Below, in pieces: positions 1 to 64,000 of a stretch of DNA of 64,000 bases. The notes below the pieces were generated by a model. That model was not told the origin of the DNA, did no database searches, and saw nothing but the letters and a program-made list of their open reading frames with translations. Numbering within the stretch: the first letter of the stretch is position 1; every line of letters starts with the position of its first letter. A program made the position numbers and the translations under genes. Source of the stretch: Bacteroides helcogenes P 36-108 (lineage in GTDB: Bacteria > Bacteroidota > Bacteroidia > Bacteroidales > Bacteroidaceae); the NCBI RefSeq assembly GCF_000186225.1, contig NC_014933.1, forward strand, positions 1,240,001-1,304,000, given 5' to 3'.

Positions 1-190
1 ATTGTTATTAGCAAGCTCTTTAGCGCTGGATGTTGTTGTACTCATTATTACAAGGAATACGGTTAAAATGCTCAGATACAAGATTCGTTTCATACTTTTT
101 TGTTTTTTTGTTTGTGACAAAGTTAGCGTAATTCTCGTCTGTTGTGCAAATAAACCATGTCTCATTTTTGATGTGATTTGTCCCATTTCT

Positions 191-210
191 ACATGAGACA
201 TGTCTCATGT
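191..210. promoter_or_regulatory. 20-bp perfect palindrome at the 3' end of the TPR gene
   Basis: ACATGAGACATGTCTCATGT is its own reverse complement. It covers the stop codon of the minus-strand TPR gene, and an extra ATGTCTCAT half-site lies about 40 bp to the left near 158-166. It could be a hairpin terminator or a dimeric operator for a gene left of the window; no T-tract follows on the minus strand, so an operator is somewhat favoured. Confidence 0.4.
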
Positions 211-1929
211 ATCAGCAGAAGTAGTGCTTATTATGCTTCTTAGCAGTTTTTGTAATCCATTTGCCTGATAAGGGACATTCATCTTTTTGCAAATTCTCTG
301 TTCAGTCCGGTAGAGGGTGGCGTGGGCAATTTTCAAGATTTGCATTTTTTCTTTGATAGAGAAGTCTGTAAATAGCAGATAGCAGTAATGGGTTTCGTTT
401 TTACTGAATTTATGTTCAGCAGCCAGTTTTGAGAGAGTGCCTGTTTTCTCTGTTTCTGCCATAAATCTAATCCATTCATCGTCTGTCAATGTCACCTTGG
501 AGATTCCGTGCTCTTTGCAATCTGCAATGATTTGCTTCATTTTATTGTATACATCCGAATAATCCAACACCTTTCTTAGTAGCATAATGTGTTGTTTATT
601 CAATTTATCCAGTTCCTCCTGCATTTGTTCCTTTTGGGCTTCGTCAATGTACTGCTGTGTTATTTTTTGTTGCAGGGCGGCTATTTGTTCCTCTTTCTGT
701 TTCGTTTCTTCTTTCACAAAAAAGTATTGTCGGCGCAGTTCTTTTTCTTTTAAGAGAGCTTTTTGTTTTTGCAGATAGAGTTTCTTGAGATAACGTTTTC
801 GCAATAGATAAATGCTTCCAAAGCCTATGAGTACTGAGATGAGAATGTAGTAGCGATATTCTTTTAGATAAGATTCGTACAATGTCCGTTGCTGCAACAT
901 TTCTATGGTTCGTTCTGCCTCGTTGATTTCGGTTCTCTGCAGAAACAAGTTCGCGCTGTCTTTATAAGCAGAATGGAACTGTTCCAAATTGAGAGATAGG
1001 GAAGTGTCGCCTTTTGCTTTTGCTATATCGGCCAAGCGCATATAGGCTGCTTCTTTGGTGCTATAGCTTGGCGATGCAAAGCTTTTCTTTATATATATGG
1101 TGGCAGAGTCGTATTGTTTCGTTTGGTAATACGCATCTCCCAATTCCAAAAAGGTACGGTAACAGTGTGTCGTATCTTTTTGCAGCTTGAAGCTTTGCTT
1201 GGCATATTGTAGTGCTTTTGTACTCTCTCCGGTTCTGACATACAGTGTGCTCAGTGCAGAAAGGACATTTGCTTTAATAGCATCTTCTTTGATATTTATT
1301 AAAAGGGATTGTGCTTGTAGCAGTTCCTTTTTCGCTTGTGGATAATGCTTTTGGTAGAGTTGTATGTTCCCTTGCATGGTGAGGATTGTAATCCTCAGGA
1401 AAGTGTCTTCCAATTGGATACTGATTTGCTCGGCTTTCCGATAAACGGTATCTGCTTTTTCATAGAAATTTTGCAGGTAATAAATGTATCCCATATTGGC
1501 GTATATTTGTCCGAGCAACACTTTGTTTCCTGCTTTTTGTGCAAAAGGAATTGCACAGAGAAATTTATCTGTAGCTTTGGCTTGCTCATTTCTGTCTCTG
1601 CAAACGCTGCCCCAATAATAATAGGCTTTCGCTTGCATTTTACTTTCTTTTATGGAGTTATAATAGCGCACGGCTGTTTGTATCAGCGAGTCATCAGTCT
1701 GCACTATGTAGTTTTTGTCCCGTGCCTGCGTCAACAGCAGCGCATAGTAGGCGCGGTCGGCTTCTGTCTTCAATCTGTTTGCTGGGATGTCTTGCAGCAG
1801 GTGCAGTGCACTGTCCGGGCATTCTTGCATCAGCGAGTCAGCTTGTGCCAGCAGATTTCCACTGTTCCTGCTGGTGCAGGCAGATAGGAATAGGACCAGC
1901 AGGGATATGAGTAAAGCAGTATTTCTCAT
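205..1929 (-). CDS. TPR-repeat lipoprotein with transmembrane helix, coiled coil and C-terminal HTH-like domain
   Basis: 574 aa. A lipoprotein signal ends in LSAC (Cys18). Helical TPR-like repeats fill roughly residues 50-330, a transmembrane helix lies near 358-377, then a charged coiled coil (380-460) and a C-terminal segment whose spacing resembles the LuxR-type HTH found in many Bacteroides TPR regulators. The topology implies a periplasmic TPR sensor and a cytoplasmic output. The start fits a TATCTTTGC promoter box about 20 bp upstream. The gene is monocistronic, and its ligand and target genes cannot be told from the sequence. Confidence 0.8.
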   Translation of the reverse strand: MRNTALLISLLVLFLSACTSRNSGNLLAQADSLMQECPDSALHLLQDIPANRLKTEADRAYYALLLTQARDKNYIVQTDDSLIQTAVRYYNSIKESKMQAKAYYYWGSVCRDRNEQAKATDKFLCAIPFAQKAGNKVLLGQIYANMGYIYYLQNFYEKADTVYRKAEQISIQLEDTFLRITILTMQGNIQLYQKHYPQAKKELLQAQSLLINIKEDAIKANVLSALSTLYVRTGESTKALQYAKQSFKLQKDTTHCYRTFLELGDAYYQTKQYDSATIYIKKSFASPSYSTKEAAYMRLADIAKAKGDTSLSLNLEQFHSAYKDSANLFLQRTEINEAERTIEMLQQRTLYESYLKEYRYYILISVLIGFGSIYLLRKRYLKKLYLQKQKALLKEKELRRQYFFVKEETKQKEEQIAALQQKITQQYIDEAQKEQMQEELDKLNKQHIMLLRKVLDYSDVYNKMKQIIADCKEHGISKVTLTDDEWIRFMAETEKTGTLSKLAAEHKFSKNETHYCYLLFTDFSIKEKMQILKIAHATLYRTEQRICKKMNVPYQANGLQKLLRSIISTTSADT

Positions 1930-1950
1930 GCAGTCTATATGGTTTGTGCT

Positions 1951-1959
1951 GCAAAGATA
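1951..1959 (-). promoter_or_regulatory. Bacteroides -7 promoter box for the TPR gene
   Basis: On the minus strand this reads TATCTTTGC, a full match to TAnnTTTGC. It lies 22 bp ahead of the ATG at 1929, leaving a very short leader. Confidence 0.6.
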
Positions 1960-2021
1960 GAGATTTTTTGTGTTTCTTAGATAAGGCTGTCTTTATTGCT
2001 TTAGCCTGCATTATTCATACT

Positions 2022-3746
2022 TTAATATACCTCCTCCATCCTTTCCAGCTCCCATCCCCGGAACTGCATCACGATGCGGTGCAGCTCTGTGCCCCGGCAC
2101 ATCTGCTGCACTTTGCTGCCTTCGGCATAGCCGTGGATTTGCCGCACGGCATCCTCCCATTGGGTCTGGGCTTTCTCGGCGGAGTCCTTCACGGTGAGGT
2201 ACTTCAGCTCAATGATGTAGCTGTGCGCCACTTCGGGATAGCGGCTGTGGTCGGGCATGAGGAAGAGGTCGCAGAAGCCGTGGTTCAGCTCCACTTCGGG
2301 GGCGATGAGGTAGTAGGAGCAGATGCTGAGGTAGGCGGTGAAGAAGCCTTGCAGGTTGCGCTCGCCCTCGATGGCGCTGCGTACGGAGGAGTTTTCCTTG
2401 TAGGCGCGGGCGATGAAGGTCATGGCATCCTGCCATCGGCCGTCGAAAGCCATATTGTCGAACAAATCCTTCAGCCCGTTGAAGCTGATGGTGTGATGGC
2501 TTTGATAGTCTTCCAGGGCATATTCGTAGTACTGTTTTCGTACGTTGTTGTTGGGGATGCCCAGTATAATCCGGTCTCCGCGGGTGCCTTTTATGGTAAG
2601 CATCCCGTAGTAGAAGAGTAGGCTGGAGAATATCTCCGGGTCGGTCAGTTGGCTGGCTGGGAAGGAGGTGACGAGGTCGGTGATAATCTGCCCTTCTTCC
2701 GTAATCCTGCGGAGCACGCCCTTGCGGTCGCCGTCGAGCTTGTCGAGCCGGATGAGCTTCTTCATCTTGCTGTAGTCCGTGCGGGTATTGGGGTCCACCA
2801 TATTTTCGGGTGTACAGTTGAAGTTCACCCTGTTTTGCAGGTAATAGAGCACCATGTCGCTGTTGAACATGTGCTCGCCATTGAGCAGGCTGCTTTTGGC
2901 GAAGCAGTAGTTATCGTACCACGGCTTCATTTCCTCTATCATCCCCTCGATGTCTCCCTGCAAGGCTCCCGCTTCTTGGTAGTAGCGGAACATGGCGCGT
3001 ACTTCTTCCAGGCTGAATCCGAGCATCCGGTTGAACTGCGGGTTGGTGGATAGATGCCAGCCTATGTTGAAGCCGCTGGTGAGGTCATCCAGGGTGACGG
3101 GGCTTACGCCGGTGATGAAGATGCGGTTGAACATCCCCTTGAATTTCTTGAACACTTCGCGGTAGAATCCGCTGGCGTGGGTCAGGGCGTGATAGACTTC
3201 TTCGCCCTGCTCGTTGAGCACCACGTTGGTGAAGTTGTCGTATTCGTCGATGATGAGGTAGAGGGAATTGCCGTACAGGCTGTTCTGGTCGGCCAGGTAA
3301 TTCAGCTTGCTGCTCATGAATTTCTTTTCTTTCATGTCCCGGGCAAATCCGGGATAGTAATAGGACTCGTAAACAACGGCAAAGGAATCCAATTTCATGG
3401 AACAATAGTCCTCGAATTTTTCCTGCAACTGGCTGATGTCTCCCCCCACTTGCGAGAAGTCCAGCGAAAGTATCTGGTACTTCCCTTGCATCGGTGTGGG
3501 CTGCTGCCCTATCCACAACTGCCCGAACCACTTCTCAAACTTGTCTTTCTTGTTGATGTCGTAGTAGGCCTGCAGCATATTGAGGAAGAGGCTCTTCCCG
3601 AACCTGCGGGGGCGGATAAAGAAAAGGCTGTCCGGTTGCTGCTCCAGCAGGGGCAGGTACATGGTCTTGTCCACGTAGTACATGTTTTCTTCTATCACGC
3701 GCTCGAAGCTTGCCACTCCGTAGGGTATTCTTTTTACTGTTTCCAT
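2022..3746 (-). CDS. AAA-ATPase-like protein with C-terminal PD-(D/E)XK nuclease-like domain
   Basis: 574 aa from the ATG at 3746, chosen because GGAG sits at ideal spacing ahead of it; an in-frame ATG at 3767 would add seven residues. The N-terminus (IPYGVASFERVI, then YYVDKT) and the P-loop-like RPRRFGKS (residues 45-52) are hallmarks of the AAA-ATPase_like family, and LIIDEYDN near residue 165 is the Walker B. Near residue 510, YIIELKYL is the E-x-K core of the DUF1703 PD-(D/E)XK nuclease-like domain. The family is multi-copy in Bacteroides and has no settled role. The gene stands alone, with no toxin or methylase partner. Confidence 0.85.
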   Translation of the reverse strand: METVKRIPYGVASFERVIEENMYYVDKTMYLPLLEQQPDSLFFIRPRRFGKSLFLNMLQAYYDINKKDKFEKWFGQLWIGQQPTPMQGKYQILSLDFSQVGGDISQLQEKFEDYCSMKLDSFAVVYESYYYPGFARDMKEKKFMSSKLNYLADQNSLYGNSLYLIIDEYDNFTNVVLNEQGEEVYHALTHASGFYREVFKKFKGMFNRIFITGVSPVTLDDLTSGFNIGWHLSTNPQFNRMLGFSLEEVRAMFRYYQEAGALQGDIEGMIEEMKPWYDNYCFAKSSLLNGEHMFNSDMVLYYLQNRVNFNCTPENMVDPNTRTDYSKMKKLIRLDKLDGDRKGVLRRITEEGQIITDLVTSFPASQLTDPEIFSSLLFYYGMLTIKGTRGDRIILGIPNNNVRKQYYEYALEDYQSHHTISFNGLKDLFDNMAFDGRWQDAMTFIARAYKENSSVRSAIEGERNLQGFFTAYLSICSYYLIAPEVELNHGFCDLFLMPDHSRYPEVAHSYIIELKYLTVKDSAEKAQTQWEDAVRQIHGYAEGSKVQQMCRGTELHRIVMQFRGWELERMEEVY

Positions 3747-3794
3747 GTTGCTCTCCTTTTTGCTCATTGCTGTTCCTGCCTACAAAAATAGCTT

Positions 3795-3837
3795 ATTTCT
3801 TGATAAGTAGCAACAATAAGCCGAAGTATCAAGAAAT
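3795..3837. terminator. Inverted repeat between the kinase-like gene and the AAA gene
   Basis: Perfect 11-bp arms ATTTCTTGATA (3795-3805) and TATCAAGAAAT (3827-3837) surround a 21-nt loop. It lies downstream of the minus-strand kinase-like gene and upstream of the AAA gene, so it may terminate the former or shape the leader of the latter. Confidence 0.35.
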
Positions 3838-3921
3838 GCCATTGTTTCTTCTATATTCTATAAAGGACGGGGAAGAAGGCAGGTAGCCGTCCGGAGGGGT
3901 GGATTTGGAAACTAAGTGTTG

Positions 3922-5430
3922 TCAAGCGTGCAGTTCCAATACAAACCTTGCTCCTTTGGTGTAGCTGCCGTCCAGTGTCAACGAACCGTTCATCTTGGTG
4001 GCAATCAGTGAACAGATGGGTAGTCCCAAACCGTCTCCCTGTGTCAGATCTTTGATTTCGGCAAAAGGCTTGAAGATGTTTTCGCGCTGTTCTTCCGGAA
4101 TGCCGCAACCGGTGTCGCTGATGACGAACTGGTGGGTATGGGCGCCGCGCTTTTTGAAATCCAGCCAAATCTTTCCCCCAACGGGAGTATATTCGGCGGC
4201 GTTTTCCAGCAAATGCAGCAGGATCCGTTCCAGGTGTTCGGGATTTATTTTCACATTCAATTTAGGAGCATTGACGGTTACAGACACACCTTCTTGCGTT
4301 TTTCCTTTAATCTTGTCCATTACGGTTTCGCAGAATGTGGATATGTTCTTTTCCTGCATTTCGTAAGGTTCGGACAAGGTACTTTCAAGTTCCGACAGTT
4401 CCTGAATGTGGTTGGAGAAGCCACGCAGAGCTTTGACACCAGGCAATGAAGAATCCAGCGTGTCTAAAGTTGGTTCCATTTGGGCGGATATATTCCGGAT
4501 GAATTGGGTTTTTAGTTCATTGTGCTCATTGGCGATGCTGATAGCTTTTTTTTGCTTGCGGGTCAATACGACGAAACGCAGTAATACGATAGCGCCGAAT
4601 ATCAATGTTGCAGCAAGGATGGCAGCGAGAACACAAAGTCCTATGATGACGTATTGTTTGGCACTTAGCGAATTATCCTTGTCTTGGATGGTTGCCAGAC
4701 TTTCGTCATACTTCCGTTTCAGCACGTTCAGTTCGTCTTGGGCAGTGAGCGCCTTTACCGAATCGGTCCACAAGATGTATTTTTCGTAAGTACGGGCTGT
4801 CAATATTGCATTATTGGCTTTGCGGGCAATATTGATAAGGGTCTTGTAGCACTCGCTCACCTTATCGTAATTTTTTTGTTCCTTGTATTTTCCAATCAGG
4901 CGATTGATGGCGGCGTCTCCTTGGGCGTTTTGTCCGAAAGTGTAGTAATAATTGGCCTGAGTATAAAGCAGATCATTGTTCAGCGAGTCATTGCGGGAAG
5001 CTTCGGCGGTTTCTTCAAGCTTGGACAACTGCTCCTTGGCACGAGTGGGATTTTTCAGGCCGATATACATTTGCAGACGCTCTTTATTAATGAGGAAATG
5101 TAGTTCGGGCATGGCTTTGCCGTTTTTCTGCTCACCGGCGGCCACTGTCATTTCGGCGCCGCGGAGTAATTCAAAAGCTTCTTTGTAATAGTTCTCCCGA
5201 TGGTAAAGGGCACTGGCATTGATGCCGCATTCTACGGCCTTCCGGTATTGTTCTTGAGATGAGAAAGTATTGTAGGCCTGAAGGAAAAGATAACGGGCCT
5301 TGGTATATTCTTTTTTCGCAAGATTTTCTTGGGCTTGTTTCATCAATTCGTCAGCGCGGTTTTGCGCATGAATCTGGCTGTAGGCACACAAGAATGCCAG
5401 GAAAAGGATAGTAATTATTTTTTTCATCAT
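3922..5430 (-). CDS. TPR sensor histidine kinase-like protein lacking the phospho-accepting histidine
   Basis: 502 aa. An N-terminal signal peptide is followed by TPR-like helices to about residue 235, a membrane helix near 258-288, a HisKA-like segment and a HATPase_c domain. The ATPase boxes are intact: LLENAAEYT (N box, near 408), DTGCGIP (near 439) and GDGLGL. Where HisKA domains normally read [10 protein letters not shown] this protein reads NISAQMEPTL near residue 315, so the His-Glu pair is gone. It may bind ATP without autophosphorylating, or act as a phosphatase or scaffold. No response regulator is adjacent. Confidence 0.8.
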   Translation of the reverse strand: MMKKIITILFLAFLCAYSQIHAQNRADELMKQAQENLAKKEYTKARYLFLQAYNTFSSQEQYRKAVECGINASALYHRENYYKEAFELLRGAEMTVAAGEQKNGKAMPELHFLINKERLQMYIGLKNPTRAKEQLSKLEETAEASRNDSLNNDLLYTQANYYYTFGQNAQGDAAINRLIGKYKEQKNYDKVSECYKTLINIARKANNAILTARTYEKYILWTDSVKALTAQDELNVLKRKYDESLATIQDKDNSLSAKQYVIIGLCVLAAILAATLIFGAIVLLRFVVLTRKQKKAISIANEHNELKTQFIRNISAQMEPTLDTLDSSLPGVKALRGFSNHIQELSELESTLSEPYEMQEKNISTFCETVMDKIKGKTQEGVSVTVNAPKLNVKINPEHLERILLHLLENAAEYTPVGGKIWLDFKKRGAHTHQFVISDTGCGIPEEQRENIFKPFAEIKDLTQGDGLGLPICSLIATKMNGSLTLDGSYTKGARFVLELHA

Positions 5431-5452
5431 GTGAAATTGTTTGTTTTATACA

Positions 5453-5460
5453 CAAAGGTA
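5453..5460 (-). promoter_or_regulatory. Promoter box for the TPR kinase-like gene
   Basis: The minus strand reads TACCTTTG (TAnnTTTG), 22 bp ahead of the ATG at 5430. Confidence 0.55.
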
Positions 5461-5502
5461 GAATAAATAATTGGAAATTGGTAATGGACAATTGACATTT
5501 GC

Positions 5503-7185
5503 TTAGTATTTAAAGCTGCTTCCCCCTAAGAATTCTCTTAGCAGCGAGGTCGGGGGGATCTCCTTGTCTTGTACGGGAGTGAAGTATTTGATGAACTTCA
5601 GTAGGCGGTAGGCTTCCGCGTATTCCGGACAATTGCGGGGAACACTGGTGAGTATGGGTTCCGCATGGCAGCGCAGTACGGCAAACTCGAACAGCAGGGC
5701 AGAGTTGAACATGACATCTGCATTTTCCTGATAGGGGAATATCCATTTGTCCTCGCCGGCACGTACGCTCGACCACCGGGAGATGGTTTCGCGGGCTGAA
5801 TATCCCCGGTAGTTGAAGTCGCGAATAATGCGGCGCAGCAGCCGGTTGTCTGTTGTGGGAATCCAGTTGTGGTCATCCAGTGAGATGGTGGTGAGGGCGG
5901 ACACATAAATCTTGTATTTGCTTGCCACCGGGATTTGAGGCGTCAGTTCGGGGTTCAGGGCATGGATACCTTCCAGTATGAGTATGGTATGTTCATCAAT
6001 GCGTAGCCTGTCTCCTTTGTATTCTTTCTTTCCGAGGGTGAAGTTGAAGCGTGGAAGTTCCACTTCTTCACCCCGGAGCAATGCTTGTAGCTGTGTGTTG
6101 AAGAGTTCAAGGTCAAGGGCATATAGCGATTCATAGTCATAGTTGCCATTTTCATCGCGCGGAGTTTCCTCGCGATCCACAAAGTAATTGTCCAATGAGA
6201 TGGGGTACGGACGCAGTCCATTAGTCATCAGTTGCACGCTGAGCCGTTTGCTGAATGTCGTCTTGCCCGAAGATGACGGGCCGGAAATGAGGACGAGCTT
6301 CACCCGGTTGCCGTTTTCACCGCGGTGGTAAATCTCATCGGCTATTTGGGCGATTTTCTTTTCCTGCAGGGCTTCTGCCACATTGATAAGGTCTGTAGCA
6401 TGACCTTCTTCACATGCAAGGTTGAAGTCGCCTACATTACTCAATCCCATGATGTAGTTCCAGCGCAGATGTTCTTTGAATACATCCAGCATTTTCTCCT
6501 GTTTCACCACCTCTTCCAGGATATTCGGATTCTCTTTATTAGGGATGCGCAGCAGCAGACCGCCATAATACTTTACGATGTCGAACATCTTGACGAAACC
6601 GGTGCTGGGTAACAAGTTACCGTAATAATAATCTACGGTATCGCCCAGCATATAATAATAGGTATAGAGTGAACCGGAGGTTTCCAGTAGTTTCACCTTG
6701 TCATTCATGCCCCGTTCGCTGAAAATACGTACCGCTTCGGCTGTATGGCATTCTACGCGATGATAAGGGATGTCTTCGGCGATGATTTCCTGCATCCGTT
6801 TCTTGATGGCTGCCACATCTTCCAATTCGATGGGGCGGCCGAGGCGCAGGTTGCAGAAGTAGCCTTTGGATACCGGATGCTCCACAAACAGCTTGCCTTC
6901 GGGAAAAAGTTCGTTGACAGCTTTGTAAAGAATGAAACAAAGCGAACGTACATAAGTACGCATGCCCGAAGAATCGCGCACGTCAAGAAACTCTACATCT
7001 TTGTTATTGTAAACGCGGAAATTCAGTCCTTCCGATCGGTTGTTTACCTTGGCGCTAACCACCTGGTAAGGAAAATTGAGATTAAAACCGTAATAAATTT
7101 CCAAAAGTGAGCTTCCAATAGTGAATTCTTTGGAAATATTGTTATTTTTGCAACAAATTTGTAACATGTGTTTCATGATGTTCAT
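5503..7185 (-). CDS. Nucleoside (uridine kinase-like) kinase with N-terminal TGS/ThrRS-like region
   Basis: 560 aa. The C-terminal half is a phosphoribulokinase/uridine kinase domain with P-loop GPSSSGKTTFSKRL near residues 303-316 and the downstream LDNYFVDREETP segment typical of uridine kinases. The N-terminal half resembles the TGS and second additional domain of threonyl-tRNA synthetase (HTAEAVRIFSERGMNDKVKLL). This fusion and length are usual for Bacteroides 'nucleoside kinase' proteins, thought to phosphorylate uridine or cytidine in pyrimidine salvage. The gene is monocistronic and divergent from the Na/Pi transporter. Confidence 0.85.
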   Translation of the reverse strand: MNIMKHMLQICCKNNNISKEFTIGSSLLEIYYGFNLNFPYQVVSAKVNNRSEGLNFRVYNNKDVEFLDVRDSSGMRTYVRSLCFILYKAVNELFPEGKLFVEHPVSKGYFCNLRLGRPIELEDVAAIKKRMQEIIAEDIPYHRVECHTAEAVRIFSERGMNDKVKLLETSGSLYTYYYMLGDTVDYYYGNLLPSTGFVKMFDIVKYYGGLLLRIPNKENPNILEEVVKQEKMLDVFKEHLRWNYIMGLSNVGDFNLACEEGHATDLINVAEALQEKKIAQIADEIYHRGENGNRVKLVLISGPSSSGKTTFSKRLSVQLMTNGLRPYPISLDNYFVDREETPRDENGNYDYESLYALDLELFNTQLQALLRGEEVELPRFNFTLGKKEYKGDRLRIDEHTILILEGIHALNPELTPQIPVASKYKIYVSALTTISLDDHNWIPTTDNRLLRRIIRDFNYRGYSARETISRWSSVRAGEDKWIFPYQENADVMFNSALLFEFAVLRCHAEPILTSVPRNCPEYAEAYRLLKFIKYFTPVQDKEIPPTSLLREFLGGSSFKY

Positions 7186-7258
7186 CTTTAATAGATTGAT
7201 ACGTTAAATATAGGGCATTATAATGCATGAGACCAAGAAAACCTTTAATTAATTAAAG

Positions 7259-8956
7259 ATGGAATATTCTTTTTATGATTTTTTAAAGCTGCTCGGTTCG
7301 TTGGCTTTATTCCTGTATGGTATGAAGATTATGAGTGAGGGGCTTCAAAAATTTGCCGGCGACAGATTGCGGAGAATTCTGACTGCGATGACCACTAATA
7401 GGGTGACCGGTGTTTTAACAGGCGTGTTGATTACGGCATTGATTCAGTCTTCCTCAGCCACTACGGTAATGGTCGTAAGTTTTGTCAATGCAGGACTTCT
7501 GACACTTTCGCAATCCATTGGCGTCATTATGGGAGCCAATATCGGTACTACTGTTACGGCATGGATTATTTCAGCTTTGGGTTTCAAGGTCGATATAGCG
7601 GCTTTTGCACTTCCTCTCCTCGCCTTTGGCATTCCTCTTCTCTTTTCTCAAAAAAGTTCCCGAAAGTCGATAGGTGAATTCATTTTCGGTTTTGCATTCT
7701 TGTTTATGGGGCTCTCTTATCTGAAAAACAATGCACCGGATCTAAGCCAGAATCCCGATATGTTGGCTTTTGTGCAGGATTATACCGATATGGGATATGT
7801 CTCTATTCTTCTTTTTGTATTGATAGGTACTGTATTAACCATGATTGTGCAGGCTTCTGCGGCAACAATGGCTATCACTCTCATTATGTGTGCCAATGGG
7901 TGGATCAGTTTTGAGCTGGGAGCGGCGTTGGTTTTGGGTGAGAACATCGGTACTACCATTACCGCAAATCTTGCCGCATTGACTGGTAATACTCAGGCCA
8001 GGAGGGCTGCTTTGGCCCATCTGGTATTCAATGTGTTTGGGGTTTTCTGGGTGTTGTGTCTGTTCATTCCTTTTACGAACGGTGTATCATGGTTTGTTGA
8101 AAATGTGATGGGGGCAAATGATCCTGCCGTAGCGGTATCTTTTAAACTTTCTGCATTTCACACCTGTTTCAATATCTGTAATGTGTTGATTTTGATTTGG
8201 TTTGTGAAGTTCATAGAAAGGACGGTCTGTGCGATAATTCCGATGAAAGAGCAGGACGAGGAATATCGTCTGCGTTTCATTTCCGGGGGGATGCTTTCCA
8301 CGGCAGAACTCTCCATCTTGCAGGCGAGCAAGGAGATCCATCTGTTTGCCGAACGTACACGCCGTATGTTTGGCATGGTACAGGATTTGCTGCATACCGA
8401 GAAAGATGATGATTTTAATAAGGTGTTCAGCCGTGTGGAGAAATACGAGAATATCAGCGACAGCATGGAACTGGAAATTGCCAATTATTTAAATCAGGTA
8501 TCCGAGGGGCGTCTGAGTTCTGAAAGTAAGTTGCAGATACGTGCCATGCTGCGTGAAGTAACCGAAATAGAAAGCATTGGTGACAGTTGCTACAACTTGG
8601 CACGTACCATCAACCGTAAACGCCAGACCAATCAGGATTTTACGGAAAAGCAATATGAGCATATCCATTTCATGATGAAACTTACGGACGATGCTCTGGC
8701 ACAAATGATTGTCGTAGTAGAGTGCCCCGAACATCAAAGTATAGATGTGAACAAGTCCTTCAATATTGAAAATGAAATAAATAATTATCGCAACCAACTG
8801 AAAAATCAAAATATTCTGGATGTTAACAATAAGGAATATGATTACCAGATGGGTGTATATTACATGGATATCATTGCGGAATGTGAGAAGCTGGGTGACT
8901 ATGTAGTGAATGTGGTAGAAGCCGGCAGCGATATAAAGGAAAAGAAGATAGCCTGA
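7259..8956 (+). CDS. Na+/phosphate cotransporter family protein with PhoU-like C-terminal domain
   Basis: 565 aa. Two Na/Pi cotransporter repeats are visible: the first carries QSSSATTVMVVSF near residue 65, the second the degenerate QASAATMAITL near 200. About eight to nine hydrophobic segments lie before residue 310. Residues ~345-560 form a helical PhoU-like domain. The family imports phosphate with sodium at the inner membrane; the PhoU part probably senses or limits uptake. The gene stands alone and ends at a clear hairpin terminator shared with the convergent rubredoxin gene. Confidence 0.88.
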   Translation: MEYSFYDFLKLLGSLALFLYGMKIMSEGLQKFAGDRLRRILTAMTTNRVTGVLTGVLITALIQSSSATTVMVVSFVNAGLLTLSQSIGVIMGANIGTTVTAWIISALGFKVDIAAFALPLLAFGIPLLFSQKSSRKSIGEFIFGFAFLFMGLSYLKNNAPDLSQNPDMLAFVQDYTDMGYVSILLFVLIGTVLTMIVQASAATMAITLIMCANGWISFELGAALVLGENIGTTITANLAALTGNTQARRAALAHLVFNVFGVFWVLCLFIPFTNGVSWFVENVMGANDPAVAVSFKLSAFHTCFNICNVLILIWFVKFIERTVCAIIPMKEQDEEYRLRFISGGMLSTAELSILQASKEIHLFAERTRRMFGMVQDLLHTEKDDDFNKVFSRVEKYENISDSMELEIANYLNQVSEGRLSSESKLQIRAMLREVTEIESIGDSCYNLARTINRKRQTNQDFTEKQYEHIHFMMKLTDDALAQMIVVVECPEHQSIDVNKSFNIENEINNYRNQLKNQNILDVNNKEYDYQMGVYYMDIIAECEKLGDYVVNVVEAGSDIKEKKIA

Positions 8957-8974
8957 CAAAGATTGGAAATTAAG

Positions 8975-9032
8975 GATGAGGGATTACTTTCTGCAACAGC
9001 ATCATAGAAAGCTAATCCCCCATCTTTTTTTT
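8975..9032. terminator. Hairpin terminator between the Na/Pi and rubredoxin genes
   Basis: Arms GATGAGGGATTA (8975-8986) and TAATCCCCCATC (9013-9024) pair with one mismatch and are followed by a run of eight T, giving rho-independent termination for the plus-strand Na/Pi gene. Confidence 0.7.
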
Positions 9033-9034
9033 GA

Positions 9035-9199
9035 TTATTCTTCCAACTTCTCGAAATCTTCTTTACCTACTCCGCATAGAGGGCAAGTCCAGTCTTCAGG
9101 AATATCTTCAAAAGCAGTTCCCGGGTCAATTCCACTATCGGGGTCACCTTTTTCCGGGTCATAAATGTAGTCGCAAACAGTGCAAATGTATTTTTCCAT
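9035..9199 (-). CDS. Rubredoxin
   Basis: 54 aa, found by translating the minus strand. The four iron ligands appear as two C-x2-C pairs, CTVC (Cys6, Cys9) and CPLC (Cys39, Cys42), with the family-typical [10 protein letters not shown] and [12 protein letters not shown] segments. It is a small one-iron electron carrier of the cytoplasm, in anaerobes often serving peroxide or superoxide reduction. Length and motif spacing are canonical. It is divergent from the PAS kinase; no partner oxidoreductase is adjacent. Confidence 0.95.
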
Positions 9200-9257
9200 A
9201 TTATTTGGTTTTTGTTCTCTTTTAAAAACGAATAAAAGTGGTTTTTTGTTTTGTCTC

Positions 9258-9282
9258 GAACAAAAAAAAGCTACTTTTGTTC
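9258..9282. promoter_or_regulatory. PAS-kinase promoter with overlapping inverted repeat
   Basis: TACTTTTG (9272-9279) matches TAnnTTTG, with a TTG about 18 bp upstream. An inverted repeat GAACAAAA (9258-9265) / TTTTGTTC (9275-9282) overlaps it, as an operator would. Confidence 0.4.
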
Positions 9283-9307
9283 CAATTTATCTTAAATAAA
9301 CTCTTTT

Positions 9308-10435
9308 ATGCAAATGACTAATGAATTGTTCGGAGCGATAATGCGGAATATTCATGCTTATGTTTTGCTGATTGACCGTGATTTCACCGTGTTCTATACT
9401 AATTATTATGATATAACCGGTACGGAGAAGCCCGACAAGCCTAAGAGGGTAGGCGATCTTCTGCGTTGTAGTAATGCCTTGTCCGCCGCGGGTGGTTGCG
9501 GTACGCATGAACTTTGTTCGGTTTGTCCTGTGAGACAGGCTATTGAACAAGCCTATTGCGCACGTCGGAATTTTGTTGATCTGGAGGCTGTCTTGAATGT
9601 CAAGGGTGCGGATGGCAAGGCTGTGGAATGCGATACCTATGTTTCGGGAGAGTATATGGAGATTGAGGGCCGTGATTGTATGGTGATTACTGTACATGAT
9701 ATAACCCGCTTGAAGCAGGTTGAAGTTGAGTTGAGACAGGCAAGGGAAAAGGCAGAGAATGCCGATCGTTCCAAATCTGTCTTCCTTGCGAATATGAGCC
9801 ATGAAATCCGGACACCTCTGAATGCGATTGTGGGGTTTTCGGAGCTATTGGCATCTGCTTCGTCAGAGGAAGAAAAGGCACAGTTCCTGGGGATTGTTCA
9901 AAATAACAATGAAATGTTGCAGCAGTTGATCGCCGATATTCTGGACTTGTCAAAAATAGAAGCGGGAACACTGGAGTTTGTTTTTTCGGACATAGATATC
10001 AATCAACTGATGTCAGACCTTGAACAGCAGTTCCGCATGAGGCTGAAAGAACAGGGATCGGCGGTACAGGTTATCCGTGAAACACCCCCGGAAGGCTGTG
10101 TGATGCATATGGACAGGAATCGTCTGGCTCAGGTTATTGCTAATTTCATGACGAATGCCATGAAGTTTACTGACGAAGGAAGCATAACCTTGGGTTACAG
10201 GACTAATGAAGATGGCTTTTATTTTTATGTGAAAGACACCGGAAGTGGCATTCCTAAGGAGAAGCTGCCAACTATCTTTGACCGCTTTGTGAAGCTGGAA
10301 CAGGAAAAGAAAGGCACAGGCTTGGGACTTTCCATCTGTCAGACCATTGTCAGTAAATTAGGTGGTAAGATTGGGGTAGATTCTGAAGTGGGCAAAGGTT
10401 CTACATTCTGGTTTACTTTGCCGCGTCTTATTTAA
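9308..10435 (+). CDS. PAS-domain sensor histidine kinase with cysteine cluster
   Basis: 375 aa, soluble, with no membrane segment. Residues ~8-140 form a PAS domain containing a cysteine-rich insert (Cys, then [13 protein letters not shown]) that could bind a metal or sense redox state. HisKA follows with [11 protein letters not shown] (phospho-acceptor His165), then HATPase_c with DTGSGIP and GTGLGL. No receiver domain and no adjacent response regulator are present, so its partner is elsewhere. The position next to rubredoxin is compatible with redox sensing, but that is inference only. Confidence 0.88.
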
Positions 10436-10504
10436 ATATATTATTACAGATAGTTGTCCTGTTTTGTTTTTTATATATTATAAAAGTAACCCTTTTCCGG
10501 ATTT

Positions 10505-10581
10505 TCAGTAAATCCTCTTTGGATTTTCAGTAAAACTTCGGGGGATTTTTACTAAAAATCCCCCGAAGTTTTACTGAAAAT
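10505..10581. repeat. Intergenic palindromic word cluster with 29-bp perfect inverted repeat
   Basis: Arms of 29 nt (10523-10551 and 10553-10581) are perfect reverse complements around a single C. A direct copy of the first 12-14 nt (GGATTTTCAGTAAA) also lies just upstream near 10500-10514. The rest of the 420-bp gap (10436-10857) shows no gene. The structure would form a very stable hairpin in either strand. Confidence 0.75.
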
Positions 10582-10852
10582 TTTCTCCCCTACCAGAGAT
10601 AGCCCGTGACGGGATATGAAAGAATAACACCTTGAGAGAATAGGATCGTACATTAAATCTTTACAAATTGTGTAAAGGCCTATAAACGGGAATTTAGCGG
10701 ACGTGTTTATGATTTCAGGCATGAACACGGATTCGGAATGCTATATTCTGCAAGTTCTGCCGGAATTATAAACTTATGTCCGATTTGTCAGAAAAAGTGG
10801 TCTAATTAACCTCTTATTAGGCTGTTGTTGAATGAAATTAATAAATAGTATG

Positions 10853-10861
10853 TAGTTTTGC
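10853..10861 (+). promoter_or_regulatory. Promoter of the envelope-sugar operon
   Basis: TAGTTTTGC matches TAnnTTTGC, with TTG motifs 20-25 bp upstream. Its position rules out an upstream TTG (10858) as the start codon of the GT2 gene and supports the ATG at 10885. Confidence 0.6.
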
Positions 10862-10884
10862 ACTCTGAATTCTCAACAGGAAGC

Positions 10885-11622
10885 ATGAATAAAACATCTT
10901 TGTATAAATTTACTATTGTTGTGCCCATCTACAACGAAGAGGAGAATATTTCGGCTTTGGAAGAAAAGTTAGGTAAGTATCTTTCTCATGCTGCCTGTAA
11001 ATCTTGCCTTTTGTTTGTCAATGACGGTTCATCCGACCGTAGTTTGGAAGGCATCAAGAAGATGTGCCAACAGAACCCCGATTTCTATTACATTTCCTAT
11101 TCTCAGAACAAAGGCTTGAGTGCTGCCATTAAGGCAGGTATTGACGAAACGGAATCGAATTATGTGGGTTATATAGATGCTGACTTGCAGACCGATCCGG
11201 AAGATTTCAACCTGCTTCTGACTGACATCGAGCAATATACATTGGTGACAGGAATCCGGGCAAATCGCAAAGATTCGGGTTTCAAGAAGTTGCAATCGCG
11301 CATTGCCAATGGATTTCGTCGCCGGATGACACACGATGGTATGCAGGATACCGGTTGCCCTCTGAAGGTGATGCATACTGATGCTGCCAAACGCATACCA
11401 TTCTTCACCGGGATGCACCGCTTTCTTCCCGCTTTGATTCTTCTTCAAGAAGGCGGAAGCGTCAGGCAGGTTCCGGTTCGGCACTATCCTCGCGTGGCAG
11501 GAGTTTCCAAATATCATTTGTGGAACCGTTTGGTGTCTCCATTCTTAGATTGCTTTGCTTACCGGTGGATGAAGAAACGATATATCAATTGTAGCGTTGC
11601 GGAACGAAATACTGTAGCATAG
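10885..11622 (+). CDS. Family 2 glycosyltransferase, polyprenyl-phosphate sugar synthase-like
   Basis: 245 aa. The N-terminal VVPIYNEEENI, FVNDGSSD and DADLQTDPED segments are the nucleotide-sugar binding and D-x-D motifs of DPM1/ArnC-like GT2 enzymes, which load a sugar onto undecaprenyl phosphate at the cytoplasmic face. It lacks the C-terminal membrane helices of GtrB/ArnC, so it is probably peripheral. ATG 10885 was chosen for AGGAAG upstream and the promoter position. It is the first gene of a four-gene operon with a LpxB-N-domain protein, a GT39 and a UDP-uronate epimerase. Confidence 0.85.
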   Translation: MNKTSLYKFTIVVPIYNEEENISALEEKLGKYLSHAACKSCLLFVNDGSSDRSLEGIKKMCQQNPDFYYISYSQNKGLSAAIKAGIDETESNYVGYIDADLQTDPEDFNLLLTDIEQYTLVTGIRANRKDSGFKKLQSRIANGFRRRMTHDGMQDTGCPLKVMHTDAAKRIPFFTGMHRFLPALILLQEGGSVRQVPVRHYPRVAGVSKYHLWNRLVSPFLDCFAYRWMKKRYINCSVAERNTVA

Positions 11623-11624
11623 CT

Positions 11625-12260
11625 ATGAATCAGCAGTGGATAGTTTTTGCCATAGGCTTTACGGCTCAGCTTTTCTTTTCGGCGCGTATATTGGTTCAGT
11701 GGTTGATGTCCGAACGGGCACGCAAGGTGCTTTCGCCTTCCTTGTTTTGGACGCTGAGCCTTGCAGGGGCATACTTTCTCTGCCTATACGGATGGCTGCG
11801 CCATGATTTTTCCATTGTGTTGGGACAGGTGATTTCCTATTATATTTATGTATGGAATCTGCGTGAAAAGGGAGTTTGGAATCGGTTGCACCGAGTGCTC
11901 AAGCTCTTGTTGCTGTTTACTCCGGTAGCAGCTCTCTTGTTTGCAATGCGAGATGCCGGTGCACTGGCAGACAGATTTTTTCATAATGAAGATGTTCCAC
12001 TCTGGTTGTTGGTAGGCGGTTCGTTAGGGCAAGTCATTTTTACGCTCCGCTTCATTTATCAATGGCATTACTCTTATCGCCGCCACGAATCTGTGTTGCC
12101 GGCAGGATTCTGGATAATCAGCCTGACGGGTTCTTCTGCCATCATCGTTTATGGCATGATTCGTTTTGACCCTGTGCTCATCATCGGACAATCTTTCGGA
12201 TTTGTGGCCTACATACGCAACTTATGTATATTGCATAGCCAAAAGGAGATACCTTCATGA
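11625..12260 (+). CDS. Membrane protein with two lipid-A-disaccharide synthase N-terminal-like (LAB_N) repeats
   Basis: 211 aa, about six hydrophobic helices. Two repeated halves are visible: the first has LFFSARILVQW and LYGWLRHDFSIVLGQ, the second IFTLRFIYQW and VYGMIRFDPVLIIGQ. This is the small membrane domain named from the N-terminus of LpxB, and it often sits beside ArnC/ArnT-like genes. It begins two bases after the GT2 stop and overlaps the GT39 start by four bases, so translation is coupled. A role in handling or flipping a polyprenyl-linked sugar is inferred. Confidence 0.8.
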   Translation: MNQQWIVFAIGFTAQLFFSARILVQWLMSERARKVLSPSLFWTLSLAGAYFLCLYGWLRHDFSIVLGQVISYYIYVWNLREKGVWNRLHRVLKLLLLFTPVAALLFAMRDAGALADRFFHNEDVPLWLLVGGSLGQVIFTLRFIYQWHYSYRRHESVLPAGFWIISLTGSSAIIVYGMIRFDPVLIIGQSFGFVAYIRNLCILHSQKEIPS

Positions 12261-13801
12261 AAAGAAAAGAATACATCATTTGCCTGTTTGTTTTCATAGC
12301 TTTGCTGCCTCTATTGGTCTTTAGGGATTTTACGCCATCCAACGAACTCCGCTATCTGAGCATCGCCGACGAGGCTTTGCGGCAGGGAAATCTCTTTGCC
12401 TTCACCAACCATGGCGTTCCGTATGCCGACAAGCCTCCTCTCTATCTGTGGATTGTCATGCTGGGCAAGGTCTTGTTCGGAAGTCATCAGATGTGGTTTC
12501 TTTCTCTGTTTTCTCTGTTGCCGGCATTTGGGTGTACCTTGTTGATGGACAGGTGGGCGAAAGAGGAAATATCTTCGGGCTATCGTTCTGCCGCCATGCT
12601 GATGCTGATGAGTTGCGGGATGTTTTTGGGTACGGCGGTCATTTTGCGCATGGATATGCTGATGTGCTGGTTTATCTTGCTTTCACTTCATACTTTCTAT
12701 CGGATGTGCCATGATGAGAGTTTTGCGCATAGCCGGGGAAAATGGCTTTTTCCGCTTTATGTATTCTTGGCTCTATTCACCAAAGGGCCGTTGGGATTTC
12801 TTATTCCTCTTATCTCTACGTTGGTTTATCTGATGTTTGCCAAGAAGTGGCGGACGCTGGTAATCTATTGGGGCTGGCGCACTTGGTGTTTGTTGCTTGG
12901 AGGGTGTCTCCTGTGGTTTGGAATGGTTTACTTTGAAGGCGGAGAAGCTTACCTGCAAAACCTCCTGATACATCAGACCGTGGATAGAGCTGTAAACTCG
13001 TTTGCCCATAGTCGGCCTTTCTATTATTATCTTTATTCCATGTGGTATTGCATGATGCCCTGGTCGCTGTTGACGGGCGGAATCATCATTGCTTCCTTGT
13101 TTTTCAAGAAGCATTGGCAAAGTTCGTTGAGTCGATTCTTTCTTACGGTAATCGGGTGTACACTGGTCATCTTGTCATTCATCAGCTCGAAGATAGACAT
13201 CTATCTGATACCTGCCTACCCCTTCATCATTTATTTAGGGGTTATTAGCTTGCAGCGCATGAGGCGGAACGGATGGATGGTTTGTGCGGTGGCAATCCCT
13301 GCTCTGGCATTTGTAGCTGTTCTTCCGGTGTTTTGTGTGTTTGCATCTATGCCGGAGTTCAGTTACCTGCGGCATGGATTTTTTTATGCCACTGCCGTGA
13401 TACTTACGATGACGGGGGTGGCCTCTTTGTATCTTTTGTTTCGTTATCGTGCCATGCCCAAGACATTGCGCCTGATGAGCGTGGGGCTGTTTTTCGCTCT
13501 GTTTGTAGGCGGATGGGGTATCCCGCAAATCAACGACCGCTTGGGATATGGAGTTTTGTGCCGCAAGTCGGTTGCTATTGCTGCCCGTCACAGGATAAAA
13601 ACATTCGGTGTATGGCATCTGTCCCGGCCGGAGAATATGGATGTGTATCTGCATCGCGAGGTTAAGATATTGCCTTCGGACGATGTACTGCCATCCGGTT
13701 TGACTGACATGATTTTGATGCTTCCACAAAAGGAAGCGGAGAAAATTGTTCATTGCAAGGAGAAATATCAGGTAGGTGAGAACGCCATTGTTGTGTTATA
13801 A
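12257..13801 (+). CDS. GT39-family (ArnT/PMT-like) glycosyltransferase
   Basis: 514 aa with about eleven transmembrane segments. The first periplasmic loop has NELRYLSIADEAL and HGVPYADKPPLYLW, matching the ArnT/PMT pattern (acidic residue followed by a K-P-P-L motif). Enzymes of this fold transfer a sugar from a polyprenyl-phosphate donor to lipid A, core sugars or protein at the periplasmic face. It overlaps the LAB_N gene by four bases (ATGA). The C-terminal ~120 residues form a small soluble domain. Confidence 0.85.
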   Translation: MKRKEYIICLFVFIALLPLLVFRDFTPSNELRYLSIADEALRQGNLFAFTNHGVPYADKPPLYLWIVMLGKVLFGSHQMWFLSLFSLLPAFGCTLLMDRWAKEEISSGYRSAAMLMLMSCGMFLGTAVILRMDMLMCWFILLSLHTFYRMCHDESFAHSRGKWLFPLYVFLALFTKGPLGFLIPLISTLVYLMFAKKWRTLVIYWGWRTWCLLLGGCLLWFGMVYFEGGEAYLQNLLIHQTVDRAVNSFAHSRPFYYYLYSMWYCMMPWSLLTGGIIIASLFFKKHWQSSLSRFFLTVIGCTLVILSFISSKIDIYLIPAYPFIIYLGVISLQRMRRNGWMVCAVAIPALAFVAVLPVFCVFASMPEFSYLRHGFFYATAVILTMTGVASLYLLFRYRAMPKTLRLMSVGLFFALFVGGWGIPQINDRLGYGVLCRKSVAIAARHRIKTFGVWHLSRPENMDVYLHREVKILPSDDVLPSGLTDMILMLPQKEAEKIVHCKEKYQVGENAIVVL

Positions 13802-13818
13802 ACAAATGAAATAGTTAA

Positions 13819-14850
13819 ATGACAACTCATAATCAGTCTCATATTCTTGTTACCGGTGCTGCCGGATTTATTGGTTCACAATTGGTCAACGCCTTGCTGA
13901 AGCAGGGCTACAACGTGACGGGCATGGATAATATCAATTCCTATTATGACACTTCATTGAAGTATGCCCGGTTGCTATCTGCCGGTATCGTACAAGAGGA
14001 AATACATGACGGAAGGCCTGTAGTCAGTACCATTTTTCCTGCATATCGGTTTATCAAAATTGATCTGGCCGATCGTGTAGCTATGGAACGGTTGTTTGAA
14101 AACGAGAACTTTGACATAGTGGTGAATCTCGCCGGTCAGCCCGGGGTCAGGTATTCAATAGAAAATCCATACGCTTATGTAGAGTCCAATATATTGGGCT
14201 TTCTTAATGTGCTGGAAGCATGCCGTCACTATGCGGTAAAACATTTGTTATATGCCAGTTCGAGTAGTGTTTATGGCATGGACGATAATGTTCCTTATAG
14301 TGAAGACGACAAAACCGACCATCCTGTGAGCCTTTATGCAGCTACCAAAAAGTCGAACGAACTGATGGCATATGCTTATAGCAAACTTTACGGAATTCCT
14401 GTCACCGGACTTCGTTTCTTCACTGTCTATGGTCCGTGGGGGCGGCCGGACATGGCTCCCTACCTTTTTATGAAGGCCATTCTTGACGGGAAGTCCATCA
14501 AAGTGTTCAACCATGGCAACCTGTCTCGCGATTTTACCTACATAGATGACATTGTAAACGGACTTTTACTACTGATAGAACATCCTTCGGAAGAAGCTAT
14601 TCCTGCACGGGTATATAATATCGGTCATGCTTCTCCTGTCAAATTGCTTGATTTCATATCTGCCATCGAGTGTGTTACTGGGCACAAGGCGGTCATGCAG
14701 ATGGAAGATATGCAACCGGGAGATGTCTATTGCACCTGCGCCGATGTGTCTCATCTGCATCACGATTTCGGTTATAGTCCGGAGGTGTCTATGGAGGAAG
14801 GAATCGGCTGTTTTTATGATTGGTTCAAAGCGTATCACCATTTACAATGA
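13819..14850 (+). CDS. NAD-dependent UDP-sugar epimerase, UDP-glucuronate 4-epimerase-like
   Basis: 343 aa extended SDR. TGAAGFIGSQL is the NAD-binding GxxGxxG, and YAATKKSNE carries the catalytic Tyr-x3-Lys. The opening MDNINSYYDTSLKYARL and the FTVYGPWGRPDMAPYLF segment are typical of LpsL/CapI-type UDP-glucuronate epimerases, which make UDP-galacturonate. It lies 17 bp after the GT39 gene. The exact substrate is inferred from family resemblance. Confidence 0.85.
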   Translation: MTTHNQSHILVTGAAGFIGSQLVNALLKQGYNVTGMDNINSYYDTSLKYARLLSAGIVQEEIHDGRPVVSTIFPAYRFIKIDLADRVAMERLFENENFDIVVNLAGQPGVRYSIENPYAYVESNILGFLNVLEACRHYAVKHLLYASSSSVYGMDDNVPYSEDDKTDHPVSLYAATKKSNELMAYAYSKLYGIPVTGLRFFTVYGPWGRPDMAPYLFMKAILDGKSIKVFNHGNLSRDFTYIDDIVNGLLLLIEHPSEEAIPARVYNIGHASPVKLLDFISAIECVTGHKAVMQMEDMQPGDVYCTCADVSHLHHDFGYSPEVSMEEGIGCFYDWFKAYHHLQ

Positions 14851-14951
14851 GTTTGGGAGTGTGCTGGGCAAGCAAAAAATTATCAGGTGATATAACGCCG
14901 CAAGGTCTTCTTAAAAAAAAGTAATAACATTGCTTTACCGATATATTTCCG

Positions 14952-14960
14952 TAATTTTGC
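14952..14960 (+). promoter_or_regulatory. Promoter of the Ca2+ ATPase gene
   Basis: TAATTTTGC matches TAnnTTTGC, 28 bp ahead of the ATG at 14988. Confidence 0.6.
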
Positions 14961-14987
14961 GACTCCAAATTAAACCTAAAGACTTGC

Positions 14988-17672
14988 ATGACTGCAATAA
15001 AGGATGATTATTATCACGTCGGGCTTACGGATGAAGAAGTGCGCAAGAGTCGCGCCGAACATGGTGTCAATGTGTTGACTCCCCCTAAACGTCCTTCCCT
15101 ATGGAAGTTGTATCTGGAGAAGTTTGAGGATCCGGTGGTCAGAGTATTACTGTTGGCTGCCTTTTTCTCCCTGATGATTTCCATTATAGAAAATGAGTAT
15201 GCCGAAACAATTGGCATTATCGCTGCCATTTTGTTGGCTACAGGCATCGGCTTTTTCTTTGAATATGATGCCAGCAAGAAGTTTGACCTGCTGAATGCGG
15301 TGAACGAGGAGACTTTGGTGAAAGTGATTCGTAATGGGCATGTGCAGGAAATTCCCCGTAAAGATGTAGTGGTGGGAGACATTGTTGTATTGGAAACGGG
15401 TGAGGAGACACCTGCGGACGGCAAGCTTTTGGACGCCATATCTTTACAGGTAAACGAGTCGAACCTGACAGGTGAACCGGTTGTTACGAAGACTGTTGTG
15501 GAAGCCGAATTCGATGATGAAGCGACTTATGCCTCAAACCGTATTCTACGTGGTACTACCGTGGTTGACGGACATGGAACCATGTGTGTGGACGCTGTGG
15601 GTGATACAACGGAAATTGGAAAAGTGGCACGCCAAAGCACAGAGCAGAACACGGAACCTACCCCCCTGAACATACAGTTAACCAAGTTGGCCAATCTTAT
15701 CGGAAAGATAGGATTTTCTGTGGCTGCTTTGGCTTTTCTGATCTTTTTTGTCAAGGATGTTGTTCTGATTTATGATTTCTCATCATTCCATACCTTCCGC
15801 GACTGGTTGCCGGCTTTGCAGGACACGCTGCGTTACTTTATGATGGCGGTAACGCTGATTGTGGTCGCTGTGCCCGAAGGTCTGCCGATGAGCGTGACTC
15901 TCAGCCTGGCACTGAACATGCGCCGTATGCTTTCTACCAATAATCTGGTTCGTAAGATGCATGCCTGCGAAACGATGGGGGCAATTACCGTTATCTGCAC
16001 GGATAAGACGGGCACGTTGACACAGAATTTGATGCAAGTACATGATTCTGATTTTTATGGATTGAAAAATCGGAGAGAAATAGGAGATGATGACCTCAGT
16101 AAGCTGATAATGGAAGGTATAAGCGTTAACTCCACTGCTTTTCTTGAAGAATCTGCTGCTGATGAAAAACCGAAGGGTATGGGCAATCCTACGGAAGTGG
16201 CGCTACTTTTGTGGCTGAACGGTCAAGGTAAAGATTACTTGGCCTTGCGCGAAGACGCAAAGGTGATCGACCAGTTGACCTTTTCTACCGAACGTAAGTT
16301 TATGGCTACTTTGGTACATTCTCCTCTGATGAAGAAAAAAGTCCTGTACATAAAAGGCGCTCCTGAAATAGTGCTGGGCAAGTGCAAGGACGTTCTTCTT
16401 GGGGATAAGCGGGTGGATGCGGTGGAATATCGTTCTACGGTGGAAGCGCGGTTGCTGGACTATCAGAATATGGCAATGCGTACGCTCGGATTTGCTTTTA
16501 AGGTTGTGGATGAAGCTGAAGCAGAGGACTGCGTGTCATTGGTTGCCCGGAATGATTTGTCGTTTTTGGGTGTGGTGGCCATCAGTGATCCGATTCGTCC
16601 GGATGTGCCTGCCGCGGTGGCCAAATGCAGGTTGGCAGGCATCGGAGTAAAGATAGTAACGGGAGATACACCGGGAACGGCTACGGAAATAGCCCGGCAG
16701 ATCGGTTTGTGGAAACCGGAAGATACGGAGCGCAACCGGATTACGGGAGCAGCTTTTGCCGACCTGACAGATGAAGAGGCCCTGGAGCGCGTGATGGACT
16801 TGAAAATAATGTCGCGTGCACGCCCCACGGATAAGCAACGTCTGGTGCAACTGCTGCAACAGAAAGGCGCGGTGGTAGCCGTGACAGGCGACGGAACCAA
16901 CGATGCTCCCGCATTGAACCATGCGCAAGTGGGACTCTCGATGGGTACGGGAACTTCCGTGGCAAAAGAGGCGAGTGATATTACTTTGCTGGACGACTCG
17001 TTCAACAGTATCGGCACTGCCGTAATGTGGGGACGCTCCCTGTATAAGAATATCCAGCGTTTTATTGTGTTTCAGTTGACAATAAACTTTGTGGCATTGT
17101 TCATCGTGTTGATGGGATCTTTGGTGGGTACTGACCTGCCTTTGACTGTCACTCAGATGTTATGGGTGAACCTGATTATGGACACCTTTGCGGCATTGGC
17201 ATTGGCTTCTATTCCTCCCAGTGAGAGTGTGATGAAAGAGAAGCCTCGTAAGAGTGACGATTTTATCATAACCAAATCCATGAGATATTATATTTTGGGC
17301 ATGGGCATGCTGTTCCTGATATTGCTGATGGGCATGCTGTTCTGGTTCAATCACGCAGAGGGAGGCATGACCACCCGCCGCCTTACGGTCTTTTTTACAT
17401 TTTTTGTCATGCTGCAATTCTGGAACCTTTTCAATGCGCGTGTGTTCGGCACGTCGGATTCGGCGTTCAGGGGAATTTCCAAATCTTATGGCATGGAGTT
17501 GATTGTATTTGCCATTTTGGGAGGACAGATACTCATCGTGCAGTTCGGTGGAACTGTATTCCGTACAGAACCGCTTGATTTCATGACTTGGATAACGATT
17601 ATTGCTTCTACCTCTTTTGTCCTATGGGCAGGTGAATTTATACGTCTCCTCCGACGTTTAACGCAGAAATAG
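14988..17672 (+). CDS. P-type Ca2+-translocating ATPase (PMCA-like)
   Basis: 894 aa. The phosphorylation motif CTDKTGTLTQN follows the membrane motif VAVPEGLPMSV (M4); NLTGEPV is the actuator TGE loop and TGDGTNDAPAL the hinge motif. About ten membrane segments are arranged as in type IIB pumps. Such pumps export Ca2+ from the cytoplasm. It begins a short cluster with the HAD gene, which starts four bases after its stop, and ribF. Confidence 0.9.
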   Translation: MTAIKDDYYHVGLTDEEVRKSRAEHGVNVLTPPKRPSLWKLYLEKFEDPVVRVLLLAAFFSLMISIIENEYAETIGIIAAILLATGIGFFFEYDASKKFDLLNAVNEETLVKVIRNGHVQEIPRKDVVVGDIVVLETGEETPADGKLLDAISLQVNESNLTGEPVVTKTVVEAEFDDEATYASNRILRGTTVVDGHGTMCVDAVGDTTEIGKVARQSTEQNTEPTPLNIQLTKLANLIGKIGFSVAALAFLIFFVKDVVLIYDFSSFHTFRDWLPALQDTLRYFMMAVTLIVVAVPEGLPMSVTLSLALNMRRMLSTNNLVRKMHACETMGAITVICTDKTGTLTQNLMQVHDSDFYGLKNRREIGDDDLSKLIMEGISVNSTAFLEESAADEKPKGMGNPTEVALLLWLNGQGKDYLALREDAKVIDQLTFSTERKFMATLVHSPLMKKKVLYIKGAPEIVLGKCKDVLLGDKRVDAVEYRSTVEARLLDYQNMAMRTLGFAFKVVDEAEAEDCVSLVARNDLSFLGVVAISDPIRPDVPAAVAKCRLAGIGVKIVTGDTPGTATEIARQIGLWKPEDTERNRITGAAFADLTDEEALERVMDLKIMSRARPTDKQRLVQLLQQKGAVVAVTGDGTNDAPALNHAQVGLSMGTGTSVAKEASDITLLDDSFNSIGTAVMWGRSLYKNIQRFIVFQLTINFVALFIVLMGSLVGTDLPLTVTQMLWVNLIMDTFAALALASIPPSESVMKEKPRKSDDFIITKSMRYYILGMGMLFLILLMGMLFWFNHAEGGMTTRRLTVFFTFFVMLQFWNLFNARVFGTSDSAFRGISKSYGMELIVFAILGGQILIVQFGGTVFRTEPLDFMTWITIIASTSFVLWAGEFIRLLRRLTQK

Positions 17673-17676
17673 AAAG

Positions 17677-18348
17677 ATGAAGAGAAAAGGAATTAAAAAC
17701 CTTATTATTGATTTTGGCGGTGTCTTGATAGATCTGGACCGCCAACGGTGTATAGAGAATTTTAAAAAACTTGAATTGCCTGATGTAGAAGTGATGCTGG
17801 ACTTGTATCACCAGCAGGATTTCTTCCGGAAGTATGAGAAGGGATTGATTTCCAGTGCTGAATTCCGCGATGTGATTCGTGGAAAAATAGGCAAGGCAGT
17901 AACTGATGCACAGATTGATGAAGCTTGGAACAGTTTTTTGATCGGTATTCCGGAATACAAGTTGGATTTATTGTTGAGGCTGCGTAAGGATTATGTGGTC
18001 TATCTGTTGAGCAACACTAATGACATCCACTGGCAATGGTCGTGCCGGAATGCGTTTCCCTACAAGACCTTCCGGGTGGAAGATTATTTTGAGCATATCT
18101 ACCTTTCTTATGAGATGAGAATGGCTAAACCGGATGCTGAGATTTTTCAGAAAGTGTTGAATGATACCGGTATTTCTCCCGGAGAGACTCTTTTTATCGA
18201 TGATTCTGAAGACAATTGCCGGACGGCGGAGGCATTGGGAATCTTTACTTATACTCCTAAAGCCGGTGAAGACTGGAGTTTCCTTTTTGAGAAACGGCAA
18301 TCTGCTGCTCCGGCGGGGTGGCTAAATCATAATCTCTCGTGCGGTTAG
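17677..18348 (+). CDS. HAD-family hydrolase
   Basis: 223 aa. IDFGGVLIDLD is HAD motif I, LLSNTND motif II, and AKPDAEIF with FIDDSEDN supply motif III (Lys) and motif IV (Asp-Asp). The helical cap at residues ~15-85 fits the small-molecule phosphatase group (YihX/GS1-like). Its substrate, perhaps a sugar phosphate or FMN given the adjacent ribF, cannot be read. The stop overlaps the ribF start by ten bases. Confidence 0.88.
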   Translation: MKRKGIKNLIIDFGGVLIDLDRQRCIENFKKLELPDVEVMLDLYHQQDFFRKYEKGLISSAEFRDVIRGKIGKAVTDAQIDEAWNSFLIGIPEYKLDLLLRLRKDYVVYLLSNTNDIHWQWSCRNAFPYKTFRVEDYFEHIYLSYEMRMAKPDAEIFQKVLNDTGISPGETLFIDDSEDNCRTAEALGIFTYTPKAGEDWSFLFEKRQSAAPAGWLNHNLSCG

Positions 18349-19301
18349 TTTGCGAAACGTCAGATATTGTTCTCCGGCCGAGCATAGCTACCATCGGCTT
18401 TTTTGATGGGGTGCACCGGGGACATCGCTACTTGATAGAACAGGTATGCGAGGTTGCTGCCATGCGCGGTCTTGCCTCGGCAGTCATTACTTTCCCCATA
18501 CATCCGCGCCAAGTGATGTGTTCTGATTATCATCCTGCATTATTGACTACCTGTGACGAGAAAATTTCGCTGCTTGCCGAAACCGGGATAGATTATTGCA
18601 TGATGCTTGATTTTACTCCGGAGGTGGCACGGCTTTCGGCGCGGCAATTTATGGCTGTATTGAAGGAGCGCTATCTGATAGAAGTTTTGGTGATAGGTTA
18701 TGACCATCGGTTCGGGCACAATCGCAGTGAAGGTTTTGATGACTATGTGCGCTACGGCAAGGAATTGGGCATTGAGGTGCTCCTTGCGCATGCATATTAT
18801 TATAATAAGGAGAAAACCGGATCAACGGTCAGTTCCTCCCTCATTCGCCATCTGCTGCTGAAAGGAAATGTATCCGCAGCCGCCGAATATTTGGGGTATG
18901 GCTTCTTTTTGGGAGGCACGGTGGTGGGCGGCTATCAGGTGGGGCGTAAAATAGGATTTCCTACGGCAAATCTCCGTGTCGATAGTCCTGATAAGATCAT
19001 TCCTTCCGATGGGGTATATGCCGTTTATGTGTCTTTGGACGGAATGAGATACGGGGGCATGCTGAGTATCGGTTATCGCCCTACTCTTGCCAATGGTACT
19101 GACCGTAGCATAGAGGTTAATATCTTCCATTTTGATGCCGATATTTATGACCGTCCAATGCAAGTTTCCTTTGTGCGCTATATGCGTCCGGAACAGAAAT
19201 TCAATACGGTTGAAGAGCTTATAGCCCGCATCCGCCGGGATGAGGAAGAGATTAATTCCGTGCTTTCCATGAGTACCTCCAGTATCCGGCAAGAGCGATA
19301 A
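18339..19301 (+). CDS. ribF: Bifunctional riboflavin kinase/FAD synthetase
   Basis: 320 aa. TIGFFDGVHRGHR is the nucleotidyl-transferase HxGH-type motif of the FAD synthetase half; GRKIGFPTANL with the later SIGYRPTLANGTDR and VNIFHFDADIYDR belong to the riboflavin kinase half. It converts riboflavin to FMN and then FAD in the cytoplasm. The start is a GTG overlapping the HAD gene; no in-frame ATG precedes the GFFDGVH core at a sensible distance. Confidence 0.93.
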   Translation: MRLVCETSDIVLRPSIATIGFFDGVHRGHRYLIEQVCEVAAMRGLASAVITFPIHPRQVMCSDYHPALLTTCDEKISLLAETGIDYCMMLDFTPEVARLSARQFMAVLKERYLIEVLVIGYDHRFGHNRSEGFDDYVRYGKELGIEVLLAHAYYYNKEKTGSTVSSSLIRHLLLKGNVSAAAEYLGYGFFLGGTVVGGYQVGRKIGFPTANLRVDSPDKIIPSDGVYAVYVSLDGMRYGGMLSIGYRPTLANGTDRSIEVNIFHFDADIYDRPMQVSFVRYMRPEQKFNTVEELIARIRRDEEEINSVLSMSTSSIRQER

Positions 19302-19376
19302 GCAGTCAGTTTTGAGGGGCAAGGTCGTGGAGATGAACTGATTGATTCGATGCAGTGGTGAGCCTCTTCCGAAGTC

Positions 19377-19394
19377 TTGCCACTTTGCTGGCAA
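19377..19394. repeat. TTGCCA/TGGCAA inverted repeat after ribF
   Basis: TTGCCACTTTGCTGGCAA is an inverted repeat followed by AATAAG. The same words recur in the cluster at 52312-52405. It may end ribF transcription. The rest of the 19302-19689 gap holds only the regulatory repeats listed next. Confidence 0.4.
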
Positions 19395-19564
19395 AATAAG
19401 TATGAATCTATCAGTGGCTTATGTCTTATGACATCTTAGCTTGCAGCCCGGTGCTTCTTGCCGGTATAGTACATTCGCAATATATTTGTTTGGCACAGTT
19501 TTCTAATTCCTCTGACGGGTGGTTTTTATATGCATTTATTGTAAAACATCTGTTTTTTATTGTT

Positions 19565-19650
19565 TTTCGATAAATTTTTTCTGTTTTCCTTTGTAGATTA
19601 AAAAATAAGTGTTTCCTTTGCATATCGAAAAACGATAAATGATTATCGAG
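19565..19650. promoter_or_regulatory. Cluster of TATCG/CGATA sites upstream of the DUF3836 gene
   Basis: TCGATAAA (near 19567-19574), the inverted repeat TATCG-AAAAA-CGATA (19623-19637) and TTATCGA (19643-19649) share one half-site in both orientations. Such a cluster just before a gene suggests cooperative regulator binding. A strong AGGAGG-like RBS follows at 19677-19684. Confidence 0.4.
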
Positions 19651-19689
19651 AAACAAAAATAATGACTTAAAGTAATAGGAGGAAACAGT

Positions 19690-20178
19690 ATGAAAACTTT
19701 AGTAATGACAGCAATCTTCGCAATGACAGCAATGGTTAACGCTTTGGCAGGTAACGAGGCCAAGAATTTTGCCTATAACACGGAGACGGATGGTAGCCAG
19801 GTGAAAACGCAAACCGTATATAAGTTAAAAGACGGCAAGTTTCTTGAAAACCATCTGAAGTATAGTTTTGAGTACGATGCCCAAGGCCGTGTGGTGAAGA
19901 AAGAGGCGTTGAAGTGGAATGAAACAGATTGTACCTATGAACGTTACTTCTGCCTGAACTACAATTACACGGAAGCAGGTGTCGATGTGGTATATGCTTT
20001 ATGGAACAAGCAGACAAACAGCTATGGTAATGTGAAAGAAAAGGCTGTCTATATGCAGGAAGGTGTCAATGTGAACTATCAAAGTTATCGTTGGAATGAA
20101 AAGGAGGGCAGTTGGAATATGTTGGTAGAACACCGCATCGTCAAGGATGAGGATGTACGGCTGATTGCCAATAGATAG
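19690..20178 (+). CDS. Secreted DUF3836-family protein
   Basis: 162 aa with an N-terminal signal peptide (MKTLVMTAIFAMTAMVNALA). The rest is a series of short beta strands with Y-D-A-Q-G-R and W-N-E/K motifs, as in the Bacteroides DUF3836 family of small exported proteins of unknown function. The start follows a strong AGGAGG-type RBS. The gene is preceded by a cluster of TATCG/CGATA repeats, so its expression is probably tightly controlled. No function is known. Confidence 0.75.
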   Translation: MKTLVMTAIFAMTAMVNALAGNEAKNFAYNTETDGSQVKTQTVYKLKDGKFLENHLKYSFEYDAQGRVVKKEALKWNETDCTYERYFCLNYNYTEAGVDVVYALWNKQTNSYGNVKEKAVYMQEGVNVNYQSYRWNEKEGSWNMLVEHRIVKDEDVRLIANR

Positions 20179-20188
20179 GAGAAGTATC

Positions 20189-20311
20189 ATGGGAAGAAAA
20201 GGGATGAAAAGAGATTGGATTATGAGAAAAGCATTCATGAGTATAACGCTTTTGGTATTGTCGCTTTCTACATTAATGATGTTGATGGTGGGAGTTGTTG
20301 CCACAGCCTGA
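20189..20311 (+). CDS. Putative 40-aa single-helix membrane peptide
   Basis: Found by reading frame inspection: ATG at 20189, AGGAG seven bases upstream, TGA at 20309. A positively charged start (MGRKGMKRDWIMRK) leads into one hydrophobic stretch (SITLLVLSLSTLMMLMVGVV). It lies 10 bp after the DUF3836 stop, so the two are probably cotranscribed. It could also be a signal-peptide remnant of a decayed gene. Confidence 0.45.
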   Translation: MGRKGMKRDWIMRKAFMSITLLVLSLSTLMMLMVGVVATA

Positions 20312-20332
20312 CGAAAAGACAGCGAAAATATG

Positions 20333-20341
20333 TATCTTTGC
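20333..20341 (+). promoter_or_regulatory. Promoter of the CPBP-DUF2975 operon
   Basis: TATCTTTGC, a perfect TAnnTTTGC, 23 bp ahead of the ATG at 20365. It rules out the longer in-frame start at 20215, which would lie upstream of the promoter. Confidence 0.65.
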
Positions 20342-20364
20342 ACGCTTTTAAAAGAAATGGAACG

Positions 20365-21159
20365 ATGAAGACATCGATTAAATTGGTTTTGATTAACTTT
20401 CTGATGCAGATATTGGGAGCGATGCTTGCTGCACCCTTCGGGTTGATATATGGCTATGTCGTTTACGGCCGGTTGGGTGTAGCTGAAGTGCAGCCCATAT
20501 TCATGGGGCTGGCAATGCTGTTCGGCTTTCTGTTCATGGGGATTTTCTTGTGGCGTGCAGGCTATCTGAAAAACGACGGGCGTCTATATTCGCCCGTATC
20601 GGTTCTTTATTTGGCGGTAAGTCTGGTGGCAGGGGCCTCTGCCATCTTCTTGGTGGATTTTGTGATGTCCGGTCTTAGCTTCTTGCCGGATTGGATGCAT
20701 TCTACCTTTGATGTCCTGCAATCCAATGTTCTGGGATTGCTTTGCATTACATTGCTGGGTCCCATTCTGGAAGAACTCTTGTTTCGTGGTGCTGTCACAA
20801 AAGTGCTGCTTCATAAATATAGTCCCTGGACGGCAATCTTACTTTCGGGATTGATTTTCGGAATTTTCCATATTAATCCTGCGCAAGTGGTGGGTGCTTG
20901 TCTTTCGGGTTTTCTTTTTGCCTGGCTCTATTATCGGACAGGCAGTCTGATTCCCGGCATTTTGATTCATATTCTGAATAATACGTTGAGTGTTTGCCTC
21001 AGTGTGGTTTATCCTGATGTGGAAAATACACATGAACTTTTGGGGGATCCGGCTTATTTGATTTGTTTGCTGGTTGCTATCCTGCTGTTGCTGCTTTCGC
21101 TGATGATTCTGAATAAATATAAACTACCTGATACTAATATAACAATAACTGAATTATGA
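20365..21159 (+). CDS. CPBP-family intramembrane metalloprotease
   Basis: 264 aa, about seven membrane helices. The Abi/CPBP motifs are present in order: EELLFRG (E-E-x3-R), FGIFH (F-x3-H) and HILNN (H-x3-N), which form the intramembrane active site. Members process prenylated or membrane peptides, or confer self-immunity to bacteriocins. The start is set by the promoter at 20333-20341. The stop overlaps the first DUF2975 gene by four bases, linking it to that cluster. Confidence 0.88.
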   Translation: MKTSIKLVLINFLMQILGAMLAAPFGLIYGYVVYGRLGVAEVQPIFMGLAMLFGFLFMGIFLWRAGYLKNDGRLYSPVSVLYLAVSLVAGASAIFLVDFVMSGLSFLPDWMHSTFDVLQSNVLGLLCITLLGPILEELLFRGAVTKVLLHKYSPWTAILLSGLIFGIFHINPAQVVGACLSGFLFAWLYYRTGSLIPGILIHILNNTLSVCLSVVYPDVENTHELLGDPAYLICLLVAILLLLLSLMILNKYKLPDTNITITEL

Positions 21160-21824
21160 AAAGACGATTGAACATCCTGTGTGTGATTGTGCTGCTGGTG
21201 CTGAGCTATTCGGTACTGGAGACGGGATATACTTTTTTTCTTGGGGCCAAGGCAGGTGCGGAGGCCGGAATGGAAATAGAGAAGGATAACTCTGCTCCTG
21301 CGGACTATATGAAGCTGATGAATCTGCGAAGCATAGGCCTGACACCGCATGATCTTTCTGTAAAAGGTATTCTTGCCGATTCTGTTTGCAATGACAAGGA
21401 CGGTTTGTATGTACCCGTATCTTATTCTTCTATGGTAGTCAGTGTGGACACTCATGCTCCCGTTTGGGAAAGGGTAATAAACGTACTGTTGGTATATCTG
21501 CATTTAGGTTTGTCTATTTGGGCTGTCGTGCTGTTCATTCGTCTGATTATTTCCATCAATAAGTCCGACATCTTTAACTGGCGTAACGTGCGCCGCTTGC
21601 GACGTTTGGGCATAGCTCTGATTCTTGGTTTTTGTTGTGTGTTTATGGGAGCCTATCTTGATCTTGTTACTGTTCGCGAGGCCTTCTCGCTCCGTGGCTA
21701 CGATTTAAGCATCTCCGAGATGGTGAGTATCACCACCTTGGTGCTTGGGCTTTGCTCGCTGATAGTGGGCGAGGTGTTTGCTATCGGGCTGAAGATGAAA
21801 GAGGAGCAGGAGTTGACGATTTAA
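21156..21824 (+). CDS. DUF2975 membrane protein, first of three tandem paralogues
   Basis: 222 aa with four predicted membrane helices: one N-terminal, two central around the NWRNVRRLRRLG motif, one C-terminal. It ends FAIGLKMKEEQELTI. DUF2975 proteins are usually paired with a small YozG-like XRE regulator, as here. The start overlaps the CPBP stop by ATGA. It has a longer extracytoplasmic loop (residues ~30-95) than typical single-copy members. Function is unknown. Confidence 0.8.
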   Translation: MKRRLNILCVIVLLVLSYSVLETGYTFFLGAKAGAEAGMEIEKDNSAPADYMKLMNLRSIGLTPHDLSVKGILADSVCNDKDGLYVPVSYSSMVVSVDTHAPVWERVINVLLVYLHLGLSIWAVVLFIRLIISINKSDIFNWRNVRRLRRLGIALILGFCCVFMGAYLDLVTVREAFSLRGYDLSISEMVSITTLVLGLCSLIVGEVFAIGLKMKEEQELTI

Positions 21825-21839
21825 CGGAACAGGAGGAAA

Positions 21840-22490
21840 TTGATTATGAAAGAAATGTCAAAAAGTATAATTCTTTGTTACCTGCTTTCGGCTTTTATAG
21901 CCGGATTGTATGGGTATTTTATCTATGCGGAAGGTTCCCGTGTCGTAGATTATGTCTTTCAGAACTTTTCTACGGAGTCAGAGTATAGGCTGGTGGCAGA
22001 TCTGGACTCAAAAACCGGTTATCATTATACGGATTCATTGACCAATATAAAATCGGGCGAAGTGCTGCCCGTGCGTTATGAAAAGATGAGAACGGGATTC
22101 ATGGCATTGGATGTTCAGCGGATTCCGCTTTGGGTCAGGGCAGTGGGATGCCTGTCTGGTATGCTGCTTTTTGCCTATGTGGTTTATTCGATAGGGTTGA
22201 CCCGCAATTTCTTGAGAAATGTCCGTGAACGGCGGGTTTTCACCTTTGAGAATGTGCGTTTGTTGCATAGGCTGGGATTGGTATTGGTCGGTGTCTGGTT
22301 TTTTAGTTTCCTGTTTGCCTATATGGATTATTGGGGGACAAGCTCTTTGATTGATTTTGAAAACTACCGTCTGGAGTTTAACGGGATATCCTCCTTGTTA
22401 TATCTGATGGCGGGTGCTTTCTCGTTGCTGGGTGCGGAGGTGTTCCATATAGGGCTGAAGATGAAAGAGGAGCAGGAGTTGACAATTTAA
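21840..22490 (+). CDS. DUF2975 membrane protein, second paralogue
   Basis: 216 aa, the same four-helix plan as its neighbours, with central motif FENVRLLHRLG and the C-terminal end FHIGLKMKEEQELTI nearly identical to the first copy. The loop between helix 1 and 2 is diverged. It starts 15 bp after the first paralogue; an ATG six bases further on is possible. Part of the same operon. Confidence 0.8.
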   Translation: MIMKEMSKSIILCYLLSAFIAGLYGYFIYAEGSRVVDYVFQNFSTESEYRLVADLDSKTGYHYTDSLTNIKSGEVLPVRYEKMRTGFMALDVQRIPLWVRAVGCLSGMLLFAYVVYSIGLTRNFLRNVRERRVFTFENVRLLHRLGLVLVGVWFFSFLFAYMDYWGTSSLIDFENYRLEFNGISSLLYLMAGAFSLLGAEVFHIGLKMKEEQELTI

Positions 22491-22508
22491 CGAAGAAGAA
22501 AACGGATT

Positions 22509-23114
22509 ATGAATAAAATCAGAATATGGGCCTTGTTGGCTTTGCTTGTATTTGTGGGTAGTGTGGTTACAGATATGTTCAGCGGCTTTATGGAAGGTTG
22601 GAGTGAAGCAGGCGATCAAAAGAGTTTTCATTCATTGTCTCCTGTTTCGCTTTCGGTGAAGGCGGATGGAACGTTGCCTGCCGATACATTGTTCAGTGCG
22701 GCGCAGGGCACACCGATGTTTTACAGTACAAATGAGGTGACGGTACAGGGCTTTCATAGTGCGAAGTGGCGGTGGATGTCCTTTCTGGTGCTTCCCATAG
22801 TGTTGTTTGCCCTTTATGGCTTTTATTGTGTGGCGCGATTGGTACTTTCTGTCACGAAAGGGGAGGTGTTTGTGCGTAAGAATGTACGCAGAATGCGCTT
22901 TTTTGTCTATTCATTGATTGCTGTAGGTCTTGTATTCGAGTTGCAAGGATGGGGTATTTATCGGGATTTGGCGTCGCAGATTCAACTGGAGGGGTACGAG
23001 GTATTACCTTACTCTTTTAAGTACAGTTGGTTTAATTATATGTTGTTGGCGCTTTTCACGGAGATATTTGCCGTTGGAGTGAAGATTAAGCAAGAACAGG
23101 ACCTGACCATTTAA
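22509..23114 (+). CDS. DUF2975 membrane protein, third paralogue
   Basis: 201 aa. The central motif is FVRKNVRRMRFFVYS and the end is FAVGVKIKQEQDLTI, clearly homologous to but more diverged than copies one and two. Four membrane helices are predicted. It lies 18 bp after the second copy and 19 bp before the small membrane protein. Confidence 0.8.
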   Translation: MNKIRIWALLALLVFVGSVVTDMFSGFMEGWSEAGDQKSFHSLSPVSLSVKADGTLPADTLFSAAQGTPMFYSTNEVTVQGFHSAKWRWMSFLVLPIVLFALYGFYCVARLVLSVTKGEVFVRKNVRRMRFFVYSLIAVGLVFELQGWGIYRDLASQIQLEGYEVLPYSFKYSWFNYMLLALFTEIFAVGVKIKQEQDLTI

Positions 23115-23133
23115 ATGAAAGGAGGAGTGTGAT

Positions 23134-23352
23134 ATGAAGAGAAGTGTGAAATATGGTCTGTATTTTTTTGTCGGACTGGTTGCGGTTTTGTTGTTGGCAA
23201 GTATTGTCTATTTTCTCATCTTGTTTCCTACCTTTGAGGGTAAGTGGAAGGTCTATATCGTAATGCCGTGGATGTATCTGTGTATATATGGTTATTACCG
23301 GTTGACAAAACAATACACTGACTGGTGGTGTGAGTGGGAAAAGAATAGTTGA
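23134..23352 (+). CDS. Small two-helix membrane protein
   Basis: 72 aa with two hydrophobic helices (residues ~8-30 and 40-56) and a charged tail. A clear AGGAGTG RBS precedes it. It is embedded between the DUF2975 paralogues and the XRE regulator, so it is likely an accessory part of that system. No family is recognised. Confidence 0.65.
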   Translation: MKRSVKYGLYFFVGLVAVLLLASIVYFLILFPTFEGKWKVYIVMPWMYLCIYGYYRLTKQYTDWWCEWEKNS

Positions 23353-23370
23353 TAAATAGAAAACAATTAT

Positions 23371-23580
23371 ATGATAATAGTAAACCTTGACATTATGATG
23401 GCCAGAAGAAAGATATCTTTGGGCGAACTGGCGGAGAAGATTGATATTACGCCCGCCAATCTTTCTATTCTTAAAACGGGAAAAGCCAAAGCTATCCGTT
23501 TTTCTACGTTAGAGGCAATCTGTAAAGTATTGGATTGCCAGCCGGGTGATATATTGGAATATCAGGAAGGAGAGGAATAA
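23371..23580 (+). CDS. YozG-like XRE family HTH regulator
   Basis: 69 aa, essentially one Cro/CI HTH domain: ISLGELAEKIDITPANLSIL is the recognition region, then RFSTLEAICKVLDCQPGDILEY. This is the small regulator normally coupled to DUF2975 proteins and probably controls the operon. It is the last gene before a strong bidirectional terminator. Confidence 0.88.
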   Translation: MIIVNLDIMMARRKISLGELAEKIDITPANLSILKTGKAKAIRFSTLEAICKVLDCQPGDILEYQEGEE

Positions 23581-23607
23581 AAAGGAGCGATTACAACGCT
23601 CCTTTTT
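23579..23607. terminator. Bidirectional terminator between the XRE and SufE genes
   Basis: AAAAAGGAGCG (23579-23589) and CGCTCCTTTTT (23597-23607) pair perfectly around a 7-nt loop, with A and T tracts on either side. Confidence 0.8.
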
Positions 23608-23625
23608 AGAGACAGTCCATGACTG

Positions 23626-24051
23626 TTATTTCCCTTCCTTTGCCTTGAATGCCAGTGCATACATCCGCATCTGTTTTACCATGGAGAGCAGTCCGTTGCT
23701 GCGGGTAGGCGAAAGATGCTCTTTCAAGCCTATCTTCTCGATGAAATAAAGGTCGGTGCTCAATATCTCGTCCGGCGTATGTCCCGAAAGGACTTTGATG
23801 AGCAGAGAAATGATGCCTTTCACAATCAGTGCATCGCTTTCTGCCTGGAAAACGATTTTCCCGTTCACGTTATCCGCTTGCAGCCATACGCGGCTCTGGC
23901 AACCTTCTATCAGATTTTGTTCCGTCTTGTATTTTTCATCGAGTGGGGCCTGCTCGTTACCCAAGTCAATGAGGAGCTGGTATCGGTCCATCCAATCGTC
24001 AAAATCATTAAACTCGGCGATTACTTCATCTTGTACTTCGTTGATGCTCAT
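23626..24051 (-). CDS. SufE-family Fe-S cluster assembly protein
   Basis: 141 aa. The DWMDRYQLLIDLG opening and EGCQSRVWLQ are SufE signatures; the cysteine in EGCQS is the sulfur-accepting residue. SufE takes sulfur from the cysteine desulfurase SufS and passes it to the SufBCD scaffold. No other suf gene is in the window. It is a single gene ahead of a divergent-free, convergent neighbour (XRE). Confidence 0.9.
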   Translation of the reverse strand: MSINEVQDEVIAEFNDFDDWMDRYQLLIDLGNEQAPLDEKYKTEQNLIEGCQSRVWLQADNVNGKIVFQAESDALIVKGIISLLIKVLSGHTPDEILSTDLYFIEKIGLKEHLSPTRSNGLLSMVKQMRMYALAFKAKEGK

Positions 24052-24114
24052 CTTTAAATTTATTATTTGGCTATTTCAAATTATATTATTTCCGGCTGTT
24101 TGTACCGGTCTCTT

Positions 24115-25125
24115 TCATTTTTCGTTGTAAATCACCTCCAGCACAGTTTGCCCTACTGCATTGAGCGTATTTTTGTCAATGATATCCATGTTGTCATCGT
24201 GGGTATGCCAGAAGTCCCCGAAACCGGTATCGGAGTTAGGATCTAAATTGATAATATCCACACATGGAATCTGACGGAGGTTATATACATATATATGGTC
24301 GTCGGTCACTTCGGTTCCCTGCTCTTTGATGAAAGTATTGCCAAAACCCAGACGGTGTGCGGTGTCCCATATTTTCTTGACATATTTTCCTGCGGTTCTT
24401 TGAGAGAACTGTTCTTTGTAGAAAGTGGCATTCTTGCCGCCTACCATATCAAGCAGAATTCCGAAGCGGGCGTTGTAGCCCTCTACATGTGGCATGCGTC
24501 CCCAATATTGCGAACCCAGACACCAAGTATCTTTTTTATATTCTCCTTTGTAGAAAGAAGGGATGCCATAGTCTTCAGCGTCAAAGAAGATGATATCTAT
24601 GCCGATAGCCGGAGCTTGCTGTTGCAACAGCCGGGCTATTTCAAGCAGTACTCCCACACCGCTGGCTCCGTCGTTTACTCCGAGAATCGGAGTCCTGTGG
24701 CTCTTTTCGTCAGTGTCCTGGTCGGCATACGGTCGGCTGTCCCAATGGGAACAAAGGAGAATGCGCCTTTTATTCTCTGGATTGTATGAACCGATAATGT
24801 TGCGAGCTTTCAGGATAGTATTGTCGTATGCCACCAAATCTGCCTTCTGGTTATAAACCTTTGCTCCTAATTCTTCCAGTTTATTGGCTAAAAAATTTCC
24901 GCACGCCTTGTGGGCAGTCGTGTTGGGTACACGCGGCCCGAAATCAGCTTGAGCCTGTATGTACAGATAAGCGCTGTCGGCATTGAATCGGGGCACATTG
25001 ACAATGCCTTTTGTTGCATTCTCTTCATTGTCACCGTCAGACTTGCGGCTGTTGTTGCTGCATGACACCATTGCTACGACCAGTAGCAAGAAAAGGGGAA
25101 TGAATAATGTATAATTCCGTTTCAT
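24115..25125 (-). CDS. M28-family peptidase / glutaminyl cyclase-like lipoprotein
   Basis: 336 aa. Lipobox VVAMVSC. The metal ligands of the M28/QC fold appear in order: CSHWDSRPYAD (His and Asp), GVNDGASG (bridging Asp), FFDAEDYG (Glu-Asp). The HWDSR motif and length favour the glutaminyl cyclase-like branch, which cyclises N-terminal Gln of exported proteins; an aminopeptidase role remains possible. It lies in the periplasm or outer membrane and overlaps the LD-carboxypeptidase gene by four bases. Confidence 0.85.
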   Translation of the reverse strand: MKRNYTLFIPLFLLLVVAMVSCSNNSRKSDGDNEENATKGIVNVPRFNADSAYLYIQAQADFGPRVPNTTAHKACGNFLANKLEELGAKVYNQKADLVAYDNTILKARNIIGSYNPENKRRILLCSHWDSRPYADQDTDEKSHRTPILGVNDGASGVGVLLEIARLLQQQAPAIGIDIIFFDAEDYGIPSFYKGEYKKDTWCLGSQYWGRMPHVEGYNARFGILLDMVGGKNATFYKEQFSQRTAGKYVKKIWDTAHRLGFGNTFIKEQGTEVTDDHIYVYNLRQIPCVDIINLDPNSDTGFGDFWHTHDDNMDIIDKNTLNAVGQTVLEVIYNEK

Positions 25126-26060
25126 TGTTTCTTTGTATTAAAACTTAATTTGACTTCTTTTTGGTTTACTTCCAAAGTGACTTTTGCTCCATTGATCAAA
25201 GGAACATTCATCGTGACATGTCCTACGGGAAAATTGAAACACACCGGATAGTCGTATTCTTTTAATAGATCAGCCAATGCGCCATACAGATCTTTTCCCA
25301 AGGACTTGTTCTCTTCATATTCGGTGAACTGTCCGATAACGAGGCCCGACAACTTTCCAAGTACACCACCCAATTTCAGGTTGTACATCATGCGTTCCAC
25401 AGCATGTGGACGTTCGCCTATGTCTTCGATGAAAAGGATGGTTCCTTCAGCGGGTATGTCGTATGGGGTTCCGCGCAGCCCGTAAAAGACAGATAGATTG
25501 CCGCCACGCAAAACACCCTCTCTCTTTCCTTTATGATTGAGTTTGTGCGCCGGACAGATATAACTGAATGGCTCTTTGCCGGTAAATGCGTCTCCGAACA
25601 AGATATCTTTTAAAGCCAGTGTGCAAAAGTCATCCTCCGGTTCTACCGTCAGATGTCGTGCCATGGGAGCATGCAGTGTTGCAAAGTTATTCTGTTGGAA
25701 TTCGTTGTGCAAGGCTGTGATGTCGCTGAAGCCAATAAGCCATTTGGGATGTTCTTTAAATCTGGTAAAGTCTGACTTGCCCACCAAATGTACAGCCCCA
25801 TAGCCGCCACGACTGCAAAGTATGGCTTTGGCTTTTTCATCATCCATGGCTTCCTGCAAATCTTCCAGACGTTGTTGGATGCTTCCTGCATAAGTTCCGT
25901 GTGCATTGCCGGCATGTTTGGCTATAACAACCTCCAGCCCCCAAGACTTCAGGCGTTTGTCGGCCCCTCTTAAAAAGGACTTATCTATTTTGCCGGAAGG
26001 AGAAAGGATAATGATGCGGTCGCCCTCTCTCAAATATGGAGGAAAAATAAGATTACTCAT
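25122..26060 (-). CDS. LD-carboxypeptidase (peptidase S66)
   Basis: 312 aa. CSRGGYGAVHLV and IGFSDITALHNEF are the S66 core motifs (the second surrounding the nucleophile strand), and the C-terminal FPVGHVTMNVPLINGAKV carries the catalytic His. S66 enzymes cut the terminal D-Ala from L,D tetrapeptides in murein recycling. No signal peptide, so cytoplasmic. It is the first gene of a two-gene operon with the M28 peptidase. Confidence 0.9.
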   Translation of the reverse strand: MSNLIFPPYLREGDRIIILSPSGKIDKSFLRGADKRLKSWGLEVVIAKHAGNAHGTYAGSIQQRLEDLQEAMDDEKAKAILCSRGGYGAVHLVGKSDFTRFKEHPKWLIGFSDITALHNEFQQNNFATLHAPMARHLTVEPEDDFCTLALKDILFGDAFTGKEPFSYICPAHKLNHKGKREGVLRGGNLSVFYGLRGTPYDIPAEGTILFIEDIGERPHAVERMMYNLKLGGVLGKLSGLVIGQFTEYEENKSLGKDLYGALADLLKEYDYPVCFNFPVGHVTMNVPLINGAKVTLEVNQKEVKLSFNTKKQ

Positions 26061-26081
26061 AGACTACCATTTATATTTTCA

Positions 26082-26090
26082 GCAAAAATA
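26082..26090 (-). promoter_or_regulatory. Promoter of the LD-carboxypeptidase/M28 operon
   Basis: The minus strand reads TATTTTTGC (TAnnTTTGC), 22 bp ahead of the ATG at 26060. Confidence 0.6.
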
Positions 26091-26311
26091 CACAATTCAC
26101 CAAAGATTACACAGACAAACACAGATTTTTAAGAAAGAAGAACCTTTGTGTTAATATGTGGCTATACCTCAAATGTAAAAAACAGAAATATTCCGTACAC
26201 TGCTAAATCTGTGGCGGACTTGTCAAAATGATATTAAACATATAAAATTTCACCATCTGTTATGCTGCTTTTTTCGGCATTTTTTCAGATATTTGCTGAA
26301 AATCTAACGTT

Positions 26312-27229
26312 ATGGAACCGATACGGAACTTTGATCAGTTAACCGATCACCTGAAAACATTGAATAAAAGAAAGCGCATTGCAGTGGTTTGCGCTAATGA
26401 TCCTAATACGGAATATGCCATTTCCCGTGCATTGGAAGAAGGAATTGCAGAATTCCTGATGATTGGTGATTCTGCCATTCTGGAAAAATATCCGACTCTG
26501 AAAAAATATCCCCGGTACGTCAAGACTTTGCATGTGGAAGACCCCGATGAGGCTGCACGCGAAGCGGTCCGTATCGTTCGCGAGGGCGGAGCGGATATTC
26601 TGATGAAAGGAATCATTAATACGGATAATTTGCTTCACGCTATTCTGGACAAGGAAAAAGGCTTGTTGCCTAAAGGCAATGTGCTGACCCATCTGGCGGT
26701 GATGCAGATACCCACGTATGACAAACTTCTGTTTTTCTCGGATGCGGCCGTCATTCCGCGCCCTACGTTGCAGCAACGCATTGAGATGATTTGGTATGCT
26801 ATCCGTACCTGCCGTCATTTTGGTATTGAGCAACCTCGCATTGCACTTATCCATTGCACGGAAAAGGTCAATGCTAAATTTCCTCATTCATTGGATTATG
26901 TGAATATTGTGGAACTGGCGGAAGCCGGAGAATTTGGTGATGTCATTATTGACGGTCCTCTTGATGTAAAAACGGCTTGTGAGAAAACAAGTGGTGACAT
27001 TAAGGGAATTGTTTCTCCGATCAACGGAGAAGCGGATGTTTTGATATTTCCTAATATTGAATCGGGAAACGCTTTCTATAAGGCCGTTTCTCTATTTTCT
27101 CATGCCGATATGGCGGGATTGCTTCAAGGCCCCGTTTGTCCGGTTGTATTGCCATCGCGTAGCGATTCCGGCTTGTCAAAGTATTATAGTATTGCCATGG
27201 CCTGCCTGACCAGTACCGGAAATCTGTAA
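26312..27229 (+). CDS. ptb: Phosphate butyryltransferase
   Basis: 305 aa of the phosphate acetyl/butyryl-transferase fold: ILMKGIINTDNLLHAIL, ALIHCTEKVNAKFPHS and DGPLDVKTAC are typical of Ptb rather than Pta. It swaps CoA for phosphate on butyryl-CoA or branched-chain acyl-CoA. It is followed 37 bp later by butyrate kinase, so together they yield ATP from acyl-CoA. In Bacteroides the pair most likely serves isobutyrate, isovalerate or related acids. Confidence 0.9.
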   Translation: MEPIRNFDQLTDHLKTLNKRKRIAVVCANDPNTEYAISRALEEGIAEFLMIGDSAILEKYPTLKKYPRYVKTLHVEDPDEAAREAVRIVREGGADILMKGIINTDNLLHAILDKEKGLLPKGNVLTHLAVMQIPTYDKLLFFSDAAVIPRPTLQQRIEMIWYAIRTCRHFGIEQPRIALIHCTEKVNAKFPHSLDYVNIVELAEAGEFGDVIIDGPLDVKTACEKTSGDIKGIVSPINGEADVLIFPNIESGNAFYKAVSLFSHADMAGLLQGPVCPVVLPSRSDSGLSKYYSIAMACLTSTGNL

Positions 27230-27266
27230 AACAGACTTTAATCGTCTAATCGTAAAATCGTAAATA

Positions 27267-28328
27267 ATGAAGGTACTTGCTGTCAATCCCGGTTCTACCT
27301 CTACAAAAATAGCCGTTTATGAAGATGAGACACCTCATCTACTTCGCAATATACGCCATTCGGTAGAAGAACTGGCTGAATTTCCCCGTATTATCGATCA
27401 GTTTGAATTCCGTAAGAATTTGGTGATGGATGAGTTGAAAGCCAATGGCATCCCTTTTGATTTTGATGCCATTGTAGGTCGTGGAGGATTGCTGAAACCT
27501 ATTCCGGGCGGGGTGTATGAGGTGAATGACGTGATGCTTGATGATATAGCCCACGCCATGAGAAGCCATGCATGTAATTTGGGCTGTCTTATTGCTTCGG
27601 AACTTGCAGCTCTCCTTCCTGATTGCCGTGCCTTTATTGCAGATCCCGGAGTGGTGGATGAGTTAGAGGAAATAGCCCGTATCACCGGTTCTCCGCTGAT
27701 GCCTAAAATTACCATTTGGCACGCTTTGAACCAACGTGCCATAGCTCGGCGTTTTGCTGCTGAACAAGGAACTCGTTATGAAGATCTGGATCTGATAATC
27801 TGCCATTTGGGAGGTGGTATTTCTGTAGGGACACATTGTCACGGGCGTGCCATTGATGTGAACAATGCCTTGGATGGTGAAGGCCCTTTTTCACCGGAAC
27901 GTGCCGGAACCCTTCCTGCCGGTCAGTTGATAGATCTTTGTAATTCCGGCCGTTATACCAAAGACGAACTGAAAAAACGTATCTCCGGGCGTGCCGGATT
28001 GACGGCTCATTTGGGTACTACGGATGTTCAGGCCATTGTCAGACGGATTGAAGAAGGTGATACACATGCTGAATTGGTGCTGAATGCTATGATTTATCAG
28101 ATAGCCAGAAGCGTGGGTGCTGCTGCTACAGTTCTTTATGGCAAGATTGATGCCATTTTGTTGACAGGTGGCATGGCCTATTCCAATTATATTATTTCCC
28201 GTTTGGAGGAGCGTGTCTCTTTCCTTGCTCCTGTGTATGTGTATCCAGGAGAGGATGAATTGGAAGCATTGGCTTTGAATGCTTTAGGCGCTTTACGTGG
28301 GGAGTTGCCTATACAGGTTTATCAATAA
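27267..28328 (+). CDS. buk: Butyrate kinase
   Basis: 353 aa ASKHA-fold acid kinase. VNPGSTSTKIAVYE is the N-terminal phosphate-1 motif of butyrate kinase, ICHLGGGISVGTHCHGRAIDVNN the second, and LLTGGMAYS the adenosine loop. It transfers phosphate from butyryl-phosphate or its branched analogues to ADP. Cotranscribed with ptb; length is standard. Confidence 0.92.
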   Translation: MKVLAVNPGSTSTKIAVYEDETPHLLRNIRHSVEELAEFPRIIDQFEFRKNLVMDELKANGIPFDFDAIVGRGGLLKPIPGGVYEVNDVMLDDIAHAMRSHACNLGCLIASELAALLPDCRAFIADPGVVDELEEIARITGSPLMPKITIWHALNQRAIARRFAAEQGTRYEDLDLIICHLGGGISVGTHCHGRAIDVNNALDGEGPFSPERAGTLPAGQLIDLCNSGRYTKDELKKRISGRAGLTAHLGTTDVQAIVRRIEEGDTHAELVLNAMIYQIARSVGAAATVLYGKIDAILLTGGMAYSNYIISRLEERVSFLAPVYVYPGEDELEALALNALGALRGELPIQVYQ

Positions 28329-28413
28329 CTTTTGCTTCTTGCTGCCCTTATTACGGCAATACTCAGTCATAAAAAAAAACAAGAAAAAGGTCGTGGTAGA
28401 AATTTTTTTCTTA

Positions 28414-28506
28414 TATCTTTGTTGCCGTGTTAAGTTAATAAATTGATTAAGGTCGATTTTTGACTGTTTCGGATCGGAAAGTATGGGGGTACTTTCCGAT
28501 CTTTTT
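28414..28506 (+). ncRNA. Candidate small RNA between buk and pnp
   Basis: TATCTTTG (28414-28421) matches the promoter box and is followed about 50 nt later by a perfect 12-bp hairpin (28472-28483 with 28490-28501) and a T-run. No open frame of note lies between. This would give a transcript of about 75-80 nt. The -33 element is weak, so it could instead be a second terminator for buk. Confidence 0.35.
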
Positions 28507-28511
28507 ATATA

Positions 28512-28551
28512 AAAAGCGCCCGGTGGAAAATCAATTCCGCCGGGCGCTTTT
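28512..28551. terminator. Bidirectional terminator between buk and pnp
   Basis: AAAAGCGCCCGG (28512-28523) and CCGGGCGCTTTT (28540-28551) are perfect 12-bp arms with flanking A and T runs, serving convergent genes. Confidence 0.8.
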
Positions 28552-28572
28552 GTATTGAATGGAGTAGGGAGC

Positions 28573-30780
28573 TTAGTCGTTTCTGTCTCGACGTTCGCGG
28601 CGTTCACCTCCTCTGTCGTTTCTGTCGCGGCGCTCGCCTCTTTCGGGACGTTCAACATAGCCTTCGGGTTTCGGAAGCAATACTTTACGAGACAGTTTGA
28701 ACTTGCCGGTTTTCGGGTCAACCTCCAACAGTTTCACTTCTATTTCATCACCTTCTTTGATTCCGGCTTCTTCTACTGTTTCCAGACGTTTCCAGTCAAT
28801 CTCGGAGATGTGCAGCAAGCCGTCTTTGCCGGGCAAGAATTCAACAAATGCACCGTAAGGCATGATGCTCCGCACTTTACCTTTATAGACTTCACCTACT
28901 TCGGGTACGGCTACGATGCCTTTGATCATGCGCATTGCGTCATCAATACATTGCTTGTTTGTTCCGGCAATCTCAATTCTACCCACATTGTCTATTTCCT
29001 CGATAGTGATGGTAGCACCGGTTTCTTCTTGCATACCCTGGATGATCTTTCCGCCGGGGCCAATGATGGCTCCGATAAATTCTTTGGGGATAGTCATCGT
29101 TTCGATACGCGGAGCATGTGGCTTCAGGTCTTCACGGGGTTCTGCAATGCATTCTGTGATTTTACCGAGAATAAATTCGCGCCCCTCTTTGGCTTGCAGC
29201 AAAGCTTTTTCCAGAATGTCATAAGTCAGTCCGTCACACTTGATATCCATCTGAGTGGCAGTGATGCCGTCTTTCGTCCCAGTTACCTTGAAGTCCATGT
29301 CACCCAAATGGTCTTCATCGCCGAGGATGTCAGACAGTACGGCATATTTTGCTTCGCCTGCATTTTTGATAAGTCCCATTGCAATGCCCGATACCGGCTT
29401 CTTGATTTTTACGCCGGCATCCATTAATGCCAGCGTCCCGGCACATACGGTAGCCATTGAAGAGGAACCGTTTGATTCGAGAATGTCGGAAACCACACGT
29501 ACTACGTATGGATAGTCGGCAGGGATTTGTCCTTTCAAAGCACGCCATGCCAGATGCCCGTGCCCGATTTCACGACGGCCTACACCTCGTTGGGCTTTGG
29601 CTTCACCTGTAGAGAATGGAGGAAAGTTGTAGTGCAGCAGGAAACGTTCTTTTCCATGTTCCAGTACATCGTCGATAATCTTTTCGTCTAATTTTGTTCC
29701 CAAAGTAACGGTGGATAACGATTGTGTCTCACCACGTGTGAAGATTGCAGAACCGTGAGGTCCGGGCAGGTAGCTGGTTTCACACCAGATAGGACGGATT
29801 TCGGTAGTCTTGCGTCCGTCCAGACGCTTGCCTTCATCAAGAATGGAACGGCGCATTGCTTCTTTTTCTACATCGTGGTAGTAGCGGTCGATAAGTGCTG
29901 CTTTCTCTGCCAATTCCTCTTCAGAGAACTGAGCTTTGAATTCTTCACAGATAGCATCGAATGCATCCATGCGTTCGTGCTTATTCTTGTTGCCGGAAGC
30001 GGCAATAGCATATGCTTTTGCGTAACAAGCATCGTGAACAGCCTTGCGGAGTTCTTCGTCATTGACTTCATGGCAATATTCACGTTTGACGGTGGAGCCA
30101 ACTTCTTCAGCCAGTTCCATCTGAGCTTTGCACTGAATCTTGATAGCTTCGTGGGCGGCCTTCATGGCTTCCAGCAAGTCCTGCTCTGAAACCTCGCTCA
30201 TTTCGCCTTCCACCATCATGATATTCTCATAGGTAGCGCCTACCATGAGATCCATGTCGGCTTTTTCCAATTGCTCGAAAGTCGGGTTGATGACGAACTG
30301 GTTGTCGATACGTGCAACACGTACTTCGGAGATGGGGCCGTTGAACGGGATATCTGAAACGGCAAGTGCGGCGGAAGCTGCAAGTCCTGCCAATGCATCG
30401 GGCATGTCAACGCCGTCTGCCGAGAAGAGGATGATATTTACATATACTTCTGCGTGGTAATTGTCGGGGAATAGAGGGCGGAGAGCACGGTCAACGAGGC
30501 GGCAAGTGAGGATTTCGTAATCAGAAGCGCGTCCTTCACGCTTTGTAAAACCTCCGGGAAAACGTCCGAATGCGGAGAATTTTTCTTTGTACTCTACCTG
30601 TAACGGCATGAAATCTGTTCCGGGAACTGCGTCCTTGGCGGCACAAACAGTAGCAAGAAGCATGGTGTTGCCCATACGAAGCATTACAGAACCGTCTGCC
30701 TGTTTTGCCAGCTTTCCCGTTTCGAGCGTGATGGTTCTGCCATCGGGAAGCTCGATCGTCTTAACAATTGGATTAATCAT
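28573..30780 (-). CDS. pnp: Polyribonucleotide nucleotidyltransferase (PNPase)
   Basis: 735 aa. Two RNase PH domains lie in the first ~540 residues, followed by a KH domain ([17 protein letters not shown]) and an S1 domain ([21 protein letters not shown]). The extreme C-terminus is arginine-rich with RRDRND repeats, probably an extra RNA-binding tail. It degrades RNA 3' to 5' using phosphate. The start [11 protein letters not shown] is preferred over an in-frame extension to 30981 because a TACCTTTGC promoter lies between the two. Confidence 0.95.
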
Positions 30781-30817
30781 AAAAAATGTTTTATCTATAT
30801 TTTCTTTCAAAATTCGT

Positions 30818-30826
30818 GCAAAGGTA
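30818..30826 (-). promoter_or_regulatory. pnp promoter
   Basis: The minus strand reads TACCTTTGC (TAnnTTTGC), 38 bp before the pnp ATG; this fixes the shorter start. Confidence 0.65.
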
Positions 30827-30943
30827 CATATTTTATTCATGTAAAATGGTGGGAATGAGATAAAAAGTTTATATTTAGTTGTTTTTTGCAGTTTTCTATG
30901 TGTAAGATGCGTGGAAAATGCTTTGACTGAACTTGAAAAGACG

Positions 30944-30952
30944 TATATTTGC
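30944..30952 (+). promoter_or_regulatory. Promoter of the thioredoxin-fold lipoprotein gene
   Basis: TATATTTGC with a TTTG about 18 bp upstream. It predicts a leader of roughly 245 nt that includes the large inverted repeat below. Confidence 0.55.
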
Positions 30953-31032
30953 AGGCGATTCGGAAAGCGCTTTTCGGGCATAGGGAAAGAGAAAATAAGA
31001 GAAATAGAACAATCATGACCCTCTTCCTGTCT

Positions 31033-31111
31033 TCTCCCTACCAGGTCCCTACCAAGTCCTTACCTACTCCTTGTGCTTAGACAGGGAGAAGGTAGGGACC
31101 TGGTAGGGAGA
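31033..31111. repeat. Intergenic palindromic word cluster with 21-bp perfect arms
   Basis: Arms 31033-31053 and 31091-31111 are perfect reverse complements; the words CCCTACC and GGTAGGG also recur between and beyond them. It lies within the predicted leader of the next gene. The 423-bp gap 30781-31203 otherwise holds only promoters. Confidence 0.7.
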
Positions 31112-31203
31112 AAGTAAGGAGGAAGTAGGGCGAAAACAGAAGAATGGGACAATTGAAATAAGCAAAATACATTTTAAGGATAAAACAAAACTAAAGATAC
31201 GAT

Positions 31204-32355
31204 ATGAAGAAAATCTTTTTTATGGCATTTGTTGCGATTGCTTTGAGTGCATGTAACTCCGAACCGAAATTCAAGGTAGAAGGGGATATTTCGGGTGCTG
31301 ACGGTAAGACGCTTTATCTGGAAGCTTCGGCTTTGGAAGGCATTGTCCCTTTGGATTCTGTAAAGTTGAAGGGTGGGGGATCGTTTGTTTTCAGGCAGGC
31401 TCGTCCCGTTTCTCCAGAGTTTTACCGCTTGCGAGTGGATGACAAGGTTATCAATTTCTCAATAGATTCTACTGAAACCGTGCAGGTAAAGGCTCCTTAC
31501 ACTGATTTTGCCACTTCATATACAGTGGAGGGATCTCCGAACAGCTTGAAGATAAAAGAACTGACTATGAAGCAAATTCTGCTTCAGGATAATGTAAATG
31601 CATTGCTGAAATCCATGCAGGGACATAAAATCAGTGCGGATGTATTTGAAGACAGTCTTGCCATACTGCTGAAAAACTACAAAAACGAGGTCAAAATCAA
31701 TTATATTTTTGCTGCTCCCAATACGGCTGCTGCTTATTTTGCTCTGTTTCAGAAATTGAACAACTACTTGATATTCGACCCGTTGAATAGTAAGGACGAC
31801 ATTAAGTGCTTTGCTGCTGTAGCAACCAGCCTGAATAATTCTTATCCTCATGCCGACCGTTCAAAAAACCTCTATAATATTGTAATAAAGGGAATGAAGA
31901 ACACTCGTATTGCCCAGCAGAAAGTGGTCGAACTTCCTGAATCGAAAGTCTCCGAAACAGGAGTGATTGAGATTAATCTGCGCGATATGAAGGGAAATGT
32001 CCGTAAATTGAGTGAATTGAAAGGTAAAGCAGTTATTTTGGATTTTACTATTTATCAGAGTGCAGTATCTGCTTCACACAATTATATGTTGCGCGATTTG
32101 TATGACAAATATGCCAGCCAGGGTTTGGAAATCTATCAGGTTTCTCTTGATGCTGATGAGCATTATTGGAAAACGACTGCCGACAATCTTCCGTGGATTT
32201 GTGTACGTGACGGAAATGGCGTCTATTCGGCAGTGGCTGCTTCCTATAACGTGCAAGGCGTTCCTTCACTCTTTCTTATAAATAAGAACAATGAGTTGAG
32301 TGCCCGTGGCGAAACTATCAAGGATCTGGAAACAGCAGTGAAAGCTTTGCTCTAA
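31204..32355 (+). CDS. DUF4369/thioredoxin-fold lipoprotein lacking the CxxC motif
   Basis: 383 aa. Lipobox ALSAC at Cys17. Residues ~20-115 fit the beta-rich DUF4369 domain; the C-terminal ~140 residues have the TlpA/AhpC fold (KGKAVILDFTIYQSAVS, then YQVSLDADEHYWK and YNVQGVPSLFLINK with the cis-Pro). Where TlpA proteins carry W-C-x2-C this one has YQSA, so it cannot do thiol-disulfide exchange by the usual route. A binding or structural role in the periplasm is likely. Confidence 0.82.
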   Translation: MKKIFFMAFVAIALSACNSEPKFKVEGDISGADGKTLYLEASALEGIVPLDSVKLKGGGSFVFRQARPVSPEFYRLRVDDKVINFSIDSTETVQVKAPYTDFATSYTVEGSPNSLKIKELTMKQILLQDNVNALLKSMQGHKISADVFEDSLAILLKNYKNEVKINYIFAAPNTAAAYFALFQKLNNYLIFDPLNSKDDIKCFAAVATSLNNSYPHADRSKNLYNIVIKGMKNTRIAQQKVVELPESKVSETGVIEINLRDMKGNVRKLSELKGKAVILDFTIYQSAVSASHNYMLRDLYDKYASQGLEIYQVSLDADEHYWKTTADNLPWICVRDGNGVYSAVAASYNVQGVPSLFLINKNNELSARGETIKDLETAVKALL

Positions 32356-32433
32356 CATGTTATAAATTAGAAGATTTCATTTAAATATGTTACAAAGCAG
32401 TATTTTTTGCTTGACACGCATTATTTAAAAGTC

Positions 32434-32498
32434 TATCTTTGCAAAGGAAAAATCGGAAAGAGGGTTCCAGCATGCTGACATGTTGGAATTCTTTTTTG
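32434..32498 (+). promoter_or_regulatory. greA promoter and terminator-like leader hairpin
   Basis: TATCTTTGC (32434-32442) with TTGACA about 20 bp upstream is a strong promoter. Some 20 nt after the expected start lies an imperfect hairpin (TTCCAGCATG with CATGTTGGAA, 32465-32488) and a T-rich tail, still 50 bp ahead of greA. It could be an attenuator releasing a ~50-nt RNA. Confidence 0.55.
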
Positions 32499-32547
32499 TT
32501 TATAGTACCATTAAAAACTAATATAAATATTAAAGGAGGAAAAAAGT

Positions 32548-33012
32548 ATGGCTTATATGTCGGAAGAAGGCTACAAGAAATTGATGGCTGAACTGAAACA
32601 ATTGGAGACGGTAGAACGTCCTAAGATTTCGGCTGCGATTGCTGAGGCACGTGATAAGGGTGACTTGTCGGAGAATGCCGAATATGATGCGGCGAAAGAA
32701 GCGCAAGGAATGCTTGAAATGAAAATCAATAATTTAAAGCTGACGATAGCGGATGCCAAGATCATTGATGAGTCGAAGTTGAGTACGGACTCTGTGCAGA
32801 TTCTTAATAAGGTAGAGCTGAAGAATGTGAAAAATGGTATGAAAATGACTTATACCATTGTTTCTGAAAGTGAGGCTAATCTGAAGGAAGGCAAGATTTC
32901 CGTGAATACTCCCATTGCACAAGGCTTGCTTGGTAAGAAGGTGGGTGATGTCGCAGAAATCAAAGTGCCGCAGGGCATGATTCATCTGGAAGTAATGAAC
33001 ATATCATTTTAA
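32548..33012 (+). CDS. greA: Transcription elongation factor GreA
   Basis: 154 aa, full length. The N-terminal coiled coil includes the tip DKGDLSENAEYDAAKEAQ, whose acidic residues enter the RNA polymerase secondary channel to trigger transcript cleavage; the C-terminal FKBP-like domain follows. It rescues backtracked polymerase. A strong AGGAGG RBS precedes it, and a hairpin terminator separates it from the HIT gene. Confidence 0.95.
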   Translation: MAYMSEEGYKKLMAELKQLETVERPKISAAIAEARDKGDLSENAEYDAAKEAQGMLEMKINNLKLTIADAKIIDESKLSTDSVQILNKVELKNVKNGMKMTYTIVSESEANLKEGKISVNTPIAQGLLGKKVGDVAEIKVPQGMIHLEVMNISF

Positions 33013-33016
33013 TCGA

Positions 33017-33048
33017 AAGGCAAGTCCGTGAGGGGCTTGCCTTATTTT
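33017..33048 (+). terminator. greA terminator
   Basis: AAGGCAAG (33017-33024) pairs with CTTGCCTT (33036-33043), followed by ATTTTAT. Confidence 0.6.
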
Positions 33049-33065
33049 ATAATAAACAGATAGCT

Positions 33066-33458
33066 ATGGCAACAATATTCAGCAGAATTATCGCAGGTGA
33101 AATACCTTGCTATAAGGTGGCGGAGGATGATAAGTTCTTTGCCTTCTTGGACATTAATCCATTGGTGAAAGGTCATACATTGGTCGTTCCCAAGCAGGAA
33201 GTAGATTATATCTTCGATTTGGAAGACGAAGATTTGGCGGCAATGCATGTGTTTGCCAAGAGAGTGGCAGTTGCCATCGGTAAAGCATTTCCTTGCAAGA
33301 AAGTGGGTGAAGCCGTATTGGGCTTGGAAGTGCCTCATGCCCATATACATTTGATCCCTATGCAAAGTGAAAAGGATATGCTTTTCTCCAATCCTAAGCT
33401 GAAGCTTACGGATGGAGAATTCAAGGTTGTGGTGGAGGCTATCCGCGCGATGCTTTAA
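33066..33458 (+). CDS. HIT-family nucleotide-binding hydrolase
   Basis: 130 aa. The HIT triad is HAHIHLIP (H-phi-H-phi-H-phi-phi) near residue 97, with FSRIIAGEIPCYKVAEDDKFFAFLDINP at the N-terminus. This is the HINT-like branch, hydrolysing nucleoside phosphoramidates or dinucleoside polyphosphates. It lies just after greA, an arrangement common in Bacteroidetes, and ends at a GC-rich hairpin. Confidence 0.93.
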   Translation: MATIFSRIIAGEIPCYKVAEDDKFFAFLDINPLVKGHTLVVPKQEVDYIFDLEDEDLAAMHVFAKRVAVAIGKAFPCKKVGEAVLGLEVPHAHIHLIPMQSEKDMLFSNPKLKLTDGEFKVVVEAIRAML

Positions 33459-33488
33459 AAGGTTTATTTTCCTCCCCTAAATAAACAA

Positions 33489-33522
33489 CGGCGGGAGTTG
33501 AACTGTTGTTCAACTCCCGCCG
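33489..33522. terminator. Strong hairpin after the HIT gene
   Basis: Perfect 15-bp arms (33489-33503, 33508-33522) around a four-base loop, between convergent HIT and mannose-1-phosphate guanylyltransferase genes; no long T-run follows. Confidence 0.65.
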
Positions 33523-33582
33523 CATTCATTATTCTTGTTTGTCTCTTTTGGTCATTTTTCGTTCTTGATATTCATTCTTCAT

Positions 33583-34668
33583 TTATATGTAGTCTTCTCC
33601 TAACTTGATTTGTGTGTCATTTACATATTTGCGGATAGCATGTTCTTCATCTTTCTTGCAGATGAGCAGCACATTATCAGACTCGGCGATAAGGTAGCCT
33701 TCCAATCCGTCAATGACAGCGAGTTTGTTGTTCGGCAGCACTACGATATTGTTTCTGCTGTTATATAGAAGCGATTGGCATTTCAGGGTTACATTGTCGT
33801 TTCTATCCTTGGGAGACAAGTCATAGAGCGAGCCCCATGTTCCTAAATCAGACCAACCGAAATCACCTAATGATACATAAACATTATCGGCTTTTTCCAT
33901 GATTCCGAAGTCGATGGATACATTCGGGCAGGCAGGGAAGTTTTCATCTATGAACTTCTTTTCATCGGGAGTTCCATATACATTCTTTCCCGGGGCCAAT
34001 TTGGAGGCTAATTCGGGAAGAAGGGTTTCGCCTGCCTTGATAATAGTATTTACATTCCACATGAAAAGGCCGGAATTCCAATAAAACTCACCGCTTTCCA
34101 CGAATACTTTTGCCAATTCAAGCTCCGGCTTTTCAGTGAAGGTTTTCACTTTGTAGAAATTCTCGCCGGTAGGTTCCGCTATTTGTATGTAGCCATACCC
34201 TGTTTCAGGACGATTGGGCTTGATTCCGAGAGTTAGCAGTTTGTCTGTTTGCGAAACAAAGGTCAGCCCTTTTTCAATAGCAGCCAGAAATTCATTCTCT
34301 TTTAATATAAGGTGGTCCGAAGGAGCTACTACGATATTGGCATTTGGATTCAAGGCTCGGATATGATAGGCTGCCCATGCAATGCAGGGAGCCGTGTTTC
34401 TACGTGTCGGTTCCAATAATATTTGTTCGGCTCTGAGTTCTGGAAGTTGCTCTTTTACGAGGTCGGCGTATAAGTCATTTGTGACGATTAGTATGTTTTC
34501 TACAGGGATTACCTTGCTGAAGCGGTCGAAAGTCTGTTGCAACAATGAACGCCCTGTACCAAAGAAATCCAAAAACTGCTTAGGAAGCGTCTTGCGACTG
34601 AACGGCCAAAAACGGCTGCCGATTCCTCCGCCCATAATTACACAGAAATTATCCTTATTGGTTACCAT
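33583..34668 (-). CDS. Mannose-1-phosphate guanylyltransferase
   Basis: 361 aa. GGGIGSRFWPFSRKTLPKQF is the nucleotide-binding signature of GDP-mannose pyrophosphorylases (G-G-x-G-x-R-x-W-P-x-S-R), with PSDHLI and FTEKPELELA downstream. It makes GDP-mannose from mannose-1-phosphate and GTP for capsule, LPS and fucosylated glycans. It is the short form without a fused isomerase domain. A single gene. Confidence 0.92.
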   Translation of the reverse strand: MVTNKDNFCVIMGGGIGSRFWPFSRKTLPKQFLDFFGTGRSLLQQTFDRFSKVIPVENILIVTNDLYADLVKEQLPELRAEQILLEPTRRNTAPCIAWAAYHIRALNPNANIVVAPSDHLILKENEFLAAIEKGLTFVSQTDKLLTLGIKPNRPETGYGYIQIAEPTGENFYKVKTFTEKPELELAKVFVESGEFYWNSGLFMWNVNTIIKAGETLLPELASKLAPGKNVYGTPDEKKFIDENFPACPNVSIDFGIMEKADNVYVSLGDFGWSDLGTWGSLYDLSPKDRNDNVTLKCQSLLYNSRNNIVVLPNNKLAVIDGLEGYLIAESDNVLLICKKDEEHAIRKYVNDTQIKLGEDYI

Positions 34669-34793
34669 ATTATTTATTTTAAAAGTTTCTGCTAATGTAC
34701 AGCATATTTTATAAACGAAGAATGATTAAAAGGTGTTTTCTCTCTTTTTTCTCCTTTTTTCACCAAAAGTATTGCAGGTTTAGAAAAAAGCTG

Positions 34794-34802
34794 TATCTTT
34801 GC
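34794..34802 (+). promoter_or_regulatory. tRNA-Leu promoter
   Basis: TATCTTTGC, with TTG about 20 bp upstream, 24 bp before the tRNA. Confidence 0.65.
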
Positions 34803-34825
34803 ACCGCATTTAAGGAAAACAAGAT

Positions 34826-34909
34826 GCCCAGATGGCGGAATCGGTAGACGCGCTGGTCTCAAACACCAGTGGATTCACTTCCATCCCGGTTCGACCCCGG
34901 GTCTGGGTA
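34826..34909 (+). tRNA. tRNA-Leu (anticodon CAA)
   Basis: 84 nt with all four stems plus a long variable arm as in type II tRNAs. Acceptor GCCCAGA pairs with TCTGGGT (one G-U), the anticodon loop CTCAAAC gives CAA (codon UUG), and the T-loop contains TTCGA. CCA is not encoded. Its last ten bases begin a direct repeat found again at 36659. Confidence 0.95.
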
Positions 34910-34977
34910 CTTTCAGAAACGCTAATAGCTAATAAATAAAGCTGTTAGCGTTTTTGTTTTGTTTGATTTTCCCCACA
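34900..34977 (+). repeat. Left 78-bp direct repeat (tRNA 3' end plus terminator), attL-like
   Basis: Identical to 36659-36736 apart from two mismatches (at 34956 and 34964); the first 56 bp match exactly. It contains the last ten bases of tRNA-Leu and its hairpin terminator (AACGCTAATAGCT with AGCTGTTAGCGTT, then T5). This is the usual signature of site-specific integration at a tRNA gene. Confidence 0.85.
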
Positions 34978-35072
34978 CGCGCTAAATAAATAGTAAGAAA
35001 GTTATTGTTTTGCTTGGTGGAGTGTACTATCGGAAGTATTTTTGGGAAAAATAACCATTAAAGATAGCTGTT

Positions 35073-35882
35073 ATGAGAAAGGATATTTGGCAGGACATAG
35101 AACGGCTGTACCAAGAGTTTCAAAAACTTGGTATCAGTGAGGCGGTGGACTATGAGAAGTACTACCTCTATTCTCTTATTACCCATTCCACAGCCCTTGA
35201 AGGTTCTACACTTACCGAAATGGATACGCAACTTCTTTTTGACGAGGGAGTGACTGCTAAAGGAAAACCGTTAGTTTATCATTTAATGAATGAAGATTTA
35301 AAGAAAGCCTATGAGCTTGCCAAAGAAGAAAGCGAGCGAAGTGTAGTGATTACCTCTGCTTTCTTGCAACAGTTGAATAGTACTCTAATGCGAACTACCG
35401 GAAGTATGCATCATGTAATGGGCGGTTCTTTTGATTCATCCAAAGGTGAGTATCGTTTATGTGGTGTTACTGCTGGCGTCGGTGGGCGGTCTTATATGAA
35501 TTATCAGAAAGTAGCTGCTAAGGTAGAAGAACTTTGTTCTATCTTGCAGGAGAGGCAGGATACAATAGGAACATTTCGGGAACAATACGAATTGAGTTTC
35601 AATGCTCATTTTAACTTAGTTACTATTCATCCGTGGGTGGACGGTAACGGAAGAATGGCTCGCCTGTTGATGAATTATATTCAGTTCTGCTATCACCTTT
35701 TCCCGACTAAGATATTCAAAGAGGATAGAGAAGAATATATCCTTTCATTGCGGCAATCCCAAGAAGAAGAAACCAATCAGCCGTTTTTAGACTTTATGGC
35801 GATGCAGTTAAAGAAATCGCTTACTTTGGAAACAGAACGATTTAATGCTTCGCAGAGAAAAGGATTCCGTTTTATATTTTAG
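35073..35882 (+). CDS. Fic-domain protein (AMP-transferase family)
   Basis: 269 aa. The FIC motif is HPWVDGNGRMAR (His186 catalytic). The N-terminal STALEG (residues 39-44) fits the [ST]x3E[GN] inhibitory helix of class II Fic proteins, so activity is probably auto-inhibited. Fic enzymes attach AMP or related groups to Ser, Thr or Tyr. A YozG-like or antitoxin partner is not adjacent. It lies inside the direct-repeat-bounded segment next to tRNA-Leu. Confidence 0.9.
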   Translation: MRKDIWQDIERLYQEFQKLGISEAVDYEKYYLYSLITHSTALEGSTLTEMDTQLLFDEGVTAKGKPLVYHLMNEDLKKAYELAKEESERSVVITSAFLQQLNSTLMRTTGSMHHVMGGSFDSSKGEYRLCGVTAGVGGRSYMNYQKVAAKVEELCSILQERQDTIGTFREQYELSFNAHFNLVTIHPWVDGNGRMARLLMNYIQFCYHLFPTKIFKEDREEYILSLRQSQEEETNQPFLDFMAMQLKKSLTLETERFNASQRKGFRFIF

Positions 35883-36043
35883 TATCTCGTCAAATATGGA
35901 AATGGTTTTACTATTGTCTAATTTCAATTAAATAGCCTTCATGGTAAGGGCTAAATGTATATTGATTTAATTTTTCTAATGGATTATATGATTTTTTTTA
36001 TGTCAAAATGAGGATTTGGAGAATACATATCTTGCCTTGTATG

Positions 36044-36052
36044 TAGCTTTGC
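36044..36052 (+). promoter_or_regulatory. Promoter of the element-borne lipoprotein gene
   Basis: TAGCTTTGC (TAnnTTTGC), 23 bp before the ATG at 36075. Confidence 0.55.
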
Positions 36053-36074
36053 ATCAAACATTTAAAACTATAAT

Positions 36075-36698
36075 ATGATGAAAAAACAATTTTTAGTTAT
36101 TAGTCTGTGTGTTGGAGGAGTTATGATGTCTTGTTCTGACAACTTGAATGAAGGTAAAAATGAAAAAGAGAGTGATTTGCCCACTGTTGGTCAAGATAAA
36201 TCCTTTGAAGTATATGGTAATCTTGATGACTCTTTTATGGGGAAGACTCGTAGTATAAATGAGGTCGTGTATTCAAGTTATTATGGCGGTTCTTATATCG
36301 ATGACGATGGCGGATTAGTGGTGCTAAGTACAGACGGTGGCAAAAGTATTGTTGAGGATTTGCAATCTCGTTCTAAGTCTTCGGATTTTGTAGTAAAGCA
36401 GTGTAAGTATTCATTAAATGATTTGCAGGGTCTGAATATCAGACTTGGTGAAATTTTTAAAGATGGGAAGATTGCCGAAGATTTAAAATGGGTATCTGTT
36501 GGCATAGATGTAATGAACAATAAAGTTCGTGTGGATTTGGAAGATTGTTCTGAGCAAATGATAAATAAATTTAAATCTACGGTGTTGGATTCTCCGATGA
36601 TAGAGTTTAATAAAATGTTGCCTATTAATTTTGAATCTGAGTGTGCGCCAGTTCCACAGGTCTGGGTACTTTCAGAAACGCTAATAGCTAATAAATAA
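36075..36698 (+). CDS. Lipoprotein ending inside the right direct repeat, probably 3'-truncated
   Basis: 207 aa. Lipobox GGVMMSC. Residues ~120-180 (VSVGIDVMNNKVRVDLED, then FKSTVLDSPMIEF) resemble the pro-region found at the N-terminus of Bacteroides trypsin-like secreted peptidases, but no peptidase domain follows. The final 13 residues (VWVLSETLIANK and stop) are translated from the tRNA-derived direct repeat, so the native 3' end seems to have been cut off at the element boundary. The family assignment is tentative. Confidence 0.6.
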   Translation: MMKKQFLVISLCVGGVMMSCSDNLNEGKNEKESDLPTVGQDKSFEVYGNLDDSFMGKTRSINEVVYSSYYGGSYIDDDGGLVVLSTDGGKSIVEDLQSRSKSSDFVVKQCKYSLNDLQGLNIRLGEIFKDGKIAEDLKWVSVGIDVMNNKVRVDLEDCSEQMINKFKSTVLDSPMIEFNKMLPINFESECAPVPQVWVLSETLIANK

Positions 36699-36736
36699 AG
36701 CTGTTAGCGTTTTTCTTTTGTTCGATTTTCCCCACA
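36659..36736 (+). repeat. Right 78-bp direct repeat, attR-like
   Basis: Second copy of 34900-34977 (offset 1,759 bp). It restores the hairpin terminator but not a tRNA; only ten tRNA bases are present. It supplies the stop codon of the lipoprotein gene. Confidence 0.85.
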
Positions 36737-36761
36737 TATGCAAAATAGGGACTGAGCCCAT

Positions 36762-37877
36762 TTATTTAGTTTTTCTATTTAAGATACAACTATTGGGGGT
36801 AGTATCCCAACATCTATTACAAGCTATGCATTTGGGAATATAATCGGGATTTTCTTTCCACCTATTTATCAAATAGGGCTCGGCAAATAGGGTTCGGGCT
36901 AACGAGAATAGTTGTATATTGGTCTCATTCAGCAATTTTCCCATCACTTCAATGTTGCGATTTCCACCTACGAGGATTATGGGAGTTGATATTTGTTCGG
37001 CTATCTGAGCAACTTGTATGCTGAAGTAGGATTGTTTTTCTGTTGTTTGGGCAATCTTGGAAAATGCTGGTTTCAATCCTCTCCCTGACGACTCGTTGGT
37101 TCCACTCGGTTCGATAAAATCAACTCCTAAAGTATCCAAATGCTTGAACATTTCTATAGATTCGGGAAAAGTCAACCCCTCGCCGTTATCCATGAAATCA
37201 TCAAAATTTAATTTTATCATTATGGGAAAGTCGCAGCCAAGAACAGAACGTATGGCGGAAAATATTTCATAAATCAACCGCGCCCGGTTATGCAATGTCC
37301 CTCCATATTCATCTGTACGCCTATTGTAATAAGGTGTCAGGAACTGGCTCAGGAGATAGCCATGTGCGGCATGGATTTGTATAGCATCAAATCCGGTTTG
37401 TTTGGCTCTTAAGGCAGCTTGTTTATAGGTTTCTATCAAGTGTGTAATGTCCTCTTTGGTCATTTCTTCCGGCAAAATGCCTGTAACTCTGTTCAATACT
37501 GCCGATGCTGCAAGTATTTTCCTATGCTTTGCACTTTCGATATATGTTTGTGAACCGCCGGATGCTATCTGTAAGGCTATTTTAGCTCCTTTTTTATGTA
37601 CGTAATCTATAACTTCTTTCCATTCTGGTATGAAAGTATCGTCATACATCCCTATCATGCGTGAGTTTGGCTGGTCGTTAATATCAATATAAGCATATCC
37701 GGTAATAATGAGCCCTACTCCTCCATCTGCTAACTTCTTATATACATCAACTAATTCAGGGGTTAAGTGTCCTTCTTCACTGGCCATTTGCATCCATACG
37801 GCCGAACGGACAAAACGATTCTTTAAAGTCAAATTCTTAAAACGGACTTGTTGAAACAATTCTTTTTTTATACTCAT
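36762..37877 (-). CDS. Old Yellow Enzyme-family NADH:flavin oxidoreductase
   Basis: 371 aa TIM-barrel flavoenzyme. FDAIQIHAAHGYLLSQFLTPYYNRRTDEYGG is spread across the classic OYE active-site and FMN segment (H-x-A-H-G-Y, N-x-R-x-D-x-Y-G-G). A short C-terminal Cys group (CIACNRC) echoes the Fe-S site of 2,4-dienoyl-CoA reductases but the second domain is absent. Such enzymes reduce activated C=C bonds or nitro groups. It is divergent from an HxlR regulator with palindromes between them. Confidence 0.88.
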   Translation of the reverse strand: MSIKKELFQQVRFKNLTLKNRFVRSAVWMQMASEEGHLTPELVDVYKKLADGGVGLIITGYAYIDINDQPNSRMIGMYDDTFIPEWKEVIDYVHKKGAKIALQIASGGSQTYIESAKHRKILAASAVLNRVTGILPEEMTKEDITHLIETYKQAALRAKQTGFDAIQIHAAHGYLLSQFLTPYYNRRTDEYGGTLHNRARLIYEIFSAIRSVLGCDFPIMIKLNFDDFMDNGEGLTFPESIEMFKHLDTLGVDFIEPSGTNESSGRGLKPAFSKIAQTTEKQSYFSIQVAQIAEQISTPIILVGGNRNIEVMGKLLNETNIQLFSLARTLFAEPYLINRWKENPDYIPKCIACNRCWDTTPNSCILNRKTK

Positions 37878-37896
37878 ATCTTTCTTTTTTTATGTT

Positions 37897-37925
37897 GCAA
37901 AATTACTGGTAATTTGAATTAGTAA
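37897..37925. promoter_or_regulatory. OYE promoter with HxlR-type operator candidate
   Basis: The minus strand at 37897-37905 reads TAATTTTGC (promoter box). An inverted repeat TTACT-N13-AGTAA (37903-37925) overlaps it and covers the spacer, as expected for a repressor site. Confidence 0.45.
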
Positions 37926-37944
37926 CAATGAGGGATTTCTTTTT

Positions 37945-37972
37945 CAGAGAGTGATGAATTTATCACTCTCTG
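37945..37972. promoter_or_regulatory. 28-bp palindrome between OYE and HxlR genes
   Basis: CAGAGAGTGAT and ATCACTCTCTG are perfect 11-bp arms around six bases, just upstream of the HxlR promoter box. Confidence 0.5.
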
Positions 37973-37990
37973 ATTTTGAGATAAATATAT

Positions 37991-37998
37991 TACCTTTG
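37991..37998 (+). promoter_or_regulatory. hxlR-type regulator promoter
   Basis: TACCTTTG (TAnnTTTG), 26 bp before the ATG at 38024. Confidence 0.5.
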
Positions 37999-38023
37999 TA
38001 TTTGGAAAAAGAATAACATCAAA

Positions 38024-38356
38024 ATGTACGAAAGAAAAATACCTATAAATCCGGATTGCGGAATAGAAATAACGATGAACGTAATTGGTGGTAAATGGAA
38101 ACCCTGGTTGATTAATCGCATAAGGGAGGGGAATCATCGTCCTATGGATTTACAACGTGCCATACCTATTGCAACCAAAAGAGTATTGACTCAACAACTG
38201 AATGAGCTGGAAAACATGGGTGTGGTATATAAAATAGTGTATCCTGTTATTCCGGCAAAAGTTGAGTACTTTCTGACTAATTTAGGTGAAAGCTTGTTGC
38301 CTATCATAGATTTAATGGATGAGTGGGGAAATAATCATCGAAATTTATTTGAGTAG
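38024..38356 (+). CDS. HxlR-family winged-helix regulator
   Basis: 110 aa. The family core is NVIGGKWKPWLINRI, RAIPIATKRVLTQQLNELENMGVV and KVEYFLTNLGESLLPII. HxlR proteins sense aldehydes, quinones or redox state, often through a conserved N-terminal cysteine; here Cys14 lies in INPDCGIEI. It is divergently transcribed from the OYE gene and most likely represses or activates it. Confidence 0.9.
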   Translation: MYERKIPINPDCGIEITMNVIGGKWKPWLINRIREGNHRPMDLQRAIPIATKRVLTQQLNELENMGVVYKIVYPVIPAKVEYFLTNLGESLLPIIDLMDEWGNNHRNLFE

Positions 38357-38513
38357 AAGTTTGTAGGATAGGGAAAATATATCTCCCTTTTCAGCATTGC
38401 CGCTGCGGAATAAACACAATGAGGAACGGTGGTTTGTCTTAATTTATTGAAGCTGTAACGGTGCTATGCAAGTTCTTGATTATCAGCATGTATTGGGCGT
38501 GCTACATTCAGTC

Positions 38514-38582
38514 GTATACTGAACCCATCTCAGTCGTATACTGAAACTATCTCAATATACGACTGAGGTAGGTTCAGTATAC
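38514..38582. repeat. Intergenic palindromic word cluster with 27-bp imperfect arms
   Basis: Arms 38514-38540 and 38556-38582 are reverse complements with two mismatches; the word CAGTCGTATACTGA occurs twice in direct orientation on the left arm. It lies where the 5' part of the broken permease gene should be. Confidence 0.65.
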
Positions 38583-38655
38583 TGCTGTTTATTGCACCTG
38601 CATATTCGTAAACAATTCAGATTGTATTATAAACGCTTATTTCCCGATAGAACGT

Positions 38656-39270
38656 TTGCGTAATTATCTGACTTCTCGCAAGCTGTATGGATTGCAATAT
38701 TTCTTGGCTGCTTTGTTTGGGGCTATCACTCCATTCTGCTCTTGCTCATCCATACCACTGTTTATCGGTTTTGTGAAGGGTGGCATTCCTTTGGGAGTCA
38801 CTTTTGCCTATCTGATAACTTCGCCTTTGGTGAATGAAATTGCCGTTGCGATGTTTATAGGAACTTTTGGGGTACGTATCACAATCATATATGTGATTAG
38901 CGGCATTTTATTGGGCATGATAGGTGGATTTATTTTAGGCAAAATGAAGTTAGAGCCTTATTTGAGTGATTGGGTGAAGCAGATACAGCAACATTCGTCT
39001 TCTGAATCCGATACGTGGGAAAAAGTACATACCCCTTTCGTAAAACGTCTGCCAATGATTGCCCGTGAAGCATGGGGCATTGTTCGGGGGGTGTTGCTGT
39101 ATATCGTCATCGGAACAGCTATTGCCTTTATGATGGCGGTTGTGGGCTTGTCATTACCCGAAGCCACGTTGTTGAAAAAGGTAATGACGTGGAAGTTGAT
39201 AGGAATTTTTTTCGGCTTGATAACACTATTCATCGTCATATTAGGTTACTTGTATAATGCTATATTGTGA
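38656..39270 (+). pseudogene. Permease (DUF318/YraQ-like) remnant with 5' and internal deletions
   Basis: The frame encodes the middle of a two-repeat permease: LFGAITPFCSCSSIPLFIGF with the conserved CSC motif, ITSPLVNE, then GVLLYIVIGTA. That runs directly into the far C-terminal AFMMAVVGLSLPEATLL, skipping the second repeat's NAAG-containing helices. Homology begins upstream of any start codon (YFPIERLRNYL from about 38638), and the N-terminal ~100 residues are missing. A TTG at 38656 is the first possible start but has no RBS. It is probably non-functional. Confidence 0.7.
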
Positions 39271-39302
39271 TAAATATAGATAAAGCCTTAATATTTTATT
39301 TG

Positions 39303-39310
39303 TATTTTTG
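39303..39310 (+). promoter_or_regulatory. Promoter of the lipoprotein oxidoreductase gene
   Basis: TATTTTTG (TAnnTTTG), about 60 bp before the ATG at 39369. Confidence 0.4.
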
Positions 39311-39368
39311 TAGTCATATCGGGAATTGCTTTGATTTTAGGAAAACGATAACAACTAAATAAGCAGAA

Positions 39369-40034
39369 ATGATGAAGAAAAAACAGACAATCCTTGTCAT
39401 GGCAGTTGCGGCCATGATATTCTTTGCTTGCACTCCCAAAAAGGCAAGTGAAACAGTGAATGCCAATGAAGTGGCAGATACTATGAAGGTCATTCCGCAG
39501 AGCGATGCGAAGGTGCTGGTCTTGCTGGCTCACCCCGATATCGCCAAGAGTCATATGAACGCCGCGCTCGCCCAAGCTGCTTCAGAAGTGGAGGGTGTGC
39601 AAGTCGTCAATATCTATGATTACCCGATGCAACCCGGTGTATATCGTGAAGCCGTCAGTCGCGCCAAAGCTTTGGTGTATGAGTTTCCGTTCTATTGGAT
39701 GAGTTCGCCACATCTGCTGAAGCAGTGGACTGACGAGGTGTTTATGGCTTTCACTCAAGAAGGGCTGATAAAGGGTAAGGAGTTTATGGTTGTAACAACA
39801 ACCGGTAGCGAGGAAACGGCATATCAGCACGATGGTCGCAACAAATATACAATGGAAGAGTACCTCCGCCCGTTTGAAGGCCAGGCTAACCATTCCGAAA
39901 TGCGCTGGAACGCTCCACTCGTGGTTTACGGCAATTCGCAGGATGCCGACCGTGCAAAAGCCGATTTACAGAAAGGCTGCGAGATATACAAGGCTCGTTT
40001 GCAAGAGCTTGTACATAAAGTCAGCGGCCTATAA
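39369..40034 (+). CDS. Flavodoxin-fold NAD(P)H oxidoreductase with a lipoprotein signal
   Basis: 221 aa. The KefF/MdaB-like fold shows VLVLLAHPDIAKSHMNAAL, EFPFYWMSSPHLLKQW and VTTTGSEETAY, the FMN-binding and substrate loops of NQO1-type quinone reductases. Unusually it has an N-terminal lipoprotein signal (AMIFFACTPKK), which places it outside the inner membrane, where NAD(P)H is not normally available. It is in the cluster of reductases between the permease remnant and the monooxygenase-like gene. Confidence 0.82.
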   Translation: MMKKKQTILVMAVAAMIFFACTPKKASETVNANEVADTMKVIPQSDAKVLVLLAHPDIAKSHMNAALAQAASEVEGVQVVNIYDYPMQPGVYREAVSRAKALVYEFPFYWMSSPHLLKQWTDEVFMAFTQEGLIKGKEFMVVTTTGSEETAYQHDGRNKYTMEEYLRPFEGQANHSEMRWNAPLVVYGNSQDADRAKADLQKGCEIYKARLQELVHKVSGL

Positions 40035-40103
40035 CTGCAACATGCACATTGCAAAAGAAGAAGATGTACCCCAAAAAGAAGTAAGAATGTAATTTCGCAT
40101 AAG

Positions 40104-40145
40104 AAAAGCGCAATTCTGATTGTTCATGAATTGCGCTTTTTCCTT
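40104..40145. terminator. Bidirectional terminator
   Basis: AAAAGCGCAATTC (40104-40116) and GAATTGCGCTTTT (40128-40140) are perfect arms between the convergent oxidoreductase and monooxygenase-like genes. Confidence 0.8.
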
Positions 40146-40161
40146 GTTTGTTCTTGCCTTT

Positions 40162-40467
40162 TTAGCCTACTACGCTGTAGATTTTAATATCCGGCGCTGC
40201 CTGAAAGAACGGTTTCAGTTCTACAACAACATCCTGATTGAATAAATCAGATTTTAAATATCCCTCTGCTTCAGCCAAAGAAGTGAAGCCGTGAAGTACC
40301 TGAACATCCTCTTCTCTTACAAGTAATTGCTTACTTGCCGCACCTGCAATCGTATCCAAAAAAGGTTGACGATACTTTGTGTACACACTTGCGGCAGCTA
40401 CTCTGTCGCTTTCATTTACTTTCATGGTAATCTCCAAGAAAGCACCGATTTTTCTTTCTGTTGCCAT
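40162..40467 (-). CDS. Small dimeric alpha/beta-barrel protein, antibiotic monooxygenase-like
   Basis: 101 aa from the ATG at 40467, chosen over a start nine codons upstream because AAAGAG precedes it. The strand-helix pattern (GAFLEITMKV, ASKQLLVREEDVQVLHGFTSLAEAEGYLKSD) fits the ABM/ferredoxin-like fold of quinol monooxygenases and stress-inducible dimers. Cofactor-free members oxidise quinols. Assignment is by fold pattern only. Confidence 0.6.
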   Translation of the reverse strand: MATERKIGAFLEITMKVNESDRVAAASVYTKYRQPFLDTIAGAASKQLLVREEDVQVLHGFTSLAEAEGYLKSDLFNQDVVVELKPFFQAAPDIKIYSVVG

Positions 40468-40640
40468 AATCTCTTTTTTTAATTGACGTTGCAAAGCTAA
40501 GGTGATAAAAAGGACCGTTCAATGGACTTTAAGGAAAATGTATGGTAAAAAAGGGAAACCGTATGATTCCAAAAAACCGGGTTTCCCATATTTACCATTA
40601 AATGTCTTCTTTTTACCATTGCCAAGAACGGATAACAAGC

Positions 40641-40649
40641 TATTTTTGC
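40641..40649 (+). promoter_or_regulatory. AraC-type regulator promoter
   Basis: TATTTTTGC (TAnnTTTGC), 15 bp before the ATG at 40664. Confidence 0.5.
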
Positions 40650-40663
40650 GCTTATAAACCAAA

Positions 40664-41545
40664 ATGAATATGATACGAGATAATATCTTTACTAAATATG
40701 ATTTGGAAGAGGGCACTCCTGATGAAGTACAATTTGAGATAATGGAAATGCCCCAATTCTTTCATGAGAATGGAGACGCTCCGAAACAGGCTCATATACA
40801 TAGTTTCTATCAGATTATATGGTTTCAGCATGGAACAGGTGTTCATTACGTTGACTTCAAGGAGTATCCCATAACGGACAATACTTTGTTTTTTATCTCA
40901 CCCGGACAAATCCATTATTTCGATGAGAATAATGATGCAAAAGGAGTCATCATACACTTTAATGAAAGTTTCCTTTCGGATGAAGGTAGCAGCGAAAATG
41001 TTTTTCTTAAATATAACGTATTCAATGCGTTTGATGCAGCCCCTTATTATGAGGTAACGTCCGATGATACCCCTCGATTGGAATATATCATTGAAGAAAT
41101 GCAATTGGAAACCGGTCATACAACAGCCTTTGCGCACAAAGACTACCTGAAATATTTAGTCAAGATGTTCTTGATATGTGTGCAGCGCATAGGGAAAAGA
41201 GGCATCGGCATCCCTTTGTGCATCAATAATTCTTCCAATCGTACTTTTGTGCGGTTCCGGCAAATCTTGGAGCACCATTATAGGCAGTTGCATACGGTGA
41301 AAGAATATGCCGCCCGTTTGAACGTGTCTGCCAAGACACTGACGAATTGTGTATATGAGAGTGCCCATAGCACACCCTTAAAGATTATCAATGAACGGAT
41401 TATATTGGAAGCCAAGCGCCAACTTCTTCACTCGGATTTGAAGGTCAAAGAAATTGCATTTTATTTAGGCTTTGAAGACCCATCCTATTTTGTGAAATTC
41501 TTCAAGCGACAGACCGGGTATTTACCGGCTGAGTTTAGAGAATAA
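40664..41545 (+). CDS. AraC-family transcriptional regulator
   Basis: 293 aa. An N-terminal cupin-like ligand domain (AHIHSFYQIIWFQHGTG, FISPGQIHYF) and two C-terminal HTH motifs (VKEYAARLNVSAKTLTNCV; VKEIAFYLGFEDPSYFVKFFKRQTG). Family members activate neighbouring genes on binding a small ligand. The convergent monooxygenase-like gene upstream and the nitroreductase downstream are the obvious candidate targets. Confidence 0.92.
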   Translation: MNMIRDNIFTKYDLEEGTPDEVQFEIMEMPQFFHENGDAPKQAHIHSFYQIIWFQHGTGVHYVDFKEYPITDNTLFFISPGQIHYFDENNDAKGVIIHFNESFLSDEGSSENVFLKYNVFNAFDAAPYYEVTSDDTPRLEYIIEEMQLETGHTTAFAHKDYLKYLVKMFLICVQRIGKRGIGIPLCINNSSNRTFVRFRQILEHHYRQLHTVKEYAARLNVSAKTLTNCVYESAHSTPLKIINERIILEAKRQLLHSDLKVKEIAFYLGFEDPSYFVKFFKRQTGYLPAEFRE

Positions 41546-41588
41546 TTACAATATCAAAGTATGAATACCGATTGTCTTCAGCAAGACT

Positions 41589-42143
41589 TCACCAAACTTC
41601 ATAATGGATATTCTCCGGTTTCCATTTATCCTTTGGTGCAGATGCTTTTGCCGGATAGCCTATGGGCACAACATTCAGCGGGATGATGTTTTCCGGTAAC
41701 TTCAGCATTTCTTTTAAGATAGTTACCCTTCCTTCCATCGGATAAGCACCGCACCACACAGCCCCCAAGCCTAAGCTATGGGCAGCCAATAAAAGATTTT
41801 CGGTAGCCGCCGACACATCTTCAGCCCACAAGCCCAAGCCGTCTCCGGGGAAGGTCTTGGTAAGGTCGCCACACAGGACAATGGCCATAGGAGCTTTCTG
41901 CACCATACCCATCGTCTTGAAGTGGGCGGAAATCTTTTGCAACGTGTTCTTGTCTTTGATGACAACAAAGCGCCACGGCTGTTTATTTCCGGCTGAAGGG
42001 GCGGACATGGCAGCTCTAAGCATCAATTCTACTTTTTCTTTCTCTACCGGCTTCTCTGTATAATCCCGAATACTTGTGCGGGTCATGATGTTGTTCAATA
42101 CAAGTTGCGAGGGGGCGACAACCTTTTCTTCGTTGGTATCCAT
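41589..42143 (-). CDS. Nitroreductase-family FMN oxidoreductase
   Basis: 184 aa. TRTSIRDYTEKPVEKEKVELML and AAMSAPSAGNKQPWRFVVI are the N-terminal FMN-binding signature; GLGAVWCGAYP and IPLNVVPIGYPA complete the family pattern. It reduces nitro, quinone or related compounds with NAD(P)H as an FMN homodimer. Divergent from the second HxlR gene, its likely regulator. Confidence 0.92.
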   Translation of the reverse strand: MDTNEEKVVAPSQLVLNNIMTRTSIRDYTEKPVEKEKVELMLRAAMSAPSAGNKQPWRFVVIKDKNTLQKISAHFKTMGMVQKAPMAIVLCGDLTKTFPGDGLGLWAEDVSAATENLLLAAHSLGLGAVWCGAYPMEGRVTILKEMLKLPENIIPLNVVPIGYPAKASAPKDKWKPENIHYEVW

Positions 42144-42202
42144 ATCCTTTTATAACTGATTTTTTTGCAAATGTCAGATATAAACAAGACATTTGCAAGT
42201 AC

Positions 42203-42237
42203 TTACCGAAACGTTATATAGTAACCGAAAGGGGTAA
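42203..42237. promoter_or_regulatory. Direct TACCGAAA-type repeats between nitroreductase and HxlR genes
   Basis: TTACCGAAA (near 42204-42212) and GTAACCGAAA (near 42221-42230), then GGGGTAAA, lie in the divergent promoter region and may be the HxlR binding sites. The spacing is about 18 bp. Confidence 0.3.
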
Positions 42238-42240
42238 ATT

Positions 42241-42603
42241 ATGGAAAATCAATGTGATAAGAAGGCCTTTTATTTTCAGGACAGAGTATATAATTGTTCA
42301 TTGAACCTCGCCATAGAGCTGATTGGCGGCAAATGGAAGCCTATGATGATTTATCATTTGAAAGATGGTGCGTTGCGTTCCTCTGATTTGCAACGCGCGA
42401 TGGGTGACATATCCAATAAGATGTTCACGCAGGCGGCTCGTGAGCTGGAACGTTCCAATCTGATAGAGCGCATTATCTATCCCGTCATTCCACCGAAAGT
42501 AGAATATAAGCTGACTCAACTGGGTGAGTCTGCATTGCCCATCGTGTTGCATTTGGCCGATTGGGGAGCTATGGTGAGTGAAGAACATCCCGGCAACTCT
42601 TGA
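42241..42603 (+). CDS. HxlR-family winged-helix regulator
   Basis: 120 aa. ELIGGKWKPMMIYHL, RAMGDISNKMFTQAARELERSNLI and KVEYKLTQLGESALPIV match the family. Two cysteines precede the HTH (Cys5 and Cys19), candidate electrophile sensors. It is paralogous to the regulator at 38024 and divergent from the nitroreductase, so the two OYE/nitroreductase modules have the same logic. Confidence 0.9.
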   Translation: MENQCDKKAFYFQDRVYNCSLNLAIELIGGKWKPMMIYHLKDGALRSSDLQRAMGDISNKMFTQAARELERSNLIERIIYPVIPPKVEYKLTQLGESALPIVLHLADWGAMVSEEHPGNS

Positions 42604-42617
42604 CGAGAAAGCAGAGG

Positions 42618-43142
42618 TCATACCGGGTTCTGCTCCACCAGTTGCAAGCGGGCAACCACAGTGCCGGGAGGCAGCAATGTTCCGGGGGAGAGTACGGCGT
42701 TTGCGCCAATCCTGCACCCGTCGCCTACTAATGCTCCGAACTTCTGCACCCCCGTATGGATACGCCGGGCGTGGTGGGTGACGAAGATGCTCTTGTCTGT
42801 CCGCTCGTTGTAGTGATTGGCGGTGATGGAACCTGCTTCAAAGTTCGCGTCATGCCCGATGATGCTGTTGCCTATGAAGTTGAAGTGGGCCACCGCGCTG
42901 TTGTGCATCAGTATGCTTTGCTTTATCTCGCAACTAATCCCGACTTTTGCGCCTTCTGCCATGTAGACACCTCCGCGCAGATAAGAGTGTGTGCCGACAA
43001 AGCAATGCGGGCCGATGATGGCGGGTGCTTTTATTGTCACGCCGTGTCCCAGGGTGGCGGTGCGGTGAATGGCTACTCCATTGTTTATTTCATACTCTTT
43101 GCCCAACGTTGGGATAAGTTCCTCTGTCAGTAATTCTGGCTG
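42618..43142 (-). pseudogene. Left-handed beta-helix acyltransferase, N-terminally truncated
   Basis: Hexapeptide repeats run throughout (GVAIHRTATLGHGVTIKAPAI, then IIGPHCFVG, VGDGCRIGANAVLSPG), the fold of sugar-nucleotide N/O-acyltransferases. The frame reads ELLTEELIPTLGKEYEI before the first hexapeptide, which matches the end of this family's helical N-terminal region, but a stop at about 43146 follows; the first available start is a TTG at 43106. About 30-50 N-terminal residues appear lost at the junction with the permease fragment. It may still make a short protein. Confidence 0.6.
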
Positions 43143-43372
43143 TGCCTATGTATGCTAATGCTGCTGGTGTTGTGCCTGTTATCGAGGTCTTTGTGGCAAA
43201 AGGAATTCCGGTAGGTATAGCTCTTGCTTTTATGATGGCTGTTGTGGGGCTGTCACTACCCGAAGCTACACTGCTAAAGAAAGTTATGACTTGGCGATTG
43301 ATAGGTGTATTTTTTGGATTGATTGCATGCTTCATCATTCTTTCGGGTTATTTATTTAATACTGTCCTGTAA
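43118..43372 (+). pseudogene. Permease C-terminal fragment
   Basis: The frame from about 43118 reads VPLSVILAVPMYANAAGVVPV and continues to AFMMAVVGLSLPEATLLKK and a normal stop: the second-repeat NAAG motif and C-terminus of a DUF318-type permease. It contains the part missing from the remnant at 38656, but the shared C-terminal parts differ at many nucleotides, so it is from a different copy. It begins abruptly next to the truncated acyltransferase and lacks a credible start. Confidence 0.7.
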
Positions 43373-43519
43373 ATGTCTATAAAAAAAAGTTTCTGCCGGG
43401 AGATGAAAAGATTGTACCAGGAACTTCCGGATTTGTAAAAAAGGTGATTTCGTGCAGGGCTCGTTTATGGTTATAATGGTAAAATTTCAAAGAATGGTCA
43501 ATCTGGAAATTTAAGATAT

Positions 43520-44770
43520 TCAGGGCATCTCAATGCGAAAGACTGTTTTTCCTTTCCTGCTTTCTGATATGAAAAGATGTCCTTCATGTCGGCGAATGAT
43601 TTCTTTGCATAAACTCAGTCCGATGCCTGTACCTTCTGATTTGGTAGTAAAAAAAGGGATGAATACTTTCTCTTGAATTTCCGGAGGAATACCTGTTCCA
43701 TTGTCCGTAATGTCTATAAGTGTGTGTGCTCTTTGTTCGGCATGGAGCAAAATCTCTCCATGAGAGTTTCCTGCCAGTGCTTGCATGGCATTTTTCAATA
43801 GATTGAGGATGACTTGCGATAGTTGTTTTTCATCTCCGTTTATTGTGATGGTTTCAGGAATGCATTGGAGTGTGAAGGTGATATGGTTTTCTTGGAAATC
43901 GGTAAGTAGCAGTTCCTGTAGGTTGAGAAGCAGGTTGGATAGAGAGAAAATGTGTTTTTCAGGTTGTGGGAGGTAGGACAAATGCCGGAAAGATTCGGTA
44001 AATTCCATCAATCGTTCGCTTTGTGCCTGAATTATGCGAAGTCCCCGGATACCTTTTTCATTGATTTCCGGATAGGAGGCTACTGTTTGGGACAATGAAA
44101 TAATAGGAGCAATTGTATTCATAATCTCGTGTGTGAGTACATGGCTGAGTTTGTTCCATGATTCGCTTTCCTTTTCATTGAGTTTGTCATCAATGTCCTG
44201 TATCGAAAGCAGAGTGATGGTTTCATTCTGTATCTTCATATAGCTTTGGGACACACTCAATCTTTTTTTATTATTCTCCTTTTGTAGAATTGTTGCCAGT
44301 TCAGAATACATGCTGACTGTTTCACAACTTAGCAGGTTCAGCGCCGCAGTGTTTACGAAGATTATTTTCTTTGAACTATCATAGGCTACTATTCCGTTAG
44401 GTACTTTTTCTAATAAAGATCGGTAAAAGAAATCTTGCTTCTGATAGTCAATCTTTGTTTGTGTCAATAGGGCGTTGATCCGGTTCAGTGAATGATTGAG
44501 CAATTGCTCTTCTCTGCCCATTTCCTGTTCCGGATAATTCAGTGTATTGTCACTGTCATCGATGGCATCAAAGAAAAGCCGGAGTTTCCGGTTGAAGCTG
44601 TTGAGGTAAGTAACCAGTCTCCCTATTTGGAACAGAGAACAGATGATGAGTAGAGTACCGATAATGATTCCCCGTAGTGATATGATAAGCCAGAGCCCTG
44701 TCCCCGAAGTTGTGAGAATAAGTGTGATATGTAGTAATATCACCCAATATATGCGTCGGCTGAATATCAT
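43520..44770 (-). CDS. Membrane sensor histidine kinase of the NtrY/NtrB type
   Basis: 416 aa. Two N-terminal membrane helices, a HAMP-like linker, a PAS domain (near 110-200), HisKA with LSHVLTHEIMNTIAPI (phospho-His) and HATPase_c with NLLKNAMQAL, DNGTGIP and GTGIGLSL. It is the second gene of a two-gene operon after the sigma-54 response regulator, five bases apart, and should phosphorylate it. The signal it senses is unknown but envelope stress or an exported substrate is plausible from the regulated genes. Confidence 0.9.
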   Translation of the reverse strand: MIFSRRIYWVILLHITLILTTSGTGLWLIISLRGIIIGTLLIICSLFQIGRLVTYLNSFNRKLRLFFDAIDDSDNTLNYPEQEMGREEQLLNHSLNRINALLTQTKIDYQKQDFFYRSLLEKVPNGIVAYDSSKKIIFVNTAALNLLSCETVSMYSELATILQKENNKKRLSVSQSYMKIQNETITLLSIQDIDDKLNEKESESWNKLSHVLTHEIMNTIAPIISLSQTVASYPEINEKGIRGLRIIQAQSERLMEFTESFRHLSYLPQPEKHIFSLSNLLLNLQELLLTDFQENHITFTLQCIPETITINGDEKQLSQVILNLLKNAMQALAGNSHGEILLHAEQRAHTLIDITDNGTGIPPEIQEKVFIPFFTTKSEGTGIGLSLCKEIIRRHEGHLFISESRKGKTVFRIEMP

Positions 44771-44775
44771 TTAGG

Positions 44776-46140
44776 TTAGAGTTTGAATCTTTTTAGTTTG
44801 TTGTAAAGTGTTTGCCGGCTGATTCCCAGTTGTTCGGCTGCGGCAGTCAGATTCCCGTTTTTCTGAAGAATTGCAGTTTCTATGGCTTGGCGTTCCACTT
44901 CTTCCAGATTGGGTACAATGTTTGTCGATAGAGGTTTCCAGGTTTGTTTCATCAGAATGTCTTTGGGGCGTATAATACTGCCTTCACACAGAATGACAGC
45001 TTTTTCAATGGTATGTTGTAGTTCCCGAATATTTCCCGGCCAATGATAGGAACGCAGTTTTTCAACTGTTTGTTCGTGCATTCGTATTTCCGGCCGTTGA
45101 TATTTGGCGGTGAAGCGATGAAGAAAGGTATCGATGAATAACAGAATATCGTCTCCCCGTTCTCTCAAAGGAGGAATTTCAAGATGGATAGTATTGATAC
45201 GATAGAATAAGTCTTCCCGAAACAGCCCTTCTTTTACCAATTGAGGAATGTCTTTATTGGTGGCGGAAATAAGGCGGATATCAACGGGGATTATTTTATT
45301 GCTTCCGATCCGGGTGACATTCCGGCTTTGCAGTACGGTCAGTAGCTTGGCTTGTAATGCAAGAGGAATATTCCCTATTTCATCCATGAATAGAGAACTG
45401 CCGTTGGCTGCTTCAAATTTTCCCGAATGGCTTTCGTAAGCATCGGTGAAAGCACCGCGTTCGTGCCCGAAAAGTTCACTTTCGAAAAGTGATTCGCTAA
45501 TGGCTCCCATGTCAATGCTCAGCATCTGGTGGGCATTACGAAGGGAAAGGCGATGTATTTCTCTGGCCAGCATTTCTTTTCCTGTCCCGTTTTCACCGGT
45601 TATTAAGATGTTGGCGTCAGTTTTGGCTACTTTTGCCGCTATCTTGATCAATTGCAGCATGGAAGGTGAATGTCCCGTCAGCATTTCCGGATTGTTGGGA
45701 TTTTCGTAACCGGGCATTTTATTCTTTGATTTAGTCTGGTTCTTATTGCGGGAAATCCTGTTATCTTTGAAAGCTTCTTTCACTTTCTGTATCAATGCCT
45801 GATTGTCCCAAGGCTTGAGCAGGAAATCCGTAGCTCCGTTTTTTAGGGCTTTAACGGCTAACTCCACGTCTCCATAGGCGGTCAGCATTATAACAGGAAG
45901 ATCAGGGCGTATTTCACGGATACGTTTCAGCCAGTATAATCCTTCGTTTCCATTGTTGATACCCGCCGAGAAATTCATGTCAAGAATCAAGGTATTGATT
46001 ACGGTGGTAGTTAGCAAACAGGTGATTTGATTGGGGTTGGTGGCAGTACGAACTTCACTGAACTCATTTTCGAGCAATAATTCCAGTGAAGCCAGTACGC
46101 TTTTATTATCATCTACTATTAGAATTGTTCCTGTTTCCAT
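44776..46140 (-). CDS. Sigma-54-dependent response regulator (NtrC-like)
   Basis: 454 aa from ATG 46140 (an upstream in-frame start at 46278 has no support and would precede the receiver domain). Receiver domain residues ~1-120 (ILIVDDN, LILDMNF with the phospho-Asp, LKPW), AAA+ domain with Walker A GENGTGKE and the sigma-54 contact loop written GAFTDA rather than GAFTGA, and a Fis-type HTH (LTAAAEQLGISRQTLYNKLK). It activates RpoN promoters; one with upstream palindromes precedes the divergent export operon. Confidence 0.93.
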   Translation of the reverse strand: METGTILIVDDNKSVLASLELLLENEFSEVRTATNPNQITCLLTTTVINTLILDMNFSAGINNGNEGLYWLKRIREIRPDLPVIMLTAYGDVELAVKALKNGATDFLLKPWDNQALIQKVKEAFKDNRISRNKNQTKSKNKMPGYENPNNPEMLTGHSPSMLQLIKIAAKVAKTDANILITGENGTGKEMLAREIHRLSLRNAHQMLSIDMGAISESLFESELFGHERGAFTDAYESHSGKFEAANGSSLFMDEIGNIPLALQAKLLTVLQSRNVTRIGSNKIIPVDIRLISATNKDIPQLVKEGLFREDLFYRINTIHLEIPPLRERGDDILLFIDTFLHRFTAKYQRPEIRMHEQTVEKLRSYHWPGNIRELQHTIEKAVILCEGSIIRPKDILMKQTWKPLSTNIVPNLEEVERQAIETAILQKNGNLTAAAEQLGISRQTLYNKLKRFKL

Positions 46141-46223
46141 ACGTAAGATAGGGGACTTGCTAAGTTGTTTTTCTCCTGTTTTCGGGTAAAGGTATTCGTT
46201 TTTGTTTTTTTTTGCAAGTGACT

Positions 46224-46376
46224 GTCCAATAATTAGACGTTTTAATAGGAAGTTTGTAAAATGCGGGGCCTGTAACATTAAGTTATGGAAAGAAATCTAT
46301 GTCGTTGGCATGGCGTCGGGGAGTACGAGCCGTGCTTCGTCTAATTTTTGGACGATACTGCGTTTAAGAATTGGAC
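46224..46376. promoter_or_regulatory. Three copies of a 15-bp palindrome, candidate enhancer sites
   Basis: GTCCAATAATTAGAC (46224-46238), GTCTAATTTTTGGAC (46339-46353) and GTTTAAGAATTGGAC (46362-46376) share GTYYAA-N3-TTRGAC. The last two are 23 bp apart, about two helical turns, and lie 55-110 bp upstream of the sigma-54 promoter; the first lies upstream of the regulator's own gene. Confidence 0.65.
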
Positions 46377-46430
46377 ACTCACTTACTGTGTTGTGAAATT
46401 ACTTTGCTTATAATCAGCTTGTTGTAACTG

Positions 46431-46446
46431 TGGCATTGTGTTTGCT
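46431..46446 (+). promoter_or_regulatory. Sigma-54 promoter of the export operon
   Basis: TGGCATTGTGTTTGCT keeps the -24 TGGCA and -12 TTGCT elements at the exact 16-bp spacing of the RpoN consensus. It is 45 bp before the first gene. Confidence 0.65.
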
Positions 46447-46491
46447 TTCATGTTGCAGAGTATGATTAAACTAAATGTGAATAAGTAAATT

Positions 46492-47802
46492 ATGATAAGG
46501 ATGAAAAGCATTCTCTTACTTTTTTTACTTTCGTTTTCTGTGGTCTTGCAGGCCCAGTTGGAAATGAGTCTGGATGAGTGTATATGTATCGCTTTGAAGC
46601 AAAGCCCTTCTATCCGCAATGGCCTAATAGGCATACAAGAAGCCCGGGCAGAATATGTGGCGTCTATCGGCGCTTTTCTTCCTCGTGCCGTTGTCAATGC
46701 CGAAGCAGGAAAACACTTCGGTCGTTCGATAATCCCTGAAAACAATACTTATACGGCCGAAAGATTTGAGAAAGGAACGGTAAGATTGGACATGACTATT
46801 CCTTTATTCGAAGGTTTTTCACGCATCAACCGTATGAAACTTTGTAAAATGAATAAGGAGCATAGCGAATGGAAACTGATAGACAAGCAAAATGAATTGG
46901 CCGGTCAAGTAGTGGACGCTTATTACAAATTGATTTTAGAAAGGAAGATGCTTGATCTTGCCCGCGAACAGAGTCATTTGAGTGAACGGTATTTGAAGCA
47001 GACAGAGGCCTTCGTCGGATTGGGACTGAAATCTGTTTCCGATCTGCAGGAAATGAAAGCTCGTAGGGAGGGAGATCTCTACCGCTATAAATCGTATGAG
47101 AACAGTTGCCGGTTGGCGTTGCTGCATTTAAAACAACTTATGAATTTCGAACCGGATGACACACTTGCGGTTCAAGATACGATAATGGCAGCCAATGTGC
47201 CTCTGACGTCTGTTCCGGCGGCGGATGCACTCTATAGACGGTCGGTGGAGATACTTCCCTCAATGCGTCTGACAGGATTGAAGCAGAGAGCTGCCCGTAA
47301 AGAGTATGCAATGGCGGGAGGGGCTTTCTTGCCGTCTGTTTTTGCGCGCTTTACAGTCGGTTCCGACTATTACAATACGTTTTTCTCTGCAAGTCAATTG
47401 CGTGCCAATGTTGGGAGGTATATCGGCATAGGCATTTCTCTTCCTTTGTCAACCGGTTGGGAACGTCTTTTGAGTCTGCGCAAGCAGAAGCTGAATATAC
47501 ACCGGCTCCGGAATGAAGAAGAATTGGAAAAACAGCAATTATATACAGATATCGAGCAGACGCTTCTTTCACTGCGTGCCGGATATGTTGAACATAGACA
47601 AGCACTTATGCATCTGGATGCGGAGATACTTGTGTTGAAGGAGTCGGAACGTAAGTGGGAGGAAGGACTTATTTCTGTGTTCCGGCTGATAGAGGCTCGC
47701 AACCGTTTTATCTCGGCTAAAGCCGAACTGGTGCGTGTGCGGTTGCAGATAGAATTGCTGATAAGATTGGAGAGATATTATCGGGAGGGAACATTTTTAT
47801 AA
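46492..47802 (+). CDS. TolC-family outer-membrane efflux protein
   Basis: 436 aa with an N-terminal signal peptide (ending VLQAQ). Two OEP repeats of long amphipathic helices (around 45-230 and 250-430) with the family's LSLDECI-like opening (MSLDECICIALKQSP). It forms a trimeric channel across the outer membrane. It starts an export operon driven by the sigma-54 promoter. A second ATG at 46501 is an equally good start. Confidence 0.9.
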   Translation: MIRMKSILLLFLLSFSVVLQAQLEMSLDECICIALKQSPSIRNGLIGIQEARAEYVASIGAFLPRAVVNAEAGKHFGRSIIPENNTYTAERFEKGTVRLDMTIPLFEGFSRINRMKLCKMNKEHSEWKLIDKQNELAGQVVDAYYKLILERKMLDLAREQSHLSERYLKQTEAFVGLGLKSVSDLQEMKARREGDLYRYKSYENSCRLALLHLKQLMNFEPDDTLAVQDTIMAANVPLTSVPAADALYRRSVEILPSMRLTGLKQRAARKEYAMAGGAFLPSVFARFTVGSDYYNTFFSASQLRANVGRYIGIGISLPLSTGWERLLSLRKQKLNIHRLRNEEELEKQQLYTDIEQTLLSLRAGYVEHRQALMHLDAEILVLKESERKWEEGLISVFRLIEARNRFISAKAELVRVRLQIELLIRLERYYREGTFL

Positions 47803-47824
47803 TAGCATAAACAACAATATCATT

Positions 47825-49072
47825 ATGGATACACTTATTGAGCGAAAACCCGGTATTAATCGCAAGCATGCTTGTATGATTGGCGGCCTCGCATTGGGGA
47901 TGGCAGTTGTTTTATACTTCATTTTCAGGGATTCGGTCTCTTCCATGACAGTGGAAAAAGACCGCCTCACAATTGCTGCTGTGAAGAAGGCTGAATTTAA
48001 TGACTATATCAGGGTGATAGGCCAGGTGCTGCCTAACCGTATTATCTATATGGATGCAGTCGAGGGCGGACGGGTGGAAGAACGCTTGAAGGAAGAAGGG
48101 GCGATGGTGAAAGCCGGTGATGTAATTCTGCGACTTAGCAATCCGCTGCTTAATATAGGTATTATGCAGAGTGAAGCTGACCTTGCGTATCAGGAAAATG
48201 AGTTGCGAAACACTCGCATCAGTATGGAGCAAGAGAGCCTGCGGCTGAAACAGGAACGTATTGGTCTGAATAAAGAGCTTGTCCGGAAAAGACGCCGTTA
48301 TGAGCAATACAGGCGTTTGATGGAAGAACAATTGATAGCCGGGGAAGATTTTCTGCAGGCCGAAGAAGAATATCAGGTGGCCCGGGAACAACTGGCAGTA
48401 GTTGATGAGCGTATCCGTCAGGATAATGTTTTCAGAGAAAGCCAGATAAGCAGCCTTGACGAGAATATACGCAATATGAAGAAAAGTCTGGCATTGGTTC
48501 GGGAACGTTTGGAAAATCTGAAGATAAAAGCTCCCCTTGACGGGCAAGTGGGAAACCTGAATGCCCAGGTCGGTCAGTCCATTTCTGCAGGTGAGCATAT
48601 CGGGCAGATTATTACTCCTGATCTGAAGGTACAGGCTCAGATAGATGAGCACTATGTAGAACGTGTTCTTCCGGGATTGCCTGCTGACTTTACCCGTGAC
48701 GGAGGAAGCTATAAGTTGGAAGTAACCAAGCCTTATCCCGAAGTGAAAGACGGTCAGTTCCGCACAGACTTTTCCTTTATTTCGGAACAGCCGGAGAATA
48801 TTCGTGCCGGGCAAACCTATCATATTAATCTGCAATTGGGAGATCCGGTACAGGCTATTCTTGTTCCCCGCGGCAGTTTCTTTCAGATAACCGGGGGCAG
48901 ATGGATGTACGTTGTTGATGAAAGTGGTAAATTTGCCCTGCGGCGGCCTGTGAAGATAGGACGGCAGAATCCGCAATTCTATGAGGTGACGGGAGGCTTG
49001 TCTCCGGGAGAGAAAGTGATTATATCCGGTTATGAGCTGTTTGGAGAAAATGAAAAACTAATATTGAAATGA
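47825..49072 (+). CDS. HlyD/MacA-like periplasmic adaptor
   Basis: 415 aa. One N-terminal membrane helix (residues ~18-36), a lipoyl half (EGGRVEERLKEEGAMVKAGDVIL), a long coiled-coil hairpin (95-235), the second lipoyl half (IKAPLDGQVGNLNAQVGQ) and beta-barrel domains. It bridges the MacB-like permease and TolC. It lies 23 bp after the tolC-like gene. Confidence 0.9.
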   Translation: MDTLIERKPGINRKHACMIGGLALGMAVVLYFIFRDSVSSMTVEKDRLTIAAVKKAEFNDYIRVIGQVLPNRIIYMDAVEGGRVEERLKEEGAMVKAGDVILRLSNPLLNIGIMQSEADLAYQENELRNTRISMEQESLRLKQERIGLNKELVRKRRRYEQYRRLMEEQLIAGEDFLQAEEEYQVAREQLAVVDERIRQDNVFRESQISSLDENIRNMKKSLALVRERLENLKIKAPLDGQVGNLNAQVGQSISAGEHIGQIITPDLKVQAQIDEHYVERVLPGLPADFTRDGGSYKLEVTKPYPEVKDGQFRTDFSFISEQPENIRAGQTYHINLQLGDPVQAILVPRGSFFQITGGRWMYVVDESGKFALRRPVKIGRQNPQFYEVTGGLSPGEKVIISGYELFGENEKLILK

Positions 49073-49090
49073 ACTATAATCTGATGAACC

Positions 49091-49810
49091 ATGATGATTA
49101 GAACAGAAAAACTATCTATGCTTTTTACGACGGAAGAGGTACAGACAAAAGCTTTGAATGAGATTACCTTACATGTGGAACAGGGAGAATTCGTAGCAAT
49201 AATGGGGCCTTCGGGATGTGGTAAATCCACTTTGCTGAATATTTTGGGTACGTTGGACTCTCCCAGTTCCGGTTCTTATTTTTTTGAAGGCAAGCAAGTG
49301 GACAAGATGAGTGAAAACCGGCTGACTGCTCTCCGTAAGGGTAATCTGGGCTTTATTTTCCAGAGCTTCAATCTGATTGATGAACTTACCGTGTACGAGA
49401 ATGTGGAACTTCCACTGCTCTATCTGGGGGTCAAGGCTTTGCGGCGCAAGGAACGGGTGAATAAGGTGCTGGAAAGAGTGAATCTCCTGCACCGTGCCCG
49501 CCATTATCCCCAACAGCTTTCGGGAGGTCAACAGCAGCGAGTAGCCATCGCCCGTGCCGTGGTGACAGACTGTAAATTGCTGCTTGCCGATGAGCCTACG
49601 GGAAACCTTGACTCTGCCAATGGCGTGGAAGTTATGGAACTTCTTGGGGAGCTGAACCGTCAGGGTACTACCATTATCATTGTGACCCATTCCCAGAGGG
49701 ATGCGATGTATGCCCATCGTATCATTCAATTACTGGACGGACAGATTGTGGCCGAAAGCATCAACCGTCCGCTGGAAAGAAATGTTTCATCTGAACTCGA
49801 AAACGTATGA
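49091..49810 (+). CDS. ABC transporter ATP-binding protein (MacB/LolD type)
   Basis: 239 aa. Walker A GPSGCGKST, signature LSGGQQQRVAIARA, Walker B LLLADEPTGNLD and the H-loop VTHSQ are intact. The LDSPSSGSYFFEGKQV segment places it in the LolD/FtsE/MacB subgroup that drives mechanotransmission. It overlaps the permease gene by four bases. Confidence 0.93.
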   Translation: MMIRTEKLSMLFTTEEVQTKALNEITLHVEQGEFVAIMGPSGCGKSTLLNILGTLDSPSSGSYFFEGKQVDKMSENRLTALRKGNLGFIFQSFNLIDELTVYENVELPLLYLGVKALRRKERVNKVLERVNLLHRARHYPQQLSGGQQQRVAIARAVVTDCKLLLADEPTGNLDSANGVEVMELLGELNRQGTTIIIVTHSQRDAMYAHRIIQLLDGQIVAESINRPLERNVSSELENV

Positions 49811-52227
49811 TAGGAAATTATTGGAAAAGCGCCTGCAGGAATTTGATGAAGAGGAAGAAATTCAGTTTTATCAATATGTTCGGCCTGGCAATAGGCATAG
49901 CGTCAGCATTGCTGATTTTGACTTATGTCGCCTTTGAATTCAGCTTTGACAAGATGCACGCGAAGTATGACCGTATCTACCGTGTGCAGAGTGTTTTTTA
50001 TGAAGGCGATGAGTTGACGGACTATTGGGCGGGCAGTTCGTTCGGATATGGATCGGCGATGAAAGAAAATCTGGCGGGGATTGAAGATTATGCCAGAGTT
50101 GCCTGCCTGTTTCGGCCGGAGCAGATTGTGAAGCATGGGGAACTGATGCTGCGTGAAAGCGGGATAGCTTATACCGAGCCGGGCTTTTTCCGGCTTTTCG
50201 ACTTTGAACTCGTGAAAGGGGACAAGGCTACTTGCCTTTCCATGCCGGGGCAGGTGGTGATTACAGAACGCATTGCCCGGAAGTTTTTCAGGGATGAGGA
50301 TCCTGTCGGAAAGATCCTCGTTTTTACAGGGGCATACGATAAATTATCGTGTGAAGTGACCGGGGTGATGAAGGAAATGCCTTCCAACTCGCATGTGCGT
50401 TATAATTTTCTGATTTCTTATGCTTCTTTGCCCGCATATCTGCACGATTACTGGTATAAGCACGAAGTATATACTTACGTCCTGCTCGATTCACCGGAAA
50501 GGAAAGCCGGGATAGAGAAGGAATTTCCTGTGATGGCGGAGAGGTATAAAACGGAAGAAGCATTGAAAAATAAGAAATGGGGTGTTTCCTTGATTCCTTT
50601 GGCGGACATACATCTTACTCCGCAAGCCGGGTATGAGGCGGAGACTAAAGGAAATCGCTCTGCCATGGTTGCGCTGGTTTTTGCTGCTATTGCAATTCTG
50701 GGCATTGCTTGGATCAATTATATCAATCTGACGGTGGCCCGTTCGATGGAGCGTGCCAAAGAAGTGGGTGTGCGCAGAGTGGTGGGAGCTTTTCGCAGGC
50801 AGTTGGTTTTTCAATTTCTGTTTGAGGCATTCATAATGAATCTGATCGCCTTCATTCTGGCGATGGGAATCATCGAAATGGTGCTTCCCTTTTTCAACCA
50901 ATTGGTGGGGCGCACGGTTACTTTTTCTGTTTGGTTGATGGATTATTGGTGGATTTTGCTGGTTATAGTCTTTGTTGCCGGTATTGTTCTTTCCGGGTAC
51001 TATCCTGCGCTGGCTTTGTTGAACCGCAAGCCGATAGCTCTGCTCAAAGGGAAGTTTATGAATGGCAGGTCGGGTGACAGAACGCGTAAAGTGTTGGTTG
51101 TCATTCAATATACGGCTTCCATGATACTACTTTGCGGCACACTGATTGTCTTTGCGCAACTGAACTTTATGCGCAGCCAGTCTTTGGGAGTGAAGACCAA
51201 CCGGATATTGATCGTTAAATTTCCGGGACATACCGAGGGGCTGAATATCAAACTGGAAGCTATGAAAAAAGCATTGTCCCGTTTGCCTTTGGTGCATAAA
51301 GTCACTTTCTCCGGCTCCATTCCGGGCGAAGAGGTGGCGACCTTCCTTTCCAATCGCCGCACTAATGATGCCTTGAAGCAGAACCGTCTTTATGAAATGC
51401 TGGCTTGCGATCCCGATTACATAGATGCTTACGGTTTGCAGATGGTGGTCGGAAGAGGTTTTTCGGAAGAGTATGGGGATGATGTTGACAAACTGGTGAT
51501 TAATGAAACTGCTGCCCGCAATCTGGGGTTTGCTTCGGGTGAAGAAGCAATAGGAGAACTGGTTGATGTGGAGTGCACCGATGCTCCGATGCAGATTATC
51601 GGAGTGGTGAAAGATTACCATCAACAGGCTTTGAGCAAGAATTATACTCCTATTATGTTGATTCATAAGGATAAGATTGATTGGCTGCCGCAACGTTATA
51701 TTTCCATTGTCATGAATTCCGGCAGTCCTCGCGAATTGGTGTCACAGGTGCAGGAAGTTTGGGCCCGGTATTTTACGGATTCCGGCTGCGATTATTTCTT
51801 CCTCGATCAGTTTTTTGATCATCAGTATCGTCAGGATGTGGTATTTGGCGTGATGATCGGCTCTTTTACCGGATTGGCTATCTTTATTTCTTGTCTGGGA
51901 CTTTGGGCTTTGGTCATGTTTTCCTGTTCTGTCCGTACCAAAGAGATGGGAATGCGCAAAGTGCTTGGAGCTTCCCGTTGGAATCTTTTCTGCCAGTTGG
52001 TGAAGGGATTTTTCCTGTTGGTTTTGATTGCGGTTGTCATCGCTCTTCCGGTGGCATGGCTCACAATGGATGCTTGGCTTAATCATTATGCTTTCCGTAC
52101 GGAATTGAAAGCATGGTTCTTTATCGTTCCCGTGCTGTTGATGTTGTTTATTTCATTTGTTACGGTTGCTTTTCAGACTGTGAAGGTTATTGTGGACAAG
52201 CCGGCACGCTCGTTGCGGTATGAATAA
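49807..52227 (+). CDS. MacB/FtsX-type ABC permease
   Basis: 806 aa, two MacB_PCD/FtsX halves. Each half has a membrane helix, a large periplasmic domain and a three-helix bundle; the coupling segments are SMERAKEVGVRRVVGAFRRQ and RTKEMGMRKVLGASRWN. It works with the ATPase above, HlyD-like adaptor and TolC-like channel to push a substrate, likely an antimicrobial peptide, macrolide or lipid, out through the outer membrane. The duplicated-FtsX form is common in Bacteroidetes. It is the last gene of the operon. Confidence 0.9.
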   Translation: MIGNYWKSACRNLMKRKKFSFINMFGLAIGIASALLILTYVAFEFSFDKMHAKYDRIYRVQSVFYEGDELTDYWAGSSFGYGSAMKENLAGIEDYARVACLFRPEQIVKHGELMLRESGIAYTEPGFFRLFDFELVKGDKATCLSMPGQVVITERIARKFFRDEDPVGKILVFTGAYDKLSCEVTGVMKEMPSNSHVRYNFLISYASLPAYLHDYWYKHEVYTYVLLDSPERKAGIEKEFPVMAERYKTEEALKNKKWGVSLIPLADIHLTPQAGYEAETKGNRSAMVALVFAAIAILGIAWINYINLTVARSMERAKEVGVRRVVGAFRRQLVFQFLFEAFIMNLIAFILAMGIIEMVLPFFNQLVGRTVTFSVWLMDYWWILLVIVFVAGIVLSGYYPALALLNRKPIALLKGKFMNGRSGDRTRKVLVVIQYTASMILLCGTLIVFAQLNFMRSQSLGVKTNRILIVKFPGHTEGLNIKLEAMKKALSRLPLVHKVTFSGSIPGEEVATFLSNRRTNDALKQNRLYEMLACDPDYIDAYGLQMVVGRGFSEEYGDDVDKLVINETAARNLGFASGEEAIGELVDVECTDAPMQIIGVVKDYHQQALSKNYTPIMLIHKDKIDWLPQRYISIVMNSGSPRELVSQVQEVWARYFTDSGCDYFFLDQFFDHQYRQDVVFGVMIGSFTGLAIFISCLGLWALVMFSCSVRTKEMGMRKVLGASRWNLFCQLVKGFFLLVLIAVVIALPVAWLTMDAWLNHYAFRTELKAWFFIVPVLLMLFISFVTVAFQTVKVIVDKPARSLRYE

Positions 52228-52311
52228 TGCCCGCTTGGTTTTCCTTTGTCCGGCCTGTGCCAGTGTTTTGCAAGTGTGTTGTCATCGTCCTGCTCTCTTG
52301 TTGTCACGATG

Positions 52312-52405
52312 TTGCCACCTTATTGGCAAGAGCTTGCCTGTTTGCTGGCAGCACCTTGCCAATATGTTGGCAAAGTTTTGCCACTTGGTTTGCGGGAGTT
52401 GGCAA
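52312..52405. repeat. TTGCCA/TTGGCA word cluster between convergent genes
   Basis: The words TTGCCA, TTGGCAAG, CTTGCC, TGGCA, CTTGCCAA, TTGGCAA, TTGCCA and TTGGCAA alternate in orientation in under 100 bp, able to fold into several alternative hairpins. It is 85 bp after the permease stop and probably ends the export operon's transcript. Confidence 0.6.
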
Positions 52406-52473
52406 AATAATCCTTGACAGATCAGACGGTTAGGGGCGTCCCAATGCTTTGCATGGAGCGCCCCTGTCTTTCT

Positions 52474-54081
<1,608 letters not shown>

Positions 54082-54090
54082 TCATATCCA

Positions 54091-54098
54091 CAAAAGTA
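54091..54098 (-). promoter_or_regulatory. GH43 promoter
   Basis: The minus strand reads TACTTTTG (TAnnTTTG), 52 bp before the ATG at 54039. The rest of 54040-54504 holds the integrase promoters and no gene. Confidence 0.5.
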
Positions 54099-54441
54099 GA
54101 GCATTCATGCGGACTGGGCAAGCACGCTTGTCCGGATGTCATCTGATGGTTACTTTTTAACCACTTCGGATAACAAATCATGCCGTTCCGGATAACATAT
54201 TGCAGGCTGCATATCTGTGGTTTGCGCTACTTTTTCCAAAAAATAATATCCAAGAACGCAAAAAAGGGACAAAAGCAGACTTCTAACTGACAGTTAGAGT
54301 AGTTAGGCAGTGGTTGGCATTAAGTGGCACAGATGAAAAAGACATCGGTTGGGAAAAGCTAAGAAGTAGATGCGCTTTCAAACCATTACCCGACACAAGA
54401 TGCACTTTTAACATCAACTGATTTGTTTTCTGCGTGTTGCG

Positions 54442-54485
54442 TAGATTTGCATTCCTGTCTTATGACTCTCATACTTTAATTTTGC
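54442..54485 (+). promoter_or_regulatory. Two promoter-like boxes ahead of the integrase fragment
   Basis: TAGATTTGC (54442-54450) and TAATTTTGC (54477-54485) both match TAnnTTTGC; the second is 20 bp from the ATG. Confidence 0.5.
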
Positions 54486-54504
54486 ACTCAAAAAAAATAG
54501 GATT

Positions 54505-55506
54505 ATGAGAAGTACATTCAAGACGGTCTTCTATGTAAATGGAAGCAAGGAGAAAAACGGTATTGTCCCCATCATGGGACGAGTAACAATCAACGGAACT
54601 ATCGCACAGTTCAGTTGCAAACAGACCATCTCAAAGGACATTTGGGATGCCAAAGCTAACAAGGCAAAGGGAAAGAGCAAGGAGGCAGTGACCGTAAACT
54701 TTGCCCTTGAGAACATCAAGGCGCAGATAGCCAAGCACTATCAGCGTATTTCAGACCGTGAGGCTTTCGTGACAGCCGAAATGGTACGCAATGCCTATCA
54801 GGGCATCGGTATGGAATACGAGACACTGCTCAGAGCCTTTGACAAGGAGAACGAGGCATTTGCCAAACGTGTGGGCAAAGACTGTGCACAACGCACCTAT
54901 CAGAAATACGTCATAGTAAGAAGATACGTTGCCGACTTCATAAGGAAGCAGTATAAGCGGTCAGATATATCCATGAACGAGCTTACCGAGGACTTCATTC
55001 GAGACTACTGTCTGTATCTGAGAAATGATGTAGGACTTGCACAGTCCACCGTATGGATATACTCCATACCTTTGAAGCATATCGTTACCTCTGCCCACTA
55101 CAACGGAAAGATACCGAGAAACCCTTTCGCACAGTATTACGTCAATCCCGACCACAAGGAACGTGGATTTCTGACAGAGGACGAGATGAAAGCCATGTCT
55201 GCAATCGAATTGGACAATCCGAACTTTGCATTTGCAAGAGACCTGTTCATCTTCGGTTGCTGGACGGGTATCTCGTTTATAGACATCAAGAACCTTACAA
55301 CGGACAACCTCGTTGAGATGAACGGCACGAATTGGATTATATCCAAAAGACAGAAGACCAACGTACCGTTTCAGATTATGCTCTCAGCAAATGACCGTTA
55401 TCAAAGGACGTTTATAGATTCCAATCCGATTTTACTTGAGAAATTCTGTCATCGTGTTGGAATATACGTTGCCGTAGTGCTCCACATTATATACCGTGGC
55501 ATGTGA
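54505..55506 (+). pseudogene. Bacteroides-type tyrosine recombinase, C-terminally truncated
   Basis: 333 aa. The arm-binding domain (MRSTFKTVFYVNG, SCKQTISKDIWD), the SAM-like core-binding domain (to ~210) and the start of the catalytic domain (LTEDEMKAM, FGCWTGISFIDI, SKRQKTNVPFQI with the catalytic Lys) are present. The H-x-x-R, H/W and Tyr nucleophile that should follow are missing: after about residue 310 the frame runs antisense through the 3' end of the legumain-like gene. It cannot recombine. It is the left scar of an element adjoining the lipoprotein operon. Confidence 0.82.
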
Positions 55507-57519
55507 GCCTATTGTTTGACGAGCGAGTTTGTAGTACAAATTTCGCAATGTAATACCTGGGTCCTCATCTATCGCTTCCTGAAATGCCCTCGTAAAACCG
55601 TTGGAGAGCCATATTCCCATTTCCGGGTCTTTCATGTCTGCCTTGGATGACTCGTAGGCATTGGCCGCTGTGATGAACAGTACGCCCGGAATGCCCGTAC
55701 ATGCCTCACCGATGGAACCGGAATAGCAGGCATCCATTGCAAATAAAATTTTCCGGTATCGCTGTTCCTCGTTCATTGTCTGCAAGATGTCACGTACCTG
55801 CGAACCATAGACCGTTTCATGCGAACCCCATGCCAGTCTGTTCTGATTTCCATGACCGCACCAAAAGACGACTACATTATCGTTTTTTCCGGAGGAAATG
55901 ACATGAGGAAGCCGGGATGAAGAATGTCCCATGAGGATGTCTTGCAAGTCGGCAATCGTCACATCATTAATCTTATAGTCCACTTCCATGTTCTGATAGA
56001 GGTTTTCCCCGTCAGGTTTCACCTTGACCACACCGGGATAAAGATTGTGCGTATCATATGCAATGTTGTCGGCGATAATCAGGACGATATGTTCGTCGTC
56101 ATACCCGTGACGTTTCAGAATCTGGTACATAGCCATCGCATCCGCCTGATGACGGTAGTTTGCCCACGTGTCCGACGTACCGATTACTACCGCCCAGTTG
56201 TCTTTATGTTCCCCATAATTGAAATCTTCCTGCCGTTGGTTGAACTGCTGGAAGTGTTCCGCTTGGGTCTGCCAAGTTTGCAGCGTGGAGGTAGTCCGCC
56301 CGCTTCCGTCTGTGGAGAGATATTCGAGCGTATGATATTCACCGTCTTTCAACGTCCAATGACAATAGGAAGAGTTCAGCACGCTGGCATGGCGCTTCTG
56401 GTCAAATGTCCAGTCTCCAGTTGCCCCGCTCAAATCAGGGGAACCACCCGATTGCAAACGAACCAATGCCGCCTGCATGTCGCTTGCCATCCAACTGCGG
56501 TTCCAACTATCCCGTCCGTCCACGATATTCTTGATTGCCCCGTTCAAGTCAGCATCCCCGAAAGAAGCGAGCGCATATCCCAATAAGGTAATGGCATCAA
56601 AGAGATGCGCTTCGCCTGCCGTCGGAGAGTCGCCAAACTTGAAACGGTAAGCATTGATAAACCCAGAAGCCGGGTCGGCACTTGGAGATATACCTTCGTA
56701 GATGTTTTTAATTTTGCCAGTCAAGGATTTCGAGTGCGCCACATCGGAGCAATACACCACGGGATAACATTCTTTGTCCAACTTGTCGTAGATTTCATCA
56801 AACTGTCGGAAATCGGATGCCGTCGATGGGGCGAAGAGCAATGCCCCGCTACGGAATTGATTATCGGCAAAATGGGCGACAGCCTCCTTCAACTCTTTAT
56901 CGTTCCTATAAATCACCACATCATCCACCTGCAAACCTAATTCAACGGCTTGGTAGGCGAACCAATCGCTGAAACTCTTTCCGTAATCGTCATCCGAAGT
57001 AAGCAGGCTGACACTATGCATTTCCGATACAGCCATTTGCATCAGCAAAATCTCACATTGCGTAAGGTCACTTTGCGCCAAGTTCCAGACATACTCCTTT
57101 CCGGCAAAGACACGTTGAAACTCTGTCGAGGTTGCCAGTGGAAGAATCAAGGTCTTTTGCCCTTCGGCACAAGCAATAGCCGCCATAGTCGCATTCTTTG
57201 AACTGTAAGGGCCTATGATAGCCGTATAGGAATCATCAGAAGCTACCCGTGAGAGGTATTCGGCCAAGTCTGCATCCTCCTCGTTCTTCAATTCTACTTT
57301 TATGTCGGTAATTTTAGGAAGTCCGACTTGTGCCTGCCGGAAGTTCTCCAAAGCCCAGTCAACGGTACGGTTCCAGTCGTTCCCCGAAGAAAGGGGCATG
57401 ATGACCGATATCTTGTAAGAAACCTTTTCGGATTGGGGTACATCGGAATCGTCATCGTTACAACCGGTGACAAACCACGGAATTATACACAGAAGAATTT
57501 GCCATACTTTATTTCTCAT
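55432..57519 (-). CDS. Lipoprotein with periplasmic-binding-like domain fused to a legumain-type (C13) cysteine protease
   Basis: 695 aa. Lipobox FVTGC followed by acidic NDDDSD, a surface-export-like signal. Residues ~30-395 resemble a type I periplasmic (Leu/Ile/Val) binding protein (AIIGPYSSKNATMAAIACAEG). From ~440 the sequence follows legumain/GPI8 throughout: WAVVIGTSDTWANYRHQADA, HIVLIIADNIAYDTHN, YPGVV, catalytic His556 in WCGHGN, catalytic Cys598 in DACYSGS, TAANAYESSKAD, and GSHATVYNVEHYGN. Start 57519 has a strong AGGAGGT RBS; it overlaps the upstream gene by 11 bases. Last gene of the MACPF operon. Confidence 0.85.
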   Translation of the reverse strand: MRNKVWQILLCIIPWFVTGCNDDDSDVPQSEKVSYKISVIMPLSSGNDWNRTVDWALENFRQAQVGLPKITDIKVELKNEEDADLAEYLSRVASDDSYTAIIGPYSSKNATMAAIACAEGQKTLILPLATSTEFQRVFAGKEYVWNLAQSDLTQCEILLMQMAVSEMHSVSLLTSDDDYGKSFSDWFAYQAVELGLQVDDVVIYRNDKELKEAVAHFADNQFRSGALLFAPSTASDFRQFDEIYDKLDKECYPVVYCSDVAHSKSLTGKIKNIYEGISPSADPASGFINAYRFKFGDSPTAGEAHLFDAITLLGYALASFGDADLNGAIKNIVDGRDSWNRSWMASDMQAALVRLQSGGSPDLSGATGDWTFDQKRHASVLNSSYCHWTLKDGEYHTLEYLSTDGSGRTTSTLQTWQTQAEHFQQFNQRQEDFNYGEHKDNWAVVIGTSDTWANYRHQADAMAMYQILKRHGYDDEHIVLIIADNIAYDTHNLYPGVVKVKPDGENLYQNMEVDYKINDVTIADLQDILMGHSSSRLPHVISSGKNDNVVVFWCGHGNQNRLAWGSHETVYGSQVRDILQTMNEEQRYRKILFAMDACYSGSIGEACTGIPGVLFITAANAYESSKADMKDPEMGIWLSNGFTRAFQEAIDEDPGITLRNLYYKLARQTIGSHATVYNVEHYGNVYSNTMTEFLK

Positions 57520-58552
57520 AATACCTCCTTTCTGCCTCCAAAGCCTCTTGATAAGAGGTATCGTAAGCTTTCTGCCAATAATCCTGACTGTCGTAATAAT
57601 CTTCCCAAGAGAGACATTTGTCGAAGAAAGCGGCATTGACGGTTACATCAGCAAATCCTTCTGCCAAACCTCCTTCCCAATGCTGCTCTTTTGTGTTTCC
57701 GGCAAGCCAGTCGTTCAAGAACGTGTTAAGCATCCGGTCTATCTTCAACGTCAAAGAGAACGGGGTACGGGTAGAATATGCGGAACAATCCACATCCATC
57801 CCGGCAATCAGCATCCCCGAAAACATATTCTCTCTTACATACTTATACACACCACTGTTCGATCCTCCGGCAAGTGGAAAAACAAACGCATTCCACGGCA
57901 ATTCCTTGGTCAGCAAATATGCCTTTTCAGGACTATTGAAACCGATGGCATCGTCTGCCAAATAACTCACATCGGCGGTTCGCCCCTCCTCCTTCGCATA
58001 GCCTTGTAGAAAACCGTCGATGGCAGGTTGCAGCGTGGCATCACTGGGGCAGGCGGCAAGCACGAACGCCTGCGGACATTCCGCCGCCATTCTGCCACAG
58101 AGGAAAGAAGCTCCGTAACGCCGGATGTTGAAAGTGAACACGTTTCCCGGCAAGTCCTTTCTTTCGCTTTCAAAGAGCAGAATGCTTTTCGATGCTTTCA
58201 ACTCGGAAAAGTTACCGTCTAAAAGTGACTCGTATTCGCTGGAAGCCAGTACGAGCAACGACTGTTTGCTATCAGTATTTTCGTCGCACCAATCGCTTAC
58301 TGCCGTTTGTGCCTCCAGCTTGTCTTTGGGAGAGATGATGGAGAGCGTCACTTCATTCTTGGTGGCAAACTCCATAATGCCGTCGAAAATCAAATCGTTA
58401 TAGCCATTGTCACCCATGCCACCGGTTGAAGTAATAAGGGTGAGACACGGCAAATTGTTTGCCGGAAATTCATCGGCATCGTGCGAACAAGATACGAGCA
58501 TCAGCCCCAGACCGATTACGGCAATTATGCTTTGGCAGCGGAATATTCTCAT
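57509..58552 (-). CDS. BMP/PnrA-like substrate-binding lipoprotein
   Basis: 347 aa. Lipobox LMLVSC then SHDADE. GGMGDNGYNDLIFDGIM matches the G-x-G-D-x-x-[FY]-N-D opening of basic membrane (BMP/PnrA) proteins, and PLAGGSNSGVYKYVRE with AGMDVDCSAY their hinge regions. BMP proteins bind nucleosides or other small ligands, but no ABC transporter is adjacent, so it is probably a receptor rather than a transport component. It overlaps the upstream MACPF gene by four bases. Confidence 0.78.
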   Translation of the reverse strand: MRIFRCQSIIAVIGLGLMLVSCSHDADEFPANNLPCLTLITSTGGMGDNGYNDLIFDGIMEFATKNEVTLSIISPKDKLEAQTAVSDWCDENTDSKQSLLVLASSEYESLLDGNFSELKASKSILLFESERKDLPGNVFTFNIRRYGASFLCGRMAAECPQAFVLAACPSDATLQPAIDGFLQGYAKEEGRTADVSYLADDAIGFNSPEKAYLLTKELPWNAFVFPLAGGSNSGVYKYVRENMFSGMLIAGMDVDCSAYSTRTPFSLTLKIDRMLNTFLNDWLAGNTKEQHWEGGLAEGFADVTVNAAFFDKCLSWEDYYDSQDYWQKAYDTSYQEALEAERRYYEK

Positions 58553-59811
58553 TTCAAATATACTTTAACAATATAGTCTTTCAATTTTTCCCCTTTATTG
58601 GCATCCATTCTACTTACGATATTCCATAGTGGGATTACAGTAAAATCCACCATGGCAAGGTCTGTGTCATTGGCTGTCTGCGGGCTTTCAAAACACGAAT
58701 ACCATTTTTCAAATAGTGTAGGGTCAGTAAGAGGTTCTCCTTTGGAGGCGTACTCTTTCATCTGCCGATTGAGGATTGTCCCTGTATCACCACCACCTGT
58801 CACGACAAAGTTCCCTTGGAAATCTTTTTTTATTTCTGTCCAGGTCTTTTCATCAACCGTTGTGGAGGATGATTTGAAAAACAAAATCTTAACATTAATG
58901 GTGGTTACCACTTTCTCTATTTCCGTTTTGATGTCTTGGCTTACAGTGAAATAATAATCCAGTTTACCGCCTAAATAGGAACTTGTAACCACATGCGTTC
59001 CGAATTTTCGCACAATATCCTCTACTTTATCGTTCTTTACTGACTTACGAAACGACGAGGTCGTACACCATTTCAACACATCTCGGTCGGTCAGACTTAC
59101 GTCATTACCGAAGTAGGAGAGCTTCACGATGCGGGCATCGCGACACCATACATATAGTCTATCCTTTTGCTCGTTGATTTGCTTATTATATTCCACCGAA
59201 ACTTTTGCCTTCGCAACTTTTATATCAACTTCACCCGACACTTTTCCACCGATTTCCGACTGAAGCTGCGTACTGCTTTGTGCTTTCTCGAAGCACATAT
59301 TTGTGCTGGCATGAGCATCTATCCGAATGGCTTCGCTTCCATAATCATTCTTCAATGCTGCTGCATCGAATATCTGCCCTCTTATTCCTGCTATATCGGC
59401 ATAATCTTCGTTCAAGTCATACCCCCAACCCAAGCCGCAATCTTTAGCCAGGTTTATGATTGGACTACCATTGTTGTCATTATCGCTTTGATTGATGGTT
59501 ACAGATACTTTACTGTGACTATTTCTTATCACGATTACCCCCTCCCGTGAAACGTCATCGTCATTCTGTTGAATATAGATGGGCAAAATACCATCACCGC
59601 AACCTTCGGTAGAGGATAGTGTAATCCATTCTGCATCACACTCGGCTTGCCACGATTCATCCGCTTTGAAGCGCAGCGTGTCAGTGTGGCACGCTGCACT
59701 CAAATTCATCGTTGGCGATGTTTCTAATGTTACATGGCTTTCGTTTTCTGAATTGCATGCTATCAGTGACAATACACCTATTAATGTGAAAACCGCGTAC
59801 TCAATTTTCAT
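58549..59811 (-). CDS. BACON-MACPF lipoprotein (third in operon)
   Basis: 420 aa. Lipobox LSLIAC. A BACON domain (WQAECDAEWITLSSTEG..., residues ~45-115) precedes a MACPF/CDC pore-forming domain with the signature FGTHVVTSSYLGG near residue 270 (F/Y-G-T-H-x7-G-G). Two amphipathic segments flank the signature as expected for membrane-inserting hairpins, but this was not computed. MACPF proteins of Bacteroides (BSAPs) kill related strains. It overlaps the MACPF gene before it by ATGA and the BMP-like gene after it by ATGA. Confidence 0.85.
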   Translation of the reverse strand: MKIEYAVFTLIGVLSLIACNSENESHVTLETSPTMNLSAACHTDTLRFKADESWQAECDAEWITLSSTEGCGDGILPIYIQQNDDDVSREGVIVIRNSHSKVSVTINQSDNDNNGSPIINLAKDCGLGWGYDLNEDYADIAGIRGQIFDAAALKNDYGSEAIRIDAHASTNMCFEKAQSSTQLQSEIGGKVSGEVDIKVAKAKVSVEYNKQINEQKDRLYVWCRDARIVKLSYFGNDVSLTDRDVLKWCTTSSFRKSVKNDKVEDIVRKFGTHVVTSSYLGGKLDYYFTVSQDIKTEIEKVVTTINVKILFFKSSSTTVDEKTWTEIKKDFQGNFVVTGGGDTGTILNRQMKEYASKGEPLTDPTLFEKWYSCFESPQTANDTDLAMVDFTVIPLWNIVSRMDANKGEKLKDYIVKVYLK

Positions 59812-62189
59812 TGCTTGATAATCTTAGATGGATCTTCTATTGTAACCGTACCACAACTATTGTACACTTCGCCTTTTCCTATATGTTCCAAGGCTAAACC
59901 TCCCTTTTGTACAGTTAGTCTTTCAATGTTACGACCGATAAAAACATTTCCGCATTTATTGTCTTCCATCTGAGTACATGTTCCAATCGCAGCAGCATCA
60001 GGGAAGGTGGTTTTTGCAATTACAGTTCCTCCTATAATGTCAATATTTCCACAAGATCTACCACTTTTTGAGGTTCCAATTGCAGATCCATTTTTTGACC
60101 ATATATTGATATTCCCATTTTTAATAACAATGTTTCCGCATTCCGGTACATCACCGGCTCCAATACCGGCACCATACTCTGAACGAATGGTAAGTGCTCC
60201 AGTGCCACTGATAGTGAGTGTTCCTTCACGACCGGGAGAGATACCCGAGTAATTAGGTTCCCACTGAGCATCTATAATGTTATTTGATCCCGTAGTCAAA
60301 ATAATGTTATTATCTCCCTGACAAACCAAATTGCCTCCTACGACATGTAAATTATCAAAGGAAACCTCAAGTCCTTTTTTCAAAACTATTCTGTGAGTCG
60401 TTTCTCCGGTCAATGTGCAGTTTTGCGTCACTACTGGATTATCCCAATTTGTCACATCAATAGTCAAGTCTGAGAAAGAGACCTCTCGATAAAGAGAAGT
60501 CACACCCTTGGGGTATATGGTGATATTTCCTGTGGCATCCACATACAATTCGGTAATGACTCCGTTATCAAGTTTTTCAAATACTTCAGTAGCAAATGTT
60601 CCGTCATTTTTCCATTGGAATTTGCAAGGCTTGCGTGTATCGCTGCCCACAAAGAATCCGCGCTTTCTGCCTACTTTGCCTTTTTCGCCAGAGTAGATTA
60701 CGGTGGAGTATTCCGATTCAGAGAGTTCTTTTATTATAGTACGGCATGCAATCACTTCCACATCAATTTCCGGAATATACGCTTTACATTCCATTCCCGT
60801 ATTTTCTGTTAAGTTGAAGCCTTTGAGTATATATAGGTCGGGGCCTTTATAGTCTTTATCCGATGCTGAATACCGTTCTTTCTGATAAGTACCTACCATA
60901 TACTCACGCAATGCATTACGCAGTTCTGCTGTCGGCATCAAGTCGTAAATAGGTATCACTTCCACATCAATAAGTGCCAGATTATCTCCTTTACGAATGC
61001 CGGATACCCATTCTTCCATCTTCGTTTTGTCACGTACTGTTTTTTGGAATGATTGGAAGGTAGCACCCGGAGCAATCGTATAGACATTGTTTCCTCCGTA
61101 GGTTTTCAATGAAATAGTGGTATTGGAAGCAATGGCTTTTTCTTGATTGCTCATCTCAAAATTGCCATTAACATTGACCACCTTACTGCTCAAATTGAGG
61201 GCGGCATGAATATCGCTTTCAGAGGTATTATCGGTTACTTTCAACTGCATGGAAAGTTTCAATTCGCCTCCCAATGAGCCTTGTGTAATCACGTGCGTAC
61301 CATATTCAGTCAATAACATTTGGTACAAGCTTTCCTTGTCGGAAAAGCTGTTGTCCGACAGAGTTTGAACGAGTTCATTGAAGTCACCTTGAAAGACGTT
61401 AATGCCGTTTTCGGCAAAATATCTCAATGTGCCCGGGCGTAGATGTCGTGACTTTACGGTGTGCTGTATTTCTTGAAGTGCATACGAAAATTGGTCATCG
61501 CCACTCGCTTTCTTGTCATAACCGCCTTCAACTGACAATTTAAAAGCAGAGACCCCTACTTCAATACCGGCGTTGATGGAGAGTTGGTTTGACACAGCAG
61601 AGCTCGTGTTGCCCGTGACATGCTCCGTCCTTGAAAAATATCGTTCCTCATCGGCCATTGCATCGGCTTCGCCATATTTTTGGAGTGCATTGACCAGCTT
61701 TCGGAAGTTAATCGGGCTTTGAGGCTTTACACAATATTTCGATTCGCTACTTACATCAAACACATCCAAGGTGTAGCCCACACCGGAAGTTAGGTTAAGA
61801 TCACCGGATGACAAGATGGTTCCATTATCCTGATCGTTTATTTTGCCGAGCTGGTGCAGTGTAAATTCTTGCTTTTTCCCATTGCCATATTCTACGGTCA
61901 TGATGCCGCTTCGATCCTCATCCTTACCATTGGTTTCGACAAACAGACAAACCTTTTCGCCAGCCTCTCCGACATCATTCATCGGACCAGCCCACTCTGG
62001 ACTTTCTGTCACAGACCATGTTTGGTCTCCATTAACCTCAATATTGTAGAAAGCGTTCAGACGCTTCAGTTCTAAGACTGAAGGCTTATCGGGTATAGGG
62101 TCAGTATTTTCCAAAGAATCGTCTTTGCAACTTATGAACATGGACATTATAGCCATGAATATCAGTATGATATTATATTTTTTAAGCAT
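59808..62189 (-). CDS. BACON-MACPF lipoprotein with C-terminal beta-helix-like region (second in operon)
   Basis: 793 aa, the largest of the set. Lipobox MFISC then KDDSLE. BACON at ~40-115, MACPF at ~125-450 with YGTHVITQGSLGG near 296. The C-terminal ~330 residues carry repeats such as PECGNIVIKNGNINIW, SGRSCGNIDIIGGTVIA and KCGNVFIG with intervening GAGIGA and SAIGTS, like right-handed beta-helix adhesin repeats. This part probably recognises a surface glycan or protein on the target. Seven bases separate it from the preceding MACPF gene. Confidence 0.85.
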   Translation of the reverse strand: MLKKYNIILIFMAIMSMFISCKDDSLENTDPIPDKPSVLELKRLNAFYNIEVNGDQTWSVTESPEWAGPMNDVGEAGEKVCLFVETNGKDEDRSGIMTVEYGNGKKQEFTLHQLGKINDQDNGTILSSGDLNLTSGVGYTLDVFDVSSESKYCVKPQSPINFRKLVNALQKYGEADAMADEERYFSRTEHVTGNTSSAVSNQLSINAGIEVGVSAFKLSVEGGYDKKASGDDQFSYALQEIQHTVKSRHLRPGTLRYFAENGINVFQGDFNELVQTLSDNSFSDKESLYQMLLTEYGTHVITQGSLGGELKLSMQLKVTDNTSESDIHAALNLSSKVVNVNGNFEMSNQEKAIASNTTISLKTYGGNNVYTIAPGATFQSFQKTVRDKTKMEEWVSGIRKGDNLALIDVEVIPIYDLMPTAELRNALREYMVGTYQKERYSASDKDYKGPDLYILKGFNLTENTGMECKAYIPEIDVEVIACRTIIKELSESEYSTVIYSGEKGKVGRKRGFFVGSDTRKPCKFQWKNDGTFATEVFEKLDNGVITELYVDATGNITIYPKGVTSLYREVSFSDLTIDVTNWDNPVVTQNCTLTGETTHRIVLKKGLEVSFDNLHVVGGNLVCQGDNNIILTTGSNNIIDAQWEPNYSGISPGREGTLTISGTGALTIRSEYGAGIGAGDVPECGNIVIKNGNINIWSKNGSAIGTSKSGRSCGNIDIIGGTVIAKTTFPDAAAIGTCTQMEDNKCGNVFIGRNIERLTVQKGGLALEHIGKGEVYNSCGTVTIEDPSKIIKQ

Positions 62190-62196
62190 AAGGCTA

Positions 62197-63483
62197 TTAC
62201 TTTAAATAGTTGGCAGAACGTGTTACTGGTATTTCACTGTAGTACATCCTTTCAGTATAGTTGTTAATTTTTATTTGTTCAGTTAAAGGGAAAAGTTTCG
62301 AGATGGGGACTAACTGGAACGACAAGAGCTCGTACTTTTTTTCGTCTCGAAGTGTGGCAAGCCACTTGTCTGTAGTGGTTTCGGTGATGGTGTCGGCTTC
62401 CACTGCCATGGAGAGCATGATGGCATCGCCACCTTTAACAGTGAATTTCTCTATTGTTTCACTACTGAGTTTTTTCAAATCATCCTTATAATTCACATCA
62501 CCTTGAAGCTTGAATTTTTCAGAAAATCCTAATTTGATGGCTCCCTCTACATTCAGGCTGTTGTTATTGTTTTCAACAACAGATGAGTAGAAATAATCGT
62601 AACATCCACCGAGATTAGCAAGAACCACTAAATGCGTGCCGTAGCGTTCTATCAGATTACGTATAGATTCGTCAGAAGCTCCGGCATCAATTACTTTCTT
62701 GCGCTCAGCCGCAAAATCCACAGTAAATAGGTCTTCGCTTTGGACTTCGGAATAGTCAAGTTGGTTAAGATATACCACACACTGCTGGTATCGACTCCTA
62801 ATCCGTGAAAATATTCTCTTTGAATTGCTGATGGCAGATTTACCGAAGGATGCCTGAAGATCGAGGCTGAACGTATTGTATTTGCCATTGATTCCCAACT
62901 TCCCACTCATGTCGTCTGATAAATCCGATCCGCTTTCACCATAATAATAGTCGATGAGAGTAGATTGATTGTCTTCTATCACATAGAGTGGATTTATCGT
63001 ATCGTAATTTAGTAGCTTCTGAGCATTGAAGATTTGGTCTTTCAATCCTCGGAGATCCATATAGGTTCTCACATCAAAGCTCCACCCTGCGGCATATGTA
63101 CGTTGAAGTGATGACGGGCTCTTATTGGCAGACTGTACTACTGCTATCGAACGACTTTTGCCGTTGGAATATTTGATTTTGACTGTTCCCTCACGCAAAG
63201 AAGCACTGTTACTCTCCACATATATCTTTACTTTGTCATCCGCAGAACCTTCCGTTTTCACCGGAGTTACCCATGCAGGGGATTCAGCAACACGCCATGA
63301 GGCAGATGCCATGTTCTCAAGTGTATGGATGTCACAGTTTCCGTTAATTACAAGCCGACTTTCTTGTTTGTCAGACATGGATTCATCATCGTTTTTTGAA
63401 CAAGATGACAAATTCATAGTCATACTCAACAACAATATTGGTAATATTATCATTGGATTTTGAATTATTCTTTTCTCTTTCAT
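62197..63483 (-). CDS. BACON-MACPF lipoprotein (first MACPF in operon)
   Basis: 428 aa. Lipobox MNLSSC then SKNDDE. BACON at ~45-118 (SWRVAESPAWVTPVKTEG), MACPF from ~125 with YGTHLVVLANLGG near residue 280. It is diverged from the other two, so the three are old paralogues rather than recent copies. It lies 22 bp downstream of the small lipoprotein gene. Like its neighbours it should sit in the outer membrane, probably facing out. Confidence 0.85.
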   Translation of the reverse strand: MKEKRIIQNPMIILPILLLSMTMNLSSCSKNDDESMSDKQESRLVINGNCDIHTLENMASASWRVAESPAWVTPVKTEGSADDKVKIYVESNSASLREGTVKIKYSNGKSRSIAVVQSANKSPSSLQRTYAAGWSFDVRTYMDLRGLKDQIFNAQKLLNYDTINPLYVIEDNQSTLIDYYYGESGSDLSDDMSGKLGINGKYNTFSLDLQASFGKSAISNSKRIFSRIRSRYQQCVVYLNQLDYSEVQSEDLFTVDFAAERKKVIDAGASDESIRNLIERYGTHLVVLANLGGCYDYFYSSVVENNNNSLNVEGAIKLGFSEKFKLQGDVNYKDDLKKLSSETIEKFTVKGGDAIMLSMAVEADTITETTTDKWLATLRDEKKYELLSFQLVPISKLFPLTEQIKINNYTERMYYSEIPVTRSANYLK

Positions 63484-63505
63484 TTTTGTCGTTTTGAGGT
63501 TATCA

Positions 63506-64000
63506 CTATTCTTCCGGAATAAACGAGAAAGACAAGAGGCGGTGTTCGCCTTTTATATATTTCTCCATGCCTGTGCTATTCATTTCATCCTTGCCTGATT
63601 TACTTCCTATTAGACCATAATCAAGATCTATTGTACCATCCTTAAGTATTCCAGATACCTCTGCATGAACTGACTGTTCCAACAAATAAGTGGTGTTAGC
63701 GTCAATAGCGGGAGAGTTGGCTTTAGGCTTGGCAATCACTTTGCAGAGGAATTCATCCGGTTCTGCCGAATAGGGGATGTCTTTTTCGTACATCCAATCT
63801 TGTGTGAGGGTAATTGTTTTCTCTCCCGTCTCAGAGGTATAAGTCACCTCGATGTCGAAAAACTTGTACCAGTCATTAGAGAGGGAGACCGAAAACGTTG
63901 TCTTGATGGTGGTAAGTTCGTTAGTCACTTCCGGCTCATCGTCACTATCACCGCATGCAGTCAGGTTAATGCAACCGGCTATCATAGCCAGACATAAAAT
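63506..64000 (-). CDS. Small lipoprotein, 5' end beyond the window
   Basis: At least 164 codons. The frame is open to the window edge and reads ILCLAMIAGCINLTACGDSDDE, a lipoprotein signal whose initiator lies outside; the internal Met at 63985 is therefore not the start. The mature part is beta-rich (SLSNDWYKFFDIEVTYTSETG, then KGEHRLLSFSFIPEE). I recognise no family. It is upstream of and presumably cotranscribed with the MACPF genes, and the operon promoter lies further right. Confidence 0.7.
   Translation of the reverse strand: MLCLAMIAGCINLTACGDSDDEPEVTNELTTIKTTFSVSLSNDWYKFFDIEVTYTSETGEKTITLTQDWMYEKDIPYSAEPDEFLCKVIAKPKANSPAIDANTTYLLEQSVHAEVSGILKDGTIDLDYGLIGSKSGKDEMNSTGMEKYIKGEHRLLSFSFIPEE

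Follow-up and report, generated by a model that had tools for sequence, protein, structure and literature searches.

A six-gene Bacteroides operon joins three MACPF proteins to a legumain-type protease and two binding domains: a putative protease-activated pore system

Analysis of a 64,000-nucleotide stretch of the genome of Bacteroides helcogenes P 36-108, a member of the Bacteroidaceae, which are frequent in animal guts (hereafter the window), revealed six minus-strand genes which, judged from their sequences, are one tight, co-inherited operon conserved in relatives, and which constitute a real, conserved and apparently undescribed system. Three of the genes encode predicted lipoproteins with BACON and MACPF domains, and two others a Bmp-type binding protein and a fusion of an ANF_receptor domain with a legumain-type C13 protease. 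We predict that the protease cuts the MACPF proteins after an asparagine in the linker behind BACON and thereby frees what is likely a three-subunit pore directed against rival bacteria, a reading to which we assign an even chance.

Layout and domain content of the operon

The original prediction described six tightly packed minus-strand genes with overlaps or short gaps, and the ORFs bear this out, with intergenic gaps of 22, 7, -4, -4 and -11 bases in order from gene 1 to gene 6 (Table 1). Its count of six genes stands, but the first gene runs past the window end to 64030, and the most likely start of the C13 gene is 57519 rather than 57636; the numbering of His556 and Cys598 then agrees with that of the original prediction.

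Table 1. Genes and predicted functional residues of the operon, in window coordinates
Feature	Position	Strand	Basis
Gene 1: small predicted lipoprotein, 174 aa	63506..64000 in window; start at 64030, outside	minus	ORF
Gene 2: BACON + MACPF predicted lipoprotein, 428 aa, trio position 1	62197..63483	minus	Pfam
Gene 3: BACON + MACPF + C-terminal beta-rich domain, predicted lipoprotein, 793 aa, trio position 2	59808..62189	minus	Pfam
Gene 4: BACON + MACPF predicted lipoprotein, 420 aa, trio position 3	58549..59811	minus	Pfam
Gene 5: Bmp/PnrA-type binding protein, predicted lipoprotein, 347 aa	57509..58552	minus	PF02608
Gene 6: ANF_receptor + C13 legumain-type fusion, predicted lipoprotein, 695 aa	55432..57519	minus	Pfam
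Gene 6 His556, predicted catalytic	55852..55854	minus	Alignment; inside legumain-aligned segment
Gene 6 Cys598, predicted catalytic	55726..55728	minus	Alignment of 192 proteins
Gene 3 Asn122, candidate legumain cut site, BACON-MACPF linker	61824..61826	minus	Conservation, model
Gene 4 Asn114, candidate linker cut site	59470..59472	minus	Orthologue alignment

The predicted MACPF signature [FY]-G-T-H-x7-G-G could be read in all three MACPF genes, and Pfam agrees, each also carrying a BACON domain. Against the PF01823 cut-off of 21.5 bits, MACPF scored 37.0 bits in gene 2 (E 5e-9), 64.4 bits in gene 3 (E 2.1e-17) and 31.3 bits in gene 4 (E 2.8e-7); BACON was found in gene 2 (E 1.5e-7), gene 4 (E 6.7e-10) and gene 3, there at E 6.6e-5 and 23.2 bits, which is under the 25-bit cut-off. 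Gene 5 belongs to the Bmp/PnrA family (PF02608, E 6.8e-8, 32.3 bits, cut-off 24.1), and gene 6 combines Peptidase_C13 (PF01650, E 4e-52, 177.8 bits, cut-off 22.8) with ANF_receptor (E 1.6e-9). PF01650 has gene 6 as its single match in the whole genome, and PF01823 has five matches, three of them in this operon. The legumain-like His/Cys domain claimed for the last gene was corroborated by this C13 match and by legumain matches in PDB, and HMM and fold searches, which could have failed the MACPF and C13 assignments, upheld both.

A lipobox cysteine had been proposed for all six proteins, and reading the sequences by eye confirmed in 6/6 a signal that ends in Cys and is followed by acidic residues; the cysteine is also present in 190/192 aligned ANF-C13 proteins. 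We take acidic residues behind the lipobox Cys to be a surface-export signal. This reading is also backed by the available part of PMC12853789, and all six predicted lipoproteins are probably located at the surface. The operon is flanked by glycan-use genes (Pfam), GH43 on one side and a hybrid two-component regulator and GH31 on the other, and a truncated integrase lies at its 3' end. A TTTG-n17-22-TAnnTTTG pair was found neither within 800 bases upstream of gene 1 nor inside the operon.

The protease core, its cargo and a candidate cleavage site

The neighbourhood survey comprised 71 loci with ANF-C13, to which 11 more distant C13 places were added. In the 71 loci Bmp immediately preceded ANF-C13 in 66 of 73 cases, and in 58/61 when ORFs having at least 5 kb upstream were considered. 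MACPF genes occurred upstream of C13 in 25/71 loci, on the same strand in all 25, and 22 of these contained exactly three MACPF genes, the other three loci reaching contig ends. The remaining 46 loci consisted of the Bmp + C13 pair or a C13 gene with no detectable MACPF, some with other lipoprotein cargo; among the 61 C13 ORFs that could be followed upstream for 5 kb or more, 35 likewise had no detectable MACPF. The 11 distant places contained no MACPF (0/11), Bmp in 6/11 and U4, a different cargo, in 1/11, which counts against a universal Bmp + C13 core.

This repeated co-occurrence led us to reject a chance neighbourhood. The predicted make-up of three MACPF genes, C13 and sensors held, but the conserved core is the Bmp + ANF-C13 pair, and the co-conservation of C13 and MACPF expected across genomes was observed in one direction: among the matches listed, gene-3-type MACPFs came with ANF-C13, whereas many C13 loci lack a detectable MACPF (46/71 and 11/11), so that the dependence runs one way. 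Since most C13 loci are without detectable MACPF, there must be further duties or substrates for the protease. In a sample of 399 genomes of the family, MACPF-covering gene-3 matches, among those listed, fell in 15 genomes, and ANF-C13 was present in 15/15; in a quick tree, 26/27 C13 genes of MACPF loci lay inside one group of 34 with a support of 100. Comparing locus L010 with the window revealed 83% identity for C13 and 72% for Bmp but only 21-24% for the MACPF proteins, by which measure whole MACPF trios have been exchanged behind a similar Bmp-C13 core.

The cargo U4 adjoins the core in 10/71 loci. Its model (pLDDT 76) gave no MACPF and no convincing match among the 50 best Foldseek matches, and the idea of U4 as a hidden MACPF was rejected. 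A tblastn search for C13 on plasmids gave no match, and DNA of the operon region matched plasmids once, over 375 bases at 78% in the integrase part. Outside the order, a search for ANF-C13 in 296 genomes of the phylum returned, besides the window, only weak matches to the binding-domain part.

Gene 6, with 407 homologues, resembles legumain and GPI8 (family C13) in its catalytic and Y-R-H-Q-A-D segments. Its matches in PDB were legumains (best E 3.8e-34, residues 441-690), with GPI transamidases and peptide asparaginyl ligases also included; it differs from legumain in being a bacterial predicted lipoprotein with an N-terminal receptor-type domain. Legumain has a C-terminal prodomain, for which gene 6 leaves no room because the C13 domain ends the protein. 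His556 and Cys598 are each conserved in 191/192 aligned proteins, with L040, which also lacks the catalytic His, as the single exception for Cys598. Arg456 is present in 192/192, and the adjacent His457 is Phe in 12/72 locus proteins. Arg456 and the other residues of the Y-R-H-Q-A-D segment, common to gene 6 and legumain, presumably form the S1 pocket, which is consistent with predicted cutting after Asn (or Asp).

A candidate site for such cleavage was found at +9, i.e. nine residues behind the last Gln of BACON, counting only proteins with an anchorable BACON. Asn occupied this position in 16/16 anchored gene-3-type subunits (Fisher p 4e-13) and in 15/21 anchored U4 cargo proteins (p 1e-8), compared with 1/40 control BACONs, p values that serve as a guide only because the compared proteins are related. 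Among anchored gene 3 homologues it was found in 78/80, and among six gene-3-type subunits without an anchor, assessed by eye, Asn stood at +9 in three and at +7 in three. Asn122 of gene 3 itself is N in 44/48 aligned rows and lies in the model in a coil between strand 106-113 and helix 128-134. A linker Asn is present in part of the trio subunits. Asn114 of gene 4 is N in 4/4 orthologues, and Asn occurs at +6 behind BACON in 5/5 window-type position-3 proteins; in type-I clade B an anchorable BACON was recognized in 2/17 subunits, neither with the +9 Asn, and gene 2 of the window has only a non-conserved Asn in its linker. Position-1 MACPF linkers contain an Asn within 16 residues in 20/21 anchored proteins versus 21/40 controls, at varying places, and we do not lean on it because it has no fixed place. 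For the Asn at +9, a structural role or inheritance together with the BACON module is conceivable; the residue also hints at a link between the protease and its putative MACPF and U4 substrates, and it lends indirect support to the original proposal that the protease activates or trims the pore formers.

The swapping of cargo bears on the first alternative, in which Bmp + ANF-C13 is a general surface sensing or processing device and the trio a three-subunit toxin that has only operon and regulation in common with it and is not cut by C13. Such a device would suit the 46/71 loci and 11/11 distant places without detectable MACPF, as well as the wholesale exchange of cargo, with U4 beside the core in 10/71 and 1/11 places. 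We nevertheless regard it as unlikely, because, among the matches listed, every genome with a gene-3-type MACPF also had ANF-C13 (15/15 genomes), and the linker Asn is common to MACPF and U4 cargo but nearly absent from control BACONs.

The MACPF trio

Phylogenetic analysis grouped the proteins of each of the two trio types into three clades, all six of them supported at 99-100%, and all 22 complete operons contain one member of each clade of their own type. Because this one-per-clade rule holds in 22 operons, the trio looks like an obligate three-subunit assembly; the three pore-former genes of the original prediction are present, but as an apparent set rather than three side by side. Gene 2 falls in a supported clade of five window-type position-1 proteins (support 100/99). 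A joint position-1 clade of the two trio types, weakly supported in a quick tree, appeared in 10% of bootstrap trees in a careful tree and is not supported there; we therefore claim only three clades per trio type, and gene order and size are the grounds for equating subunits of the two types.

PF01823 was matched at E <=0.01 by 56/66 trio proteins. Gene 3, the sole window MACPF modelled, has 118 homologues, some with Beta_helix_3, and its AlphaFold2 model (pLDDT 88.3) retrieved perforin, C6/C9 and 3kk7 MACPF folds in Foldseek, with the activated CDCL long protein at rank 29. A MACPF-U1 fusion considered for L084/L085, whose third MACPF has 1186 aa, was discarded since no U1 match was obtained at E 1e-4. 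Of eight orphan MACPF loci, four were placed in the tree, where they form a separate clade; L136 and L141 (no trio-profile match) and L138 and L139 (too few columns) were left out.

These data also weigh on the possibility that the three MACPFs are separate BSAP-like toxins with different receptors, an arsenal rather than one pore. BSAPs are described in the available part of PMC12853789 as toxins with their own receptor each, and the three window proteins do have different lengths and C-terminal regions. One would expect the number of toxins in an arsenal to vary, however, so the strict number three counts against it, as do the one-per-clade composition in 22/22 complete operons and the separate position of the 4/8 placeable orphan MACPFs, and we consider this explanation improbable.

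Comparison with known systems and proposed mechanism

In agreement with the original prediction, no description of this make-up was found in the literature searched on MACPF, BACON and C13/legumain in Bacteroidales, which comprised papers available in part and others judged by title or the start of the abstract. Bacterial gasdermin operons likewise place a protease beside a pore-former, but they serve intracellular suicide defence with an unrelated pore-former and other proteases. BSAPs are known to act singly as toxins, whereas here a set of three is encoded with a protease and two binding domains. The two have in common that they are Bacteroidales MACPF lipoproteins, a minority of BSAPs carrying an N-terminal BACON (35/214 representatives, according to the available part of PMC12853789). 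No cut-off of the curated BSAP models was reached by the operon proteins, the only score being that of BSAP5a for gene 4 (38.1 bits, cut-off 500).

Activation by a protease at the surface has precedents in Bacteroidales: C11 enzymes act in this way on the toxins BcpT and CDCL, as reported in the available parts of PMC9308784 and PMC11169675. CDCL, a two-component complement-like toxin of Bacteroidota, resembles the present system in that different subunits join in one pore, a cysteine protease activates it on a cell surface and an upstream surface lipoprotein gene of its operon gives immunity (PMC11169675, in part). It differs in having two subunits, short and long, versus three MACPFs here, and in being activated by C11 on the target cell, C11 not being named among the operon genes in the available text (PMC11169675); the present protease is a C13 enzyme that carries a fused binding domain and whose gene belongs to the operon. 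BcpT is antibacterial, likely a surface lipoprotein and activated by the surface C11 fragipain/doripain, but C11 cuts it after Arg, and the part of PMC9308784 available neither describes BcpT as a MACPF nor mentions a dedicated sensor.

In the mechanism we favour, the ANF domain and Bmp would bind a ligand and gate the C13 protease, which would cut the MACPF proteins after the conserved Asn behind BACON. The cleaved proteins would lose BACON and with it their lipid tether, and the freed subunits may assemble as a hetero-oligomeric three-part pore in rival bacterial cells, while the small lipoprotein of gene 1 may serve in self-protection. Gene 1, whose part inside the window matched no Pfam family, is one of 21 ORFs matched by the profile of U2, a small-lipoprotein family (U2/g1) that recurs in some operons; it is a possible immunity or accessory protein, and our best guess for self-protection because of its place in the operon and the analogy with the CDCL immunity lipoprotein.

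The pore could instead be aimed at the producer itself (gasdermin-like suicide), at grazing protists or host cells, or at food cells. The sequence gives no target, the outer membrane of the producer itself would be the seat of all six predicted lipoproteins, and the operon, at whose 3' end there is a truncated integrase, has glycan-use genes on both sides. Against this, the BSAP and CDCL toxins described in the available parts of PMC12853789 and PMC11169675 act on related bacteria, and the swapping of entire trios is in keeping with competition among strains, so a target other than rival bacteria seems improbable. Finally, it is very improbable that C13 works as a transamidase or ligase, in the manner of GPI8 or the peptide ligases of plants, and attaches the lipoproteins to some other molecule of the surface, since despite the GPI transamidases and peptide asparaginyl ligases among its PDB matches the best of these is a legumain, and we know of no acceptor or attachment signal in this system.

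Returning to the protease-released pore, a more tentative extension, which we think somewhat less probable than the pore itself, is a complement-like cascade at the surface, with the ligand-gated legumain and Bmp acting as convertase, the three-MACPF set as a swappable attack complex cut at Asn, and other cargo with the same site fired by the same core. The available parts of the cited papers describe MACPF toxins that have a single receptor apiece, or two-component CDC-like toxins whose activation is the work of C11 proteases. If the proposed mechanism is true, bacteria would own a sensing protease reserved for the multi-subunit perforin-type pore beside which it is encoded, as in complement, with trigger, protease site and three-subunit pore together in one operon. 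The otherwise unexplained BACON domain of some MACPF toxins would then act as a tether that can be cut, and the system would show how bacteria of the gut could replace their weapons, exchanging entire pore sets while the control module stays constant.

The operon, its protease and its distribution

The six tightly packed minus-strand genes described in the original prediction are present as claimed, with junctions of 22, 7, -4, -4 and -11 bases, and Pfam supported every domain it had named (see table), while matching no family in gene 1. In the 4.0-Mb genome PF01650 gave a single match, gene 6, and PF01823 gave five, three of them in the operon. A further adjacent MACPF gene pair in this genome (locus L009, genome positions 2934536-2937134) follows a gene for a phage tail tape-measure protein (PHROG, 2.5e-38), in a prophage-like region that also has a phage-type integrase (7.3e-45). 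The operon is flanked by GH43 and truncated integrase genes on one side and by hybrid two-component regulator and GH31 genes on the other. The tyrosine integrase, of which only N-terminal domains are left, abuts the operon 3' end; a short integrase-like ORF, recognised by eye and giving no PHROG match, occurs at locus L008. These pieces hint that mobile elements were once active in this neighbourhood.

Features of the operon and of the surveyed loci
Feature	Location	Description
Gene 1	start at 64030	begins beyond the window
Gene 2		MACPF (Pfam, E 5e-9) plus BACON
Gene 3		MACPF (Pfam, E 2.1e-17) plus BACON slightly below cut-off
Gene 4		MACPF (Pfam, E 2.8e-7) plus BACON
Gene 5		Bmp (Pfam, E 6.8e-8)
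Gene 6		C13 (Pfam, E 4e-52); receptor-type ligand-binding domain (E 1.6e-9)
Gene 3, C-terminal part	window 59835-60545	beta-rich
Integrase	window 54505-55506	tyrosine type
Integrase-like ORF	L008 11580-12152
MACPF gene pair	L009 6536-9134
Integrase	L009 12803-13969	phage type
C13 gene remnant	L015 10001-10697	Bacteroides rodentium JCM 16496
ANF-C13 gene	L040 14343-16556
Third MACPF genes	L084 4643-8200; L085 8084-11641	1186 aa
U4 examples	L095 8037-10289; nine other loci; L215

Residues 441-690 of gene 6, the C13 domain, aligned with chains of legumain at E values as low as 3.8e-34; GPI transamidase and plant ligases were matched as well. Arg456 is kept in 192/192 aligned proteins and the catalytic His556 and Cys598 in 191/192, a conservation that points to an active enzyme; the legumain-type segments suggest specificity for Asn. 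At locus L040, an ANF-C13 protein lacking both catalytic residues, and without Bmp, adjoins a 944-aa gene.

At a threshold of E 1e-3, gene 6 has 407 homologues; each of the 120 listed combines C13 with one of two binding-domain families. With one genome per species, the order sample had matches in 14 of its 393 genomes (7 including the C13 part) and the family sample in 71 of its 399, fragments among them; the distribution is patchy, since only 2 of the 34 listed family-sample genomes of the window's own genus match. Screening 296 phylum genomes revealed no C13 part other than that of the window.

The neighbourhood survey covered 71 loci, after exclusion of L036 and L013 as duplicates and of L015 and L016 as fragments. 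Profile searching in six frames identified 73 ANF-C13 ORFs in them, of which 66 have Bmp immediately before them (58/61 where at least 5 kb lies upstream). Loci L086 and L110 carry tandem Bmp-C13 pairs, two per operon, one C13 protein of L086 belonging to a distant group of the C13 tree. In B. rodentium, a 697-base remnant from the 3' end of the C13 gene (96% identity with the window) sits immediately downstream of rpoC, the remaining operon missing.

The predicted co-conservation of C13 and MACPF genes held in one direction. When the gene-3 alignment was run against the 399 family genomes, the listed matches that spanned much of the MACPF region came from 15 genomes, all 15 with an ANF-C13 match; PF01823 gave 20 matches in 11 of 121 family genomes, 12 of these matches inside ANF-C13 operons. 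Conversely, MACPF genes, always upstream and on the same strand, accompany C13 in only 25 of the 71 loci, and in none of the 11 longer of 23 family-listing places outside the 71, which are distant relatives and have Bmp in six cases and U4, a lipoprotein family, in one.

A three-part MACPF set and an exchangeable cargo

Exactly three MACPF genes are present in 22 of the 25 MACPF loci; the three with fewer complete genes (L011, L083 and L086) all reach contig ends. In trees of the MACPF parts, two trio types account for the 66 proteins of the 22 operons: the window type with 5 operons and type I with 17. Each type splits into three clades, and support is ≥100/99 for all six in the careful tree (63 rows, omitting L091, which is nearly identical to L090). 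Each operon contributes one protein to every clade of its type; among type-I operons the two later genes vary in order, but the set is unchanged. Pfam recognised MACPF in 56 of the 66 proteins and BACON in 37, ten being assigned as MACPF by an iterated profile alone. Because the number and the one-per-clade rule hold, the trio has the pattern of an obligate three-part set. Many other proteins of the family share the gene 3 C-terminal domain, which occurs there in open frames of ~340 to 4400 codons and is possibly a binding domain common to non-MACPF surface proteins; the unusually long third MACPF proteins of L084 and L085 have two matches to it.

At locus L010, identity to the window is 83% for the C13 protein, which stands directly beside the window's in the quick C13 tree, and 72% for Bmp, but just 21-24% for the trio, which is of type I; the trio therefore moves as a unit, with the Bmp-C13 core remaining in place. 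In the same tree, 26 of 27 C13 genes of MACPF loci lie within one group of 34 (support 100). U4 comprises predicted lipoproteins of ~750 aa that adjoin the core in 10 of 71 loci, never with MACPF; seven of the ten have it on the upstream side and three (L097, L099 and L109) on the downstream side; no Pfam domain was found in the one member checked, nor a recognisable fold or PDB fold match. Two genomes (G566 and G620) each combine a MACPF system with a separate U4 system. Among the 25 MACPF loci, lipoproteins of family U1 occur in 17 and gene-1-like proteins (U2) in 5.

Asparagine in the BACON-MACPF linker

A candidate cut site emerged from the window-type alignment, which has a conserved Asn in the BACON-MACPF loop of genes 3 and 4, but not of gene 2. 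Among gene-3 homologues, 44 of 48 rows keep Asn122, with acidic residues before it and mostly Gly or Ala after it, and in the gene 3 model (pLDDT 88.3) the site lies in coil where confidence dips locally. Counted from the last Gln of BACON in profile-anchored proteins only, position +9 is Asn in each of the 16 anchored gene-3-type subunits (12 of type I, 4 of the window type), and in 78 of 80 anchored gene 3 homologues (118 in all); by eye, six unanchored gene-3-type subunits have it at +9 (three) or +7 (three). Behind a BACON-like domain, U4 homologues have it at +9 in 15 of 21 anchored proteins (86 in all), and their alignment shows N in 35 of 49 rows. Only 1 of 40 control BACONs from other proteins of the family (BACON matches with loci, excluding the window operon's three and an incomplete one) has it, several controls coming from one tandem-BACON protein and none from BACON-MACPF proteins outside C13 operons, which would be a closer control. 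As these counts are over related proteins, Fisher values are only a guide. The linker Asn is not uniform across subunits: window-type position-3 proteins have it at +6 (5/5), whereas position-1 proteins (20/21, at varying places) and type-I clade B (anchorable BACON in just 2 of 17 subunits, +9 Asn in neither) count against one rule.

Known systems and proposed working

C11 and C13 proteases belong to one clan. The same bacteria offer a precedent: BcpT is activated by C11 proteases at the surface (PMC9308784), as are the CDCL two-component toxins, in whose operon, too, an upstream gene encodes a surface lipoprotein, one protecting the producer (PMC11169675). BSAPs belong to the MACPF lipoproteins, and some of them carry BACON domains, described as having no known function (PMC12853789). 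Neither a C13 protease with MACPF proteins nor a three-part MACPF set was found in the literature searched, which took in a minority of subscription papers and preprints. We know of no described counterpart to a sensor-protease core with exchangeable cargo.

Most likely, in the sequence of steps that we infer from ligand through killing, the ANF and Bmp parts would sense a ligand at the surface and the C13 domain would cut the MACPF linkers after Asn, so that the MACPF proteins would shed their BACON and lipid tether and, once released, co-assemble as a mixed pore on a neighbouring cell. Since this proposed protease activation resembles that of the CDCLs, we class the operon, as a variant, with the protease-activated pore-forming systems.
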